Source of the DNA: Haloferax larsenii JCM 13917
Lineage (GTDB): Archaea; Halobacteriota; Halobacteria; Halobacteriales; Haloferacaceae
Direction of reading: 5' to 3'
NCBI RefSeq assembly: GCF_000336955.1
Contig: NZ_AOLI01000030.1
Span: forward strand, 1 to 52,690
Length of the DNA stretch: 52,690 nucleotides
Made by a program: the position numbers and the translations under genes. Positions 1 to 52,690 of this stretch are shown piece by piece (position 1 is the first letter of the stretch; every line of letters begins with the position of its first letter). The notes below the pieces were generated by a model. The model made no database searches. It saw only the letters and a program-made list of their open reading frames with translations, and was not told the origin of the DNA.

Positions 1-65
1 AATCGTTCCCAGCCTCGGTGTTGGGCAGCCTCCAATTATCATTTGGATACTATCAGCTCGCCGTC

Positions 66-109
66 TATTTGAGTGAGTGTGAATCTCACTCCAACATACC
101 CCTCAAATA
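66..109. repeat. nested inverted repeats upstream of the binding-protein gene
   Basis: An outer pair, TATTTGAG at 66-73 and CTCAAATA at 102-109, encloses an inner pair, GAGTGAG at 71-77 and CTCACTC at 85-91, with a 7-nt loop. Both pairs are perfect. It could be the end hairpin of a gene lying before the window or an operator. It sits about 70 bp upstream of the TATA-like box of the first gene. Confidence 0.5.
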
Positions 110-209
110 ACGGGGCTTAATCTAAATATAGACATGTATTTGACATCAGAATATATCGACTGATAATCGGCGGCCCAAAGTTATATGCTGGTTCGCTAGT
201 CGGTCTGGT

Positions 210-1454
210 GTGACTCGCTCGTACAATCGACGAGGGCTTCTTCGCGCCGCCGGGAGCGCCGTTGCGCTCGGTTCGCTGTCGGGGTGTGTGGGGGAACTCG
301 GTACTCAAGGAAACGAACCAGTTCGGTTCGGGGCAGTCCTGCCGGTCAGTGGCTCCCTCGAAACGCTCGGGACGCACGGAATGCGTGCAGTGGAACAGGC
401 TGTCGCAGACGTCAACCGAGCCGGTGGAGTGCTCGACCGGCCGGTAGAACTGACGGTCGTCGACACGGAAGCAAACGCTCAGAAAGCGGTTGAAGGATAC
501 AAGACACTCGTCGACGAGGGTGTCGTCGGGTTCGTCGGTGGACTCGTGAGCGACGCGTCCATCGCGCTCGCACCAAAAGCAGCCTCGGACGGCATCATGG
601 AGATGAGTCCGGCGAGTACGAGCCCTGCGCTCACGGATGCTGGCCGAGCGGACGGCCGGAAGTACTTCGGCCGGACGGTGCCCAGTGACGCGCTGCAGGC
701 CATCGCAATGGCGAAAATTCTCGACGCGCCGCAGTACGCGGACGCCGATTCCATCGCGATTCTCGCAATCGACAACGCCTACGGCAACGGTCTCGCCAGT
801 GCGATGAAGGAAAGCACCGACGCAGAGGTCGTTTCGGACGTTCGGTACGACCCGACCGCCTCGTCGTTCGACGGCGTCGTCGACGAGGTGTTCCGGAACT
901 CGCCCGACGCAGTCGGCTTCGTTAGTGTGGCCGGACAGGAGACTGGTGTCCTCGACGCGTACGGGTCGTCCGACTACGAGGCTCCGTGGGTGTTCTCTGC
1001 GGGGATGTTCGGAAGCGACGTTCCGAAGTATTACGAAGGATTCTACAGTGCGTCGCTTTCGAGCGTCCGCACTGACGGGTACTTCCATCTCTCACAGCGG
1101 CTCTCTGACATCGCGCCGCTTGCGGCCTACGCTGTCAACGCGTACGACGCACTGTTCCTCATGGCGGCGGCCGCGGAGAAGGCCGGTGAGGCGACCGGCT
1201 CGGCGATTGCCGACACGATTCAGTCCGTCTCCGGCGGAACCGGACACACGGTTTCGGTCGGTGACTTCAGCCGTGTCCGTTCGCTCACCAGCGCCGGTCG
1301 TGAGCTGAATTATCAAGGCGCAGCGAGCGGTGTCGACCTGACTGAAGACCTCGAACCGCTGAGCCCGTACGTCGTGGAGGAAGTCCAAAGCTCCGAAGTC
1401 AGGCAGTTAGAGCTGCTTCAGCGGCAGTTCTTCGAATCAGGAGGAAATCAATGA
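210..1454 (+). CDS. Tat-exported substrate-binding lipoprotein, type I periplasmic-binding fold (BasB-like chemotaxis sensor)
   Basis: This is an extracytoplasmic amino-acid-type binding protein of the branched-chain amino acid receptor family. A twin-arginine start ([11 protein letters not shown]) is followed by a lipobox LSGC near residue 26, so it should be a membrane-anchored lipoprotein. The mature part begins with the family pattern [16 protein letters not shown]. The start is a GTG placed about 28 bp after a TATA-like GTTATATG (179-186), which suggests a leaderless transcript. Its stop overlaps the start of the next gene (ATGA), and no permease or ATPase lies beside it. That arrangement is known for Halobacterium BasB/BasT and CosB/CosT, where the binding protein hands its ligand to a transducer. 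Ligand identity (branched-chain amino acids or another solute) is inference. Confidence 0.85.
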
Positions 1455-3889
1455 GTTCACCACTGAAACAGTTAGCCGACGCCTTCGAACGGCTCTTGCC
1501 GAACGTGATTCGCCGCCGGTACGCGGCGAAGTTCGGCCTCGCACTCCTCGCCATTATCGTCGTGATGGGTGCCGCAGGCGCGTTTATCCACTTCGACACC
1601 AAATCGGTCGTCGAGACGCAGACCGAAGAGGAGATTCGCGGCATCGCCAAATCCGAAGCGCGCTCTGTCGCCGATTGGACCGCAACCAAGCAATCGACCG
1701 TCTCGTTCCTCTCGTCGTCGCTCGCGGAACGCCCGGCGAATACGTCGGCAGCAGAACACGAACGATGGCTCGAACAGAAGCTCATCGAACTCCCGAGTGA
1801 CGTTCGGTCGCTCCACTACGTCGATGCGGATACGATGTCTGTCGTCGCCAGCACGACCGACGGAACGAGCGGCACGTCGCTCGACGCTGTCGATTCGACG
1901 TGGGCGGGTCAAGCAGCCTCGATTGCGGGGTCGAACGAACCAGTCGTCTCGGAACCCTACGACGTCAACGGCGAGCCAGTCATCGCGTTCGCCGCACCGG
2001 TGACCGAGTCTAACGGGTTCATCGTGTTGACCGCGTCGCTCGAAGCGCGGTCCCACGAGTTCGAATCGCCGATTCCGACGGGTGACGTGAAGGTCGTCAC
2101 CGAAGAGGGGAACATCCTTCTGGACAACCGGAAGGCGTCGCTTCTCGAACAGTACTCCGCGTCTGAAGGGTCGGTTACGGCAATCGAATCTGCACTTAAA
2201 GGCCAGAGCGGGTACAAGCAAGTCTCGGCTCGGACCGGCATGGAAGAGGGCCAGTACGCGATGGCGTACGCGCCCATTACCGGCACCGACTGGGTACTCA
2301 CCTACCACGTTCCAACGGAACGGGCGTTCTCGCTCCAGACCACGGTGACGCGTAACCTCGCGTACCTCATCGCGTTCGCGGTCGGGTCGCTGTTCCTCGT
2401 CGGCGTGACGATTGGCCGCGGCACCGCGAAGTCGCTCGCGACTGTCGCACGGAACGCAGACCAGATTGCCAGCGGTGAGGTCGACGGCGAGGTTCCCTCT
2501 ACGGCCCGCATCGACGAGATGGGACGGCTGTACAACTCGTTCGCCGAGATGCAGTCGTACCTGACGACGGTCGCCGGCCAGGCCGAAGCCCTCGCGGCGA
2601 AAGAGTTCGACGACCCCGTGTTGGACGAGGATGTGCCAGGGTCGTTCGGTGAGGCGATGGGTCAGACTCACAAAGACCTCGAAGCACTCATCGTCGAACT
2701 CGAAACGAAAGCCGAGGAGTTCGGCGACGCACTGTCGGCCGCCGCCGACGGTGACCTCACGGCTCGGATGAGCGAAGACGCCGACAACGAGGCGATGAAC
2801 GAGATGGCCCGGTCGTTCAACCAGATGGCCACGGAACTCGAAGCCACCATCGCCGAAGTGTCCGGATTCGCCGAAACCGTCGCGGCAGCCAGCGAAGAGG
2901 TGACCGCGAGTGCGCAGGAAATCGAACGCGCGAGTCGGCAGGTCAGCGAATCTACCCAGGTCATGGCCGAGGGCGCACACGAACAACAGGAGAACCTCCG
3001 CCAGACCACGAACGAGACGAGCAACCTCTCGGCGACCATCGAGGAAGTCGCCTCCTCTGCGAGCGAACTCGAACGCACGGCCGAACACACGCTCGAAGCG
3101 AGCGAGGCGGGACACACCGCCACGGTCGAGGCTATCGACTCCATCGAGAACGTCGAGGAGAAGACCTCCGAGACGGCCGAACGCATCGAAGAACTCGAAG
3201 CGCACATGGCCGAAATCGGCGACATCGTCGAACTCATCACCGACATCGCCGAGCAGACGAACATCCTCGCGCTCAACGCGAACATCGAGGCCGCCCGCGC
3301 GGGCGAAGCGGGTGAAGGCTTCTCGGTCGTCGCCAACGAGGTCAAAGACCTCGCTGGAGAGACCAAGGAGTCCGCCGAAGAAATCGAAGCGACCATCGAA
3401 GAGGTCCAAGAGAAATCCGAGGCCTCGGTCACTGAGATGCGGGAGACGAAAGACGCCGTCGAATCCGGCGTCGACGCGGTCGAAAACGCTCGCGAATCGC
3501 TCGACACCATCGTCGACAACGTCCGCGCGACCAAGGACGGCGTCGACGAAATTAGTCGGACGACCGACGAACAGGCCGCCTCGACCGAGGAAGTCGCGTC
3601 GATGATGGACCGCGTCACCGACATCAGCGACGACACCGCAGCACGGTCCGAATCCGTCGCCGCGGCCGCCGAAGAACAGACGGCCTCCCTCGGAGAGGTC
3701 TCCAGCGGAACCGACCGCCTCGCCTCACAGGCCGAACAGCTGATGTCGCTCATCTCGTCGTTCGAAGTCGACGCCCAGCAGACCGAACTGGACGAATCAG
3801 TCGAAATCGACGACGACGGAGTCGACACTGCCGAGATGCCACTGAACGAGTCGCCCGTCACTGACGGCGGCGACGACGACACTCAGTAG
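1451..3889 (+). CDS. membrane-bound methyl-accepting chemotaxis transducer (BasT-like)
   Basis: The 812-residue chemotaxis transducer has one membrane segment near residues 25-47, an external sensory region of about 250 residues, a second membrane segment near 300-320, and HAMP-like linkers near 325-380 and 420-475. A long cytoplasmic coiled coil follows. The signalling tip carries the highly conserved [18 protein letters not shown] hairpin, which binds CheW and CheA. The tail is acidic. It overlaps the upstream binding-protein gene by 4 nt (ATGA), so the two are translationally coupled. The likely role is to convert occupancy of that lipoprotein into chemotactic signalling. A direct ligand site in its own external domain cannot be excluded. 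Confidence 0.9.
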
Positions 3890-3930
3890 CGAACGAACTC
3901 CGACGACTCACTTTTCGACGCTACCGGCGG

Positions 3931-3943
3931 CCCCTTTTCTCCC
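3931..3943 (+). terminator. possible T-rich transcript end after the transducer gene
   Basis: A short CCCCTTTTCTCCC run lies about 45 nt after the stop codon and well before the next promoter. Archaeal termination commonly occurs at such T-rich tracts. There is no strong hairpin, so this is a weak call. Confidence 0.25.
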
Positions 3944-4094
3944 ACACGCTGACACATCGCCGAAAACTAGTTCATCTGGTTGGTATCGTCCCGGTCAATA
4001 CCTGGCTCTCGTGGCACCTCGGCCCTCCTTTCTGTTATCATGCATGATAACTAATTGCATAGCATTATATTGGAAATGTTCGTGGAAGCAACAT

Positions 4095-5789
4095 ATGGGC
4101 CTGCTTTCGCGAATTGCGGCGCTGGTCCCTAGGGTTGGGACTCAGACGCGTGCTGACGGTGGCGCACAGTTGGCGGTGGGAGATACGGTGACTCCCGCCG
4201 CAGAGCAGATGCAACTCGGCGGCTTGCTCAACGGGGTCGGGACACCGGTGTTCATGCTCGACGCGGACAACCGGGTCATCGCGTGGAACAAGCCGATTTC
4301 GGAGCTGACGGGTGTCTCTGCCGACGAGGCGCTCGGGTCCGAACACGTCAGTGAACTCTTCTACCCCGACGGCCGCCGAGCGAAGACGCTCGCAGACAAG
4401 ATTATCGACGCGCCGCGAAACGCAGACGAAGCGTACGGTCTCACCTTCGCCGACGAGTCGCAGTACCTCTATGAGGATTCGAGTACGATGGTGGACCGAA
4501 ACGGCGACGAGCGACACATCTCCTTTTCGGCGCGACCGCTGTTCGAGGGCGACGAACTCGTCGGCGTCATCGAGACGATTCACGACCGAACCGAGGAGGT
4601 AATCAAAGGCCAAGCGTCGCTCGCACTCGTCGACGAGGTGTCGACGACGATGCAGCGCATCACCGAGGGGGACCTCTCGGCGCGCGCGGAGTTCACGGAC
4701 GAACACGACGTCCTCGACGACGAAGTTGTTCTCGTCCTCGACCACCTCAACGAGATGGCCGCGCGATTCGAACGACTGGCCTCCGACGTCGACGACACGA
4801 CTGCCGACCTCGGGACGGCGATTCAGCGGGCGGCGACCGCCGCGACCGATATCGAGTCGCAGGTGACAGAACAGACCAAACTGCTCTCGAAGGGTGCCGA
4901 AGAGATGCAGGACCTCTCGGCCAGCATGGAAGAGATTGCAGCCACCTCCGACGAAGTCGCCTCGGCGGCGAATCAGGCGCAGGCGGCCGCCGAAAACGGA
5001 CGCGAGGCCGGCCAGAGTATCCGAACCGCGACCGACCAAGTCATCGATATCTCGGACGAACTGCTCGACAGCGTCATGGAACTCCAAGAGCGGATGGGCG
5101 CAATCGAGGAGGTCGTCGAGGTCATCGCGGAAGTCGCCGACCGAACCAATCTGCTCGCGCTCAACGCGAACATCGAAGCGGCCCGCGCGGGCGAAGCGGG
5201 TGAAGGCTTCTCGGTCGTCGCCAACGAGGTCAAGCAACTCGCCAACCAGACCCACGAGCACACAGAGGAGATTGCCACCAGCATCGAAGAGATTCAAGAA
5301 CAGGCCGACGAGACCGTGATGGCCTCCGAGCAGTCCCACGAGCAGATTCAAATCGCCTCCGGCGAAATCGGCGACGTCCTCGAATCCCTCGACGAGATTG
5401 CGAACGCGGCGGACACGGCCGCAAACGGCATCTCGGAGGTCGCCCGCGCGACCGACTCACAGGCGACCAACATCGAGGAAGTCACGACGACGATTCAGCA
5501 GGCACAGGAACACGCCCGAACTGCCGAAGACGCCACCTCGAACATCACGGACGCGACGACGGACCAGACCATGGCACTCGACGTCCTCGCAGAGCGCGTC
5601 GACGAACTCGTCGGCGGCGACGCCGACGCGGTCGACGAAGTCGAGACACTCGAATCGGAGGTCTCCGACCTCAGTTCGGCGGGTACCGACGGCGGTGCGA
5701 CCGGTTCTTCGTCAGATAGCAGCGTTGCGAACGGTCAAAACGGGTCGGGCGAAGCCAGTTCGGACAGCACGTTCAACTTCGACCGGTAG
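4095..5789 (+). CDS. soluble PAS-domain methyl-accepting chemotaxis transducer
   Basis: The 564-residue transducer has no membrane segment. An N-terminal PAS domain (about residues 45-165, including [16 protein letters not shown] and [16 protein letters not shown]) precedes a HAMP-like linker and a coiled-coil signalling domain. The tip is [22 protein letters not shown] chose ATG 4095 because a TATA-like TTATAT (4065-4070) lies 28 bp ahead and the residues encoded upstream look non-coding. It probably senses an internal signal such as redox or energy state, or a bound cofactor; that is inference from the PAS domain and the lack of membrane anchors. It shares a 53-bp identical DNA stretch with the preceding transducer. 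Confidence 0.88.
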
Positions 5790-5837
5790 GTGGACACAAG
5801 AGGGTTCGATATTTCCTCTCGACCGCTTTGCTACAGG

Positions 5838-6548
5838 TTACTGCGTGTGTTTTCGAATCGTTGGCTCTGGTACGTCGACTGCGACCGTTTCGTCTGAACC
5901 ACGGTGTACAGAAATCTCGAAAGAGGCCTCAAACTCCGCAGCCTGGTCTTCCCAGCTCACCACCTGCTCGTCAGTGAACGTCCACGTACCGGCGGGAAGA
6001 CACGAGTCAGTCGCCCAGTTCAACAGCGTATACTCGTGACTGACGGTTTCTCCCGGTGAAACCTGTGTATGGAGTGAGGTCTGTTTTCGGAGTGTCCCGT
6101 CGTATGTGGCCGTCCAACAGCCATTGGTTCGTGATTGTGGGATGAGTGGAACGTCGAGGACGTTTCCGTCCCCATCTGTCGGTGTTATCCAGTCCCGTTC
6201 ATCGGGAATGAGGAGTAGTCGTTCATCTCCGTCCTGCTGTTCGCCACGAATCGATGAAAACGGAAGAATCGGACCTCCAGATAGCGATAGCTCCGACTCG
6301 CTCGTGTTCGTGAATGCGAGGCGGAATCGAGCGGGATGCTCCGCAGTCGCTTGTTGCAGAACGGTGGCAGTAAACTCGAAAGCGTCTGTCGTTACCTTGG
6401 GGAGGGGACTCCCGGATGGAGCGTCTGTCGTCGGTGACCTCGCTTCAGGCGACGGTGAGTTGGATTGCTGGGCATCGAATTGCGTACAACCGGCAACTGT
6501 TCCGAGTAGTGTTGCGCCGATTGTTTGGAGGGCCGTTCGGCGTCGCAT
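5838..6548 (-). CDS. haloarchaeal lipoprotein of unknown function
   Basis: The 236-residue protein starts with an Arg-rich signal (MRRRTALQTIGATLLG) and a lipobox VAGC, so it is an exported lipoprotein. A Ser/Thr/Pro-rich spacer follows, then a beta-rich domain (for example FRLAFTNTSESELSLSGGP and the later PAGTWTFTDEQVV). This resembles immunoglobulin-like or BsuPI-like folds, but I cannot assign a family. A TATA-like AGATTATT lies about 27 bp before the start. Codon use is less GC-biased than in neighbouring genes, hinting at an accessory gene. It converges on the upstream transducer. Confidence 0.65.
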   Translation of the reverse strand: MRRRTALQTIGATLLGTVAGCTQFDAQQSNSPSPEARSPTTDAPSGSPLPKVTTDAFEFTATVLQQATAEHPARFRLAFTNTSESELSLSGGPILPFSSIRGEQQDGDERLLLIPDERDWITPTDGDGNVLDVPLIPQSRTNGCWTATYDGTLRKQTSLHTQVSPGETVSHEYTLLNWATDSCLPAGTWTFTDEQVVSWEDQAAEFEASFEISVHRGSDETVAVDVPEPTIRKHTQ

Positions 6549-6599
6549 CGTCTAGCATTTAACTGTCAATAATCTATGAATATTGTGAGTTGGCTGCCC

Positions 6600-7412
6600 T
6601 CACTCCAGTGAAATCGCACAACTCTCGACGTACTCGATATCAGCGATAGAGTCCAGTCCTCCCTCGCCGCAGACCGGACACTCGGGGTTCTTTCGATACG
6701 GCACCGTCTCGAAGGTCATGTCCATCGCGTCGTAGAACAGCAACCGACCATCGAGCGACTCGCCCGCGTCGAGAAGCAACTTCACGGCCTCGGTCGCCTG
6801 AATACACCCGACTGTTCCGGGAAGCACGCCGATGACGCCGGTCGTCGCGCAATCGGGGACTGTCCCCGGTTCGGGCGCTTCGGGGAACAGACACCGATAG
6901 CAGGGCCCGTCGGGACGGAGCGTCGTCGCCTGTCCCTCGAACTTGTAGATAGCGCCGTGGACGAGCGGAATTCCCTCGAATCGGCACACGTCGTTCAGGA
7001 GATAGCGCGTCGGGAAGTTGTCGGAGGCGTCGACGACCACGTCCGCGTCCGCGACGATTTCGTGGACGTTCGATTTGTCCACACGCGCTTCGAGTGGTTC
7101 GACGCTCACGTCCGGGTTGAGGCCGCGGACGAATTCGGCGGCGCTCTGGGCTTTCGGTTCGCCCACGTCCTCGTCGTGGTGGATGACCTGTCGTTGGAGG
7201 TTGCTTCGCTCGACCACGTCGTCGTCGACGACCACCAACTCACCCACGCCGACGGCGGCGAGATACTCGATAGCCGGTGACCCGAGCCCACCCGCCCCGA
7301 CGACGACGACTCGCGCCGACAGGAGTCGCTCCTGTCCGTCCGGGCCGACCTCGTCCATGATGATGTGACGAGAGTAGCGTTCGAGTTGCGTGGCGTCGAG
7401 TGAGAGTGTCAT
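6600..7412 (-). CDS. ubaA: E1-like SAMP-activating adenylyltransferase UbaA
   Basis: UbaA adenylates the C-terminal glycine of ubiquitin-like SAMP proteins, both for protein conjugation and for sulfur transfer (tRNA thiolation, molybdopterin synthesis). The 270-residue protein has the ThiF/MoeB nucleotide-binding loop GAGGLGSP (39-46), the R-Q region at NLQRQ, the catalytic cysteine C188 in PDCATTG, and zinc-binding pairs CYRC (171-174) and CPVC (245-248). Cys188 is at the position reported for H. volcanii UbaA. I chose ATG 7412 because homology begins here and a TTTATTC box lies about 25 bp upstream. It is divergent from a rhodanese gene, a natural sulfur-relay partner. Confidence 0.93.
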   Translation of the reverse strand: MTLSLDATQLERYSRHIIMDEVGPDGQERLLSARVVVVGAGGLGSPAIEYLAAVGVGELVVVDDDVVERSNLQRQVIHHDEDVGEPKAQSAAEFVRGLNPDVSVEPLEARVDKSNVHEIVADADVVVDASDNFPTRYLLNDVCRFEGIPLVHGAIYKFEGQATTLRPDGPCYRCLFPEAPEPGTVPDCATTGVIGVLPGTVGCIQATEAVKLLLDAGESLDGRLLFYDAMDMTFETVPYRKNPECPVCGEGGLDSIADIEYVESCAISLE

Positions 7413-7538
7413 AGGCCGACGTTGGCGGTCACACTGAATAAACCCGCGGCACCGCGTTGGGGTCGCGCTCGCGTGCGTCTGGTGTTTCTCGTTCGCCGGA
7501 AGCGACGTACATTTCCCGCTTCGGTCGGACTGCCTCGT

Positions 7539-7889
7539 ATGGTCGCAGAGACGACCCCCGACGAACTCCGCGAGCGACTGGCCGACGACGACCCGCTGGC
7601 CGTCGTCGATATTCGAGACCCCTCTTCGTTCGCCTCGGGGCACATCCCCGGGTCGGAGAATCTCCCGGCGGCGACGCTCGGCCCCGAGGTGTTCGACCGC
7701 GAGTGGCCCGACGAAGTCGTCGTCTCCTGCTACGTCGGCAAGAGTTCCAAGCGCGTCGCGTCCGTCCTCGACGAGAACGTCGAGGCCGACGTGAGCAGCC
7801 TCCGCGGCGGCTTTGACGGCTGGGACGGCGAAGTCGAACAGGGAACTGAAGACAGCGAAGCGGACCTCGGCCCGTCGGCACCGTTCTGA
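7539..7889 (+). CDS. single-domain rhodanese-like sulfurtransferase
   Basis: The 116-residue rhodanese domain has the N-terminal pattern VVDIRDPSSFASGHIPGSENLP and an active-site loop VVSCYVGKSSKRVA, whose cysteine would carry persulfide sulfur. It has no signal peptide, so it is cytoplasmic. I chose ATG 7539 because the upstream in-frame residues are basic and look non-coding. It is divergent from ubaA across 126 bp, which supports a role in supplying sulfur to the SAMP or tRNA-thiolation pathway. That link is inference from position. Confidence 0.88.
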   Translation: MVAETTPDELRERLADDDPLAVVDIRDPSSFASGHIPGSENLPAATLGPEVFDREWPDEVVVSCYVGKSSKRVASVLDENVEADVSSLRGGFDGWDGEVEQGTEDSEADLGPSAPF

Positions 7890-7928
7890 GCACCTACGTT
7901 TTTCTGACAGTGAATTGATGTTCTAGGT

Positions 7929-8504
7929 ATGGCTCTCCCGACTGGACTGCTCCCGGTCTTCGTCTTCGTCGTAACTGCTGGTGTCGCGACGCTCGTGACG
8001 CTCGGCGCGTACCTCTCGTGGCGTCGTGGGTCGCGGTCGTTCAGCGCCGGTCTTCGACGCTCACTTTTGGGCGTGAGCCTGCTGTACCTCGTCGGAACGG
8101 CGGTCGTCTGGGCGGTCGCGGGCGGTGGCTCGCTGTGGGGCGTGGCGGCCGCACTCGTCGCCTCGGGCGTCGCCGCATTCGTCGTGCTGTGGACGGCTCC
8201 GCTCTTCCTCGGCCAGTCCCTCGTTCGTCGCCTGCGAGGTGTCGATTCGGAGACGGCGTTGCGGCAGGTGACGTACGGGTGGCCGGTTGCGATGCTGGTC
8301 GTGTTCGGACTCTTCGTCGCACCCGGTGGGCCGACAGATGGCCATCTGCTTCACCTCGACGGCGCGACGACCTGTCTCGCCGGATTCTGTGGACTCAGCG
8401 TCCTCCTTCTCGTAGCCGTCGCTCTCGAACTCGTCGTCGCTGTCGTGGGGCCTGGCCTCGTCGGTCTCGTACTCACGAGTCAGCAGTCGCTCAGCAGTCG
8501 ATAA
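7929..8504 (+). CDS. hypothetical multi-pass membrane protein
   Basis: The 191-residue protein has about five or six hydrophobic segments, near residues 8-30, 44-63, 68-92, 116-131, 141-160 and 160-180. No catalytic motif is visible. A TTTTT box lies about 28 bp before the ATG, fitting a leaderless transcript. It lies between the rhodanese gene and the oppositely oriented L15e gene, and position gives no functional clue. I do not recognise the family. Confidence 0.65.
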   Translation: MALPTGLLPVFVFVVTAGVATLVTLGAYLSWRRGSRSFSAGLRRSLLGVSLLYLVGTAVVWAVAGGGSLWGVAAALVASGVAAFVVLWTAPLFLGQSLVRRLRGVDSETALRQVTYGWPVAMLVVFGLFVAPGGPTDGHLLHLDGATTCLAGFCGLSVLLLVAVALELVVAVVGPGLVGLVLTSQQSLSSR

Positions 8505-8533
8505 ACGAGAGAATTTGTTGCGGTGCGCGGGCG

Positions 8534-9124
8534 TTACTTACCGCGGCCGCGGCTCGCACCGATGGAGGGACGGACGTGTTCCGTACCCTTACCACGGTTC
8601 TGGAGGCCGCGGTTCTTCTTGCCCGCGTTGGTGAGACCGCGGAAGGCGCGGCCGTCGTGGGCGTCGTCGCAGATCCAGTTGAGTTCGTCGTCGTTCTGGA
8701 TGGCCGGGTGCTCGGGGTCGACGAGGATGACTTCCTGCCACTTCTGGGAGCCGTCCTGACCGACGCCGTAGGAGTTCAGCACACGCATGTTCGGGTACTT
8801 GCGCGAGGCGCGTTCCTCCGCGATGCGCGGGATGGACTTGCGGCGACCGATGCGGTTGACACCCTGGCGCTTCGTACGGCGGCCAGCCTTGTGTCGCTGC
8901 TTGCGCGCGCCACCCTTGCGGACGGAGACGCGGACCATGACGATGCCCTGCTTGGCCTTGTAGCCGAGTTCACGCGCCTTGTCGAGGCGGGTGGGGCGCT
9001 CGATGCGCTCGATAGCGCCCTGCTCGCGCCACTCCTGTTTTCGCTGCCACTGGAGTTCGGCCAGTTTGCCTTCCTTCGGGGTCTTCCACGCTTCCTTGAT
9101 GTGGGAATAGAAGCTTCGTGCCAT
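8534..9124 (-). CDS. rpl15e: 50S ribosomal protein L15e
   Basis: The 196-residue archaeal/eukaryotic-type large-subunit protein L15e begins MARSFYSHIKEAWKTP. The family blocks are present: MVRVSVRKGGARKQRHKAGR, RRKSIPRIAEERASRKYPNM and a basic C-terminus ending GASRGRGK. Length and full-span similarity fit the family. It appears monocistronic with its own promoter (TTAA near 9263-9266 on the opposite strand). That would leave a leader of roughly 110 nt, unusual here where most genes look leaderless. Confidence 0.96.
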   Translation of the reverse strand: MARSFYSHIKEAWKTPKEGKLAELQWQRKQEWREQGAIERIERPTRLDKARELGYKAKQGIVMVRVSVRKGGARKQRHKAGRRTKRQGVNRIGRRKSIPRIAEERASRKYPNMRVLNSYGVGQDGSQKWQEVILVDPEHPAIQNDDELNWICDDAHDGRAFRGLTNAGKKNRGLQNRGKGTEHVRPSIGASRGRGK

Positions 9125-9238
9125 TGTATATCACCGCGGGCGCTTGCGATTCAGTCGAATGAGGGACCATCCCTCGATGACCACATTTCGTCCCGTACGT
9201 GACGGGTGCCCTCTGGCGTGCCCGCATGCCAGCGAGTT
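9125..9238 (-). promoter_or_regulatory. candidate structured leader of rpl15e
   Basis: The nearest convincing TATA-like element (complement of GGTTAAGAAC, 9261-9270) predicts a start near 9238, about 114 nt ahead of the L15e ATG. Two inverted repeats lie inside: CCCGT/ACGGG (9192-9196 and 9202-9206) and GGCGTG/CATGCC (9215-9220 and 9225-9230, one mismatch in the RNA). Autoregulation through the leader is possible but not shown. Confidence 0.35.
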
Positions 9239-9381
9239 GGCGGAACTACCAACAGGGGAGGGTTAAGAACTTCGGATTGAGAGCTGGCGTGTAACGCGTA
9301 CACACGGAAGTCCACGCGGGAGAAACTCCGTCGATTACGTGTCAACATAGTATAAACACGTTGCGAGGAAACGTGCTGAAT

Positions 9382-10260
9382 ATGCCGTCCTCAGATGTCC
9401 CCTCCACGAAGAAACAGGCGCGTGTGACCGCCCTCCAGTGGGGATTGGTGCAGGCGTTTTTGCTGGATACGTTCGCTCGGTTGCTCCGAAATTACCACCG
9501 AGCGACGACTGAGGTGCTTTTGCCACCCGATTGGGTAACGTCGATTCGGTTCGCAACACCACTCGCCCTCGTCGTCGGCGGAATCGGTGGCTACCGCTGG
9601 GTGACCAACAGAAACGCGGCGACTTCGGCGTCGGCATACCGCAATCGTGTCGTGTTCGTCGGGTCGCTCGTTGCCGGGTGGACCCTCGCAATCGTTCCGA
9701 CGATGGCGTTCCAATCGATACTCGGAGGACGACTGTACACCGTTCCGTTCTTCGTCCTTCCGACCCTCACTGCAATTGCGGTCTTCGTGGGTTCGTACGT
9801 GCTGGCCTACCGGGTCGATACAGAGTGGTATCGTCAGAACCGAGGGCGGCTACTGGGTGCAGTAGCGGGTGCTGTTGCTGGGTTCTTTCTCGGAATGGCG
9901 GGCTTCGTCGCGTACGGCGAGTACCTGATTGCGACTCGAACCAGCGTTAGTCTTGATGGCGGGGCCGGAATCACTGTGGTCGCCTGTCTCGGCGCGGTTG
10001 GCGGGTACGTGCTAACTGAGAGGGGCGGTACTGGTGACCGGGCGGTAGAATTTCTCGTCATCTTTCTGCCGTCGGTGTTCGTTCTCACTCTTTTGATGGG
10101 TCTCAGTTCGGTCGCTCTCGCCGTCGCCGGTATCTCAGTACCCAGCTTCAACTCGTCGCTCACCACACTCTTCGTACCGATTGTCCTCTCGCTTGGGTTG
10201 GCGAGCTATCTGGCGTACGGTGCCAAAACAGCAGTGTACCAACGGTTCGTTGGTGGCTAG
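9382..10260 (+). CDS. hypothetical seven-helix membrane protein
   Basis: The 292-residue protein has about seven hydrophobic segments, including regions near 55-70, 88-108, 116-138, 153-176, 190-205, 218-245 and 255-275. There is no recognisable catalytic or transport motif. I chose ATG 9382 over an upstream TTG because a TATA-like GTATAAAC (9351-9358) lies about 28 bp ahead. Codon use is less GC-biased than that of its neighbours, suggesting an accessory gene. Function unknown. Confidence 0.65.
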   Translation: MPSSDVPSTKKQARVTALQWGLVQAFLLDTFARLLRNYHRATTEVLLPPDWVTSIRFATPLALVVGGIGGYRWVTNRNAATSASAYRNRVVFVGSLVAGWTLAIVPTMAFQSILGGRLYTVPFFVLPTLTAIAVFVGSYVLAYRVDTEWYRQNRGRLLGAVAGAVAGFFLGMAGFVAYGEYLIATRTSVSLDGGAGITVVACLGAVGGYVLTERGGTGDRAVEFLVIFLPSVFVLTLLMGLSSVALAVAGISVPSFNSSLTTLFVPIVLSLGLASYLAYGAKTAVYQRFVGG

Positions 10261-10334
10261 TCACTCCCTGAACGGTTTGGTGGGGAGAAAGCTCAAACAG
10301 ATGACTTTTCATCCCGCTTTCGAATCTGTGGACC

Positions 10335-11150
10335 ATGCTCACCGACATCGACTGGCGGCCGTACGACCTCGACGACGAGGACCCCGTCGACGGCGACGTC
10401 CGCATCTCCGACGAACTCTCGTCGGAGTATCTCGATTTCGAGCGCCATCTGCTCGTCTATCTCCCACCCGATTACGACGAGTCGAACAGGCGATACCCGG
10501 TGTGCTACATGCACGACGGCCAGAACGTCTTCGACGAGGCGACCAGCTACTCCGGGTCGTGGGACATCCATCAGGCGATGGACGAACTGCACGACGAGGG
10601 CCTCGACGCAATCGTGGTCGGCGTCCCGAACGCGGGCGACGACCGGACGGTCGAGTACACGCCCCACCCGCACCCGGAGTTCGGTGGCGGCGGTGCCGAT
10701 AGCTACCTGCAGTTCCTCTTCGAGGAGGTAAAGCCGCTCGTCGACGAGACGTTTCGGACGCGACCCGAGAAAGAAGCGACCGGACTGCTCGGGTCTTCGC
10801 TCGGCGGTCTCATCAGCCTCTACGCGTTGTTCGAGTACCCCCAGAAGGTGGGTTTCCTCGGGGCGATGAGCCCCGCGTTCTGGTGGTCCGGCGAGGAAAT
10901 ATTCGAGTACGTCGAAGCCCAACCGTTCACTCCCGCTCGCATCTACGTCGACGTGGGCGACACCGAATCCATGGACGACCCCGACCGCTGTGAGTTGTAC
11001 ATCGACGACGCTGCGCGCATGGTCGAGTTACTGCGCGAGAAAGGATACGACGACGTCGAATTCCTCGTCGACGAAGGCGGCGTCCACCGAGAACACGCGT
11101 GGGCGCGCCGGTTCCCCGGTGCGATGCGGTTCCTCTTGGACGACGACTGA
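10335..11150 (+). CDS. alpha/beta-hydrolase esterase, EsteraseD/Fes-like
   Basis: The 271-residue cytoplasmic hydrolase belongs to the enterochelin-esterase/esterase-D superfamily. Visible features are YPVCYMHDGQNVFDE (oxyanion and first-strand region), the nucleophile elbow GSSLGGLIS near residues 155-163, and a late histidine in GGVHREHAWARRFP. An acidic residue in IYVDVGDTES probably completes the triad. A TTTT box lies about 29 bp upstream of the ATG. It is convergent with the GH13 gene, so co-regulation is not implied. The substrate is unknown; carbohydrate esters would fit the neighbourhood, but that is a guess. Confidence 0.82.
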   Translation: MLTDIDWRPYDLDDEDPVDGDVRISDELSSEYLDFERHLLVYLPPDYDESNRRYPVCYMHDGQNVFDEATSYSGSWDIHQAMDELHDEGLDAIVVGVPNAGDDRTVEYTPHPHPEFGGGGADSYLQFLFEEVKPLVDETFRTRPEKEATGLLGSSLGGLISLYALFEYPQKVGFLGAMSPAFWWSGEEIFEYVEAQPFTPARIYVDVGDTESMDDPDRCELYIDDAARMVELLREKGYDDVEFLVDEGGVHREHAWARRFPGAMRFLLDDD

Positions 11151-11185
11151 TTCCCTCCTCTGTTCCGGTTCGCCTAGTGCTTATT

Positions 11186-13342
11186 TTACTCCCGCAAGAC
11201 GACCACGTCGGCGACCTCGACGCAGGTCCCTTTCGCCGTCTCAGCACTAGAGTTGGCCGCCACATCGACCCCACTAAGGAGGTCTTCGGTCTCACAGTCC
11301 GCCTCCAGCGACACCGTCGCAGGCGACGAATCGAAGTTCAGCACGACAAGCAACGACTCGTCTTCGCCCGCGCGGCGGTAGGCGACGACCGAGTCGGCGT
11401 CGCCCGATTCGACCTCGACGCTGGCTTTCGACACGCGGTCGGAGCGAAGCGCGGGGTGCTCGTTTCGGAGGGCGACGAGTCGCCGGTGGAAGTCGGTCAG
11501 GTCGGCGTCGCCGTCGTGCCAGCGCATCGTGCCGCGCTGTTCCGGGACGCCGCGTTCTTGCCCGTAGTAAATCATGGGCACGCCGGGAAGGGTGAACGTC
11601 GCCGCCGCGGCAGGACGGAGGGTTCCGTCCTCGCACTCGGTCGCATAGCGCGTCTCGTCGTGATTTTCGACGTAGCGCATGTGGACTGCTTCGTCCGGGA
11701 AGCCGTGGTGGTCGGCCTCGACGAGCGCGTCGAATAGCGCAGACGCCGGGGCGTCGCCGGTCCCGATGTCGCGGAGCGTGTCGTACAGGTCGGTGTCGTA
11801 GTGGTAGTCGAACTCGTTTTCCCGGAACTGAACGTCCCGCGGGACCGTCTCGTCGAGGAGGAGGAAGTCGTCGTTTTCGGCCTTCAGGCGCTCTCGAACC
11901 TCCTTCCAGAAACCGTGGGGGACGCCCCACGCCACGTCGCATCGGAAGCCATCGACCACGTCGACCCACTCGTCGATGACGTCGAGCATCCACGCTCGCA
12001 CGTCCAGCGAGTCGTAGTTGAGATTGGGAATCCGCGCCCAGTTGAAGTACATGCCGGGCGCGTCGTCGCCCGCCCAGTCGATGCCCGACGCGTCCTGTTC
12101 GGCCGGGACGCGTTCGTAGTAGTCCTCGTATTCGGCGACGCCCGCTCGGTGGAGTTGGAACGCCGGATGGTCCCGAGAGGTGTGGTTGATGACGAGGTCG
12201 AAGATGACCGTGATTCCCGCTTCGTGGAGCGTGTCGACGAGCGATTCGAACTCCTCTCGCGTGCCGAGGTCTGTCGCGGTGTCGAAGAAGTCGGTGATGT
12301 GGTAGCCGTGGCGGGTCGGACTCTCGCAGACGGGCGTGAACCACACCACGTCCACACCGAGCGATTCGATGTACGGAACGCGGCGCTCGATTTCGGTGAA
12401 CGTCGTCTCGACGGTTTCACCGGCGAACTCGCGGACGAATATCTGGTACATCGTCGCGTCGTCCAGCCACTCGGGCGCGTCGGCGGGGTTCGAGAAGCCG
12501 ACCGCCTCTCCGTCGGCACGGATTTCGAGCGTGTCGGCGATACTCGCCCGTTCGATGGTCTCGCCGTCCTCGTCGGGGTGCGGCTCCTCGCTCACGGCGA
12601 CAGCGTGAACCCGCGAGAGAGTCGGAAGGGCCTCGCGGCCGACGACCACGCGGTCGCCGTTGATTTCGACTGCCGATTCGTCGAGGTCGTCGCGGTCGTC
12701 GAAGTAGAACTCGACTGTCGGTTCTCTCCCGTCGGGTGCCGGTCGCGCCTCTGCCTCGACGACGACTTCGTCGCCCTCGACGCGGCCATCGAGTCGGATG
12801 TTCGGTCGGCCCGCCCCCTCGATAGTCACCTCGGCCGTCGCGTACGGGTCGAACTCGTCGTCGAACGCGAAAAGCGCGTCGTGGTCACCCGGCGGGAGGC
12901 GAACGTCCACGCTCCACTCGTCGCCGTCGCGCTCGACCCGGTCTGCGCCCAGCGTGAAGTCGTTGAACGGCCCGATGAGGGACGCCGATTCGAGTGCGTC
13001 GATATCGAAGTCGCTGGCACCCACTTCGGCCTCGTCGTCCGACCCCTCGGCGTTCTGTTCGACCTCGTCGGCCGTGATGGAGAACCGTGCTGGCTGGCGC
13101 GGGTCGGGGAAGACGCGGACGGTCACACGGTGAGTCCCGTCGGGGGCGTCGAGTTCGGCGACGTAGACGCCCGGCACGTCCGCATCGAGGTGGACCACGG
13201 GGTCGTCCGAGAGCGTCGCACTCGACTCCTCGGGCGCGTCGGTGAGAGTCCACCGAAAGGTCGCATCTGGGTCGGGGTTTCGCGGTGCGAGTTCGACTGG
13301 TTCGCCGACAGTGGTGAACCGCGGCGGTCCGGGGTGATGCAT
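11186..13342 (-). CDS. intracellular GH13 alpha-amylase/cyclomaltodextrinase-like enzyme
   Basis: The 718-residue glycoside hydrolase 13 enzyme has no signal peptide. The N-terminal ~290 residues are beta-rich and likely contain a CBM48/Ig-type domain (GPFNDFTLGADRVERDGDEW). The catalytic barrel shows FDLVINHTS (region I), GFRCDVAW with nucleophile D469, LLDETV with acid/base E498, and VENHDE with D562. A C-terminal beta domain follows. The accessory N-domain plus cytoplasmic location recalls cyclomaltodextrinase/neopullulanase enzymes that act on imported cyclodextrins and maltodextrins, matching the nearby CGTase and Mal importer. Exact specificity is inference. A TTTAAT box lies about 29 bp before the start. 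Confidence 0.88.
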   Translation of the reverse strand: MHHPGPPRFTTVGEPVELAPRNPDPDATFRWTLTDAPEESSATLSDDPVVHLDADVPGVYVAELDAPDGTHRVTVRVFPDPRQPARFSITADEVEQNAEGSDDEAEVGASDFDIDALESASLIGPFNDFTLGADRVERDGDEWSVDVRLPPGDHDALFAFDDEFDPYATAEVTIEGAGRPNIRLDGRVEGDEVVVEAEARPAPDGREPTVEFYFDDRDDLDESAVEINGDRVVVGREALPTLSRVHAVAVSEEPHPDEDGETIERASIADTLEIRADGEAVGFSNPADAPEWLDDATMYQIFVREFAGETVETTFTEIERRVPYIESLGVDVVWFTPVCESPTRHGYHITDFFDTATDLGTREEFESLVDTLHEAGITVIFDLVINHTSRDHPAFQLHRAGVAEYEDYYERVPAEQDASGIDWAGDDAPGMYFNWARIPNLNYDSLDVRAWMLDVIDEWVDVVDGFRCDVAWGVPHGFWKEVRERLKAENDDFLLLDETVPRDVQFRENEFDYHYDTDLYDTLRDIGTGDAPASALFDALVEADHHGFPDEAVHMRYVENHDETRYATECEDGTLRPAAAATFTLPGVPMIYYGQERGVPEQRGTMRWHDGDADLTDFHRRLVALRNEHPALRSDRVSKASVEVESGDADSVVAYRRAGEDESLLVVLNFDSSPATVSLEADCETEDLLSGVDVAANSSAETAKGTCVEVADVVVLRE

Positions 13343-13381
13343 TACCTATTCGGGCGCAACACTGCTCATTAAACCTATTCT

Positions 13382-13393
13382 GAAGGTTTCTTC
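13382..13393. promoter_or_regulatory. candidate operator GAAGGTTTCTTC at the GH13 promoter
   Basis: This imperfect palindrome lies just upstream of the GH13 TATA-like box (13369-13376 on the minus strand), a position where archaeal activators bind. A nearly identical copy lies at 13615-13626 upstream of the divergent regulator gene. Confidence 0.35.
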
Positions 13394-13464
13394 TGTTACC
13401 GAGATGTGGTTTCGGCAAGCGTCTGTGTTGTGACCGCACCGCGACTGCGACGAGCGAGAAATCG

Positions 13465-13604
13465 CCAGCCAGCGCGGCGGTGTGGCTGTCGTCGTTTCTG
13501 GGTGTCGCTGCCGCGGTGCCTTGGGTGGCGGTCGTGGTGTTCGGGAGTTGCTGCCGCGGTGTCTTGGATGGCAGTCGTGGTGTCCGGGAGTCGCTGCCGC
13601 GGTG
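13465..13604. repeat. 43-bp degenerate tandem repeats in the GH13/regulator intergenic region
   Basis: This is the main content of a 339-bp gene-free stretch (13343-13681). Copies begin at 13508, 13551 and 13594 (partial), each with CTGCCGCGGTG, and a more degenerate copy lies before 13508. The two complete copies agree at 38 of 43 positions and all five differences are transitions. A 43-bp period is not a multiple of three, so this is not coding, and it is close to four DNA helical turns. No gene is supported on either strand here. Confidence 0.75.
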
Positions 13605-13614
13605 TTCCGGGTGT

Positions 13615-13626
13615 GAAGATTTCTTC
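13615..13626. promoter_or_regulatory. candidate operator GAAGATTTCTTC upstream of the regulator gene
   Basis: The palindrome (arms GAAGA/TCTTC) matches 11 of 12 bases of the copy at 13382-13393. It lies about 60 bp before the regulator start codon and upstream of its likely TATA element (TGTTTTCG, 13651-13658). Confidence 0.35.
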
Positions 13627-13681
13627 AGTTCGCACTCGCCGAGCGGAAGATGTTTTCGCGTCCGCGCCCGCGTGAGGAGTA

Positions 13682-14551
13682 ATGGCTGACGAGGACTCAC
13701 TCACCGTCGACGTCGAGCAGGCGGCCGACGCAATCGGCGCGCTCGCGGACACCGACCGAATCGCCATCCTCGTCGCACTCAGAAACGGCGGCCGACAGTC
13801 GTTCGTCGAACTCCAGTCGGCGGCGGGGTTCGAAGACAGCGGCCGGTTCAACTACCACCTCGACAAACTCGTCGGGCGATTCGTCGCTAAACACGAGGAC
13901 GGCTACGAACTCCGGGCGGCAGGCTCGAAAGCGGTCGATATCGTCACCGACGAACGCTTCGGCGAGTCGCCACCGCCGGAAGAGCGCCCTATCGACGCGG
14001 CGTGCCCGTCCTGCGGAAACCAACTCCGAGCGCGATACGCCGACGAGAACGTCGAAATCGCCTGCCCCGACTGCTCGACGCTCGTCCACTACGGGTATTT
14101 CCCGCCGCGTGGACGGACCACCCGCGACGCCGATTCGCTGTTCGACGCCTACGGGACCTGCCTCTGGCGGGATTTCACGCTCGCGTACCGTGGTGTCTGT
14201 CCGTACTGTCGCGGCCGGATGCGCACGCAGGTCGAAATCGAATCTGACCACCACCTCGACTATCCCGCGGTGAGCGACTGCCTCGACTGCGGTGCGTCCA
14301 TAGCGACGACGATTGGCCTCCGCCTCTTGGCCGACCCCGAGGTCGTCTCGTTCCTCGCAGACCACGGAACCAGCCCCGACGACCGCCCGTTCTGGGAGTT
14401 CGACTTCTGTATCGACGACGGCGACGTGACGGTCGTCTCGGAGGACCCGCTTTCGGTGTCGGTTCCGATTCGGCAGGGCGACGAGACGCTTCGGGTCGTT
14501 GTGGACGAATCTGGGTCGGTCGTCGAGACGACGCGGTCGGTGCCGCGGTAG
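13682..14551 (+). CDS. ArsR-type winged-helix regulator with zinc-ribbon C-terminal domain
   Basis: The 289-residue DNA-binding regulator has an N-terminal winged helix-turn-helix at about residues 10-85 (ALADTDRIAILVALRN, then FNYHLDKLVGRFV and a wing). The C-terminal half carries two cysteine clusters, CPSCGNQ...CPDCST and CPYCRGR...CLDCGAS, probably binding zinc. The architecture is common in haloarchaea as an ArsR-like protein with a dedicated C-terminal domain. It is divergent from the GH13 gene over a repeat-rich intergenic region with shared palindromes, so regulation of that gene, itself or both is plausible. Effector unknown. Confidence 0.8.
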   Translation: MADEDSLTVDVEQAADAIGALADTDRIAILVALRNGGRQSFVELQSAAGFEDSGRFNYHLDKLVGRFVAKHEDGYELRAAGSKAVDIVTDERFGESPPPEERPIDAACPSCGNQLRARYADENVEIACPDCSTLVHYGYFPPRGRTTRDADSLFDAYGTCLWRDFTLAYRGVCPYCRGRMRTQVEIESDHHLDYPAVSDCLDCGASIATTIGLRLLADPEVVSFLADHGTSPDDRPFWEFDFCIDDGDVTVVSEDPLSVSVPIRQGDETLRVVVDESGSVVETTRSVPR

Positions 14552-14598
14552 GCGGTTCGACGATTCAGCCGTTCGACTTCACTTCCACGTGCTGGTCT

Positions 14599-16740
14599 TT
14601 ACTTCCACGTGCCAGTGTACTCGCCGGTCGAGTCCGTCGGCGTGGTGTACGTTCGGTTCGACCCCGACTCCCACGTGACGGTGCCGTCGTCGGCGATTTT
14701 GACGAACTTGAACTCGATGTCCGTCCCCGCGGGGAGATTCACGTCGTAGTACCAGTTCGGGTACTCGTGGACGACCTGATTGAAGAACGGTCCCACTGCG
14801 CGGTCGGTGTCCCAGTTGCCCAGTTCGTGGACGTTGCCGACGACGTAGACGTTCTCGCCCATGTCTGTGGTCGCGTCGTTGACGACGAACCGGGCTGAGA
14901 TTTGGTCGCCCGAGAGGACTTCGTAGCCCGAGAACGCGTCGCTCTGGACGCCGTTCGCGTCGGTGACGGTGATATCGTAGTAGCCGCCTGCGACGGCGGG
15001 GACGGTCGCTTCGATTTCGGTGTCCGACCACGAGACGATGGATGCTGCGGTTGTGCCGAACTCGACTGTGCCTTCGGTGTCGCCGAAGCCCTCGCCACTG
15101 AGGACGACCGTGTGGCCGGGTTGTCCCATCGTCGGCCCGACGTGGCCGAGTGTCGGTTCGGTCGTGGTTCCGGTGTACTCCCAGACGCAGACGGTCTGCG
15201 GGCCGAACGAGAAGGTGTCGATAGAGCCGTCGGCGTTGACGGTCGTCGAGAACCCATCGAGGGTGCCGCCGAGCACGTCGTCGTAGGTCCCCTCAGGAAG
15301 CGACGTCACGAGACCGGAGACGTCGTACCAGTCGAGACTGCGGTTGATGGCGACGAGGACGACGTTGTCACCGAACTCGCGCTCGTAGATGAATACGTCC
15401 GAGTTTATCCACCGCTCTTGGGTGTCACCGTAGGCGAGTGCCGGATTCGACGAGCGCAGCGCGGTGAGTTCCTGAATCACCTCGTAGGCGGTCGTCGTCG
15501 TGTCGAACGACGGCATGGGCTTGCGGTTGTCGGGGTCGTTGCCACCGGTGAGGTACTGTTCTGTCCCGTAGTACACGGTGGGCGTCCCGCGCGAGGTCAA
15601 CAGGACCGCGAGCGCCATGTCGGTGTTTCGTGTGTCGCCGCCTTCGACGGTAAACCGCGGCATGTCGTGGTTGTCGATGAAGGGAACCTGGTCGATGACC
15701 TGGTCGTGTTCCGCCGCGGTCTCGTCGAGCATGGCTTTGAACCCGTGCCAGTCGTCGGTGAAGTCCCGGAGGACCTGTCGAATCTCCTGTCCGAATCGGA
15801 AATCGAGGAGGCTCATGCCGCTGTCGTTCGAGAACTCGTAGTACCGCGGATTCGACTGGTCCGCGCCGAGGAACCACTCGCCGAAGGTAAACACCGGTTT
15901 GTGGTCGTAGATGGTATCGACGAGCGTCTTTTGCCACTTCGGCGGCATGTGCGCGACGGCGTCGACGCGGATGCCGTCGATGCCCGTATCCAGCCACTGC
16001 TCGATGGCGTCTTTCAGGTACTGGTCGATGTACGTCTCGTGTTGGTCGAAGTCGGCGAGGTTGTACAGATTGCGGTAAATCTGCCCCTCGTAGCTCGAAT
16101 AGTCGGTGCCGCCGTTGTGGTGGAAGTAGCTCTCGGGGTCGTCGTTGTAGGCGGCGACGTAGCTTCCGTTGTCGTAGAGGACGCCGTCTTCGAGTTCGTC
16201 GTCGGAAGTCGATGGCGACGTGTGGTTCGGCACGAAGTCGATGACGACTTTGATGTCGTTTTGGTGGGCGACGCTGACGAGCTGTTCGAACGTCTCCATG
16301 TCGCCGAAGAACTGGTTCGCGTCGGTGAAATCGCGCGCCCAGTAGCCGTGATACGAGGTTCCGATGTCCGAATCGACCGCGGTGATGTTCTCGAACGGCG
16401 GTGAAATCCAGATGGCCGACACCCCGAGGTCGGTCAGATAGCCGCTTTGAATCTTGTCGATGATGCCCTGCCAGTCGCCGCCGCAGTACTTCCGGAGGTT
16501 CGAACAGGAGTCGCTTCCGAGTTCGCCAGTCGGATTGTTGCCGGAGTTCCCGTCGTGGAATCGGTCGGAGATAATCTGGTAGATGACGTCGTCTGCGAAG
16601 TTCACCGCGTGGCCGGGTGGACTCGCTGCGGACGCCTGTGAGACGAATGCGAGGTCGTCGCCTCCAGCGCCGGTGCTTCCGGCGATACCGATTGCACTCA
16701 ATCCGAGCCCTTTCAGGAACGTTCGCCTGTCGAATGGCAT
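14599..16740 (-). CDS. cgt: secreted cyclodextrin glycosyltransferase (CGTase), GH13 with CBM20
   Basis: CGTase cleaves starch and forms cyclodextrins by intramolecular transglycosylation outside the cell. The 713-residue precursor has a Tat signal (DRRTFLKGLG), a GH13 barrel with VVIDFVPNHT, nucleophile D260 in GIRVDAVAH, acid/base E288 in FTFGEW and D359 in IDNHD. Tyr226 in IYRNLYNLAD occupies the place of the central tyrosine that favours cyclisation in bacterial CGTases. An IPT/TIG domain (about 525-610) and a C-terminal CBM20 starch-binding domain (about 615-713) complete the A-to-E layout. Length equals that reported for H. mediterranei CGTase. It lies 131 bp after malG on the same strand and has AT-rich promoter-like DNA of its own, including an ATAAC/GTTAT inverted repeat at 16761-16775. 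Confidence 0.92.
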   Translation of the reverse strand: MPFDRRTFLKGLGLSAIGIAGSTGAGGDDLAFVSQASAASPPGHAVNFADDVIYQIISDRFHDGNSGNNPTGELGSDSCSNLRKYCGGDWQGIIDKIQSGYLTDLGVSAIWISPPFENITAVDSDIGTSYHGYWARDFTDANQFFGDMETFEQLVSVAHQNDIKVVIDFVPNHTSPSTSDDELEDGVLYDNGSYVAAYNDDPESYFHHNGGTDYSSYEGQIYRNLYNLADFDQHETYIDQYLKDAIEQWLDTGIDGIRVDAVAHMPPKWQKTLVDTIYDHKPVFTFGEWFLGADQSNPRYYEFSNDSGMSLLDFRFGQEIRQVLRDFTDDWHGFKAMLDETAAEHDQVIDQVPFIDNHDMPRFTVEGGDTRNTDMALAVLLTSRGTPTVYYGTEQYLTGGNDPDNRKPMPSFDTTTTAYEVIQELTALRSSNPALAYGDTQERWINSDVFIYEREFGDNVVLVAINRSLDWYDVSGLVTSLPEGTYDDVLGGTLDGFSTTVNADGSIDTFSFGPQTVCVWEYTGTTTEPTLGHVGPTMGQPGHTVVLSGEGFGDTEGTVEFGTTAASIVSWSDTEIEATVPAVAGGYYDITVTDANGVQSDAFSGYEVLSGDQISARFVVNDATTDMGENVYVVGNVHELGNWDTDRAVGPFFNQVVHEYPNWYYDVNLPAGTDIEFKFVKIADDGTVTWESGSNRTYTTPTDSTGEYTGTWK

Positions 16741-16871
16741 AATTCGTGAATGAGTATCTCATAACAAATAGTTATCTTCTAGTTCTAGATATATTGGTTT
16801 AAGACATATATGAGATGTTTCTATTGTCGCTTGTACAAATATAAAGAGAACACCACCGGGGGCGTTCCGGC
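16741..16871 (-). promoter_or_regulatory. AT-rich promoter region of cgt
   Basis: The malG-cgt gap is markedly AT-rich. It holds inverted repeats ATAAC-AAATA-GTTAT (16761-16775) and TCTAG-TT-CTAGA (16778-16789). A TATA-like ACTATTTG on the minus strand lies about 28 bp before the cgt ATG. This supports separate initiation of cgt in addition to readthrough from malEFG. Confidence 0.45.
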
Positions 16872-18020
16872 TTAGCCTTCGACGCCGCCGAACGACAGCC
16901 CACCTTCGATGTACCGCTGTGCGAAGAGGTACACGAGCATGATGGGAGAGGCGAACGTGAGGGCGAACGCCGAGAAGCGCGCCCACGGGATGGAGTACTC
17001 GCTGATGAGCGAGTACAGCCCGACTGGGAGGGTGTAGTTCTCGGTCCCGAGGAGCGTCTGTGCGACGACGAACTCCGTCCATCCGGTGAGGAACGTGAAG
17101 ATGAACACCGTCGCCAGTCCCGCCGTCGAAAGCGGGAGGATAATCTCGATCACGACGCGCCACGGTGGTGCGCCGTCGACGAGCGCGGCCTCCTCGTAGG
17201 AGACCGGAATCCCGTCCATGTAGGTCTTCAGCAACCACGTGTTGAACGGGACTGCCGTCGCCGCGTAGTACACCGCCAACGCGAGCTTGCTGTCGTTGAT
17301 GCCGAGTTGGACGTACACCGTGTACAGCCCGATGAGCAGCGCGATTCCGAGTCCACCGCCGACCTGCGTCAACAGGACGTAGATGAACAGAATCTTCCGG
17401 CGGAAGATGAACTCGCGGCGCGACAGCGCGTAGGCCGCCGGGACGATGAGAATCATCGCGATGATGACCGTCGGAATCGCCACCGTCAGACTGTTCCAGA
17501 AGAACGACTTGAACGACGACGGATTCTCGATGGGTTCGACGCCGAAGCCGGGGAACAACTCGACGGACCCGAACGCGATTCGCCCGATGGTGCCGGGTTG
17601 TAAGGCGCTCACGTCGAGGAACGCGAGTTGCGGCGTGCTCAACACGATGGCCGAGTTCGTCGCCGGGATGTTGAACGAGATGTCGTATCCGGGGACGATG
17701 AGGTCGCCGACGACCCAGAGGAACGGCACCAGAGACGGCGCTTCCGGGAAGAGCTTCAGCCCGCTCGACGAGTATATCGACCCGCCCGTCCCCGACAGTC
17801 CGGCGATGAGAATCCAGTAAATCGGGAACAAGAGCAGACAGACCAGCACCAACGCGCCGAGCGTCGCACCGGCCGTCTTCAGTGGCTCTACCGGCGAGAT
17901 GTCGCCGCGTCTGACCGATTCAGCGGTGTACCGCACGTCTTGTGCCGCTTCCACCGGGGCCTTCGCCACGTTCGTGGCGTCTTCTTTTACCTTCTTGCCG
18001 ACCGTCTCGAGGAGGCTCAT
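16872..18020 (-). CDS. malG: ABC sugar transporter permease, MalG type
   Basis: The 382-residue inner-membrane permease for maltodextrin/cyclodextrin-type sugars has about six hydrophobic segments. The EAA loop that contacts the ATPase appears as EEAALVDGAPPWRVVIEIILPL. A long extracytoplasmic insertion lies between the first two segments. I chose ATG 18020 because it overlaps the malF stop by 4 nt (ATGA), typical of coupled permease pairs. It is the third gene of malE-malF-malG-cgt, and the matching ATPase gene is divergent upstream. Confidence 0.9.
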   Translation of the reverse strand: MSLLETVGKKVKEDATNVAKAPVEAAQDVRYTAESVRRGDISPVEPLKTAGATLGALVLVCLLLFPIYWILIAGLSGTGGSIYSSSGLKLFPEAPSLVPFLWVVGDLIVPGYDISFNIPATNSAIVLSTPQLAFLDVSALQPGTIGRIAFGSVELFPGFGVEPIENPSSFKSFFWNSLTVAIPTVIIAMILIVPAAYALSRREFIFRRKILFIYVLLTQVGGGLGIALLIGLYTVYVQLGINDSKLALAVYYAATAVPFNTWLLKTYMDGIPVSYEEAALVDGAPPWRVVIEIILPLSTAGLATVFIFTFLTGWTEFVVAQTLLGTENYTLPVGLYSLISEYSIPWARFSAFALTFASPIMLVYLFAQRYIEGGLSFGGVEG

Positions 18021-19036
18021 GCGTCGTTCACCCCGTCGGCGAGTCGGCCGCGCTTGACGTTCAGCCACATGAACGCGCCGATGAACATGAGGGCGATGAT
18101 GCTAATCGCCGCACCACGCCCGTACTCGGCGAACGAGAGGGCTTCGCGGTAGCCGTAGACGACGATGAGTTCGTTCTGGCGTGCCGGACCGCCTTCGTTG
18201 AACACGAAGGGGATGAGGAACTGCTGGAACGACGCCGCCGCGGTCAGGATGGACGCGAAGAACACGGGCCGCTTGATAGACGGCAGCGTGACGTGGAAGA
18301 ACCGCGAGAGGTACCCCGCGCCATCGACGATTGCCGCCTCGTGGAGTTCGTCGGGAACGTCCTGGAGGGCGCTCACCGTGATGATGACCATGAACGGGTA
18401 GGCGAGCCACATCTCAGTGACGTTGTAGGCGGCGAACGCCAGCCAGCGCTCGCTGAGCCACGAGACGGTGTCGAAACCGAACATCCCGAGAATCTGGTTC
18501 GCCAGTCCGAACTCCGCGGAACTGAAGATACCGCGCCAGACGGTGATGGTAAAGATGGACGGCAGCCCCATCGGGAGGATGATAAGCGAGCGCATGAGGC
18601 GCTTGCCACGGACGCGCTCGCTGGTCACGACGAGGGCGAGCGCGAGGCTGAAGGCAATCTTCAACGTGACGCTCGTGGCGACGAACAGCCAGGTGACTCC
18701 GAAGGAGTTCCAGAACTGCCCGTTGATTGGGAGCGTCACGATGGTGCGGTCGAACAGGACGATACTGAACGTCCCGCCGAACAGCACGTCAGCGTAGTTC
18801 TCGATGCCGATGAACGTCGCCTCGCCGAACGTCAGGACAGAAAACGCGCCGTCGCCAGCGAACAGGTTCGCCGGGGCCGCATCGGTAAACGAGATACCGA
18901 TGAGGTAGACGACCGGAAACAGCATGAACGCCGAAAAGACGAACAGTCCCGGCAGGACGAACAGGAGCGAAGCGTCTCGCTTGTCGAGAAACGGAATGTC
19001 CTCGACGCGGCGGGCAACACGTGATGCGGTGCTCAT
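18017..19036 (-). CDS. malF: ABC sugar transporter permease, MalF type
   Basis: The 339-residue permease partner of MalG starts with a short cytoplasmic region (FLDKRDASLLFVLPGLFVFS) and has about six membrane segments. The EAA signature appears as HEAAIVDGAGYLSRFFHVTLP. It is 12 nt downstream of malE and overlaps malG by 4 nt, so these three genes are surely co-transcribed. MalF and MalG would form the heterodimeric channel of the importer. Confidence 0.9.
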   Translation of the reverse strand: MSTASRVARRVEDIPFLDKRDASLLFVLPGLFVFSAFMLFPVVYLIGISFTDAAPANLFAGDGAFSVLTFGEATFIGIENYADVLFGGTFSIVLFDRTIVTLPINGQFWNSFGVTWLFVATSVTLKIAFSLALALVVTSERVRGKRLMRSLIILPMGLPSIFTITVWRGIFSSAEFGLANQILGMFGFDTVSWLSERWLAFAAYNVTEMWLAYPFMVIITVSALQDVPDELHEAAIVDGAGYLSRFFHVTLPSIKRPVFFASILTAAASFQQFLIPFVFNEGGPARQNELIVVYGYREALSFAEYGRGAAISIIALMFIGAFMWLNVKRGRLADGVNDA

Positions 19037-19048
19037 TGGCTTAGGTCG

Positions 19049-20350
19049 TTATTCGAGGTTGCTGCGAATCTCTGCGTCGGCAGTCTCCATCGCCTTCTTC
19101 ACGTCTTTGCCGTTGAAGGCCTTCGTGAGCGCGGCCTTGACCGGGTCCCAGACCTTGCCCATGTCCGGGTGAGTCGGCATCGGCTGGCCCTGTTGGACGG
19201 CTTCAGAGAAGCCCTGCACGTTCTCCGGCAGGTCGCCACTCTCGACGAGGCTTTTGAGGACCGGAATGCTGCCCTGTTCTTCGGCGCTCTTCAGCGCGAG
19301 GTCCTCGTTGGTCGCGTACCACTCGATGAACGAGCGGCCGGCGGCGGCGTCGGCACCGCCTTCCTCCATCGCCTTGGCGAAGTACCACATCGTGATGCCC
19401 GTAAACGGCTTCGGCGAGCCGCCTTCGGGGGTGGGGAGCTTGGTCACGCCGTAGTTGACGCCCTTGTCGTTGAGCGTCGAGAGGTACCACGGGCCGTTGA
19501 TTGCGAACGCGGCGTTGCCTTCTGCGAACGCGGCCGCCTGCGGCTCGTAGGCCGGGTCGTTCGGCATGTACGGGACGAAGTTGTCGACGGTGAACTGGAC
19601 GCCCTCGATAGTCTCGGGGAGTGCCACGCCGATGCGCTCGTCCGCCGAGTCGTCGAAGTAGTAGCCGCCGAAGGCGTGCGCCCACGCGCTGAGGAAGTAG
19701 CCGTCAGCGTAGGGCATGCCCAGACCGTACTGGTTGTTGTCCGGGTCGTGGTACTCTTCCATCACGGAGACCATGTCGGCCACTGTCTCTGGTGGTTCGT
19801 CGACGATGTCCTTGTTGTAGACGAGCGCCACGGTCTCGGCGTCGTGCGGGAGACCGACGAGGTTGCCGTTGAACTGGATTGCCTCGCGGGCCGCACTCGT
19901 GAACACGTCGAGGTCGACGTCGACTTGGTCGCTCTGGTCGACGACGAACCCGCGCTGGTAGTAATCGCCGGCCCAGTCGTGCGCCCACTCGAACGACTGC
20001 GGACCCTGACCTGCGGGAATCGCACTCGTCGTCTTCTTGCGCATGTCGGAGATGTCGGAGCCTTTGATGGTGTGCTTCGACTCTTCGTTGAACAGTTCGA
20101 GCGCCGACTTGCGACCGGGAATCTCCGGCTCGGGAAGCGAGTACCAGACCGAGGCCGTTCCGGCTTCGACCGTCTCGTCCGCACTGCTTTCTGTGGTCTC
20201 GTCGCTCGAACTCCCGGAGTCTCCGGAGCTACCGGAGTCGCCGCCAGACTCGCCGGAGGAGCTCTCTTGGACGCCAACGCAACCCGCGAGCGCAGCGGCA
20301 GAGCCAGCCACGCCGAGGTTCTTCAGTAGGGTTCTGCGATTCAGTGCCAT
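19049..20350 (-). CDS. malE: Tat-exported sugar-binding lipoprotein, MalE type
   Basis: The 433-residue extracellular solute-binding protein (family 1) has a twin-arginine signal (NRRTLLKNLGVAGS) and a lipobox LAGC, followed by a Ser/Gly/Glu-rich tether. The mature domain begins TASVWYSLPEPE and contains GNAAFAINGPWYLSTL, typical of maltose/maltodextrin-binding proteins. Linkage to CGTase and GH13/GH15 genes suggests cyclodextrins or maltodextrins as ligands; the exact ligand is inference. A TATA-like ATTTAATATG lies about 36 bp before the ATG, and an ATGAAAGTTTG element lies further upstream. Confidence 0.9.
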   Translation of the reverse strand: MALNRRTLLKNLGVAGSAAALAGCVGVQESSSGESGGDSGSSGDSGSSSDETTESSADETVEAGTASVWYSLPEPEIPGRKSALELFNEESKHTIKGSDISDMRKKTTSAIPAGQGPQSFEWAHDWAGDYYQRGFVVDQSDQVDVDLDVFTSAAREAIQFNGNLVGLPHDAETVALVYNKDIVDEPPETVADMVSVMEEYHDPDNNQYGLGMPYADGYFLSAWAHAFGGYYFDDSADERIGVALPETIEGVQFTVDNFVPYMPNDPAYEPQAAAFAEGNAAFAINGPWYLSTLNDKGVNYGVTKLPTPEGGSPKPFTGITMWYFAKAMEEGGADAAAGRSFIEWYATNEDLALKSAEEQGSIPVLKSLVESGDLPENVQGFSEAVQQGQPMPTHPDMGKVWDPVKAALTKAFNGKDVKKAMETADAEIRSNLE

Positions 20351-20641
20351 GGTGTGAATAGATGATGAATAAGTAGTTCACATATTAAATCATTCGAATA
20401 CACCACAAACTTTCATTCTCGATTTCACGCGACAGTCGTGCTTCCCGCTCGCGACACGACCGACTCGCGGAGACAAATAAGGTGCCAGAAGTGCGTCTTG
20501 GTCCCCGGACAGGGACGGACTCTCTCATTCAGACGCGTCCCACGGTCTCTCGCCCCAGTATAAAACTACTACGAAATTGTGCTTCACACATTCGAAAAAG
20601 AGGGGAAGAACTATACTGTGGCACACCGAGCCATGGATATA
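20351..20641. promoter_or_regulatory. divergent malE/malK promoter region
   Basis: In this 291-bp gene-free stretch, the malE TATA is near 20383-20390 (minus strand). malK has CTATA near 20611-20615, 28 bp before its ATG, and a second candidate, GTATAAAAC, near 20557-20565. The complement of 20406-20416 reads ATGAAAGTTTG, and the same 11-mer occurs upstream of the GH15 gene in the same orientation. Confidence 0.55.
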
Positions 20642-21784
20642 ATGGCAACAATCACGCTCGAAACGCTCCGGAAGGAGTACGACAGGGGCCGCGTCGTCGC
20701 CGTCGATGACCTCTCGCTCGAGGTGGACGACGGCGAGTTCATCACCGTCGTCGGACCGTCGGGGTGTGGGAAGTCGACGACGCTTCGCATGGTCGCCGGT
20801 CTCGAATCGCCGTCCGATGGGACGATTCGCATCGGCGACGAGGACGTGACCGAACAGAGCGCCCGCACGCGCGACGTGGCGATGGTGTTCCAGAACTACG
20901 CGCTGTACCCGCACAAGACCGTCATGCAGAACATGGCGTTCGGCCTGCGGATGAGCACCGACCTCTCGAAGGACGAACGCGAAGCGCGCGTCCGCGAGAC
21001 GGCCAGCATGATGGGCATCGAAGACCTGCTCGACGACAAGCCGGACGAACTCTCCGGCGGGCAGAAACAGCGCGTCGCGCTCGGCCGCGCCATCGTGCGC
21101 GAACCCGACGTGTTCCTGTTCGACGAACCGCTCTCCAATTTGGACGCCAAACTCCGGACGACGATGCGCACCGAGATTCAGCGCCTCCAAAACGAGTTCG
21201 GCATCACCTCGCTGTACGTCACCCACGACCAGGAGGAGGCGATGACGATGGGCGACCGTATCGTCATCCTGAAAGACGGCAAACTCCAGCAAGTCGGCCG
21301 CCCGAAGGACGTCTACGAGAACCCCGCAAACGAGTTCGTCGGCGGATTCGTCGGCTCGCCCTCGATGAACTTCGTCGACGTGACGCTCGACCGCGAGGGC
21401 GATTCGACGGTCCTCGTCGCCGACGACGGCCCGTTCTCCTACGAACTGTCCGACGACTTCGCCGCCCACCTCCGCGACGAAATCAGTGAACCAGCTGTTC
21501 GCGTCGGGATTCGCCCCGAGGACATCACCACCACGACCACGACCGACGACTCGAAGGCTATCCGAACCACCGTCGAAGTCGTCGAACCAATCGGCTCCGA
21601 CAACTACCTCCACCTCGACGTCGCGCCCGACTTCATCGCCCGCGTCGACTCCGGCGTCGAGCCGTCTGCCGGCGACTCGATTCGCGTCACGTTCGACGAG
21701 TCCGACCTCCACGTCTTCGACAAGCAGACCGGCGAATCGCTGCTCTACCGCGAGTCGAAGCAGACGGCCGCCCCCGTTCAGTAA
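20642..21784 (+). CDS. malK: ABC transporter ATPase, MalK/UgpC type
   Basis: The 380-residue ATPase energises the MalFG importer. It shows Walker A GPSGCGKST, the Q-loop VFQNYALYPH, signature LSGGQKQRVALGRA, Walker B VFLFDEPLSNLDA and the H-loop VTHDQEEA. The C-terminal ~130 residues form the MalK-type regulatory OB-fold (TOBE) region, starting near NEFVGGFVGSPSMNF. ATG 20642 is chosen because a TATA-like CTATA lies 28 bp ahead and homology starts here. It is divergent from malEFG and convergent with the GH15 gene. Confidence 0.92.
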   Translation: MATITLETLRKEYDRGRVVAVDDLSLEVDDGEFITVVGPSGCGKSTTLRMVAGLESPSDGTIRIGDEDVTEQSARTRDVAMVFQNYALYPHKTVMQNMAFGLRMSTDLSKDEREARVRETASMMGIEDLLDDKPDELSGGQKQRVALGRAIVREPDVFLFDEPLSNLDAKLRTTMRTEIQRLQNEFGITSLYVTHDQEEAMTMGDRIVILKDGKLQQVGRPKDVYENPANEFVGGFVGSPSMNFVDVTLDREGDSTVLVADDGPFSYELSDDFAAHLRDEISEPAVRVGIRPEDITTTTTTDDSKAIRTTVEVVEPIGSDNYLHLDVAPDFIARVDSGVEPSAGDSIRVTFDESDLHVFDKQTGESLLYRESKQTAAPVQ

Positions 21785-21864
21785 GCACGGCTGGTCGCGG
21801 GGGACGCTGACTGAACTGATTCCGTCGAAAAACGACTTTTCTCTGTTCTCGATACCGACGCCGA

Positions 21865-23871
21865 CTAGCGCGTCGCGTCCGTCGCCTCGACCTCTAACGT
21901 CGCCAGCGTCGCGAGCCGAAGCGCGTGCGGCCAGCCGAGCGGGGTCGCACTGTCGGGCGTGCCGTCGTCGAAGAACTGCTCTGCGAGGTAGCCTTCGTCG
22001 GTGCAGAGCGGGCCGCCAGGGAGGACGAGCGAGAGGAGCGACCGACTCTCGTCGAAGAAGTCGCCCGCGCGCTCGTCGCCGCGAGCAGCGAGCAGCGCGC
22101 CGAGTTCGACGGCGGCGTTCGCGCCCCACGCGGTCGAGACCGTCCAAATCTTTTCGGACGACTGCTCGCGCATCCGCCAGTCGTCGCCCTCGAAGCGGAC
22201 CAGTCCCTTCACGTCGCTCTCATCGGGGTCGTGCCAGAGGCCGTCGAAGACGGACTCGACGTGGGTGACGAGGTGGTCGATGCGCTCGTCGCCGACGGCT
22301 TCGAGTCGGTCGTAGGCGCGGTGGGCAGACACGAGTGCGAGCGCGGCAGAGTCGTACCGGTCGTCGAGTTCGCCGTCCGCGAGTCGGAGGCCGTAGCAGT
22401 CGCGCTCGTCGCTCCAGAGCAGGTCCACGCCGTCGTACACCTCGTGGGCGCGCGTGGCGGCTCGGTCGGTGAGGTCGTCGTCGAGGCCCGAAGTGGCGAG
22501 CGCCGCGTAGGCTTCGAGGAACGTCGCCGCCGTGTGGCTGAATCGGCCGGTCATGTTCTCCCACGCGTTCTGGCACTCGACTGGGAGCCCATCGTCACCG
22601 AGCGTCTCGTCGAGGCTGTCGAGCGCGGCTTCGAGCGTCGTTTCGATGTCGGCGCGCAGGGCTTCGTCGTCGCAGTCGTCGTAGAACGTCGCGAGGAAGG
22701 CAATGACGCTGCCCGTCTGGTCGGCCTGGTAGTCGGCGTCGTCCCCCGATTCGAGCCGCGCATTCGCCCACCCCGGCGCGAGCGACCCGTCGAAGGGCCA
22801 GACGCGGTGCGGCCACGAACCGTCGTCGCGTTGCGTTCGGCAGTAGGCGCGGGCGCTCCGGGCGTGCCAGTCGTCGAGGTCGAGGCCGAGTCGCTCGTCG
22901 GATTCGAAGAGGAACCGAGAGATTTCCGCATCGTCGCGGAACCACGTGTAACCGTAGCCGCCGGAGTAGGCGTAGTAGGGGTCGAAATCCGGCCCAGCGA
23001 TACGAAGCCCGAGCGGACCGGAGAGAAGAGAGAGAACGCGCAGGTCGTCGCGCATCGCGCTCGCATCGGCATGGTCGGGGACGGTCCCGGCGATACCAGC
23101 TCCGGCGCGTGCTTCGAGTTCCTCGCGGTCCAGTTCGACGAGCGACCGGACGATTTCGAGCGCCTCGTCGCGGTCCGTCTCGCTCTCGTCGGTGACGAGT
23201 GACCCGACGGTCGCCGTTCCGGATTCGAAGGGGACCGTTGCGACCACGGCACCGCTCAGTTGGCCCTCTTCGTAGCGGTCGTCGGAGCGCGGTCGAGGGA
23301 GTTCGACGTGTGTGTCGGCGAGCAGTTCGTCGAACTGCTCTGGGACGCGGCCTTCGACGGTGTCGAATGCGGGCGACGACGCGACGAAATCGTGTTCTTC
23401 GGTGTGGTACACTTCGACCGCGTCGCCGTGGGTGAGTTGCCCGACGAGCGTGTCGCGGCCGTCCGGCTGGAAGTGGACGAAGGCGACGAGTTCGACGTCC
23501 GCGTCCGTCTCGAACTGCGTGACGTGCGCGTCGTCCGTGGTCAGGTCGTACTGCGTTACGTCTCCGAGCGCCGTCTCGTGTTCCGTGATGACCAGTCCGC
23601 CGTCACCGGCGTACGACTGGGTCGCGTCGTCGTCGAACCACTCGACCTCGGCGTCTTCGTCTCGCGGCCGGACGCCAAATCGGGAGCGCTCGACGCCCCA
23701 GCGTCCGGTCAGTGGGAATCCGAAATCGCGGACCGAGCCGTCGGTCTCGACGTGGACGAGTCTGTCCCCGAGTCCAGAAAAGCGGCCGCTCGTCGTTCGT
23801 CGTTCGCCAGGGAACCGCGTCGGGTGGTCCGCATGGCGTTTGTAATCGGCGAGTGCGTCACGGAGTTGCAT
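21865..23871 (-). CDS. GH15 glucoamylase-family glycoside hydrolase
   Basis: The 668-residue glycoside hydrolase 15 enzyme (glucoamylase/dextranase/trehalase group) has no signal peptide, so it acts in the cytoplasm on imported dextrins. An N-terminal beta-sandwich domain of about 270 residues begins with ERRTTSGRFSGLGDRLVHVE. The (alpha/alpha)6 barrel contains GGYGYTWFRDDAEISRF, the substrate-pocket motif of the family, and ECQNAWENMTGRFSHTAATF, with a glutamate in the general-acid position. Release of glucose from linear or opened dextrins is the most likely reaction. A GTTATTACT box lies 29 bp before the ATG, with ATGAAAGTTTG upstream. Confidence 0.88.
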   Translation of the reverse strand: MQLRDALADYKRHADHPTRFPGERRTTSGRFSGLGDRLVHVETDGSVRDFGFPLTGRWGVERSRFGVRPRDEDAEVEWFDDDATQSYAGDGGLVITEHETALGDVTQYDLTTDDAHVTQFETDADVELVAFVHFQPDGRDTLVGQLTHGDAVEVYHTEEHDFVASSPAFDTVEGRVPEQFDELLADTHVELPRPRSDDRYEEGQLSGAVVATVPFESGTATVGSLVTDESETDRDEALEIVRSLVELDREELEARAGAGIAGTVPDHADASAMRDDLRVLSLLSGPLGLRIAGPDFDPYYAYSGGYGYTWFRDDAEISRFLFESDERLGLDLDDWHARSARAYCRTQRDDGSWPHRVWPFDGSLAPGWANARLESGDDADYQADQTGSVIAFLATFYDDCDDEALRADIETTLEAALDSLDETLGDDGLPVECQNAWENMTGRFSHTAATFLEAYAALATSGLDDDLTDRAATRAHEVYDGVDLLWSDERDCYGLRLADGELDDRYDSAALALVSAHRAYDRLEAVGDERIDHLVTHVESVFDGLWHDPDESDVKGLVRFEGDDWRMREQSSEKIWTVSTAWGANAAVELGALLAARGDERAGDFFDESRSLLSLVLPGGPLCTDEGYLAEQFFDDGTPDSATPLGWPHALRLATLATLEVEATDATR

Positions 23872-24097
23872 TGATAACTCGTCTCTTTCCGGTGAGTAAT
23901 AACTTTGGTGTAATGCTCATTCAAACTTTCATAGATTCCCGAAACGCTATCAGCCCCGTCGGTGAACGTCGCAGTATGACACGTCACACTGCTATCATCG
24001 GATGGGCGGAGGGTACAGTGCCGCAGAATCGTCGCAGAACCGTCGCCGACGCGTCGGAGTCGAGTGATTAAGTACCGTGGTCGATGACACTCCCACC
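23872..24097. promoter_or_regulatory. divergent GH15/TrmB promoter region
   Basis: A minus-strand TATA-like element (23896-23904) serves the GH15 gene. The complement of 23923-23933 is the 11-mer ATGAAAGTTTG shared with malE. On the plus strand, GATTAAGTA (24066-24074) lies about 28 bp before the TrmB-type start codon. Confidence 0.5.
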
Positions 24098-25147
24098 ATG
24101 GACGACCGCGAACTCGCCGACCACTTGGAGCAGTTCGGCCTCTCCGAGAAGGTCGTCGACACGTACCTGACCCTCCTCGAACTCGGGGAGGCGAAGGCGA
24201 GTCAAATCGCCGACGCGGCGGGTGTCTCCAAGCGCTACGTCTACAGCGTGAGCAAGGAGCTCGAAGAGCGGGGCTTCGTCGAGGTCAACGACCACGTCGT
24301 GCCGACGACGATTCGCCCCCGCCCGCCAGCCGAAGTCATCGAATCGCTCTCCGAAAACGTGGCGTCGATGCGGCCCGCACTCGAAGCGCGATACACGGCC
24401 ACCGCGCGCGACGAAGAGCGATTCGAGGTCATCAAGTCGCGCGTGACTGTCATCAAGCGCATCGCCGAACTCGTCGGTCGCGCCGAATCGGAGATTACGC
24501 TCTCGCTGCCGTACGACGTCATCGACGAGGTCGAAGACGAACTGCGTGCCGCCCGCGAACGCGGCGTTCTCATCTCGCTCGTCGTCAGCGGCGTCGAACC
24601 CCACGACGAACTCTCGCTCGCCGGTCTCGCGTCGCTCGTCCGCGTCTGGCACGAACCCATGCCGACGATGCTCACCGTGGACTCTCGAATCGGTCTCGTC
24701 GCCCCTGGTGAGATGGTCGCGCGGTCGAACACCGACTCGCAGGCTATCGTCTTCGCACAACCGCATCTCGGCCCGGTCATCGTCGGGTCGTTCTTCGGGA
24801 ACTACTGGCCGATGGCTGCCGAGGCGTACATCTCCGAACCGGACCCGCTCCCGACGACCTACCACAACTTCCGCCACGCCGTCCTCCAGGCCGCGCTCTG
24901 TGCCCGCGAGGATATCGACCTCGAAGTGACCGCCCACGGTCGCATGGTCCACACCGACGGCCCGACCGAACTCCACGGCCGAATCGTCGATATCCGTCAG
25001 GGGCTGCTCGAACCTGCGAACAACTCCTTCCCGGTCGAGAACACGCTCGTCATCGAGACGGACGACGGCACGTACAGCATCGGTGGACTCGGCGCGTTCG
25101 TCGAGGACTTCGAAGCCGAGTACGTCGAACTCGAGCACGCCTCCTGA
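24098..25147 (+). CDS. TrmB-family sugar-responsive transcriptional regulator
   Basis: The 349-residue TrmB-type regulator has an N-terminal winged helix (LGEAKASQIADAAGVSKRYVYSVSKELEERG). A coiled linker and a PLD-like region (near 110-190) follow, then the C-terminal sugar-binding domain (about 225-349, NFRHAVLQAALCAREDIDLEVTAHGRM). In archaea such proteins sense maltose, glucose or dextrins and control sugar uptake and central metabolism. ATG 24098 is preferred to GTG 24077 because the TATA-like GATTAAGTA is only about 10 bp from the GTG but about 28 bp from the ATG. It lies at the edge of the sugar module and probably controls it. Confidence 0.87.
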   Translation: MDDRELADHLEQFGLSEKVVDTYLTLLELGEAKASQIADAAGVSKRYVYSVSKELEERGFVEVNDHVVPTTIRPRPPAEVIESLSENVASMRPALEARYTATARDEERFEVIKSRVTVIKRIAELVGRAESEITLSLPYDVIDEVEDELRAARERGVLISLVVSGVEPHDELSLAGLASLVRVWHEPMPTMLTVDSRIGLVAPGEMVARSNTDSQAIVFAQPHLGPVIVGSFFGNYWPMAAEAYISEPDPLPTTYHNFRHAVLQAALCAREDIDLEVTAHGRMVHTDGPTELHGRIVDIRQGLLEPANNSFPVENTLVIETDDGTYSIGGLGAFVEDFEAEYVELEHAS

Positions 25148-25229
25148 GTCGGTCGCTGTTTCAGTTGCAATCGTGGTCTGGTACGCTGCTCTGTGTAGTG
25201 TTTTAGGTAGTTGACAACTATGCTAGGGT

Positions 25230-26408
25230 ATGTCTATCTCACGACACGGAACAGGAGCGAAAGCGGCGCTCGGCGCGCTCGCATCGCAGGTCCACCCGGT
25301 GTTTATGCTTCCGCCACTGGCGGCGTCGTGGTTCGGTGCCATCCTCGCGGGCGAGTTCTCGCTGTTGCCGGGGGTGCTCCACGCCGCCGCGGTGTTCTTC
25401 GGCGTGTACACCGCGCACGTGAAAGACGGCTACATCGACTTCTACCACCGCGGCGAGGACGAGGACCACCCGATGACCCGGTGCGGGTGTTATCTCGGCC
25501 TCGGCGGCGCGACAGCCGGGTTCGTGCTTTCGACTGCGGCGCTCGTCAGCGTGGTGGATGTCGGCGTCGTCCTCCTCACCCTCCCGGGGTGGCTCCTCGG
25601 CTTCTTCCACGCCCCGCAACTGGACACGAATCCCGTGACGGCGACGGTCGGCTATCCACTCGGCATCGCGCTCAGTATCCTCGGCGGGTACTACGTCCAG
25701 ACCGCCACTCTCGCCGCCGCCCCGCTCGCGTTTGCAGGTGTCCTCCTTCTCGTCCTCGCCGGCATCAAAATCATCGACGACGCGGACGACTACGAGTACG
25801 ACCGGTCTATCGACAAGCGAACCGTCTCGGTGGTTCTCGGACTCGACTCCGCGTTTCAGCTCGCCTACGCACTCATCGGCGCTGGTCTCTTCTTCGTCGT
25901 CGCGGGGTCGATAACGGGTCAGTTCCCGCCTTTCGCGGCGGTTGCGACCCTTCCCTTCGTCCTCGTCGTGCTCGTCGCCCGCGGTGCGACGCCGAAACTC
26001 GCGACGATGCTGCTCGTCCGCGGGTCGTACGTCTTTCTCGCACTCCTTGTCGTCGCCGTGGCGTTTCGCCCGCTCTCTGGCGTTCGACTCCCCGATATTG
26101 GCGTGCTCGGCCCCTACACCTATCTCGCGACGGAGGTTTTCTTCGGGAGCGTCGCAGCCGTTGTTCTTGCCCGCGCCGGGCGCGAGGCAGCAGTCCGCGT
26201 CGCTCGAACTATCGCTGTCGTCTACCCCGTCGCGTACGTCTGGGACTGGTACTCGCTCGAAGTCGGCATCTTCGCCATCCAACTACGGACTGGCATCGAC
26301 TTGCTCGGCATCCCGCTGGAGGAACACCTCTTCATGGTCGTCGTTCCGGCGTTCGTTCTCGCGGTTCACGAGACGCTCGGTGAGTCCGACGCCGAGACGC
26401 GTCGGTAA
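25230..26408 (+). CDS. UbiA prenyltransferase/lycopene-cyclase-domain fusion membrane protein
   Basis: The 392-residue membrane protein looks like two enzyme halves joined. Residues about 1-285 are UbiA-like, with the first Asp-rich loop VKDGYIDFYHRGEDEDHP and the second IIDDADDYEYDRSIDKRT. The C-terminal ~100 residues match the carotenoid (lycopene) cyclase domain repeat, with VWDWYSLEVGIFA and IPLEEHLFM. The cyclase fold normally needs two such domains, so this single copy may work as a dimer or have another role. Modification of isoprenoid or carotenoid chains is inferred. A TTTTAGGTA box sits about 27 bp before the ATG. It is monocistronic. Confidence 0.78.
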   Translation: MSISRHGTGAKAALGALASQVHPVFMLPPLAASWFGAILAGEFSLLPGVLHAAAVFFGVYTAHVKDGYIDFYHRGEDEDHPMTRCGCYLGLGGATAGFVLSTAALVSVVDVGVVLLTLPGWLLGFFHAPQLDTNPVTATVGYPLGIALSILGGYYVQTATLAAAPLAFAGVLLLVLAGIKIIDDADDYEYDRSIDKRTVSVVLGLDSAFQLAYALIGAGLFFVVAGSITGQFPPFAAVATLPFVLVVLVARGATPKLATMLLVRGSYVFLALLVVAVAFRPLSGVRLPDIGVLGPYTYLATEVFFGSVAAVVLARAGREAAVRVARTIAVVYPVAYVWDWYSLEVGIFAIQLRTGIDLLGIPLEEHLFMVVVPAFVLAVHETLGESDAETRR

Positions 26409-26542
26409 TTGTTCTTGGACGACGTGAGATGCCCGTTAGGTGATTCTCTATCGCGGCATTTGATTTATTTGCGAGAGAAGCGGCTATCGCTCACCGAACG
26501 AACAGCACAGAAACGAGCGGGACAGAGCGTCTCGGCGGAAAT

Positions 26543-27454
26543 TCAGTCGCGGTAGGCGTCGAGGCGCTCGAAGTCGTTGCGGGCGATGGCGTCAGTCAGC
26601 GAGTCGAAGTCGACGTCGTCGGGCATCTCGCCGGGATACTTCCGGCGGAAGTAGCGGACGATGTTCTTCACGTCGCGTGCGAGGAGTTCGCGGGCGTTGT
26701 CGTGGTCGGTGGGAACTGCCTGCGGCCAATCGAAGATGGTGATTCCCTGCTCGCCGACGGCGACGTTGTACTCGGACATGTCGGCGTGGACGTATCCGGC
26801 ATCGTACGCCGACGCCATCTCGTCGAGAATCAACTCCAGCACGCCCGTCACCTGTTCGGACGCGAGCTTCGCCTTCGAGAGTTCGACGCCGTCGAGCTTT
26901 GCCATCACGATGGCGTGGCGGTTGTGGTCCACCGGACGCGGGACCGACACCTGCGGGAAGAGCGTCTCCAGCGCGTCGTACTCCCGCTCGGCCGCCTTGC
27001 GCGCGGTGTAGAGCCACGAGACGTGGTGGTTGTCCGAGGTGTAATCCCGTTCGCGGCGGACCTCGCGGAAGTTGGTGTAGCCCTCGCGGTGGAACTTCAG
27101 GGCGAGGGGTTTGAACGACTGCACCTCCAGCACGTCGCTTTCCTTCCCGACGCCGAGAGGTGCGCCGACGCCTTGGATGGTGTCCCGCTGTGAGAAGGTT
27201 CGCAGCGCGAGCGCGTCGTACCCTTCGACCGTGAGTTTGTACCCCTCGTACTGGATGGTCTTGCGCTCGATGAGTTCGCGGGTCATACAGCGGTCGATGC
27301 GGTAGTCGACCTCCTCTTTCGTCAACCCGGAGTTCTTCGGGAGTTTCTCGCGGTTGACCCACTCGCTGAAGCGCATGCCCTGCTCGACGCCCGAGAGGAG
27401 ATAGAAGTCCTCAGACTCGAGTTCGGCCATCACGCCGGCGACGTTCCGTACCAT
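26543..27454 (-). CDS. rio2: Rio2-type atypical serine protein kinase
   Basis: The 303-residue RIO2 kinase acts in late small-subunit ribosome maturation in eukaryotes and probably in archaea. The N-terminal winged helix (residues ~1-90, SEWVNREKLPKNSGLTKEEV) distinguishes Rio2 from Rio1. The kinase part has GAPLGVGKESDVLEV (nucleotide loop), LALKFHREG (Lys), YVHADMSEYNVAV (catalytic Asp/Asn) and ITIFDWPQAV (metal-binding Asp). ATG 27454 was chosen over an upstream start because the extra residues are not conserved-looking and a TTTTA box lies 27 bp ahead. Confidence 0.92.
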   Translation of the reverse strand: MVRNVAGVMAELESEDFYLLSGVEQGMRFSEWVNREKLPKNSGLTKEEVDYRIDRCMTRELIERKTIQYEGYKLTVEGYDALALRTFSQRDTIQGVGAPLGVGKESDVLEVQSFKPLALKFHREGYTNFREVRRERDYTSDNHHVSWLYTARKAAEREYDALETLFPQVSVPRPVDHNRHAIVMAKLDGVELSKAKLASEQVTGVLELILDEMASAYDAGYVHADMSEYNVAVGEQGITIFDWPQAVPTDHDNARELLARDVKNIVRYFRRKYPGEMPDDVDFDSLTDAIARNDFERLDAYRD

Positions 27455-27669
27455 GTGAGGTGTTCCGCGACCAAGGGGTAAAAGGCCCGCGAGTCGGCAA
27501 ATCGACATCCGATAAACCCCATACGACGATACAGAATCGATGGACGCCGGTCCAACCGCTGCTCAGAGTGCTGGAGAACCAGCTCTCGGAGACCGTCGGC
27601 TGTCACTACTTCGGACGGGAGTGGCGGGATGAAAATCACTATCAGTGGTGCAGCGCACCATCGGTCACG

Positions 27670-28113
27670 ATGAACCAGTACGCCTACGTCGTGAACGTCG
27701 AGGGAGCGGTCGTCCGAGACGGGACGTATCTCCTCATCGAGCGTGCGGCTGAAGAAGAACACGCTGCTGGTATGCTGGCATTCCCGGGTGGCAAAGTCGA
27801 GCAGCCGCCGGGTCACTCCGCGCCAATCGAATCGACCGCTCGTCGCGAAATCGACGAAGAGGTCGGCGTCGAGGTCGGGTCAGTCGAATACGTGCACAGC
27901 CGAACCTTCGAAGCTGTCGGCACACAGTGCATCAACGTCGTCACGCTGTGCGAGTACGAGGGCGGTGAAGCCCACGCCCGTGCACCCGACGAGGTTGCCG
28001 CGGTTCACTGGCTCTCGCCCGAGGAGATTCGTGACCACGACGACGCACCCGAGTACCTCAAAGAAGATGTCGAGCGTATCGAAGCCTACCGAGACGAATC
28101 CACGACACAGTAG
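27670..28113 (+). CDS. Nudix hydrolase-family protein with altered Nudix box
   Basis: The 147-residue single Nudix domain starts MNQYAYVVNVEGAVV. The helix REIDEEVGV retains the metal-binding glutamates. The preceding loop (GGKVEQPPGHSAPIESTAR) is about four residues longer than in the standard pattern, and an alanine replaces the first glutamate of the box. It may hydrolyse a nucleoside diphosphate derivative, but the substrate is unknown. The ATG was chosen at the start of clear homology; the upstream in-frame residues look non-coding. It is divergent from rio2 across 215 bp with no other gene. Confidence 0.8.
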   Translation: MNQYAYVVNVEGAVVRDGTYLLIERAAEEEHAAGMLAFPGGKVEQPPGHSAPIESTARREIDEEVGVEVGSVEYVHSRTFEAVGTQCINVVTLCEYEGGEAHARAPDEVAAVHWLSPEEIRDHDDAPEYLKEDVERIEAYRDESTTQ

Positions 28114-28140
28114 CCAGAGACGTCCTGTTCGAGGGAGACG

Positions 28141-28791
28141 CTACTGTTCGACGTTGACGCGGTGCGGCAATCCTTCGGGTTCGAAGGTTCCAGTCGCGTC
28201 GCACTGCACGGACACGGGAACGACGGTTGCCGGGGTGTCCGTCGGGTACCACGGTCGACCCTCGGCTGCGACGACGAACCGTGCGGTCTGGTCGCCGACG
28301 AAGACGACACTTCCCTCGCCGAAGTCGCTCCACACGTCCACGTCGAGGGCGTCGGTCAGCGCGGCGACGAACGCATCGACATCGCGGGCGACCAGCCCGA
28401 CTTCTGTCACGCGTACGAGGTCCGTCTTCGGGTCGAACTCGCCGGACGACTGCCCGTCGTAGCAGACGTATTCTACGACGTTGCCTTCGGGGTCCTCGAA
28501 GTAGACCGAGTCGGCCTCCATGAACTCGAATCGGATGCTTGCTCCCTCGTCGGTTTCGAGGATGTCGATATCGTGGTCGTCGAGCCACGCCACCACGGAG
28601 TCGATGTCGGCGTCGGCGGTGAAGGCGAAGTGTCCCGGGTCCGTGTCGCCGAGTTCGAACCAGACTGTCGTCTCGCCAGCGGTCACGGAACGCTGTGAGC
28701 CCGGAACCGCTGCGAACCCGAGCGTCTCGGCGTAGAACTCACACAGGGAGATTGGGTCTCTCGCGGCGAAAGCGACGCGGTGGAAGTGCAT
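28141..28791 (-). CDS. two-domain VOC (glyoxalase/extradiol dioxygenase-like) protein
   Basis: The 216-residue protein of the vicinal-oxygen-chelate superfamily begins MHFHRVAFAARDPISLCEFY. Domain 1 (~1-115) includes the typical SVYFEDPEGNVVEY end, where His and Glu ligands normally bind metal. Domain 2 (~120-205) starts LVRVTEVGLVARDVDAF and seems degenerate. Reaction unknown: lyase, dioxygenase and resistance roles all occur in this superfamily. It converges with the Nudix gene and is divergent from the lipoate-ligase-like gene. Confidence 0.82.
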   Translation of the reverse strand: MHFHRVAFAARDPISLCEFYAETLGFAAVPGSQRSVTAGETTVWFELGDTDPGHFAFTADADIDSVVAWLDDHDIDILETDEGASIRFEFMEADSVYFEDPEGNVVEYVCYDGQSSGEFDPKTDLVRVTEVGLVARDVDAFVAALTDALDVDVWSDFGEGSVVFVGDQTARFVVAAEGRPWYPTDTPATVVPVSVQCDATGTFEPEGLPHRVNVEQ

Positions 28792-28931
28792 ACGGGAACG
28801 TCACGGCGGCGTGGTTTAATCGAATCGCTCGGCTGGGGTGGTGAGGTACTGGGTCGGTCGTACTGGTCGGTCATGCTGGCTTCGTAGCCCACGGTCGAAA
28901 TCGCTTTCCCCCAGATGTTCCATGTTCGACT

Positions 28932-29759
28932 ATGAACGACGCGCCGGATGCGATTGCAGACCGAGAGTGGCGATTGATTCGCGAAGACGTCCACTCCGGG
29001 GCGATGCAGATGGCTCTCGACGAAGTTGCGGCGGAGACGGCCGCCGAGGGCGGCCCCCGGACGGTCCGCGTGTACTCGTGGAAGCCGAGTTGTCTCTCGC
29101 TCGGGTACGGACAGGACCCCGAGACGGTCGATTGGGACTACTGCGAACGCGAGGGAATCCACGTGACGCGCCGTCCGACCGGCGGTGGCGGCATCTACCA
29201 CGATAACTACGGTGACGTCGCCTACTCCATCGTCGCGCCGAAAGCCGAGTTACCGGGCGACCTCATGGACTGTTATCACCTGCTGTGCGAGCCGATTCTC
29301 GACGCGATTCGGTCGGTCGGCGTCGACGTGGATTTCGTCGAGGACGACATGCCCGTCATCTGGCATCCGGCCTGCTACCTTCGAGCGCTCCACCCGGCTC
29401 ACGACATGGTCGCTGAGGGACGGAAAGTCGCGGGGAACGCCCAGTACCGCCGCCGCGACGCGGTTATCCAACACGGCTCTCTCACCTACTCGGTCGACGC
29501 CGAGACACATCTCGACGTCCACGAGGGCCACGACGTGACGCCCGAGGAGTTCCGCGAGCGCGTCGTCGGCATCGACGAACTCGCCGACGTCTCTCGCGAG
29601 GCGTTCGTCGAGGAGTTGGAATCGACACTCGCCGACTTCGTCGAGGCCGAAGCGGGGTCGTGGACGGACGACGAACTCGACAAAGCGAGACGGCGAGTCG
29701 AAGAGAAGTACGACACTGACGACTGGGTTCGCCGGAATCCGAAGTCGAAGTCGGCGTGA
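28932..29759 (+). CDS. lipoate-protein ligase A family protein
   Basis: The 275-residue protein of the biotin/lipoate ligase fold attaches, transfers or salvages lipoyl groups on 2-oxoacid dehydrogenase or glycine-cleavage proteins. Family motifs are SWKPSCLSLGYGQDPE, RRPTGGGGIYH and GRKVAGNAQYRRRDAVIQHG, where the lysine is the catalytic one. The C-terminal helical region is short, so it may need a separate LplB-type partner, as in other archaea, or act as an octanoyltransferase. A 26-bp tandem duplication overlaps its stop codon. Confidence 0.87.
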   Translation: MNDAPDAIADREWRLIREDVHSGAMQMALDEVAAETAAEGGPRTVRVYSWKPSCLSLGYGQDPETVDWDYCEREGIHVTRRPTGGGGIYHDNYGDVAYSIVAPKAELPGDLMDCYHLLCEPILDAIRSVGVDVDFVEDDMPVIWHPACYLRALHPAHDMVAEGRKVAGNAQYRRRDAVIQHGSLTYSVDAETHLDVHEGHDVTPEEFRERVVGIDELADVSREAFVEELESTLADFVEAEAGSWTDDELDKARRRVEEKYDTDDWVRRNPKSKSA

Positions 29760-29801
29760 AAATCCGCAACTGAACGTCGGCGTGAGAGTTTCCAACTGAG
29801 C
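29750..29801. repeat. 26-bp imperfect tandem duplication across the lipoate-ligase stop codon
   Basis: Two 26-bp units (29750-29775 and 29776-29801) both start GTCGGCGTGA and agree at 20 of 26 positions. The first contains the TGA stop of the preceding gene. Confidence 0.6.
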
Positions 29802-29840
29802 GCGGGAGCGGTCGAAAACGCCCGCCTCGACCGCCGCGAT

Positions 29841-30365
29841 TCAGAACCCGAACGTCTCTTGGGAGTCTAATTCGAGCGCCTCGACGACGCCTTCGTACAC
29901 TTCCGTCAGCGGCGGGATGTCTCGGGTGGGGTCGAGCCAGTGTTCGCCCAGCCAGCGGTAGCGGACTGTGAGGTCTTCGTCGATGAGAAAACAGGAGCGT
30001 CGGGCGCGCTTGGAGACGCCGAAGGTTCGGTAGACCACGTCGAACGCCGACGCCAGTTCGAGGTCGGTGTCGGCGTACAGCGGGAAGTTCAGGTCGTGTT
30101 CGTCCATGAACCGGCGGTGCATCCCGACACTCGATTTACTCGCGCCGACCACGTGCACGTCGCTTCCCGTCGAGAACCAGTCGAAGTCGCGGATTGCACA
30201 CCACTCTTTCGTGCAGTCCGGACTGAAGTCTGCAGTGTAGAAACACAACAGGACGGGTTTCTCGGCGACGAGGTCTGAAAGACTCCGCGAGACGGTCTCG
30301 CCGCCTGGTTCGACGAGTGTCTGTGTGATATCGTCGGCAGTCGCTCCGACAGAAAGCCCGGTCAT
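29841..30365 (-). CDS. peroxiredoxin, BCP/PrxQ type
   Basis: The 174-residue thiol peroxidase detoxifies peroxides in the cytoplasm. The strand [19 protein letters not shown] contains the peroxidatic cysteine and a resolving cysteine five residues later (C-x4-C), the PrxQ arrangement. Further fold features are [17 protein letters not shown] and [20 protein letters not shown] 30365 was chosen because homology starts there; the longer reading frame runs into the divergent gene. It is divergent from endonuclease IV, so two oxidative-damage genes share a 93-bp promoter region. Confidence 0.87.
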
Positions 30366-30458
30366 ACTGGGAGGTGGGGAGTAAGCGCCATATCGATTCC
30401 GGACGCCGAACCGACCAACTCCGAAGTCCCTTTGTTCGGGTACCCCGTGGAGTTCGCC

Positions 30459-31301
30459 ATGCGAGTAGGAGCACACGTCTCTATCGCCGGTGGCGTCGAC
30501 AACGCGGTCGAAAACCAACTCGACGTCGGCGGGAACTGTGGACAGATATTCACCCACTCACCACAGGTCTGGCAGGACCCTAACATCGGCGACGACGAAG
30601 CCGATGCCTTCCGAACCGGAACGGGCGACTCTCTGAAAGGACCGTGGGTCATCCACACCTCCTACCTGGTCAACCTCTGTACGCCGAAAGACGGCCTCCG
30701 CGAGAAGTCCCTCGACTCCATGCAGAAGGAAGTCGACGCGGCGGCCAAACTCGACATCCCCTACGTGAACGTCCACCTCGGTGCCCACACCGGCGCGGGC
30801 GTGGACGGCGGCCTCGACAACGCCGTCTCCGTCCTCGACGAAATCGACGTTCCCGACGGTGTGACGATTCTCATCGAGTCCGACGCCGGGTCCGGAACCA
30901 AACTCGGTGGCGACTTCGCCCACCTCGGGTACGTCCTCGAAGAGTCCAAACAGGACCTCGACATCTGTCTCGACACCGCCCACGCGTTCGCCGCGGGCTA
31001 CGACCTCTCGACGCCCGAAGGCGTCGACGAGACGTTCGAGGAACTCGACGCCGAAGTCGGTCTGGAGCACCTCAAGTGCGTCCACCTGAACGACTCGAAA
31101 CACGAATGCGGGACGAACAAGGACGAACACGCCCACATCGGCGAGGGTCTCATCGGTGAGGAAGGCATGCGCGCGTTCATCAATCACGACGCCATCGTCG
31201 ACAACGAGGTTCCGCTCGTCTTGGAGACGCCGACGGAAGACGGCAAGAGTTTCGCGTGGAACATCGACCGCGTTCGTGAACTCCGCGCCAACGAAAACTA
31301 A
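30459..31301 (+). CDS. nfo: endonuclease IV (AP endonuclease)
   Basis: The 280-residue Nfo cuts DNA 5' of abasic sites in base-excision repair. TIM-barrel metal ligands are visible: GAHVS (His), [10 protein letters not shown] (His), ILIESDAG (Glu), [13 protein letters not shown] (Asp, His), [20 protein letters not shown] (Asp and His residues) and LETPTED (Glu). The start ATG 30459 gives the family start [12 protein letters not shown], with a CTTTGTT box about 26 bp upstream. It is divergent from the peroxiredoxin gene. Confidence 0.95.
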
Positions 31302-31358
31302 CGACTGCCTGAGTCGTCGGGCAACGATTATCCGACACCCTTCCCAAACGATTTCTGA

Positions 31359-32600
31359 ATGCCCTCCCCGTCGGATACGACCCCCGGCCTGACTCGCCGG
31401 ACCGTCCTCCACTCTGCAGCGACAGTTCCGTTTGCTGCGTCTGTTGTCGGAGTCGCCCGCGCAGAACCATCGGGCGGCCCACGAATCGCGACGCTGAACC
31501 TCGGTCTCGGCGTGAGTCTCACGCCAGTCCTGTTCGCGGAAGACGCGACCCAACGCCGCCGCGTCGTCGGCGACCTGTACGAATCAGTCCACGCGAGTGA
31601 CGTCCCCCGCCGGATGGCCGTGCTCGCAGACGAACTCGCCGCAACCGGCGCAGGCGTCGTCGCCCTGCAAGAGGCCGCGTCGGTCGCCGCCGACGGTATC
31701 GACTCGGTCGACTTCCTCGACGAGTTGACGCAGGCACTCGACGACACCGACGCGGACTACCGCGTCGCGGCCGTCTCCGAGACGACGAGCGTCTCGCTTC
31801 CGGGTCTCGTCGACGGCGACGAGACGACTGTCACACTCCGCGACAGAGACGCGATTCTCGTCCGCGAGGGTGTCGAATCGACCGAGATACCGAACGTGAC
31901 GCTCGACGCTCGCCTCGCCGTGCCACTCGGTGAGGGGGGTGAGACGGTCGAAATCTCCCGTGGGGTCGCCGCCTCGGGCGTGTCTGTCCCGGGCGGCCCG
32001 ACGTTCGCCGTCGGTTCGACACACCTCGAACGGGCGAGTAGCGAGATTCGAACCGCGCAGGCGACCGAACTCGCTGCGTGGGCCGACAAGCGCGACGGCC
32101 GAGTCGTCGTCGCGGGAGACGTCAATGCGACACCGGACGACGAAGCCTACGACACGCTCGCGGCCTCGATCGAACCAGTCACCGGCGACGTTGGTCCGAC
32201 GTGCTGCCGAAGCAGCGACCTGACGAGCGGCGACCTCTCGCGGACGGTCGACCACGTCTTCGTCCGGGGATTCGACGGAACGGACCCCACTCGGTTCGTC
32301 ACCGGCGACGACCTCCGAATCGAAACGCCGGAGGGCGAGCGGTGGCCGTCCGACCACGCGGGCGTCGTGGTGAATCTCGACGCCGTGCCTCTCGAAACTG
32401 CGTCGCCCTCGGCGACCCCGACACCGATTGTGACGACACAGTCGCCGCCCGAACCGACCACGAGCAGTACGCCGACCGAGAACCCGACCAGTCCCCCAAC
32501 CGATGGAACGTCGACGTCAGCAGACGCTGCTGGGTTCGGTATCCTCGCGTCACTCGTCGCACTGGTCGTCGCCGCCGTCCGCGCTCGGAAGCACGACTGA
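31359..32600 (+). CDS. Tat-exported endonuclease/exonuclease/phosphatase (DNase I-like) protein with C-terminal anchor
   Basis: The 413-residue cell-surface protein of the EEP superfamily has a Tat signal LTRRTVLHSAATVPFAAS. Catalytic motifs are IATLNLGLG (Asn), VVALQEA (Glu), VAGDVNATPDDEAY (Asp, Asn), VDHVFVRGF (Asp) and PSDHAGV (Asp-His). A Thr/Pro/Ser-rich stalk (~345-385) leads to AAGFGILASLVALVVAAVRA plus a basic tail. This resembles a PGF-CTERM archaeosortase sorting signal with Ala in place of the Pro, so it may be surface-attached. Extracellular DNase or phosphatase activity is likely; the substrate is inference. Confidence 0.82.
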   Translation: MPSPSDTTPGLTRRTVLHSAATVPFAASVVGVARAEPSGGPRIATLNLGLGVSLTPVLFAEDATQRRRVVGDLYESVHASDVPRRMAVLADELAATGAGVVALQEAASVAADGIDSVDFLDELTQALDDTDADYRVAAVSETTSVSLPGLVDGDETTVTLRDRDAILVREGVESTEIPNVTLDARLAVPLGEGGETVEISRGVAASGVSVPGGPTFAVGSTHLERASSEIRTAQATELAAWADKRDGRVVVAGDVNATPDDEAYDTLAASIEPVTGDVGPTCCRSSDLTSGDLSRTVDHVFVRGFDGTDPTRFVTGDDLRIETPEGERWPSDHAGVVVNLDAVPLETASPSATPTPIVTTQSPPEPTTSSTPTENPTSPPTDGTSTSADAAGFGILASLVALVVAAVRARKHD

Positions 32601-32712
32601 CGCTGGTGCTGACGACTAGCGACTGGCTGCTGACGCTAAGACAGACGACAGACGACTGCGCCGAAGTCGTCGACACCGACTCATTTTTGGCTCACCACGC
32701 CCGAACCCGGGT

Positions 32713-33513
32713 GTGCGACGCTTTTCGGAATCGTATCTCCGGCGGACGCGACAGGGGATGTGGGACGACTCGCGCGCCTCACTCTCTGACCTTGACCTCG
32801 ACGGGCGCGAGCGCATCCTCGACGTTGGCTGTGGAACGGGCGAGTTTACGCGCGTCCTCGCCGAGTCATCTGACGCGCGCGTCGTCGGCGTCGACGCCGA
32901 CACCGACCTGCTTTCGGTCGCTTCCGAGCGTCCGGGAATCGAGGCAGTCGCGGGTGACGCCACGCGACTTCCCTTCGCCGACGACAGTTTCGACCTCGTC
33001 GTCTGTCAGGCACTCCTCGTGAACCTCCCCGACCCGGCCGCAGCGCTGGCGGAGTTCGCTCGCATCTCGACCGACCTCGTGGCGACGGTCGAACCCGACA
33101 ACGCCGCCGTCGGCGTCGATTCCACAGTCGAGGCCGAGGTCCAACTCGAACGCCGCGTCAGGGACGCGTTCCTCGATGGGGTGCAAACTGACGTGGCGCT
33201 CGGCGAGCGCGTGAACGACCTGTTTTCAGACGCCGGGTTGTCGGTCGTCGGCACGCGACGCTACCACCATCGCAAGGTCGTGGAGCCACCGTACGACGAG
33301 TACGACGTTCGGAGTGCGGCGAAGAAGGCGACTGGCGAGGGACTCGACCGCCACGAGGCGGACCTCCGGCGCGGCCTCGGCGACGACGACTCCTACGAGG
33401 CGGTCCGACGCGAGTGGCGACAGATGGGCCGCGACGTCGTCAGACAGATTCGCGACGGCGACTACCGCCGGGCAGAGGTCGTCCCCTTCGACGTGACGAC
33501 GGGTCGCGTCTGA
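32713..33513 (+). CDS. class I SAM-dependent methyltransferase
   Basis: The 266-residue methyltransferase has motif I ILDVGCGTGEFTRVLAES, the acidic VVGVDADTDLL (motif II) and SFDLVVCQALLVNLPDPAAAL (motifs IV/V), typical of UbiE-like small-molecule enzymes. The GTG start at 32713 lies about 27 bp after a T-rich box and encodes MRRFSESYLRRTRQGMW; ATG 32758 is a shorter alternative. The C-terminal ~110 residues are family-specific and give no substrate clue. Confidence 0.85.
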   Translation: MRRFSESYLRRTRQGMWDDSRASLSDLDLDGRERILDVGCGTGEFTRVLAESSDARVVGVDADTDLLSVASERPGIEAVAGDATRLPFADDSFDLVVCQALLVNLPDPAAALAEFARISTDLVATVEPDNAAVGVDSTVEAEVQLERRVRDAFLDGVQTDVALGERVNDLFSDAGLSVVGTRRYHHRKVVEPPYDEYDVRSAAKKATGEGLDRHEADLRRGLGDDDSYEAVRREWRQMGRDVVRQIRDGDYRRAEVVPFDVTTGRV

Positions 33514-33517
33514 GAAC

Positions 33518-33733
33518 TCATCCTAAAAAGAGGTCGACGAAGTTACCGTTCGACCGCCCGCGATACAGTTCCGAGTAGCCGCAGTTCGTACACGAAACGA
33601 CGGTGAACTGGCGGTTCTGGATGTCGAACATCTTCGAGAGTCCGGACCCGGTGGTTGCGATGGAGTCGACCTCAGTTTCTTCGTGGCCGCACTTCGGACA
33701 GCCGTCACGGTCGCTTTCTGGTGGAGGGCTCAT
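33518..33733 (-). CDS. small zinc-ribbon nucleic-acid-binding-type protein (DUF2082-like)
   Basis: The 71-residue protein has a CPKCG...CTNCGY zinc ribbon and the conserved middle TGSGLSKMFDIQNRQFTVVS. Both match a short family found across bacteria and archaea and annotated as a zinc-ribbon nucleic-acid-binding protein. It ends with VDLFLG, as in its relatives. Function is not established. It is divergent from a small membrane protein gene, with which it seems to share one TATA element. Confidence 0.85.
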   Translation of the reverse strand: MSPPPESDRDGCPKCGHEETEVDSIATTGSGLSKMFDIQNRQFTVVSCTNCGYSELYRGRSNGNFVDLFLG

Positions 33734-33752
33734 GGTGATTCGTAGCCGCCGA

Positions 33753-33766
33753 TATGATAAAAATAC
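33753..33766. promoter_or_regulatory. shared TATA element for two divergent small genes
   Basis: The AT run TATGATAAAAATAC is centred at 33760/33761. It lies 27 bp from the start codon of the zinc-ribbon gene (33733, minus) and 27 bp from the start codon of the small membrane protein (33788, plus). No other TATA-like run lies between the genes. Confidence 0.5.
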
Positions 33767-33787
33767 AACTAATCTACGACGTCCGAA

Positions 33788-33985
33788 ATGGTTACCACGC
33801 CCGTCTCCGAAAATGACATCATGTCGTCAGGAGCCGTGTTTTTCTTAGTTCTCTTCGTGAGCATCGGCGGGATGGTGGCCCTCTACCTCGCTATCGAAGG
33901 CGAGACGCGTGACCTTCCGCGGATGGACCGCGACGATGCGGAACGTCAGGCCCAAGCGGAGGGCAAGAAATACAACAGAAAGTAA
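33788..33985 (+). CDS. small single-span membrane protein, unknown function
   Basis: The 65-residue protein has one hydrophobic segment (AVFFLVLFVSIGGMVALYLAI) and a charged tail rich in Asp, Glu, Arg and Lys. The ATG at 33788 is 27 bp from the shared TATA element, so I prefer it over ATG 33821. I do not recognise a family. It is convergent with the gene at 34051. Confidence 0.6.
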   Translation: MVTTPVSENDIMSSGAVFFLVLFVSIGGMVALYLAIEGETRDLPRMDRDDAERQAQAEGKKYNRK

Positions 33986-34050
33986 CGCACGGCCAAACCG
34001 TCCGAACCGTAGGATGTCCTCGGCTCAGTTGGCGGCCAACGATTCGGTTC

Positions 34051-34695
34051 CTAGACCACGTCGCCGCGGACAGTCGCCCCGGTCTGTTCGGCGCGGTACT
34101 CGCGCATCGCTTCGACGGCCGCGTCGGCCTCGTCGGACTCGACGCCGAGCATCTCTAGTGCACCGGTGAGCGTCGGGAACGCGAACTCGCCGTTCCGAAG
34201 TTTCTCCATCGCATTCGGTGAGCGCTGGCCGTCCGCGTAGAGACAGACGCCCCGAGGGTCGAGAATCTGCTCGTACTTCTCGCGGGCCATCGCGCCCTTC
34301 AGTCGCTGTGTGACGTTGTCCTCGAACGAGGCGTTACACACTTCGAGGTGGATTGGTTCGTCGTCCGGAAGCAGGTGCGCAGCGAGGCACTTCTCGGGGG
34401 CGGCGTAGCCGTTCGAATTCGCCCGGAGCAGGTCGGGGTTCTCCCGCGCCCACTCGGCACGGACGCTCTTTCCGACGCCCTTCACGCCGTGGCTGGCTTC
34501 GAATTCAGCGGCCGCATCGCCGTCGCCGCGGAGCAGGATGTCTTTCGTCACGTACACGTCGAGTCGGTCGAGCGGGTCGAGACCGAGCGCGACGTCGCCG
34601 TAGACCCACACCTCGCGAACGGGGACGGGGAGCGTTTCGGATTCGACCGCATCGACGATTGCTTCGACGCGGTCGAGGGCAGCGTCTCTGTCCAT
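34051..34695 (-). CDS. conserved haloarchaeal protein, possible nucleotidyltransferase relic
   Basis: The 214-residue cytoplasmic protein contains VREVWVYGDVALGLDPLDRLDVYVTKDI in its N-terminal third. This resembles the beta-sheet and acidic loop of minimal nucleotidyltransferases but lacks the clear GS and DxD residues, so activity is doubtful. The rest (DNVTQRLKGAMAREKYEQIL, GEFAFPTLTGALEMLGV) is not recognised. It is divergent from ncsA across 131 bp. Function unknown. Confidence 0.7.
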   Translation of the reverse strand: MDRDAALDRVEAIVDAVESETLPVPVREVWVYGDVALGLDPLDRLDVYVTKDILLRGDGDAAAEFEASHGVKGVGKSVRAEWARENPDLLRANSNGYAAPEKCLAAHLLPDDEPIHLEVCNASFEDNVTQRLKGAMAREKYEQILDPRGVCLYADGQRSPNAMEKLRNGEFAFPTLTGALEMLGVESDEADAAVEAMREYRAEQTGATVRGDVV

Positions 34696-34826
34696 CGCGT
34701 GACGGTGGGAGTTCGAGGGGGAAACCGGTTTCGCGTCGGGTACGCTGTCATCTCACACAGGGGCGACAGACTGCCAGCCACTCCGAGGCGAAACCCGTAT
34801 CCCTACTGCCGAGCAAGCGACCGGCA

Positions 34827-35792
34827 ATGGAGTGCGACAAGTGCGGCCGCGACGCGGTAATGCACGCGGCTTACTCCGGGGCACATCTCTGTGAGGACCA
34901 CTTCTGTGCCTCGGTCGAGAAACGAGTCCGCCGCCGCATCCGCGAGGACGATATGCTCCCCCGAGACGCGAGTCCCGAGAACCCACAAACGTGGGTTATC
35001 GGCCTCTCGGGCGGCAAAGACAGCGTCGTGCTCACCCACATCCTCGACGAGACGTTCGGGCGCGACCCGCGAATCGAACTCATCGCGCTCACCATCCACG
35101 AGGGCATCGAAGGCTACCGCGACAAGTCGGTCGACGCCTGCGTCGAACTCTCCGACGACCTCGACATGCGCCACGAGATGGTGTCGTACGAAGACGAGTT
35201 CGGCGTTCGGATGGACGACGTCGTCGAGAAAGACCCCGAGAACATGGCCGCGTGCGCCTACTGCGGCGTCTTCCGACGCGACCTGCTCGAAACCTTCGCC
35301 GACGAGTACGGCGCGGACAAACTGCTGACCGGCCACAACCTCGACGACGAGGCTCAGACGGCGCTGATGAACTTCCTCGAAGGCGACGTCAGACAGGTCG
35401 CAAAGCACTTCGACGCCAGTATCGGGGCGTTCGACAAGCGTCGAGACGAGGGTGATTTCATCCCGCGAGCCAAGCCGCTGCGCGATATCCCCGAGAAGGA
35501 AGTCGCCCTCTACGCCCACCTCAAGGACCTCCCCGCGCACATCACGGAGTGTCCCCACTCCTCGGAAGCGTATCGCGGTGAGATTCAACAACTGCTCTTG
35601 AAACTCGAAGAGAACCACCCCGGTACTCGGCACTCGATTATGGCGGGCTACGAGGAACTCGCCGAGTTGACCGCCCGCGAATACCGCGGTGACGGACAAG
35701 TGAACCTCAACGACTGCGAACGCTGCGGGTCGAAGACGGCAGGTGACGTGTGCCGGAAGTGCCGTCTTATCGAGTCGATAGAAGCAGTCTGA
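34827..35792 (+). CDS. ncsA: tRNA 2-thiolation protein NcsA (TtuA/TtcA family)
   Basis: NcsA forms 2-thiouridine at the wobble position of Lys, Glu and Gln tRNAs, using sulfur delivered by a ubiquitin-like SAMP protein activated by UbaA. The 321-residue protein has an N-terminal zinc finger (CDKCGRDA...LCEDHF), the ATP-pyrophosphatase loop SGGKDS (61-66), the AACAYCGVFRR and ITECPHSSEAYR cysteine motifs around the active site, and a C-terminal zinc finger CERCGSKTAGDVCRKC. ATG 34827 starts the zinc finger. The long upstream reading frame is spurious. Confidence 0.93.
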   Translation: MECDKCGRDAVMHAAYSGAHLCEDHFCASVEKRVRRRIREDDMLPRDASPENPQTWVIGLSGGKDSVVLTHILDETFGRDPRIELIALTIHEGIEGYRDKSVDACVELSDDLDMRHEMVSYEDEFGVRMDDVVEKDPENMAACAYCGVFRRDLLETFADEYGADKLLTGHNLDDEAQTALMNFLEGDVRQVAKHFDASIGAFDKRRDEGDFIPRAKPLRDIPEKEVALYAHLKDLPAHITECPHSSEAYRGEIQQLLLKLEENHPGTRHSIMAGYEELAELTAREYRGDGQVNLNDCERCGSKTAGDVCRKCRLIESIEAV

Positions 35793-35942
35793 CCGAGCCA
35801 CGCAGTACGTCTCGGCGGCGACTATTCTGACAGACGCCCCGTCGAAGCCGCACAGCTCAGCGTTTGAAAATCGAACAAAGAGAGGTAATCCGCGGCCGTG
35901 TCGGACGGACGCGGCGGTATCGAAAGCGGGGCCGACAGGGCG

Positions 35943-37142
35943 TTACCGGATTACGTCGAGACCGTTGTTCTTCTCGACTTCGTCGCGACCGCCGTCGGAC
36001 CACGTACCGCTCTGCGCCGTCTCGGCACGTTGCGAACTATCGAATTCCTGACGCTGCTGGCTCTGACTCTGTCCCTGACCTTGGATGCTCTGGCGGGACT
36101 TGTCTGCCTGCTTTTGCGTCGTCGGACCGAGGACCTGTGCCGACTGGACACCGGTCATGATAGCCATCACGCGGACCTTGCCCTTGTACTCGTCTTGGAT
36201 GCGAGCGCCCCAGATGACGTTCGCAGCCGCTTCGAGTCGTTCGGTGATGTTGCTCGCGATTCCCTCGGCCTCCTTGAGTGTGAGGTCGGGGCCGCCCGTG
36301 ATGTGGACGAGGCCACCGGATGCACCCCGGTAGTCGACGTCCAAAAGCGGGTGGTTCATCGCGTCGTTGACCACTTCTTGGGTCTTGTTCTTGTCCTGTG
36401 TCTCACCGACGAGCATCACCGCGACGCCGCCCTGATTCATGATAGTAGACATGTCGGCGTAGTCGAGGTTGATGAGCGACGGTTGGGTGATGGTCTCCGA
36501 GATGCCCTTGACCGTCTCGGCGATAATCTGGTCCATGACCGAGAACGCCTTTCCGATGGGCAGGTTCGGGACGTAATCGAGGAGACGGTTGTTGTCGAGG
36601 ACGATGATGGAGTCGGCTTCGTTGCGAAGCTTCTCCAGACCTTCCTCTGCTTTGACCGTCCGGGCACGCTCGACGTTGAACGGCGTCGAGACCATGCCGA
36701 CCACGATAGCTCCTTGTTCTTTGGCAATCTTGGCGACGACCGGTGCCGCACCAGTACCGGTTCCGCCACCCATGCCGGCGGTGACGAACACGAGGTCGGC
36801 GTCGCCGAGGACGTCCTTGATGGTGCCTTGCGCCATCTCCGTAGCGCGCTCGCCCATCGAGGGGTCGCCACCGGCACCGAGTCCCTGCGTCAGGGACTTA
36901 CCGACGAGTATCTTCGTGTCCGCTTCGATCATCTTCAGGTGCTGCTTGTCGGTGTTGATAGCGACCGTGTCAGCACCTTCGACGCCAATATTGTAGAGCC
37001 GGTTGATGGTGTTGTTACCGGCACCACCAGCACCGACGATGACGATACGCGGGTCACCAAACTGGTCGTCGTCGTCAGACGACATCTTCGATTGGCGTTC
37101 TGCTTCGTCCCGCTCCATCGCCTCGCGAACAATATCCTGCAT
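35943..37142 (-). CDS. ftsZ2: tubulin-like cell-division protein FtsZ2
   Basis: The 399-residue FtsZ2-type GTPase acts in septum constriction in Haloferax. It has the nucleotide-binding [23 protein letters not shown], the tubulin signature [12 protein letters not shown] (with preceding LVFVTAG) and [18 protein letters not shown]. The N-terminus [17 protein letters not shown] is typical of FtsZ2. A Gln/Ser-rich linker near the C-terminus leads to NNGLDVIR. It is separated by 2 nt from cdrS and so co-transcribed with it. Confidence 0.95.
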
Positions 37143-37144
37143 GA

Positions 37145-37330
37145 TTACACCTTTGCCCAGCTGCGCTTGCTGGTAGATTCGCGCTGGCGGTTATCGGCTG
37201 TCTGTTCGTTGAGCATATCGCGGACGGCGGACCGAATGGCTTCAGACCGGTTCGGGAATTCTCCCGTCTCGACCATTCGCTCGACCTCCTCGATCTGCTG
37301 CTTCGGAATTCGTAGTGTCACACGCTCCAT
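37145..37330 (-). CDS. cdrS: ribbon-helix-helix cell-division regulator CdrS
   Basis: The 61-residue MetJ/Arc/CopG-type DNA-binding protein begins [20 protein letters not shown], continues with [16 protein letters not shown], and ends in a short basic tail. The length and its place immediately before ftsZ2 match CdrS, reported to activate ftsZ2 and other genes in Halobacterium and Haloferax. ATG 37330 is chosen because the RHH strand starts here. GTCTTAC half-sites lie in its upstream region, one only 15 nt before the ATG. Confidence 0.93.
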
Positions 37331-37345
37331 GTTTACATTCCCCCG

Positions 37346-37503
37346 GTAAGACGGCGCGCCGCACGTGAGTGCGAGTGTCATACGTCCCAAAACCGACGGA
37401 CAGCGCCCGTTTCGGGGTGCCCATCGGGAGGGTGTAAGACAACCGTCTTACGCGATAGTCACCACAAAGCGACGGGATATAAATGTAACGGCGGTTGTAA
37501 GAC
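37346..37503. promoter_or_regulatory. GTCTTAC operator array upstream of cdrS-ftsZ2
   Basis: Four exact 7-mers occur: GTAAGAC at 37346-37352, GTAAGAC at 37434-37440, GTCTTAC at 37445-37451 and GTAAGAC at 37497-37503. The middle two form a perfect inverted repeat with a 4-nt spacer (37434-37451). The minus-strand TATA-like element (complement of ATATAAAT, 37477-37484) predicts a start near 37454, right beside the inverted repeat. Binding by CdrL or CdrS is inference. Confidence 0.65.
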
Positions 37504-37516
37504 AGTACTTGAATGG

Positions 37517-37535
37517 GTTATATACTGTATTTAAC
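37517..37535. promoter_or_regulatory. AT-rich 19-bp near-palindrome between cdrL and cdrS
   Basis: GTTATATACTGTATTTAAC reads the same on both strands except for one mismatched pair. It begins 7 bp after the cdrL stop and contains TATA-like sequence on both strands. It could be an alternative promoter for cdrS-ftsZ2, a further operator or the cdrL transcript end. Confidence 0.4.
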
Positions 37536-37541
37536 CGGGGA

Positions 37542-38165
37542 TTATGGTCCTTCGAGAACGTTTGCTGCCGGCGTCCGACGGCCGCAGTCTGGACAGAACG
37601 CCCAGTCAGACCGAAGTTCAGCATTGCACTCGCAGAATACTCGTTGGGTCGCCTTCTCGCCGCAGTTCGGACAGTAGACGTGGTCTCCCTCGATGGACTC
37701 GCCGCACTGTCCACACGTTAGTTCGGTCGCTTCCGGGACGTTGCCTGCCCGTGCCGTCTCGTGGTGCGTGTCGTCACCCGGCCCAGCGGGCGTCTTACGT
37801 TCTGCATTCGCCGTTGTTTCGGGCTCGTACTCCGTGTTTACGTCCGAATCGCCGTCTGCACCGTCGACGTTAATGTTGACAGTAACTTCAGACGAATTGC
37901 CATGCTCGTGGTTGGGGAGGGCGTCGTCGAGATACGCGGGAAGCCGTTCTTCCAATCGGCGTTCGACGAGTTCGTCGACGCGGGCAGTCAGCACGTCGTC
38001 GAAGTCCGTCGGCTGACCGTCGGACTCGTCTGCGTCGGTCTGGTCACGTTCCATCTGGTCGAGGTACTGGCGGAGGGCTTCGCGCATCACCTCGCTCTTG
38101 GAGGTGTCGAGTTCCTCCAATCGCCCGACGAGAGCGTCGTCGGCGCGGAACGTGATTTTCGTCAT
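37542..38165 (-). CDS. cdrL: ribbon-helix-helix regulator CdrL with double zinc-ribbon
   Basis: The 207-residue regulator has an N-terminal RHH domain (MTKITFRADDALVGRLEELD, SEVMREALRQYLDQM), an acidic disordered middle (~55-145) and a C-terminal double zinc ribbon (CGQCGESI...CPNCGEKA...CECNAELR...CPDCGRR). The pairing of a long RHH protein with the short RHH protein and ftsZ2 is the reported cdrL-cdrS-ftsZ2 locus, where CdrL is described as controlling the cdrS-ftsZ2 operon. A GTCTTAC 7-mer also lies inside the gene (37792-37798). Confidence 0.9.
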   Translation of the reverse strand: MTKITFRADDALVGRLEELDTSKSEVMREALRQYLDQMERDQTDADESDGQPTDFDDVLTARVDELVERRLEERLPAYLDDALPNHEHGNSSEVTVNINVDGADGDSDVNTEYEPETTANAERKTPAGPGDDTHHETARAGNVPEATELTCGQCGESIEGDHVYCPNCGEKATQRVFCECNAELRSDWAFCPDCGRRTPAANVLEGP

Positions 38166-38249
38166 CTGTTCCGAGATTATCTGGGTTCCTTATCAATGTT
38201 CGCTCCCGTCGGACGCGAGTCACACGTCTGGTTCGCGGCGAATGAAAAT

Positions 38250-38258
38250 GGTTAAAAC
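38250..38258 (+). promoter_or_regulatory. TATA-like box of tRNA-Tyr
   Basis: GGTTAAAAC lies about 28 bp before the first base of the mature tRNA, the usual archaeal spacing. It is the strongest TATA-like element between cdrL and the tRNA. Confidence 0.5.
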
Positions 38259-38282
38259 TGCCCACCGGGTAGAATTCAGTGA

Positions 38283-38356
38283 CCGCTCTTAGCTCAGCCT
38301 GGCAGAGCAGCCGACTGTAGATCGGCTTGTCCCCCGTTCAAATCGGGGAGAGCGGA
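38283..38356 (+). tRNA. tRNA-Tyr (GTA anticodon)
   Basis: This is a 74-nt cloverleaf. The acceptor stem CCGCTCT (38283-38289) pairs with AGAGCGG (38349-38355), with discriminator A at 38356. The D arm is GCTC...GAGC. The anticodon arm GCCGA-CTGTAGA-TCGGC has anticodon GTA at 38317-38319. The T arm is CCCCG-TTCAAAT-CGGGG. The C1-G72 pair is the archaeal tyrosine identity element. No intron is present and CCA is not encoded. A short CTTTTCC run follows. Confidence 0.96.
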
Positions 38357-38398
38357 CTTTTCCTGCGAACAACGTGAGCAGTGAAACGTCCGTCTCGA

Positions 38399-38453
38399 CC
38401 CGATTTGGGCAGCGAGCAACGCGAAGCGTTGCGAGTGAGTTCAAATCGGGGAG
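38399..38453. repeat. hairpin element duplicating the tRNA-Tyr T arm
   Basis: Outer arms CCCGATTTG (38399-38407) and CAAATCGGG (38442-38450) enclose inner arms GCAACGC (38416-38422) and GCGTTGC (38426-38432). The right side repeats 15 nt of the tRNA (GTTCAAATCGGGGAG, 38336-38350) exactly at 38439-38453. This may be a remnant of integration at the tRNA 3' end or a mobile hairpin element. No integrase gene is near. Confidence 0.6.
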
Positions 38454-38552
38454 CACAGAGTTTCCCGAGTGAAACGGCCGCTGACGGCATCCATTACCAG
38501 TCCGCCAGCATCTATCAGCCGATTTATCAATACGCACCCACGTTCTCCGAGT

Positions 38553-39761
38553 ATGTCTCCCAGCCTTTCGTCGAGCGAATTCGCCACTCGGCTCGACGCC
38601 GTTCGCGGCAACCTCGCCGACACCGACGCAAACGCCGGCGTCTGGTTCAGTTCGACGAGCATCGAGTACCTCTCGGGATTCCATCACATCCAGACCGAAC
38701 GTCCCGTCGCGCTCGTCGTCACCGACGACCGAGTCGAACTCGTCGGACCACGACTCGAACTCGAACGAGCGAGCGATGTCCGACAAATCGACCGCGTGCG
38801 CACGTACTTCGATTACCCCGGTGGGAATCCGATGGAGGCACTCGCCGACGCACTCGACGCGCTCGGTGTAGACCACGTCGCGGCCGACGCCGACGGCGCA
38901 CCCGGTGTGATGGGCTATCAGGGTCCCGCTCTCTCGGAGTTCGTCGAGGTGACGACACAGCAGTGGGTGCCGCGAATGCGTTGGGAGAAGACCGACGCCG
39001 AAATCGCCTGTATTCGTGAGTCTGCCCGATGGGCCAATCTGGGACACCGATACCTCGCTGACTTCACCGAGGTTGGCGCGCACCCGGTGACGGTCTCACA
39101 GCGTGCCTCCATGGAAGCGTCGCGAGCCATGCTCGACACCCTCGGTGACCGGTACGTGCCACGAACCCGTGGTGGTGGCCCGGTCCACGCCGGTTACATT
39201 TCCGGGTCCGAAACCGCGCTCCCCCACGGGCACACGCCGAACGAACGCCTCTCGGAGGGCGACGCAATCATCACCGGCGCGACGGCCATCGTCGACGGCT
39301 ACTACTCCGAATTGGAGCGCACGATGTTCCTCGGCGACCCCGCCGACGAGGACGAACACTACTTCGAACTCATGCTGGAGGCGCAAGACATCGCCATCGA
39401 CGCGCTCGGGCCGGGCGTTCCGGTCGATTACGTCGACCATCTCGTCTGGGAGTACTTCGAAGAGCAGGGCGTCACCGACCTCGCACAACACCACGTCGGA
39501 CACAACATCGGCCTCGGCGCGCACGAACCGCCGTACATCGACCGCGGCTGGGCCGACCACTGCCTCGACGACGAGACCGACTTCACCGAGTCGGACGCCG
39601 AAATCGCCGCCGGACAGGTCTACACTATCGAACCGGGACTCTACACCGAGACGACCGGCTATCGACACTCGGACACGGTCGCCATCACCAACTCGGGGAC
39701 AGAGATGCTCACGTACTTCCCCCGCGATATCGAGTCGAACACGCTCTCTGTCGAACGCTGA
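38553..39761 (+). CDS. M24-family Xaa-Pro peptidase
   Basis: The 402-residue protein is of the creatinase/aminopeptidase P type. The N-terminal creatinase-like domain (~1-150, TSIEYLSGFHHIQTERP) is followed by a pita-bread catalytic domain (~165-395). Possible metal ligands are seen in GATAIVDGYYSELERTMF, HHVGHNIGLGAHEPPY (His) and VYTIEPGLY (Glu). The first Asp is reduced to VDG with the second ligand position reading SELER, so metal binding should be checked. A TTTATC box lies about 28 bp before ATG 38553. Proline peptide turnover is the likely role. Confidence 0.85.
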   Translation: MSPSLSSSEFATRLDAVRGNLADTDANAGVWFSSTSIEYLSGFHHIQTERPVALVVTDDRVELVGPRLELERASDVRQIDRVRTYFDYPGGNPMEALADALDALGVDHVAADADGAPGVMGYQGPALSEFVEVTTQQWVPRMRWEKTDAEIACIRESARWANLGHRYLADFTEVGAHPVTVSQRASMEASRAMLDTLGDRYVPRTRGGGPVHAGYISGSETALPHGHTPNERLSEGDAIITGATAIVDGYYSELERTMFLGDPADEDEHYFELMLEAQDIAIDALGPGVPVDYVDHLVWEYFEEQGVTDLAQHHVGHNIGLGAHEPPYIDRGWADHCLDDETDFTESDAEIAAGQVYTIEPGLYTETTGYRHSDTVAITNSGTEMLTYFPRDIESNTLSVER

Positions 39762-39841
39762 CGCTCTTCTCTCTTCTCGGTGAGCGGCGCGGAACCACCC
39801 GCTTCGCTATCTTCAAGTAGAGTTTCACCAATGCAATTCTA

Positions 39842-40477
39842 GTGGCCATCACGTTCGACCTCTTCGGCACGCTCGTCGACGTCGCGTATCCCGACAGCCC
39901 CAGTTCGGCCGTCGCAGACGCGCTCTCCGAACTCGGCGTCTCGGTTCCGGACGATTGGGACGACGCGTACCGTGAGGTCCACATCGACGCTCCCGAGGGC
40001 GCGGAAGTCCCGCTTCCGGCGCACGTCGCCGCGGCGCTTCGCTCGCGCGGCGCTACGTCTCCCGACAACGCGGCCCGCCGGGCAGTCGTCAACGCGTTCG
40101 ACCCCGAAGTGACGACGCGCCCCGGCGCGGTCGCTGCGGTCGAGGCGGCCCGCGAGTGTGGCCCGGTCGGCTTGCTGTCGAACTGCTCGGTCCCGGAACT
40201 CGTCTCGCGGACGCTCATCCGGTCGGACCTCGGCCGACGCGACTTCGACGATATCACGACGAGCGTCGCCTGCGGGTGGCGAAAACCGCACGAACAGGCG
40301 TTCGAAGCCTCGGCCCGCGGGCTGGGTGTCGACCCCTCGGACGTGACCCACGTCGGCGACGACCCCGCGACCGACGGCGGTATCGAGGCCCTCGGCGGGC
40401 AGTTCGTGAACCTCCGTGAGACGACACTGGACGCGTTCGCTGCCCGAATACGGCGAGGTGACGGACCATGCCCGTGA
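39842..40477 (+). CDS. HAD-superfamily hydrolase, first gene of the cobalamin operon
   Basis: The 211-residue haloacid-dehalogenase-type phosphatase starts with GTG. Motif I is ITFDLFGTLVD (nucleophile Asp), motif II LLSNCS, and motif III/IV WRKPHEQAFEASARGLGV and VTHVGDDPATDGGIEA. It overlaps cbiB by 10 nt. The operon lacks a recognisable CobC/CobZ alpha-ribazole-phosphate phosphatase, so this enzyme could remove the phosphate in nucleotide-loop assembly. That role is inference from context; HAD substrates cannot be read from sequence. Confidence 0.85.
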   Translation: MAITFDLFGTLVDVAYPDSPSSAVADALSELGVSVPDDWDDAYREVHIDAPEGAEVPLPAHVAAALRSRGATSPDNAARRAVVNAFDPEVTTRPGAVAAVEAARECGPVGLLSNCSVPELVSRTLIRSDLGRRDFDDITTSVACGWRKPHEQAFEASARGLGVDPSDVTHVGDDPATDGGIEALGGQFVNLRETTLDAFAARIRRGDGPCP

Positions 40478-41418
40478 CTGCCGCGGTTGCTGTGGTCGCC
40501 GCCGCAGTGCTCGACCGGCTTTTCGCCGAACCGCCGGCCAGCGTCCACCCGGTCGCCCTGTTCGGACGTGTGGTCGCACCCTTCGACCGAGAGTGGTCGT
40601 CTCCAACGGTTGTGGGTGCGTGTGCCGCGTTTACGCTACCTGCGCTGGCTGCGGGTGTCGTCGCAGTTGCGACGTTGGCCGGTTCGTCCGTCTCTCCGTG
40701 GGTCGGTGCGACCGTCGCCGCGCTCGTGCTCTTTTCGACGACGAGTCTCCGAATGCTTCTCGACGCGACCGAGGCTGTCGTCTCGGCGACTGCCTCAGAC
40801 GTCGAGGCGGCTCGAACGGAACTCCGTGCACTCGCCGGACGCGACCCGGCATCGTTGTCGGCAGGCGAAATTCGAAGCGCCGCCGTCGAGAGCGCGGCCG
40901 AGAATCTCGCGGACGGGCTGGTCGCGCCGCTTCTCGCGTTCGCGCTTGTCGTCCCGTTCTCGCTTCCCCTCGCAACCGGCGCGGCAGCGTGGGTGAAGGC
41001 CGTAAACACGCTCGATTCGATGCTCGGCTACCATCACAAGCCGGTCGGTCGCGTTCCGGCCCGACTCGACGACGCGACGATGTGGTTTCCCGCCCGTGTG
41101 TCGGCTGTCTTACTCGCCGCCGTCGGCGGGTCTCCGAGTGTCCTCGGGCGCGTGGGGTCGCTGGCGCGACGACCGGCCTCACCCAACTCCGGATGGCCGA
41201 TGGCGACGCTCGCGGTCCTTCTCGGGACGCGACTGGAGAAACCCGGACACTACTGCCTCGACGGTGGACCCGACTTCCCGGATTCGGAGACGGCTGCACG
41301 GGGAGTTCGACTCGTCTCACGTGCAGGCCTGAGCGCGTTCGCGCTCGCGGGCGTGGTCGCGTGGCTGTCGCCAACGAGGAGTGTATCCGTCCCCGTGGAG
41401 GTGTTTGCATGGTTCTGA
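40468..41418 (+). CDS. cbiB: adenosylcobinamide-phosphate synthase CbiB
   Basis: The 316-residue membrane enzyme attaches (R)-1-amino-2-propanol phosphate or a related aminoalcohol to adenosylcobyric acid. Family features are the early LDRLFAEPPASVHPVALFGR, the central IRSAAVESAAENLADGLVAPL, and VNTLDSMLGYHHKP with ARLDDATMWFPAR. Several hydrophobic segments (~5-25, 45-90, 155-180, 205-225, 290-310) fit an integral membrane location. It overlaps both neighbouring genes. Confidence 0.93.
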   Translation: MPVTAAVAVVAAAVLDRLFAEPPASVHPVALFGRVVAPFDREWSSPTVVGACAAFTLPALAAGVVAVATLAGSSVSPWVGATVAALVLFSTTSLRMLLDATEAVVSATASDVEAARTELRALAGRDPASLSAGEIRSAAVESAAENLADGLVAPLLAFALVVPFSLPLATGAAAWVKAVNTLDSMLGYHHKPVGRVPARLDDATMWFPARVSAVLLAAVGGSPSVLGRVGSLARRPASPNSGWPMATLAVLLGTRLEKPGHYCLDGGPDFPDSETAARGVRLVSRAGLSAFALAGVVAWLSPTRSVSVPVEVFAWF

Positions 41419-42173
41419 GCGCAGTTCGCGGTGGGCTCGGGTTTCTCACACGACTCCCGGTTGGCGGTGGCGAGACCGAGTGGGACGCCTTCAGACGCTC
41501 ACCGGTCGCGTTTCCACTGGTCGGCTACGTCGTCGGCGGACTCGCAGCCCTGCCGCTTATCGCTCCACTGCCGGTCTCGACCGCTGCCGCGTTGTATCTG
41601 GTCGTCTTGTACCTCGTGACCGGTGTCACTCATGCCGACGGCCTCGCCGACTTGGGCGACGCCGCTGTCGTCCACGGGGACGACGAACGCCGGATGTCGG
41701 TACTGAAAGACTCGCAAACGGGCGTTGGCGGCCTTCTCGCGCTCGGACTGACGCTGGTCGTCCTCGCACTCGGTGCGCTCGGTCTTGCAGGTGCTGCCGG
41801 ACGTGTGGCGCTCACCGCGGGCGTCGCAATCGCGGTCGCTGCGGAGGTCGGCGCGAAAGCTGGAATGGCGACGCTCGTCTGCCTCGGCGACCCGGCCCAC
41901 GAGGGACTGGGCTCGGCACTGGTCAGCGAAAACGGTCCACTCGGGCTGTTCCGCGTCGCTGTCGCGTGTCTCCCGGCGGTCGCACTCGCCCCGCTGACGG
42001 GCGAGGCTGCTGTATTTACCGCACTTGTCTGCGGCCCTCTTGTCGCCCTCGTCGTTCGCTCGTGGGGACGGAACCACCTTGGCGGCGTCTCGGGCGACCT
42101 CATCGGCGCGACGAACGAACTCGCGCGGGCGACTGCAATTCACGTGGGGGTGGTGACGTGGACGCTCTTGTGA
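41409..42173 (+). CDS. cobS: adenosylcobinamide-GDP ribazoletransferase CobS
   Basis: The 254-residue membrane enzyme joins adenosylcobinamide-GDP to alpha-ribazole or its phosphate, giving cobalamin. The family signature [14 protein letters not shown] (near residue 75) supplies the metal-binding aspartates. Other conserved parts are FLTRLPV near the start and [13 protein letters not shown]. About six hydrophobic helices are visible. ATG 41409 overlaps the cbiB end by 10 nt; the much longer open frame upstream is the cbiB shadow. Confidence 0.93.
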
Positions 42174-42781
42174 TGTGCGGTGGCCTCGGAACTCGCCTCG
42201 ACGCGTCGGTCGAAAAGCCGCTCGTCGAGGTGTGTGGCCGACCGATGTTCGACCGCGTCGTAGACGCGCTTCGGCAATCACGCATCGACCAGATTCACGC
42301 AGTGGTCTCACCGCACACGCCCGACACGCGCGCTCACGCGAAGATGAGAGATATCGCGGTCATCGACGCACCCGGCGAGGGCTACGTCGCCGACCTTGGA
42401 TTCGCCCTCGAACGAGTCAGTCGCCCGGTTTTGACCGTCGTTTCCGACTTGCCGCTCTTGGAGCCGAGTCACGTGAACGACCTCATCGACGATGCCGCTG
42501 GCGCGACCCGGACCGCGTGCGTGCCGGTGTCGCTGAAGCGGTCGCTCGGAGCCAGTGTCGACGATTTAGTCGTCTTCGAACACCGCGGGCGCGAGGTGTG
42601 TCCGACTGGGTTGGGAATCGTCGGTGCCGAGGCAGCAGACCGTACAGACTCAGAAGAACGTACAGATTCGACGAACACAGCTACTTCCGATTCAACCGTG
42701 TACCTCACTGCAGACCCGAAACTCGCACTCAACGTGAACCGTCAGACAGACATCGCACTCGCGGAGGACCGATGCGAGTAA
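42158..42781 (+). CDS. cobY: GTP:adenosylcobinamide-phosphate guanylyltransferase CobY
   Basis: The 207-residue archaeal-type guanylyltransferase is a non-orthologous replacement of bacterial CobU. The N-terminal [20 protein letters not shown] is the GTP-binding loop of the nucleotidyltransferase fold, with [13 protein letters not shown] as the metal-binding Asp region. GTG 42158 is chosen because the first beta strand (DALVM) needs it; ATG 42173 would delete it. It overlaps cobS by 16 nt and the next gene by 10 nt. A short Thr/Ser/Asp-rich insertion precedes the C-terminal strand. Confidence 0.9.
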
Positions 42782-43779
42782 TCCTCGTCGCCGGAACGAC
42801 CCAGACGGCGAAGATTCCCGGCATCAGCGCCGCCGGTGCCGACCCGTCGCTCGTCGGTCACACGCCGAGCGCCGACGCCGAAATCGTCGAGTTCGGCCAG
42901 ACCGTCCGCTCGCCGGTGACGCCGGTCAGTCCGACAGGGTGTCCGACGCCCGCGGCCATCACGCGCGCCGTCCGAGAACTCACCGGATTCGACGCGCTCG
43001 TCGTCGACGGCGGACTCTCGGAGCCGACTGGCGCGCCGACTATCGACGTGGGCGCGATGCCCGGCCGCGACATCCGCGAAGAACAACCTGTTCCGACCGC
43101 GCCGGGTGCGTTCGAGGCCGCCCGCCAACTCGCCACCACGCTTCCAGAAGACGAACTCGTCATCGGCGAGACCGTCCCCGGCGGGACGACGACGGCGATG
43201 GCCGTCCTCCGCGCGCTCGGCGAAGACTTCGGCGTCTCCTCGTCGCTCCCGGAGAACCCCACCGACCTCAAAGAAGAGGTCGTCGCCGACGCGTTCGACG
43301 CCAGCAGCCTCTCGTCGGGCGACGCGGCGCACACCCCCAAACGCGCCGCTCGATACCTCGGCGACCCCGTGCTCCCTGTCGTCGCCGGGCTGACTGTCGG
43401 CGCACTCGAATCGGGTATCGAGGTGACACTCGGCGGTGGCACGCAACTACTCACGGCCGCGGCGCTCGCCCGGCACGCCGGTGCAGTCGGCGACCTGTCA
43501 CTTGCGACGACCAGCTATCTCGCCGCCGACGTGCCGCATCTCGAAGACGCGGCCGAGGCGTTCGACCTCGACCTCGTCGTCACCGACCCCGAGTTCGAGT
43601 CGCACCCGCTCGACCGATACGCCGCTGGCGAGGCCAAGGAAGGCGCGTGTATGGGCGGCGCGCTCATGCTCGCCGACCGGATGGGCGTCCTCGACGACGT
43701 CGAGGCGGCGACGCTGGACGTACTCTCGCGTCTCGACCCGGAGGCTGTCGACGCCGACGTTGTCGAAGACGATGCCTGA
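42772..43779 (+). CDS. cobT: archaeal CobT-like nicotinate-nucleotide:dimethylbenzimidazole phosphoribosyltransferase
   Basis: The 335-residue enzyme of the archaeal CobT-related family activates the lower-ligand base as alpha-ribazole phosphate. It starts [20 protein letters not shown] and contains [40 protein letters not shown] and [14 protein letters not shown]. The overlap of 10 nt with cobY supports the pathway assignment. Base preference (dimethylbenzimidazole or another) is not determined by the sequence. Confidence 0.88.
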
Positions 43780-43787
43780 GGTCGCCG

Positions 43788-44819
43788 ATGGACCCTGACG
43801 CCGTCTCTCGCGCGACTCGCGTGCCACACGGCGGAACCACGGACACGTCCGTCCTCGACTTCAGCGCGAACACGAACCCCGAGCGTCCCGAGGGTGTTCG
43901 AGACGCGTACGCGGCCGCCTTCGACGACGCCACACGCTACCCGGACGACGAGTATCGGGCGTTTCGGGTCGCCGCCGCGGAGTACGTCTCGCGCGACCAG
44001 ACTGAGCCGGCCTGTTCGCCCGCCGACGTGATTCCGACCGCGGGCGGTCTCGAAGCACTCCGCCTCGCGTTCGAGGTCACGCTCGGTCCGGGTGACTCGG
44101 CACTGGTTCCGCAACCGAGCTTCGGCGAGTACCACCGAGAGATTCGGCTACAGGGTGCCGAACCGGTTCCGGTCGCCCACGACGCGATTCTCGACGCTGA
44201 CCCCGACCCTCACGAGGTCGCCGTCGTCTGCACGCCGAACAACCCGACCGGAGAGGTTGCATCCCCGGACGCGCTTCGGGAGTTTGCCGCCCGGTGCCGC
44301 GAGTCGGACACCGTTCTCGTCGTCGACGAGGCGTTTCTCGACTTCACCGACGTGCCCAGTCTCGCTGGTGCTTCGGGCGCCGTGGTCGCGCGCTCGCTGA
44401 CCAAGATGTTCGGGCTGCCGGGTATCCGCGCCGGATTCGCCGTCGCGGTCGGGGAACTCCGCGAGCGACTCGCAGTTGCCCGGCGCTCGTGGTCGCTTTC
44501 GACCCCTGCTGCCGCAGTGGGTGCCCACTGCATGCGCGACGAGGCGTTCGTCTCTCGGACCCGCGAGCGAGTCGCGGCCGAGCGCGAACGACTCCGCGAG
44601 TCCCTGTCGGACGACGTCGACGTGTCCCCGTCGGATGCACCGTTTCTCCTGCTCGACGTTGGTGACCGCGACGTCGCCACCGTGGTCGAAACGGCGCGCG
44701 AGCGAGGCGTCGCAATCCGCGACGCGACGACGTTTCCGACGCTCGATTCGCACGTCCGCGTGGCCGTGAAGCGCCCGGACGAAAACGACCAGTTGCTTCG
44801 GGTGCTCACGGATGTTTGA
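43788..44819 (+). CDS. cobD: CobD-type L-threonine-phosphate decarboxylase (PLP enzyme)
   Basis: The 343-residue aminotransferase-fold PLP enzyme makes the aminopropanol phosphate linker of cobalamin. The pattern PHGGTTDTSVLDFSANTNPE is typical of CobD. PLP-site elements are TPNNPTGEV, VVDEAFLDF, SLTKMFGLPGIRAGF (Schiff-base Lys206) and a late arginine in VRVAVKRP. It starts 8 nt after cobT and overlaps cbiZ by 8 nt. A related but altered paralogue lies at 45745. Confidence 0.88.
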   Translation: MDPDAVSRATRVPHGGTTDTSVLDFSANTNPERPEGVRDAYAAAFDDATRYPDDEYRAFRVAAAEYVSRDQTEPACSPADVIPTAGGLEALRLAFEVTLGPGDSALVPQPSFGEYHREIRLQGAEPVPVAHDAILDADPDPHEVAVVCTPNNPTGEVASPDALREFAARCRESDTVLVVDEAFLDFTDVPSLAGASGAVVARSLTKMFGLPGIRAGFAVAVGELRERLAVARRSWSLSTPAAAVGAHCMRDEAFVSRTRERVAAERERLRESLSDDVDVSPSDAPFLLLDVGDRDVATVVETARERGVAIRDATTFPTLDSHVRVAVKRPDENDQLLRVLTDV

Positions 44820-45549
44820 CGTCACGTGCCGCGACGGCGTCTGTCGAATCTTCCGGCCCGAGACACGGTGGCTCTCGACTGGATACGACGGCGGCGAGTC
44901 CACCGGGAACGTCGTGTACAACATCTCGGTTCCCGAGGGCTGGCCGGAGACGGACCTCGATACGTACGTCGAGGAGCGACTCGCCGAGGCAGGCTTTGCT
45001 GACGTTGGTCCGGCACTGCTCACCGGTGTCGACCAGGAGCATGCTCGCCGGGCACGTTTCGGCCCCGTCGAGGTCGTCGCGACCGCCGGCGTCTCGAATC
45101 CCGCCGAACTTCCGGTCGAGGGGCTTCGTGACGGACGATGCGAGAATGACCCGGTCGATGGTCTCGGTGACGACTCGTCGAACTCCGACGGGCCGCAACT
45201 CGGTACCGTGAACGTGGTCGTCGGAACGACGCGGTCGCTCGCGCCCGGTGCGTTGCCGAATCTCGTCGCGGTGGCCGCCGAGGCGAAAGCGGCGACACTG
45301 CTTTCGCGATGTGGGTCGCCCGGAACGACGACCGACGCCGTCGTGGCCGCCTGCGACCCTGCGGGTGAGACTGCATCGTTTTCGGGGAGTGCGACCGAGG
45401 TCGGAAACGCCACCCGCGTCTGCGTGCGCGACGCGATTCTCGCCAGCCTCGACTCGCGATACGCCGACAGAGAGCTTCCCACGTCGGTCGCAGAGGCAGC
45501 GTACGGCGTCGTCGCAGACGAACACGCGACCGTCTCGACCGTCGACTAA
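44812..45549 (+). CDS. cbiZ: adenosylcobinamide amidohydrolase CbiZ
   Basis: The 245-residue salvage enzyme removes the aminopropanol side chain from adenosylcobinamide to give adenosylcobyric acid, which CbiB then uses. Family features are RPETRWLSTGYDGG, NVVVGTTRSLAPGALPNLVAVAAEAKAATL and SGTATEV-like SGSATEVGNATRVCVRDAI. Its first codons overlap the cobD end. With CbiB, CobY and CobS it gives the archaeal cobinamide salvage route. The stop lies in a 24-bp-spaced duplicated motif. Confidence 0.92.
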   Translation: MFDVTCRDGVCRIFRPETRWLSTGYDGGESTGNVVYNISVPEGWPETDLDTYVEERLAEAGFADVGPALLTGVDQEHARRARFGPVEVVATAGVSNPAELPVEGLRDGRCENDPVDGLGDDSSNSDGPQLGTVNVVVGTTRSLAPGALPNLVAVAAEAKAATLLSRCGSPGTTTDAVVAACDPAGETASFSGSATEVGNATRVCVRDAILASLDSRYADRELPTSVAEAAYGVVADEHATVSTVD

Positions 45550-45579
45550 CTGACGGGGTCGAACGCCGACTAACTGACG
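45543..45579. repeat. duplicated CGACTAACTGACG across the cbiZ stop codon
   Basis: The 13-mer occurs at 45543-45555 and 45567-45579. The spacing is 24 bp, so both TAA triplets are in the cbiZ frame. Confidence 0.6.
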
Positions 45580-45744
45580 AGGGACGACGTGGTACCCGTG
45601 ACTGCTCTCGCGTGGGTGGCCGCCAGGAGGTGCGAGTAGAGCACAGATTAGACAGAAAAACCTCTGTTTTTCCATCGAATCGTCGGTGGTACCCAGTCGG
45701 TCTGTGAGGAAGATTTGAATATGGTTCATATCTAGCATGTGGTC

Positions 45745-46755
45745 ATGGACTCCAGTTCCGTTTCAGACGTCGACCCAGTGACGCACGGCGGAACTGCCGA
45801 CTACTCACTCGTCGATTTCAGTCTCGGGTCGAATCCCGAACGCCCCTCGGGGCTTGCGAGCGTCTACGAATCAGCCCTCTCTACGTCTCGGCGGTACGCG
45901 TTGGACGACTACGCCGCGTTCCGCGTCGCGGCCGCCGATTTCGTCGGGTGCGACCCTGAACACGTCGTTCCGGCACCGGGCGTTATCGGGGCGCTGCGCC
46001 TCGCTATCGGTGTGACTGTCTCGCCCGGTGAATCGGTGGTGATTCCGGAGCCCTGCTCCGGCGAATACGCCCGCGAGGTCAGGTTGCAGGGCGGTGAGCC
46101 GTATCACGTCCCGTACGAGGACGTGCTCACCGTCGACCCCGAAGAACACGCCGCCGTCGTGCTGAGCTATCCGAGTGACCCACTGGGGGCGGCGTACTCG
46201 GCGGACGAACTTCGGGCGTTCGTCGACATGTGTCGCTGTGCAGGCACCCCACTCCTCGTCGACGAATCGCAACTCGGGTTCACCCGACTGCCGAGTACGG
46301 CCGGTCTGGACGGTGTCATCGCACTCCATTCGGTGACGAACGTCTTCGGTGTCCCCTCTCTCAGAGCGGGGTTCGCTGCGGCCACGGGCGACCTCCGGGA
46401 CAAACTCGACCGCGCGCGCTGTACGTGGGTGCTGTCGAAGCCCGCAGTCGACGTCGCAACGTTCTGTCTGCGCCAAACTGAGTTCCTCGAAGCGACTCGC
46501 ACGCGAGTCGAGACCGAGCGACCCCGAATCGTCTCCGAACTTCGTCGTCTCGGCTACGACCCGTCTCCGTCCGACAGCGCCTTCGTCTTGTTCGAAGCAC
46601 CGGACGTCGACCGCGTCCTTCACGAGACGCGGAAGCGTGAGCTCGCAGTCCGCGACGCCAGATACTATCGGTCGCTGGACTCACACGTTCGAATCACCGT
46701 CCGCCGACCGCGCGAAAACGACAGGCTCCTCGACGCGCTCGCCGAGGCGATTTGA
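45745..46755 (+). CDS. CobD-like aminotransferase-fold protein lacking the PLP lysine
   Basis: The 336-residue paralogue of the nearby CobD aligns with it over its full length (THGGTADYSLVDFSLGSNPE, YAREVRLQGGEPYHVP, VTNVFGVPSLRAGF, RITVRRP). The PLP-site residues are changed: the Schiff-base Lys is Asn199 (SVTN), the NPTG segment reads DPLG, and DEAFLDF reads DESQLGF. It should not work as a normal PLP enzyme. The reading frame is intact and has a promoter (TTTGAATA, 28 bp before ATG 45745), so it is probably maintained. A regulatory, scaffold or cofactor-free role is possible. Confidence 0.85.
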   Translation: MDSSSVSDVDPVTHGGTADYSLVDFSLGSNPERPSGLASVYESALSTSRRYALDDYAAFRVAAADFVGCDPEHVVPAPGVIGALRLAIGVTVSPGESVVIPEPCSGEYAREVRLQGGEPYHVPYEDVLTVDPEEHAAVVLSYPSDPLGAAYSADELRAFVDMCRCAGTPLLVDESQLGFTRLPSTAGLDGVIALHSVTNVFGVPSLRAGFAAATGDLRDKLDRARCTWVLSKPAVDVATFCLRQTEFLEATRTRVETERPRIVSELRRLGYDPSPSDSAFVLFEAPDVDRVLHETRKRELAVRDARYYRSLDSHVRITVRRPRENDRLLDALAEAI

Positions 46756-46780
46756 ACGCCGTCTGCATCGGATTCGACTG

Positions 46781-46827
46781 CAGCGGCGGCAGTGGCGGCA
46801 GCAGTGGCAGCGGCGGCAGTGACGGCC
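46781..46827. repeat. low-complexity CAG/GGC-rich tract upstream of minD2
   Basis: A run built from CAGCGGCGG, CAGTGGCGG and CAGCAGTGG units lies between the CobD-like gene and minD2. It is a simple-sequence tract, with no gene supported in it. A TATA-like ACTTAAC follows near 46840-46846. Confidence 0.6.
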
Positions 46828-46872
46828 AGTTCCTTCCGAACACTTAACACCAGACACCGGCCACCAGAGAGC

Positions 46873-47646
46873 ATGGTAGAGGCGTTCGCCGTCGCCAGCG
46901 GGAAAGGCGGGACGGGCAAGACCACGAGTACGCTCGCGCTCGGGATGGCACTCGCAGAGGAGTACGACGTGACGGTCATCGACGCCGACACGGGGATGGC
47001 GAACCTGCTGTTCCACGCCGGGTTGGACGACGCCGACGTCACCTTACACGACCTGCTCATCGCCGACCGAGACGCGGCGGTCGAAGACGCCGTCTACGAC
47101 CGGTTCGGCATGTCGGTCGTCCCCTGTGGAACCAGCCTCACGGCGTTCGAAGCGGCCGACCCGAAGCGATTGCGCGACGTGGTCGCCGAACTCGCCGCCG
47201 GCACCGACGTGCTCCTTCTCGACTCACCCGCCGCACTCGGCTCGAAGAGTGCCGTGCTTCCCATCGTTCTCGCGGACCGAATCGTCGTCGTCCTCCAACC
47301 GACGGTGCCGTCGCTCTCTGACGGGCTGAAGGTCCAGGAGTACGCCCACTCCTACGGCACCGAGACGGCGGGTGTCGTGTTCAACCGCGTCCGCGACGAC
47401 GAGGACGTAGACCAAATCGCCGACCAGGCGGGTCGGTACTTCGGCGGGCAGACACTCGCGTCAGTCCCGGAGAGTGACGCCGTCCGCGCCGCGCGGCGGT
47501 CGGGTGAACCGCTCTTGGCGCACGCCCCCGACGACCCGGCGGCGGACGCATTCAGAGAGGCGGCGGCACGGCTCGACGTTCGCGATGGCGACGAACACGA
47601 CGTCGCCGAGCGATTCCGAAGCGCCGTCGTCCCCGAGCGAGTATGA
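46873..47646 (+). CDS. minD2: MinD/ParA-family ATPase (MinD2-type)
   Basis: The 257-residue P-loop ATPase has the deviant Walker A VASGKGGTGKTTSTLAL, the switch-region VIDADTGMANLLFHAG and Walker B DVLLLDSPAALGSKS. The C-terminal membrane-targeting helix of bacterial MinD is not obvious. Its pairing with the next gene matches my memory of H. volcanii MinD2, linked to cell shape, motility and positioning of polar structures. The symbol is from that recollection, not a search. ATG 46873 follows an ACTTAAC box by about 30 bp. Confidence 0.83.
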   Translation: MVEAFAVASGKGGTGKTTSTLALGMALAEEYDVTVIDADTGMANLLFHAGLDDADVTLHDLLIADRDAAVEDAVYDRFGMSVVPCGTSLTAFEAADPKRLRDVVAELAAGTDVLLLDSPAALGSKSAVLPIVLADRIVVVLQPTVPSLSDGLKVQEYAHSYGTETAGVVFNRVRDDEDVDQIADQAGRYFGGQTLASVPESDAVRAARRSGEPLLAHAPDDPAADAFREAAARLDVRDGDEHDVAERFRSAVVPERV

Positions 47647-48245
47647 GAATTCCGCGTGGTGCACTACTCCGGTCACGCGTCGTCGACGACCCCGGCGACG
47701 CGCTCGCCGAGGTTCTCGACGAGGGACTGACCGGCTACGTCGTGTTCGAACCACAGGACGCACTCCTGCTCGGTGAGTCGACGCGCGGCATCGTGACGTT
47801 CGAAGACGGGATTCCCGTCCTCGCGTACGACACCGAACGAGACGAGGGTGGTCGCGACGGACTGGAGGGCTTCGCAGTTACAGGTCCCCATCGGGTCGCG
47901 GTCCACGCCGTCGACGCCGACGACCTCGCAGAGGCGCACGAAACTGAGGCGTTCCGGGTGTCGCCGGGCGAACCTGCGCGCGTCCTCGCTGGCGACGAAC
48001 GGTTGTCGGACCGGACGCTCGATGCCGCCCCCGAATCGAGACGCGACGAGGGGCGCGACCAGAGCGCGCTCGAAGCGTTTCTCTCCGACCAGGAGGCCAT
48101 CGAGCAAATCCAGTCGGAGGCGCGGGCAGAAGCACAGGCCCGGGCCGAAGAGTGGGGTCTGGAATCGGCCCTCGCCGATGACGACGAGCAACTGCCCGGG
48201 CGCGACGAGGCAGACGACGTCGCACACGGCGGGACGCGGTACTGA
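47643..48245 (+). CDS. MinD2-associated haloarchaeal protein of unknown function
   Basis: The 200-residue acidic protein overlaps minD2 by 4 nt (ATGA), so the two are translationally coupled and likely interact. The N-terminal ~110 residues form a beta-rich domain (LTGYVVFEPQDALLLGEST, GIVTFEDGIPVLAYDTE). The C-terminal part is a charged helix rich in Ala, Glu and Arg (~145-180) with an acidic tail. I recall a co-transcribed partner described for H. volcanii MinD2 but assign no biochemical function. Confidence 0.75.
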   Translation: MRIPRGALLRSRVVDDPGDALAEVLDEGLTGYVVFEPQDALLLGESTRGIVTFEDGIPVLAYDTERDEGGRDGLEGFAVTGPHRVAVHAVDADDLAEAHETEAFRVSPGEPARVLAGDERLSDRTLDAAPESRRDEGRDQSALEAFLSDQEAIEQIQSEARAEAQARAEEWGLESALADDDEQLPGRDEADDVAHGGTRY

Positions 48246-48763
48246 CCGACAGCCTCGGCCGCCTTTGTTGCCGGCGCATCACCATATGCCATTGGTGTAC
48301 ACCGCCACAATATTTACGTGCTAGCGGTACGTCCGAATCCGTGATATGGGATGTCACTCGGCAAATGACAATTGAAAAATGTTTTAACACCGGAGAGCAT
48401 TGGGGCTATCGCAGGTAGTTACCTGCACTTGGGTTGCGTATATGGGGTTCGTTCCCCCAGTGTCCGTGGAGTGCAGATGGGTGCCCGGTCATCTGCACTC
48501 TCTTCTCAACATTCCTGAGTTACCGCTATCGTCTCGGCAATGCTACGTCGTGCCGCTCTTTTGTCGAGCCTGCCGACCGTGAACTGGCAGTCTCTTTGCC
48601 GAGGTGTTCTCCGCCGGTAGGATTCGACCTTACTTATACCCTTTATAAATGTGGTAAATAGGGATAATCAACCTATGTCGAAATGTTTGAATGTAATAAA
48701 ACTAGATGTGTCACTATCGGCGGGTGTCACGGCGGAATCCCTGTCCCTCGCCGCGGGAAATAC
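48246..48763. other. 518-bp gene-free region between the minD2 operon and a UbiA gene
   Basis: No reading frame here looks real on either strand. It holds the candidate RNA at 48411-48505 and a further long-range inverted repeat CTCGGCAA/TTGCCGAG (48533-48540, 48596-48603) enclosing CTGCC/GGCAG (48570-48574, 48586-48590). Close to the next gene are AT-rich promoter-like sequences (TTTATAAATG near 48642-48651 and TAATAAAAC at 48694-48702). Confidence 0.6.
48411..48505 (+). ncRNA. candidate structured RNA or attenuator with alternative pairings
   Basis: A TATA-like TTTTAA (48382-48387) predicts a start near 48411, exactly where GCAGGTA/TACCTGC (48411-48417, 48420-48426) begins. TGGGG/CCCCA (48443-48447, 48455-48459) and a perfect 11-bp stem GAGTGCAGATG/CATCTGCACTC (48469-48479, 48490-48500) follow, with a pyrimidine run TCTTCTC after. 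CTGCACT occurs at 48423-48429 and 48493-48499. Both copies can pair with AGTGCAG at 48470-48476, giving mutually exclusive folds. Transcription is not demonstrated. Confidence 0.5.
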
Positions 48764-49699
48764 ATGTCAGGAGAAGCAAAAGAAGTCGCAGGCGGCGTCT
48801 CGAACCCGGCACCCTCTCAGACAGAGTCTACGCAGTGGTTTACGAACCCTGCTGAGGGAGTGATTACGGCCTTCAGGTACAGTTCGGCGTATCTCGCCGT
48901 TATCGCGATGGTGCAGGTGCTTCTCGTGACGGCCGCACTCTCGCTGGAGACAACGCTTGCGCCTGCCGTCGTCGGACTCGTTACGTTCGCCGTCTACGTG
49001 GGCGACCGCATCGCCGACGCCGACACCGACGCGGCGACGAACCCCGAACGGACGGCGTTTATCAAACGCTACGAGCGCGTGCTCCAACACGCGGTTTCGC
49101 TATCGTACGGACTCGCAATCGCACTCGCCGTCCTCGGCGGCCCGGTCGCACTGGCGATTACGCTGCTCCCCGGCGTGTTCTGGATTCTCTACGCATCGGA
49201 GTGGCTTCCATCGGTCACGTCGCACTTCCGCAGGCTGAAAGACGTGCTTCTCGTCAACTCGTTCGTCGTCGCGTTCGCCTGGGCGCTGACACTGACTGTC
49301 CTCCCACTGGCGTTCGCGGACGCACCCTTCACGCCCGCTGCCGCCGTCATGTTCGTCTACTTCTTCCTCGGTATCTTCGTCAACGTCGAGATTCCGAACG
49401 TCCGCGACGCCGCAGGTGACAGCGAGATTGGCGTCGAGACGCTCCCCGTCGTTCTCGGTGTGCATCGGACGCGACACGTCCTCCTCGGCGTCGACGCGCT
49501 CACTGCGTCGGTCCTCGTCGCCGCTGCTGTCACCGGGGTGCTCGACGCCATGTTCGTGGGTGCGCTTCTCCTCGGACTTGCGTTTTCGCTGACAGTAACC
49601 TCGCTCGTCGGCCGAACGAGCAAGGAGGAACTCCTCACAACCGCGGCCGAATCCGAGTACGTCGTCGTCGCGCTCGCCCTCGTCCCGTTTGCACTCTGA
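48764..49699 (+). CDS. UbiA-family prenyltransferase
   Basis: The 311-residue membrane protein of the UbiA superfamily transfers a prenyl chain to an acceptor. About eight hydrophobic segments are visible. The first Asp-rich loop is VYVGDRIADADTDAATNPER and the second VEIPNVRDAAGDSEIGVETLPVVLG, where the terminal ETLPVVLG is typical. Acceptor unknown: quinone, lipid or carotenoid pathways all use this fold. ATG 48764 is preferred to ATG 48683 because the intervening residues are Cys-rich and unlike haloarchaeal protein. The TATA-like TAATAAAAC at 48694-48702 would give a leader of about 40 nt. Confidence 0.83.
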   Translation: MSGEAKEVAGGVSNPAPSQTESTQWFTNPAEGVITAFRYSSAYLAVIAMVQVLLVTAALSLETTLAPAVVGLVTFAVYVGDRIADADTDAATNPERTAFIKRYERVLQHAVSLSYGLAIALAVLGGPVALAITLLPGVFWILYASEWLPSVTSHFRRLKDVLLVNSFVVAFAWALTLTVLPLAFADAPFTPAAAVMFVYFFLGIFVNVEIPNVRDAAGDSEIGVETLPVVLGVHRTRHVLLGVDALTASVLVAAAVTGVLDAMFVGALLLGLAFSLTVTSLVGRTSKEELLTTAAESEYVVVALALVPFAL

Positions 49700-49786
49700 C
49701 CGACCACGAAACACGATAACAACTAAACAAGTTTTCGCGTGTCTGCTGGTGTTTATTATAGTGTGATGGCCATGTACCGCCCATAC

Positions 49787-51481
49787 ATGGTGCCGATTAC
49801 CCCGCTCACTGTGGTGCTGTTTGCCACTATCGTCATCGGTGTGGCGGCGACGCTCACCGCATGGCGTGCTCGTCCAGAGCCGGGTTCGCTGCCGCTTGTC
49901 GCCATGCTCGCCGGACAGAGTTGGTGGTCGACCTGTCTCGTTCTCCAGGTACAGGCGATGACCCTCCAGGCCAAGATGCTCTGGGTCGATGTCTCGTGGG
50001 TCGGCGTCGTCGTCATCCCCGTGGCGTGGCTCGCGTTCGCCTTGCAGTACACTGGCCGCGACGAGTACCTCCAATGCAGATATCTCGTTCTCGTTTCGCT
50101 CGTCCCAGTGCTCACAATCGTCCTCGCGCTGACCGGCGAGTACCACGACCTATTCTACCGCGAATCCCGCCTGCTCGTCCAGAACGGGTCTCTCCGCATC
50201 CATCGAACCGTCGGCCCGTGGTTTTGGGTCATCACCGGCTACACCTACCTTCTCGGACTATTCGGTGGCATCCCGATTCTCAGTCTGCTGTCGAGTGACG
50301 CACGACCGTTCCGCGGCCAGAGTTTCGCGCTCCTCCTCGGCACGCTCGCGCCGTGGATGAGCAACGTGTTCTTCTTGCTCGGCTTCTACGACACCTCGGG
50401 ACTCGACCCGACGCCCGTCGCCTTCTCGGTTTCCGGTGTGGCGTACCTCGCCGCGGTCACGCGATTCCGACTCTTCGGCGCGAGTCCCTCGCCGACACAC
50501 CGGGCGCGCCGACTCGTATTCACGAAGATGCACGACGGCGCGGTGGTCGTCGACCGCCACGATACGGTCGTCGATATGAACGAACCGGCGACCGAGGTAC
50601 TCGGCGTCTCACCGTCGGATGCACTCGGCTCACCGGCGACCAGTGTCATTCCCTCCTACGACGCGTTTCCCGACGAGGGCGCGCTGTCCACGCCACTGTC
50701 TATCGACTCGGACCGCGGTGTCGACCGCTACGACGTCTCTGTCGTCCCAATCGACGACGTTCACGACCGGCCACTCGGCCGCGTCATCTCGTTTCACGAC
50801 GTGAGTGACATCCTGCGCGAGCGCCAGCGCCTCAAAGTACTGAACCGCGTGCTCCGGCACAACCTCAGGACCGAGGCGAACCTCATCGCGGGCTACGCAG
50901 ACCTGCTCGCAGACGGCGACGAAGCACACGAGAGCCGCCTCATCAAGGAGCGCACGCAACGAATCATCGACGTCGGCGACAAGGGTCGGATGGTCGTCGA
51001 ACTCTTCGAGCGAGACTGGTCGGAGGTCGAACCGCGTGACGTCGCCACCCTGCTCGACTCCTGTGTGACCGACGTGGCTGCCGAGTATCCCGAGGCCCGC
51101 GTCGTCGTCGGCGACGCGCCGACGGACGCCTCCGTCTCGGCCGTCCTCAAACCGGTCGTGTTGAACCTCGTCGAAAACAGCGTCGAACACAACTCGGCCG
51201 ACGCGCCGTGGGTCGAGGTGTCTGCCCGCGTGGTCGAGGACACAGTCGAGATACGAGTCGTCGACAACGGCGACGGAATCGGTGACTACGAGCGTCGCGT
51301 CCTATCGCAGGGCGAAGAGTCCCCGCTCGAACACGGCAGCGGACTCGGTCTGTGGCTCGTCACGTGGGGCGTCGATATCGCCGACGGGAGCGTGACGTTC
51401 GAGAATCGCCAGTCCTGCGGTTCGATTGCCACAGTCCGGGTCCCGAACGTGTCGGTACCGGCCGAAACACACGCCCGATAA
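49787..51481 (+). CDS. sensor histidine kinase with 7TM N-terminal domain and PAS
   Basis: The ~564-residue membrane kinase has an N-terminal region of about seven hydrophobic helices (~1-215) of the haloarchaeal histidine-kinase 7TM type. A PAS domain (~240-345, DGAVVVDRHDTVVDMNEPA) follows. The H-box is VLNRVLRHNLRTEANLIAGY with the phosphorylated His. The ATPase domain shows LNLVENSVEHN (N box), VVDNGDGIG (G1) and HGSGLGLWLV (G2). The start is uncertain: a TTTATTATA box at 49752-49760 favours ATG 49787, but ATG 49766, ATG 49772 and GTG 49739 are in frame. No response regulator is adjacent. Confidence 0.87.
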   Translation: MVPITPLTVVLFATIVIGVAATLTAWRARPEPGSLPLVAMLAGQSWWSTCLVLQVQAMTLQAKMLWVDVSWVGVVVIPVAWLAFALQYTGRDEYLQCRYLVLVSLVPVLTIVLALTGEYHDLFYRESRLLVQNGSLRIHRTVGPWFWVITGYTYLLGLFGGIPILSLLSSDARPFRGQSFALLLGTLAPWMSNVFFLLGFYDTSGLDPTPVAFSVSGVAYLAAVTRFRLFGASPSPTHRARRLVFTKMHDGAVVVDRHDTVVDMNEPATEVLGVSPSDALGSPATSVIPSYDAFPDEGALSTPLSIDSDRGVDRYDVSVVPIDDVHDRPLGRVISFHDVSDILRERQRLKVLNRVLRHNLRTEANLIAGYADLLADGDEAHESRLIKERTQRIIDVGDKGRMVVELFERDWSEVEPRDVATLLDSCVTDVAAEYPEARVVVGDAPTDASVSAVLKPVVLNLVENSVEHNSADAPWVEVSARVVEDTVEIRVVDNGDGIGDYERRVLSQGEESPLEHGSGLGLWLVTWGVDIADGSVTFENRQSCGSIATVRVPNVSVPAETHAR

Positions 51482-51581
51482 CTGCGCGGTATTTTGGAGG
51501 TGACGCCGAGAGTCGCCTGAGACGGGTGTCTCCGCTGGGCGCGAAACACCTTACTTGGGTGCCGTCAGACAAACGGTATCG

Positions 51582-52690
51582 ATGACGCCACCACTCCCAA
51601 CGCGGGCAGCCCTGCCGGACGAGCTTCTCGATAGACCGCAGTGGGTTGGCTGGCGCACGCAGACGACCGGTGGGAACGAGACGAAGGTTCCGCTGGACGT
51701 GAACGGCGGTTACGCGTCGGCCACGGACGCCTCGACGTGGACTACCTTCGACGAGGCACTAGCCTACGCGACAGCCGGCGAGGCCGACGGCGTGGGATTC
51801 GTGTTCACAGACGAGGACCCCTACGTCGGCGTCGCGCTCGACGCCTGCCGCGAGCGCGAGACGGGCGCGACCGAAGACTGGGCACAGGTCATCGTCGACC
51901 GGTTGGACTCCTACACCGAGGTCGACTCGGCGGGGACCGGGTATCACGTCATCGTTCGCGGGTCGCTCCCGCCGGGTGGCGACCGAACCGGCGGGTTGGA
52001 GTTGTACGAGCGCGCTCGCTTCTTGACAGTCACCGGTGACAGAGTGGACGAAACGCCAGACCGTGTCGCGGACAGGACAGCCGAACTCACAGCCATCTAT
52101 CAGGCGTACGTCGAGTCGGGTGAGTCCCCAGACGCGCCATCGCCCGTCGATGCTGAGGTCGACTCGACACAGTCGACCTCGCTGGCGGCTCTCGACGCGC
52201 CGGGGAACGACCTCACGGACGAAATGGTCGTCAAGCGGGCGTCGAACACGGCGAACAGCTTGGAGTTCAGACGGCTGTGGGCCGGCGACGCCGACGCCTA
52301 CGACAGCCGCGAAGACGCCGATAGCGCGCTGTGTTCGATACTGGCGTTCTGGACGGGCGGTGACCCCGAGCAGATGGACCGGTTGTTTCGCGAATCCGGG
52401 CTCTACCGCGGGAAGTGGGACGAGGTCCACTTCGCAGACGGAGAGACCTACGGCGAGAAGCTGATTGCTCGCGCTCTCGAAGAGGCGACCGAGTTCTACG
52501 ACCCGTCGGGATTCTCCAGTGCAGTCCGTCGGACGGCGTCGAAAGGCGAGCCGAGAGCGTCGGACCCCTCCGAGGAAACGAGTCGCGACCGCAATCGCCC
52601 GGACGAGCACGACCACTCAGACAAGCACGACCACTCAGACAAGCACGACCACTCAGACAAGCACGATACCCCCCGAGACGTTGGCACAGC
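51582..52690 (+). CDS. primase-polymerase-like protein of the NrS-1 type, truncated by the window end
   Basis: The first 369 codons of a gene running past the window are present. The N-terminal part (~1-165) resembles archaeo-eukaryotic primase-polymerase domains seen in phage and plasmid replication proteins: RPQWVGWR, TKVPLDVNG, DGVGFVFTDEDPYVGVALDACRE, DSAGTGYHVIVRG and LELYERARFLTVTGD. The acidic D-x-D pair expected in GIDLD is reduced to ALD (Ala85, Asp87). A helix-bundle domain follows (~215-310, DSALCSILAFWTGGDPEQMDRLF and YGEKLIARALEEA). The end visible here is an Asp/His/Ser/Lys repeat. It may derive from a mobile element. Confidence 0.78.
   Translation, partial: MTPPLPTRAALPDELLDRPQWVGWRTQTTGGNETKVPLDVNGGYASATDASTWTTFDEALAYATAGEADGVGFVFTDEDPYVGVALDACRERETGATEDWAQVIVDRLDSYTEVDSAGTGYHVIVRGSLPPGGDRTGGLELYERARFLTVTGDRVDETPDRVADRTAELTAIYQAYVESGESPDAPSPVDAEVDSTQSTSLAALDAPGNDLTDEMVVKRASNTANSLEFRRLWAGDADAYDSREDADSALCSILAFWTGGDPEQMDRLFRESGLYRGKWDEVHFADGETYGEKLIARALEEATEFYDPSGFSSAVRRTASKGEPRASDPSEETSRDRNRPDEHDHSDKHDHSDKHDHSDKHDTPRDVGT
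52611..52664 (+). repeat. three perfect 18-bp tandem repeats encoding DHSDKH
   Basis: GACCACTCAGACAAGCAC is repeated exactly three times in frame within the primase-like gene. The identity at DNA level suggests recent slippage expansion. The His/Asp-rich product could bind metal or act as a flexible linker. Confidence 0.85.

Follow-up and report, generated by a model that had tools for sequence, protein, structure and literature searches.

We found that the promoter region of the division operon cdrS-ftsZ2 in Haloferax larsenii JCM 13917 carries an array of sites of the 7-mer GTCTTAC, in either orientation, that is probably a double-stranded DNA operator for an RHH regulator, with the adjacently encoded CdrL as its most likely, putative, binding protein. 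The sites are conserved and constrained at the DNA level, and nearly all genomes that have the inverted pair have it once. The window in which they were found is the whole stretch of 52,690 nucleotides analysed here (contig NZ_AOLI01000030.1, positions 1 to 52,690), and evidence from the rest of the genome comes from pattern searches and selected stretches.

Three genes on the reverse strand frame the array (Table 1), which lies together with a TATA box in the 211 bp that separate cdrL from cdrS. CdrL consists of an RHH domain, the CdrL_M middle region and a double zinc ribbon (Pfam), and CdrS is 100% identical to its counterpart in H. elongans. Both exceed the curated cut-off for RHH_1, making them candidate RHH proteins encoded beside the array. 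The CdrL N-terminus reads M-S/T-K-I-T-F-R, with K3, T5 and R7 invariant, and the two N-terminal strands align as M-E-R3-V-T5-L-R7 (CdrS) and M-S-K3-I-T5-F-R7 (CdrL). Upstream of cdrL is a tRNA gene (38283-38356) whose 3' end sequence, gttcaaatcggggag, recurs ~100 bp further (about 38438-38454) and resembles an old integration or duplication scar. Elsewhere in the class, deep-branching haloarchaeal genomes (L127 in genome G021; G217:C11:130935-131243) encode, beside cdrL, another RHH protein that resembles the N-terminus of CdrL, and Haloferacaceae archaeon XH8 (CP132292) has the cdrL-cdrS locus twice (L021 and L022), near both ends of the chromosome record, one copy with a shortened CdrL (148 aa), reflecting either duplication or assembly overlap.

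Table 1 Features of the cdrL-cdrS-ftsZ2 locus in the window; site sequences are given on the gene strand, and offsets are relative to the predicted transcription start.
Feature	Position	Strand	Sequence or evidence	Remarks
cdrL	37542..38165 (38165 -> 37542)	-	ORF; Pfam RHH_1, CdrL_M, DZR	
S0	37792..37798	-	GTAAGAC	within cdrL; encodes R-K-T of variable linker
S1	37497..37503	-	GTCTTAC, exact	about -50 to -44
TATA box	37477..37483	-	TTTATAT; sequence and constant distances	cdrS-ftsZ2 promoter
S2	37445..37451	-	GTAAGAC	first arm of inverted pair; about +3 to +9
S3	37434..37440	-	GTCTTAC	second arm of inverted pair; about +14 to +20
S4	37377..37383	-	GTATGAC, degenerate	consensus GTAAGAC
S5	37346..37352	-	GTCTTAC	15 nt ahead of cdrS ATG
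cdrS	37145..37330	-	ORF; Pfam RHH_1	small RHH regulator; operon gene 1
ftsZ2	35943..37142	-	Pfam Tubulin and FtsZ_C	tubulin-like division protein; operon gene 2

The initial annotation had reported four exact copies of GTCTTAC, on either strand, within about 160 bp, and its coordinates were all borne out: the gap holds four, of which two form an inverted pair with a 4-nt spacer (37434-37451), one lies directly upstream of the TATA box (S1) and one precedes the cdrS ATG (A at 37330) by 15 nt (S5). The copy described inside cdrL was likewise recovered and proved conserved (S0), and the only other occurrence in the window is distant, at 41107. The annotation had overlooked S4, which is degenerate here and reads GTAAGAC in nearly all other Haloferax. 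A 19-bp near-palindrome that it had listed at 37517-37535 is present, but among the other Haloferax it is kept in H. elongans only, and we dropped it as part of the operator for want of conservation beyond that species. Between S5 and the cdrS ATG, the sequence GGGGAA (37338-37344) is nearly invariant in haloarchaea and may be a ribosome-binding sequence or part of the operator. Site offsets rest on a transcription start placed near 37453, 27 nt below the TATA centre; with the resulting leader of ~125 nt and the 186-bp cdrS ORF, a monocistronic mRNA of ~310 nt would be expected, compared with a published cdrS Northern signal of "about 250" nt (PMC8406309).

Judged from the window by itself, the significance of the array is modest: some 7-mer reached at least 4 copies in 50 of 3000 Markov-shuffled versions of the 211-bp gap (1.7%), a frequency at which a GC-rich intergenic region could conceivably repeat a 7-mer by chance, while GTCTTAC itself never reached 4 copies in 100,000 shuffles. 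Class-wide conservation refutes this reading, and we consider its probability practically negligible. A scan for the inverted pair in the 3.7-Mb genome of H. larsenii, allowing spacers of 0-20 nt, returned one occurrence. Searched as a pattern across the class, GTAAGAC-N3-7-GTCTTAC was present in 374 of 391 genomes and 83 of 86 genera, with exactly one copy in 372 of the 374 positive genomes, and the reversed control pattern had almost no matches. The two surplus pairs (G239 and G363) were away from the cdrS locus and in no ORF longer than 200 aa. In all 27 genomes for which both coordinates were printed, which were compared by eye, the pair was located ~100-135 bp upstream of cdrS. It was also absent from the three genomes without detectable cdrS, and the remaining genomes with cdrS but without the exact pair had a variant pair at the same position. 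Variants included 2-nt spacers (GTAAGACacGTCTTAC), a GTCATAC second arm, a GTGAGAC first arm, a degenerate second arm (L098) and, in Haloquadratum, GTATGAC-3-GTAAGAC-3-GTATGAC, with a direct-repeat form at 10 bp.

The remaining sites showed a similar, though graded, constancy. Location of the array in the cdrL-cdrS intergenic promoter region holds in the window and in 80 loci, and distances from the TATA box are constant in most loci (20 bp to S1, 32 bp to S2). S1 reads GTCTTAC in 53 of the 80 loci, the flipped GTAAGAC in 18 and near variants in 9, such that it is exact in one orientation or the other in 71. Among 119 haloarchaeal leaders, S2 was exact in 118, S5 in 112 and S3 in 110, and S4 was GTAAGAC in 82. 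The S2-S3 spacer was 4 nt in 88 leaders, 5 in 17, 3 in 7, 2 in 6 and 6 in 1, and the two site centres were 11 bp apart in most loci (range 9-13). Thus sub-sites lie about one helical turn apart and orientation is tolerated, with S1 flipping, as in RHH operators. The conservation check, which could have refuted the operator reading, instead showed the motif kept across Haloferax and the class. Taken as a claim about an operator, the initial annotation is therefore strongly supported, the array being class-wide, single-copy, positioned at the promoter and flexible in orientation.

Constraint at the DNA level is apparent at S0. GTAAGAC occurs at about the same cdrL codons in 53 of 80 loci (species), always in the identical reading frame, and the CdrL linker around the encoded R-K-T is otherwise poorly conserved. 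Of the 60 Arg codons there, 59 are CGT, compared with 285 of 1510 (19%) over the whole of cdrL, and the Lys codon is AAG in 57 of 60; this codon bias indicates selection at the DNA level and rules out S0 as a chance match within the gene. Two loci (L046 and L077) have two tandem S0 copies 15 bp apart. Helical phasing of the S0-S2 distance (294-375 bp) was tested and not found (p = 0.24), so looping between them has no support from spacing. A regulatory site would be retained within the gene that encodes its putative regulator.

Because the predicted leader folds well, a role of the repeats in RNA was put to the test, in which S2 pairs with S5 and S3 with S4, or two hairpins form, and transcript stability or translation is controlled. 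The 125-nt leader folds better than its shuffles (z = -3.5), with S2:S5 and S3:S4 nested, and a column pair next to the sites, S2+2 with S5-2, was GC in 54, AU in 8 and GU in 4 leaders. Structurally senseless column pairs score equally high, however, and the compensatory changes of a structured leader did not appear: the core pairs lack covariation, the RNAalifold covariation term was -0.12 and 7 of 10 consensus pairs never vary. S2:S3 pairing is broken and uncompensated in Haloquadratum, which has GTATGAC as a direct repeat, and in genus g17, which has GTCATAC, and S4 deviates in 37 leaders, in 25 of which S3 and S5 are unchanged. Of the other sites, S0 is within cdrL, and S1, found in either orientation, precedes the TATA box and is not part of the transcript. 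An Rfam search of the leader gave no match. We therefore regard an RNA element as very unlikely; a double-stranded DNA site fits the observations on folding, S1 and S0 together.

Sites of a related type mark CdrS targets. We reconstructed the CdrS motif from promoters, as the published logo (PMC8406309) is an image and was not directly compared. In the H. larsenii ftsZ1 promoter (L103/L131), GTCGGAC-agat-GTCTGAC is directly upstream of the promoter element, and this layout recurs in the 27 readable ftsZ1 promoters of the class (L144-L171), exactly in about half and with 1-2 mismatches in the others. H. larsenii panA and hisB have a CdrS-type pair with one mismatch, and dacZ and psmB a degenerate pair with two mismatches, at a distance of some 35-70 bp from where transcription probably starts; with ftsZ1, all five genes are on the published H. 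volcanii CdrS list (PMC8406309). A scan of the H. larsenii genome for the CdrS motif, allowing one mismatch, found 44 places compared with 10 for the reversed control, and matches near AT-rich promoters were read further. Two more perfect CdrS-type pairs were observed, one (L129 position 1500, C20:45735) preceding a gene that begins MKFTTWNPVYQSILDD, with a divergently oriented response regulator gene on the opposite side, and the other (L130 position 1500, C25:106456) upstream of a gene starting MGLTCRLLGHSYGE; both are possible unlisted CdrS targets.

Arrays of the same GTC/GTC type occur at cdrS itself in methanogen relatives that have cdrS-ftsZ2. Promoters of cdrS from 57 methanogen genomes contained 115 exact GTCnGAC sites compared with 1.3 expected, and no GTAAGAC pairs. 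The sites follow a strict 11-bp period, with spacings of 11, 22, 33, 44, 55 and 66 bp, and lie mostly downstream of the TATA box, in arrays within the 120 bp that precede cdrS (L119, L118, L122, L121 and others). These are probably CdrS autoregulatory operators. No full-length CdrL was detected in the same 57 genomes, matches covering only the middle region and zinc ribbon of the profile, and the GTA-containing operator coincides in distribution with CdrL, confined to lineages that have it.

The initial annotation had left the binding protein as CdrL and/or CdrS, a choice that these comparisons narrow in favor of CdrL. In Halobacterium, the region upstream of cdrS-ftsZ2 was the sole reproducible CdrL ChIP-seq peak (PMC7439475), with which one array per genome agrees, while the 18 CdrS ChIP-seq sites of H. 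volcanii do not include cdrS (HVO_0582; Table 1 of PMC8406309). The CdrS pair is GTCnGAC-N4-GTCnGAC, compared with GTAAGAC-N4-GTCTTAC at the cdrS promoter, where the outer halves are GTA. Haloarchaeal cdrS-promoter 7-mers comprised 385 GTA/GTC, 19 GTC/GTC and 2 GTA/GTA sites (6, 4 and 3 expected), and none of 80 haloarchaeal cdrS promoters contained a GTCnGAC-N4-GTCnGAC pair. CdrL is the likelier binder because CdrS sites are GTC/GTC and the cdrS promoter is GTA/GTC, and because of the two ChIP-seq sets. Autoregulation by CdrS homodimers through GTCTTAC sites would be consistent with the presence of CdrS in both lineages, with ancestral autoregulation through the methanogen arrays and with a difference between GTCTTAC and GTCnGAC in one half-site only, but the omission of cdrS from the ChIP-seq list, the GTC/GTC pairs at CdrS targets in H. 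larsenii itself and the composition of the haloarchaeal promoters make it unlikely. The near purity of GTA/GTC 7-mers at the cdrS promoter, set against GTC/GTC at CdrS-type promoters, could also reflect a CdrS-CdrL heterodimer in which CdrS contacts the GTC half and CdrL the GTA half, so that feedback would depend on the operon's own product; only the outer halves are altered, the inner GAC-N4-GTC and its spacer being equal to the CdrS pair. Against such a complex, this promoter is not among the CdrS ChIP-seq sites, with the caveat that the N-terminal FLAG tag adjoined the DNA-reading strand. Asymmetric half-sites also need no heterodimer, because NikR of E. coli, which is a homotetramer containing two RHH domains, recognizes GTATGA-N16-TCATAC (PMC7055735). 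We consider the heterodimer quite improbable, slightly more so than CdrS autoregulation; if it did exist, the division operon would sense the CdrS:CdrL ratio, CdrS homodimers would serve ftsZ1, dacZ and the proteasome genes, and an ancestral GTC/GTC operator would have turned heterotypic as the paralogue CdrL arose.

With CdrL as the binding protein, the comparison with methanogens suggests that an operator ancestrally used by CdrS passed to CdrL. In the simplest history, CdrS would first have governed its own operon through GTC/GTC arrays, and haloarchaeal CdrL would then have captured the cdrS promoter by a change of one half-site, CdrS retaining GTC/GTC sites elsewhere, including at ftsZ1. 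The difference between R3 in CdrS and K3 in CdrL is a candidate cause of the specificity change; as a sufficient switch it was rejected, since K3 is present in four methanogen CdrS proteins whose sites are nonetheless mostly GTC/GTC.

By analogy with other RHH proteins, each 7-mer (GTC-W-TAC) could be read as a GTC half and a GTA half around a central base, occupied by one dimer. The dimers on S2 and S3 would be neighbors, separated by about one helical turn, and would cover the first ~20 transcribed bases, a placement expected to hinder initiation. S1, S4, S5 and S0, the last of these ~350 bp upstream, could contribute cooperativity or looping via the zinc-ribbon tail of CdrL. In this way the level of CdrL would set cdrS-ftsZ2 output, as a repressor or limiter. 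In archaea, regulators bound at the promoter or downstream of it usually repress, and those bound upstream usually activate (PMC8406309), so S1 may act with the opposite sign and could support activation as well.

RHH operators of the MetJ/Arc/CopG type are tandem arrangements in which neighboring pseudo-palindromic sub-sites, spaced by about one helical turn, bind one dimer each. The array shares this adjacent sub-site layout and differs in that its sub-sites are heterotypic and near-invariant class-wide, with additional sites ahead of the TATA box, within the leader and in the gene of the regulator. It would thus be an RHH operator of a known kind, unusual in its heterotypic half-site, class-wide single-copy conservation and intragenic member. 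NikR belongs to the same superfamily, its chains 2bj1 and 1q5v being matched by the CdrS profile, and its GTATGA half-site is contained in S4 (GTATGAC); NikR is nickel-responsive, with another C-terminal domain and widely spaced half-sites, whereas CdrL carries a double zinc ribbon and its putative sites are adjacent. The H. volcanii CdrS regulon (Liao et al. 2021, PMC8406309) likewise involves an RHH regulator, whose symmetric motif precedes ftsZ1, dacZ, panA, psmB and hisB, and the equivalent H. larsenii pairs have two sites 11 bp apart like the cdrS-promoter pair. CdrL control of cdrS-ftsZ2 was described in H. salinarum with identical genes in identical order (Darnell et al. 2020, PMC7439475); the Halobacterium peak was published without an operator sequence or motif (the word "motif" is absent from that paper), while here a six-part layout, its class-wide conservation and an intragenic site are defined. 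Among the top-ranked matches of a literature search, none linked GTAAGAC/GTCTTAC to cdrS.

These results provide an exact and testable cis-element, a putative CdrL site, for the division operon of nearly every haloarchaeon. CdrL-type and CdrS-type operators would be told apart by one half-site, with an origin that can be traced to CdrS-type arrays in methanogens, and the array bears on how archaea that divide by FtsZ set the levels of their division proteins, here the amount of FtsZ2.
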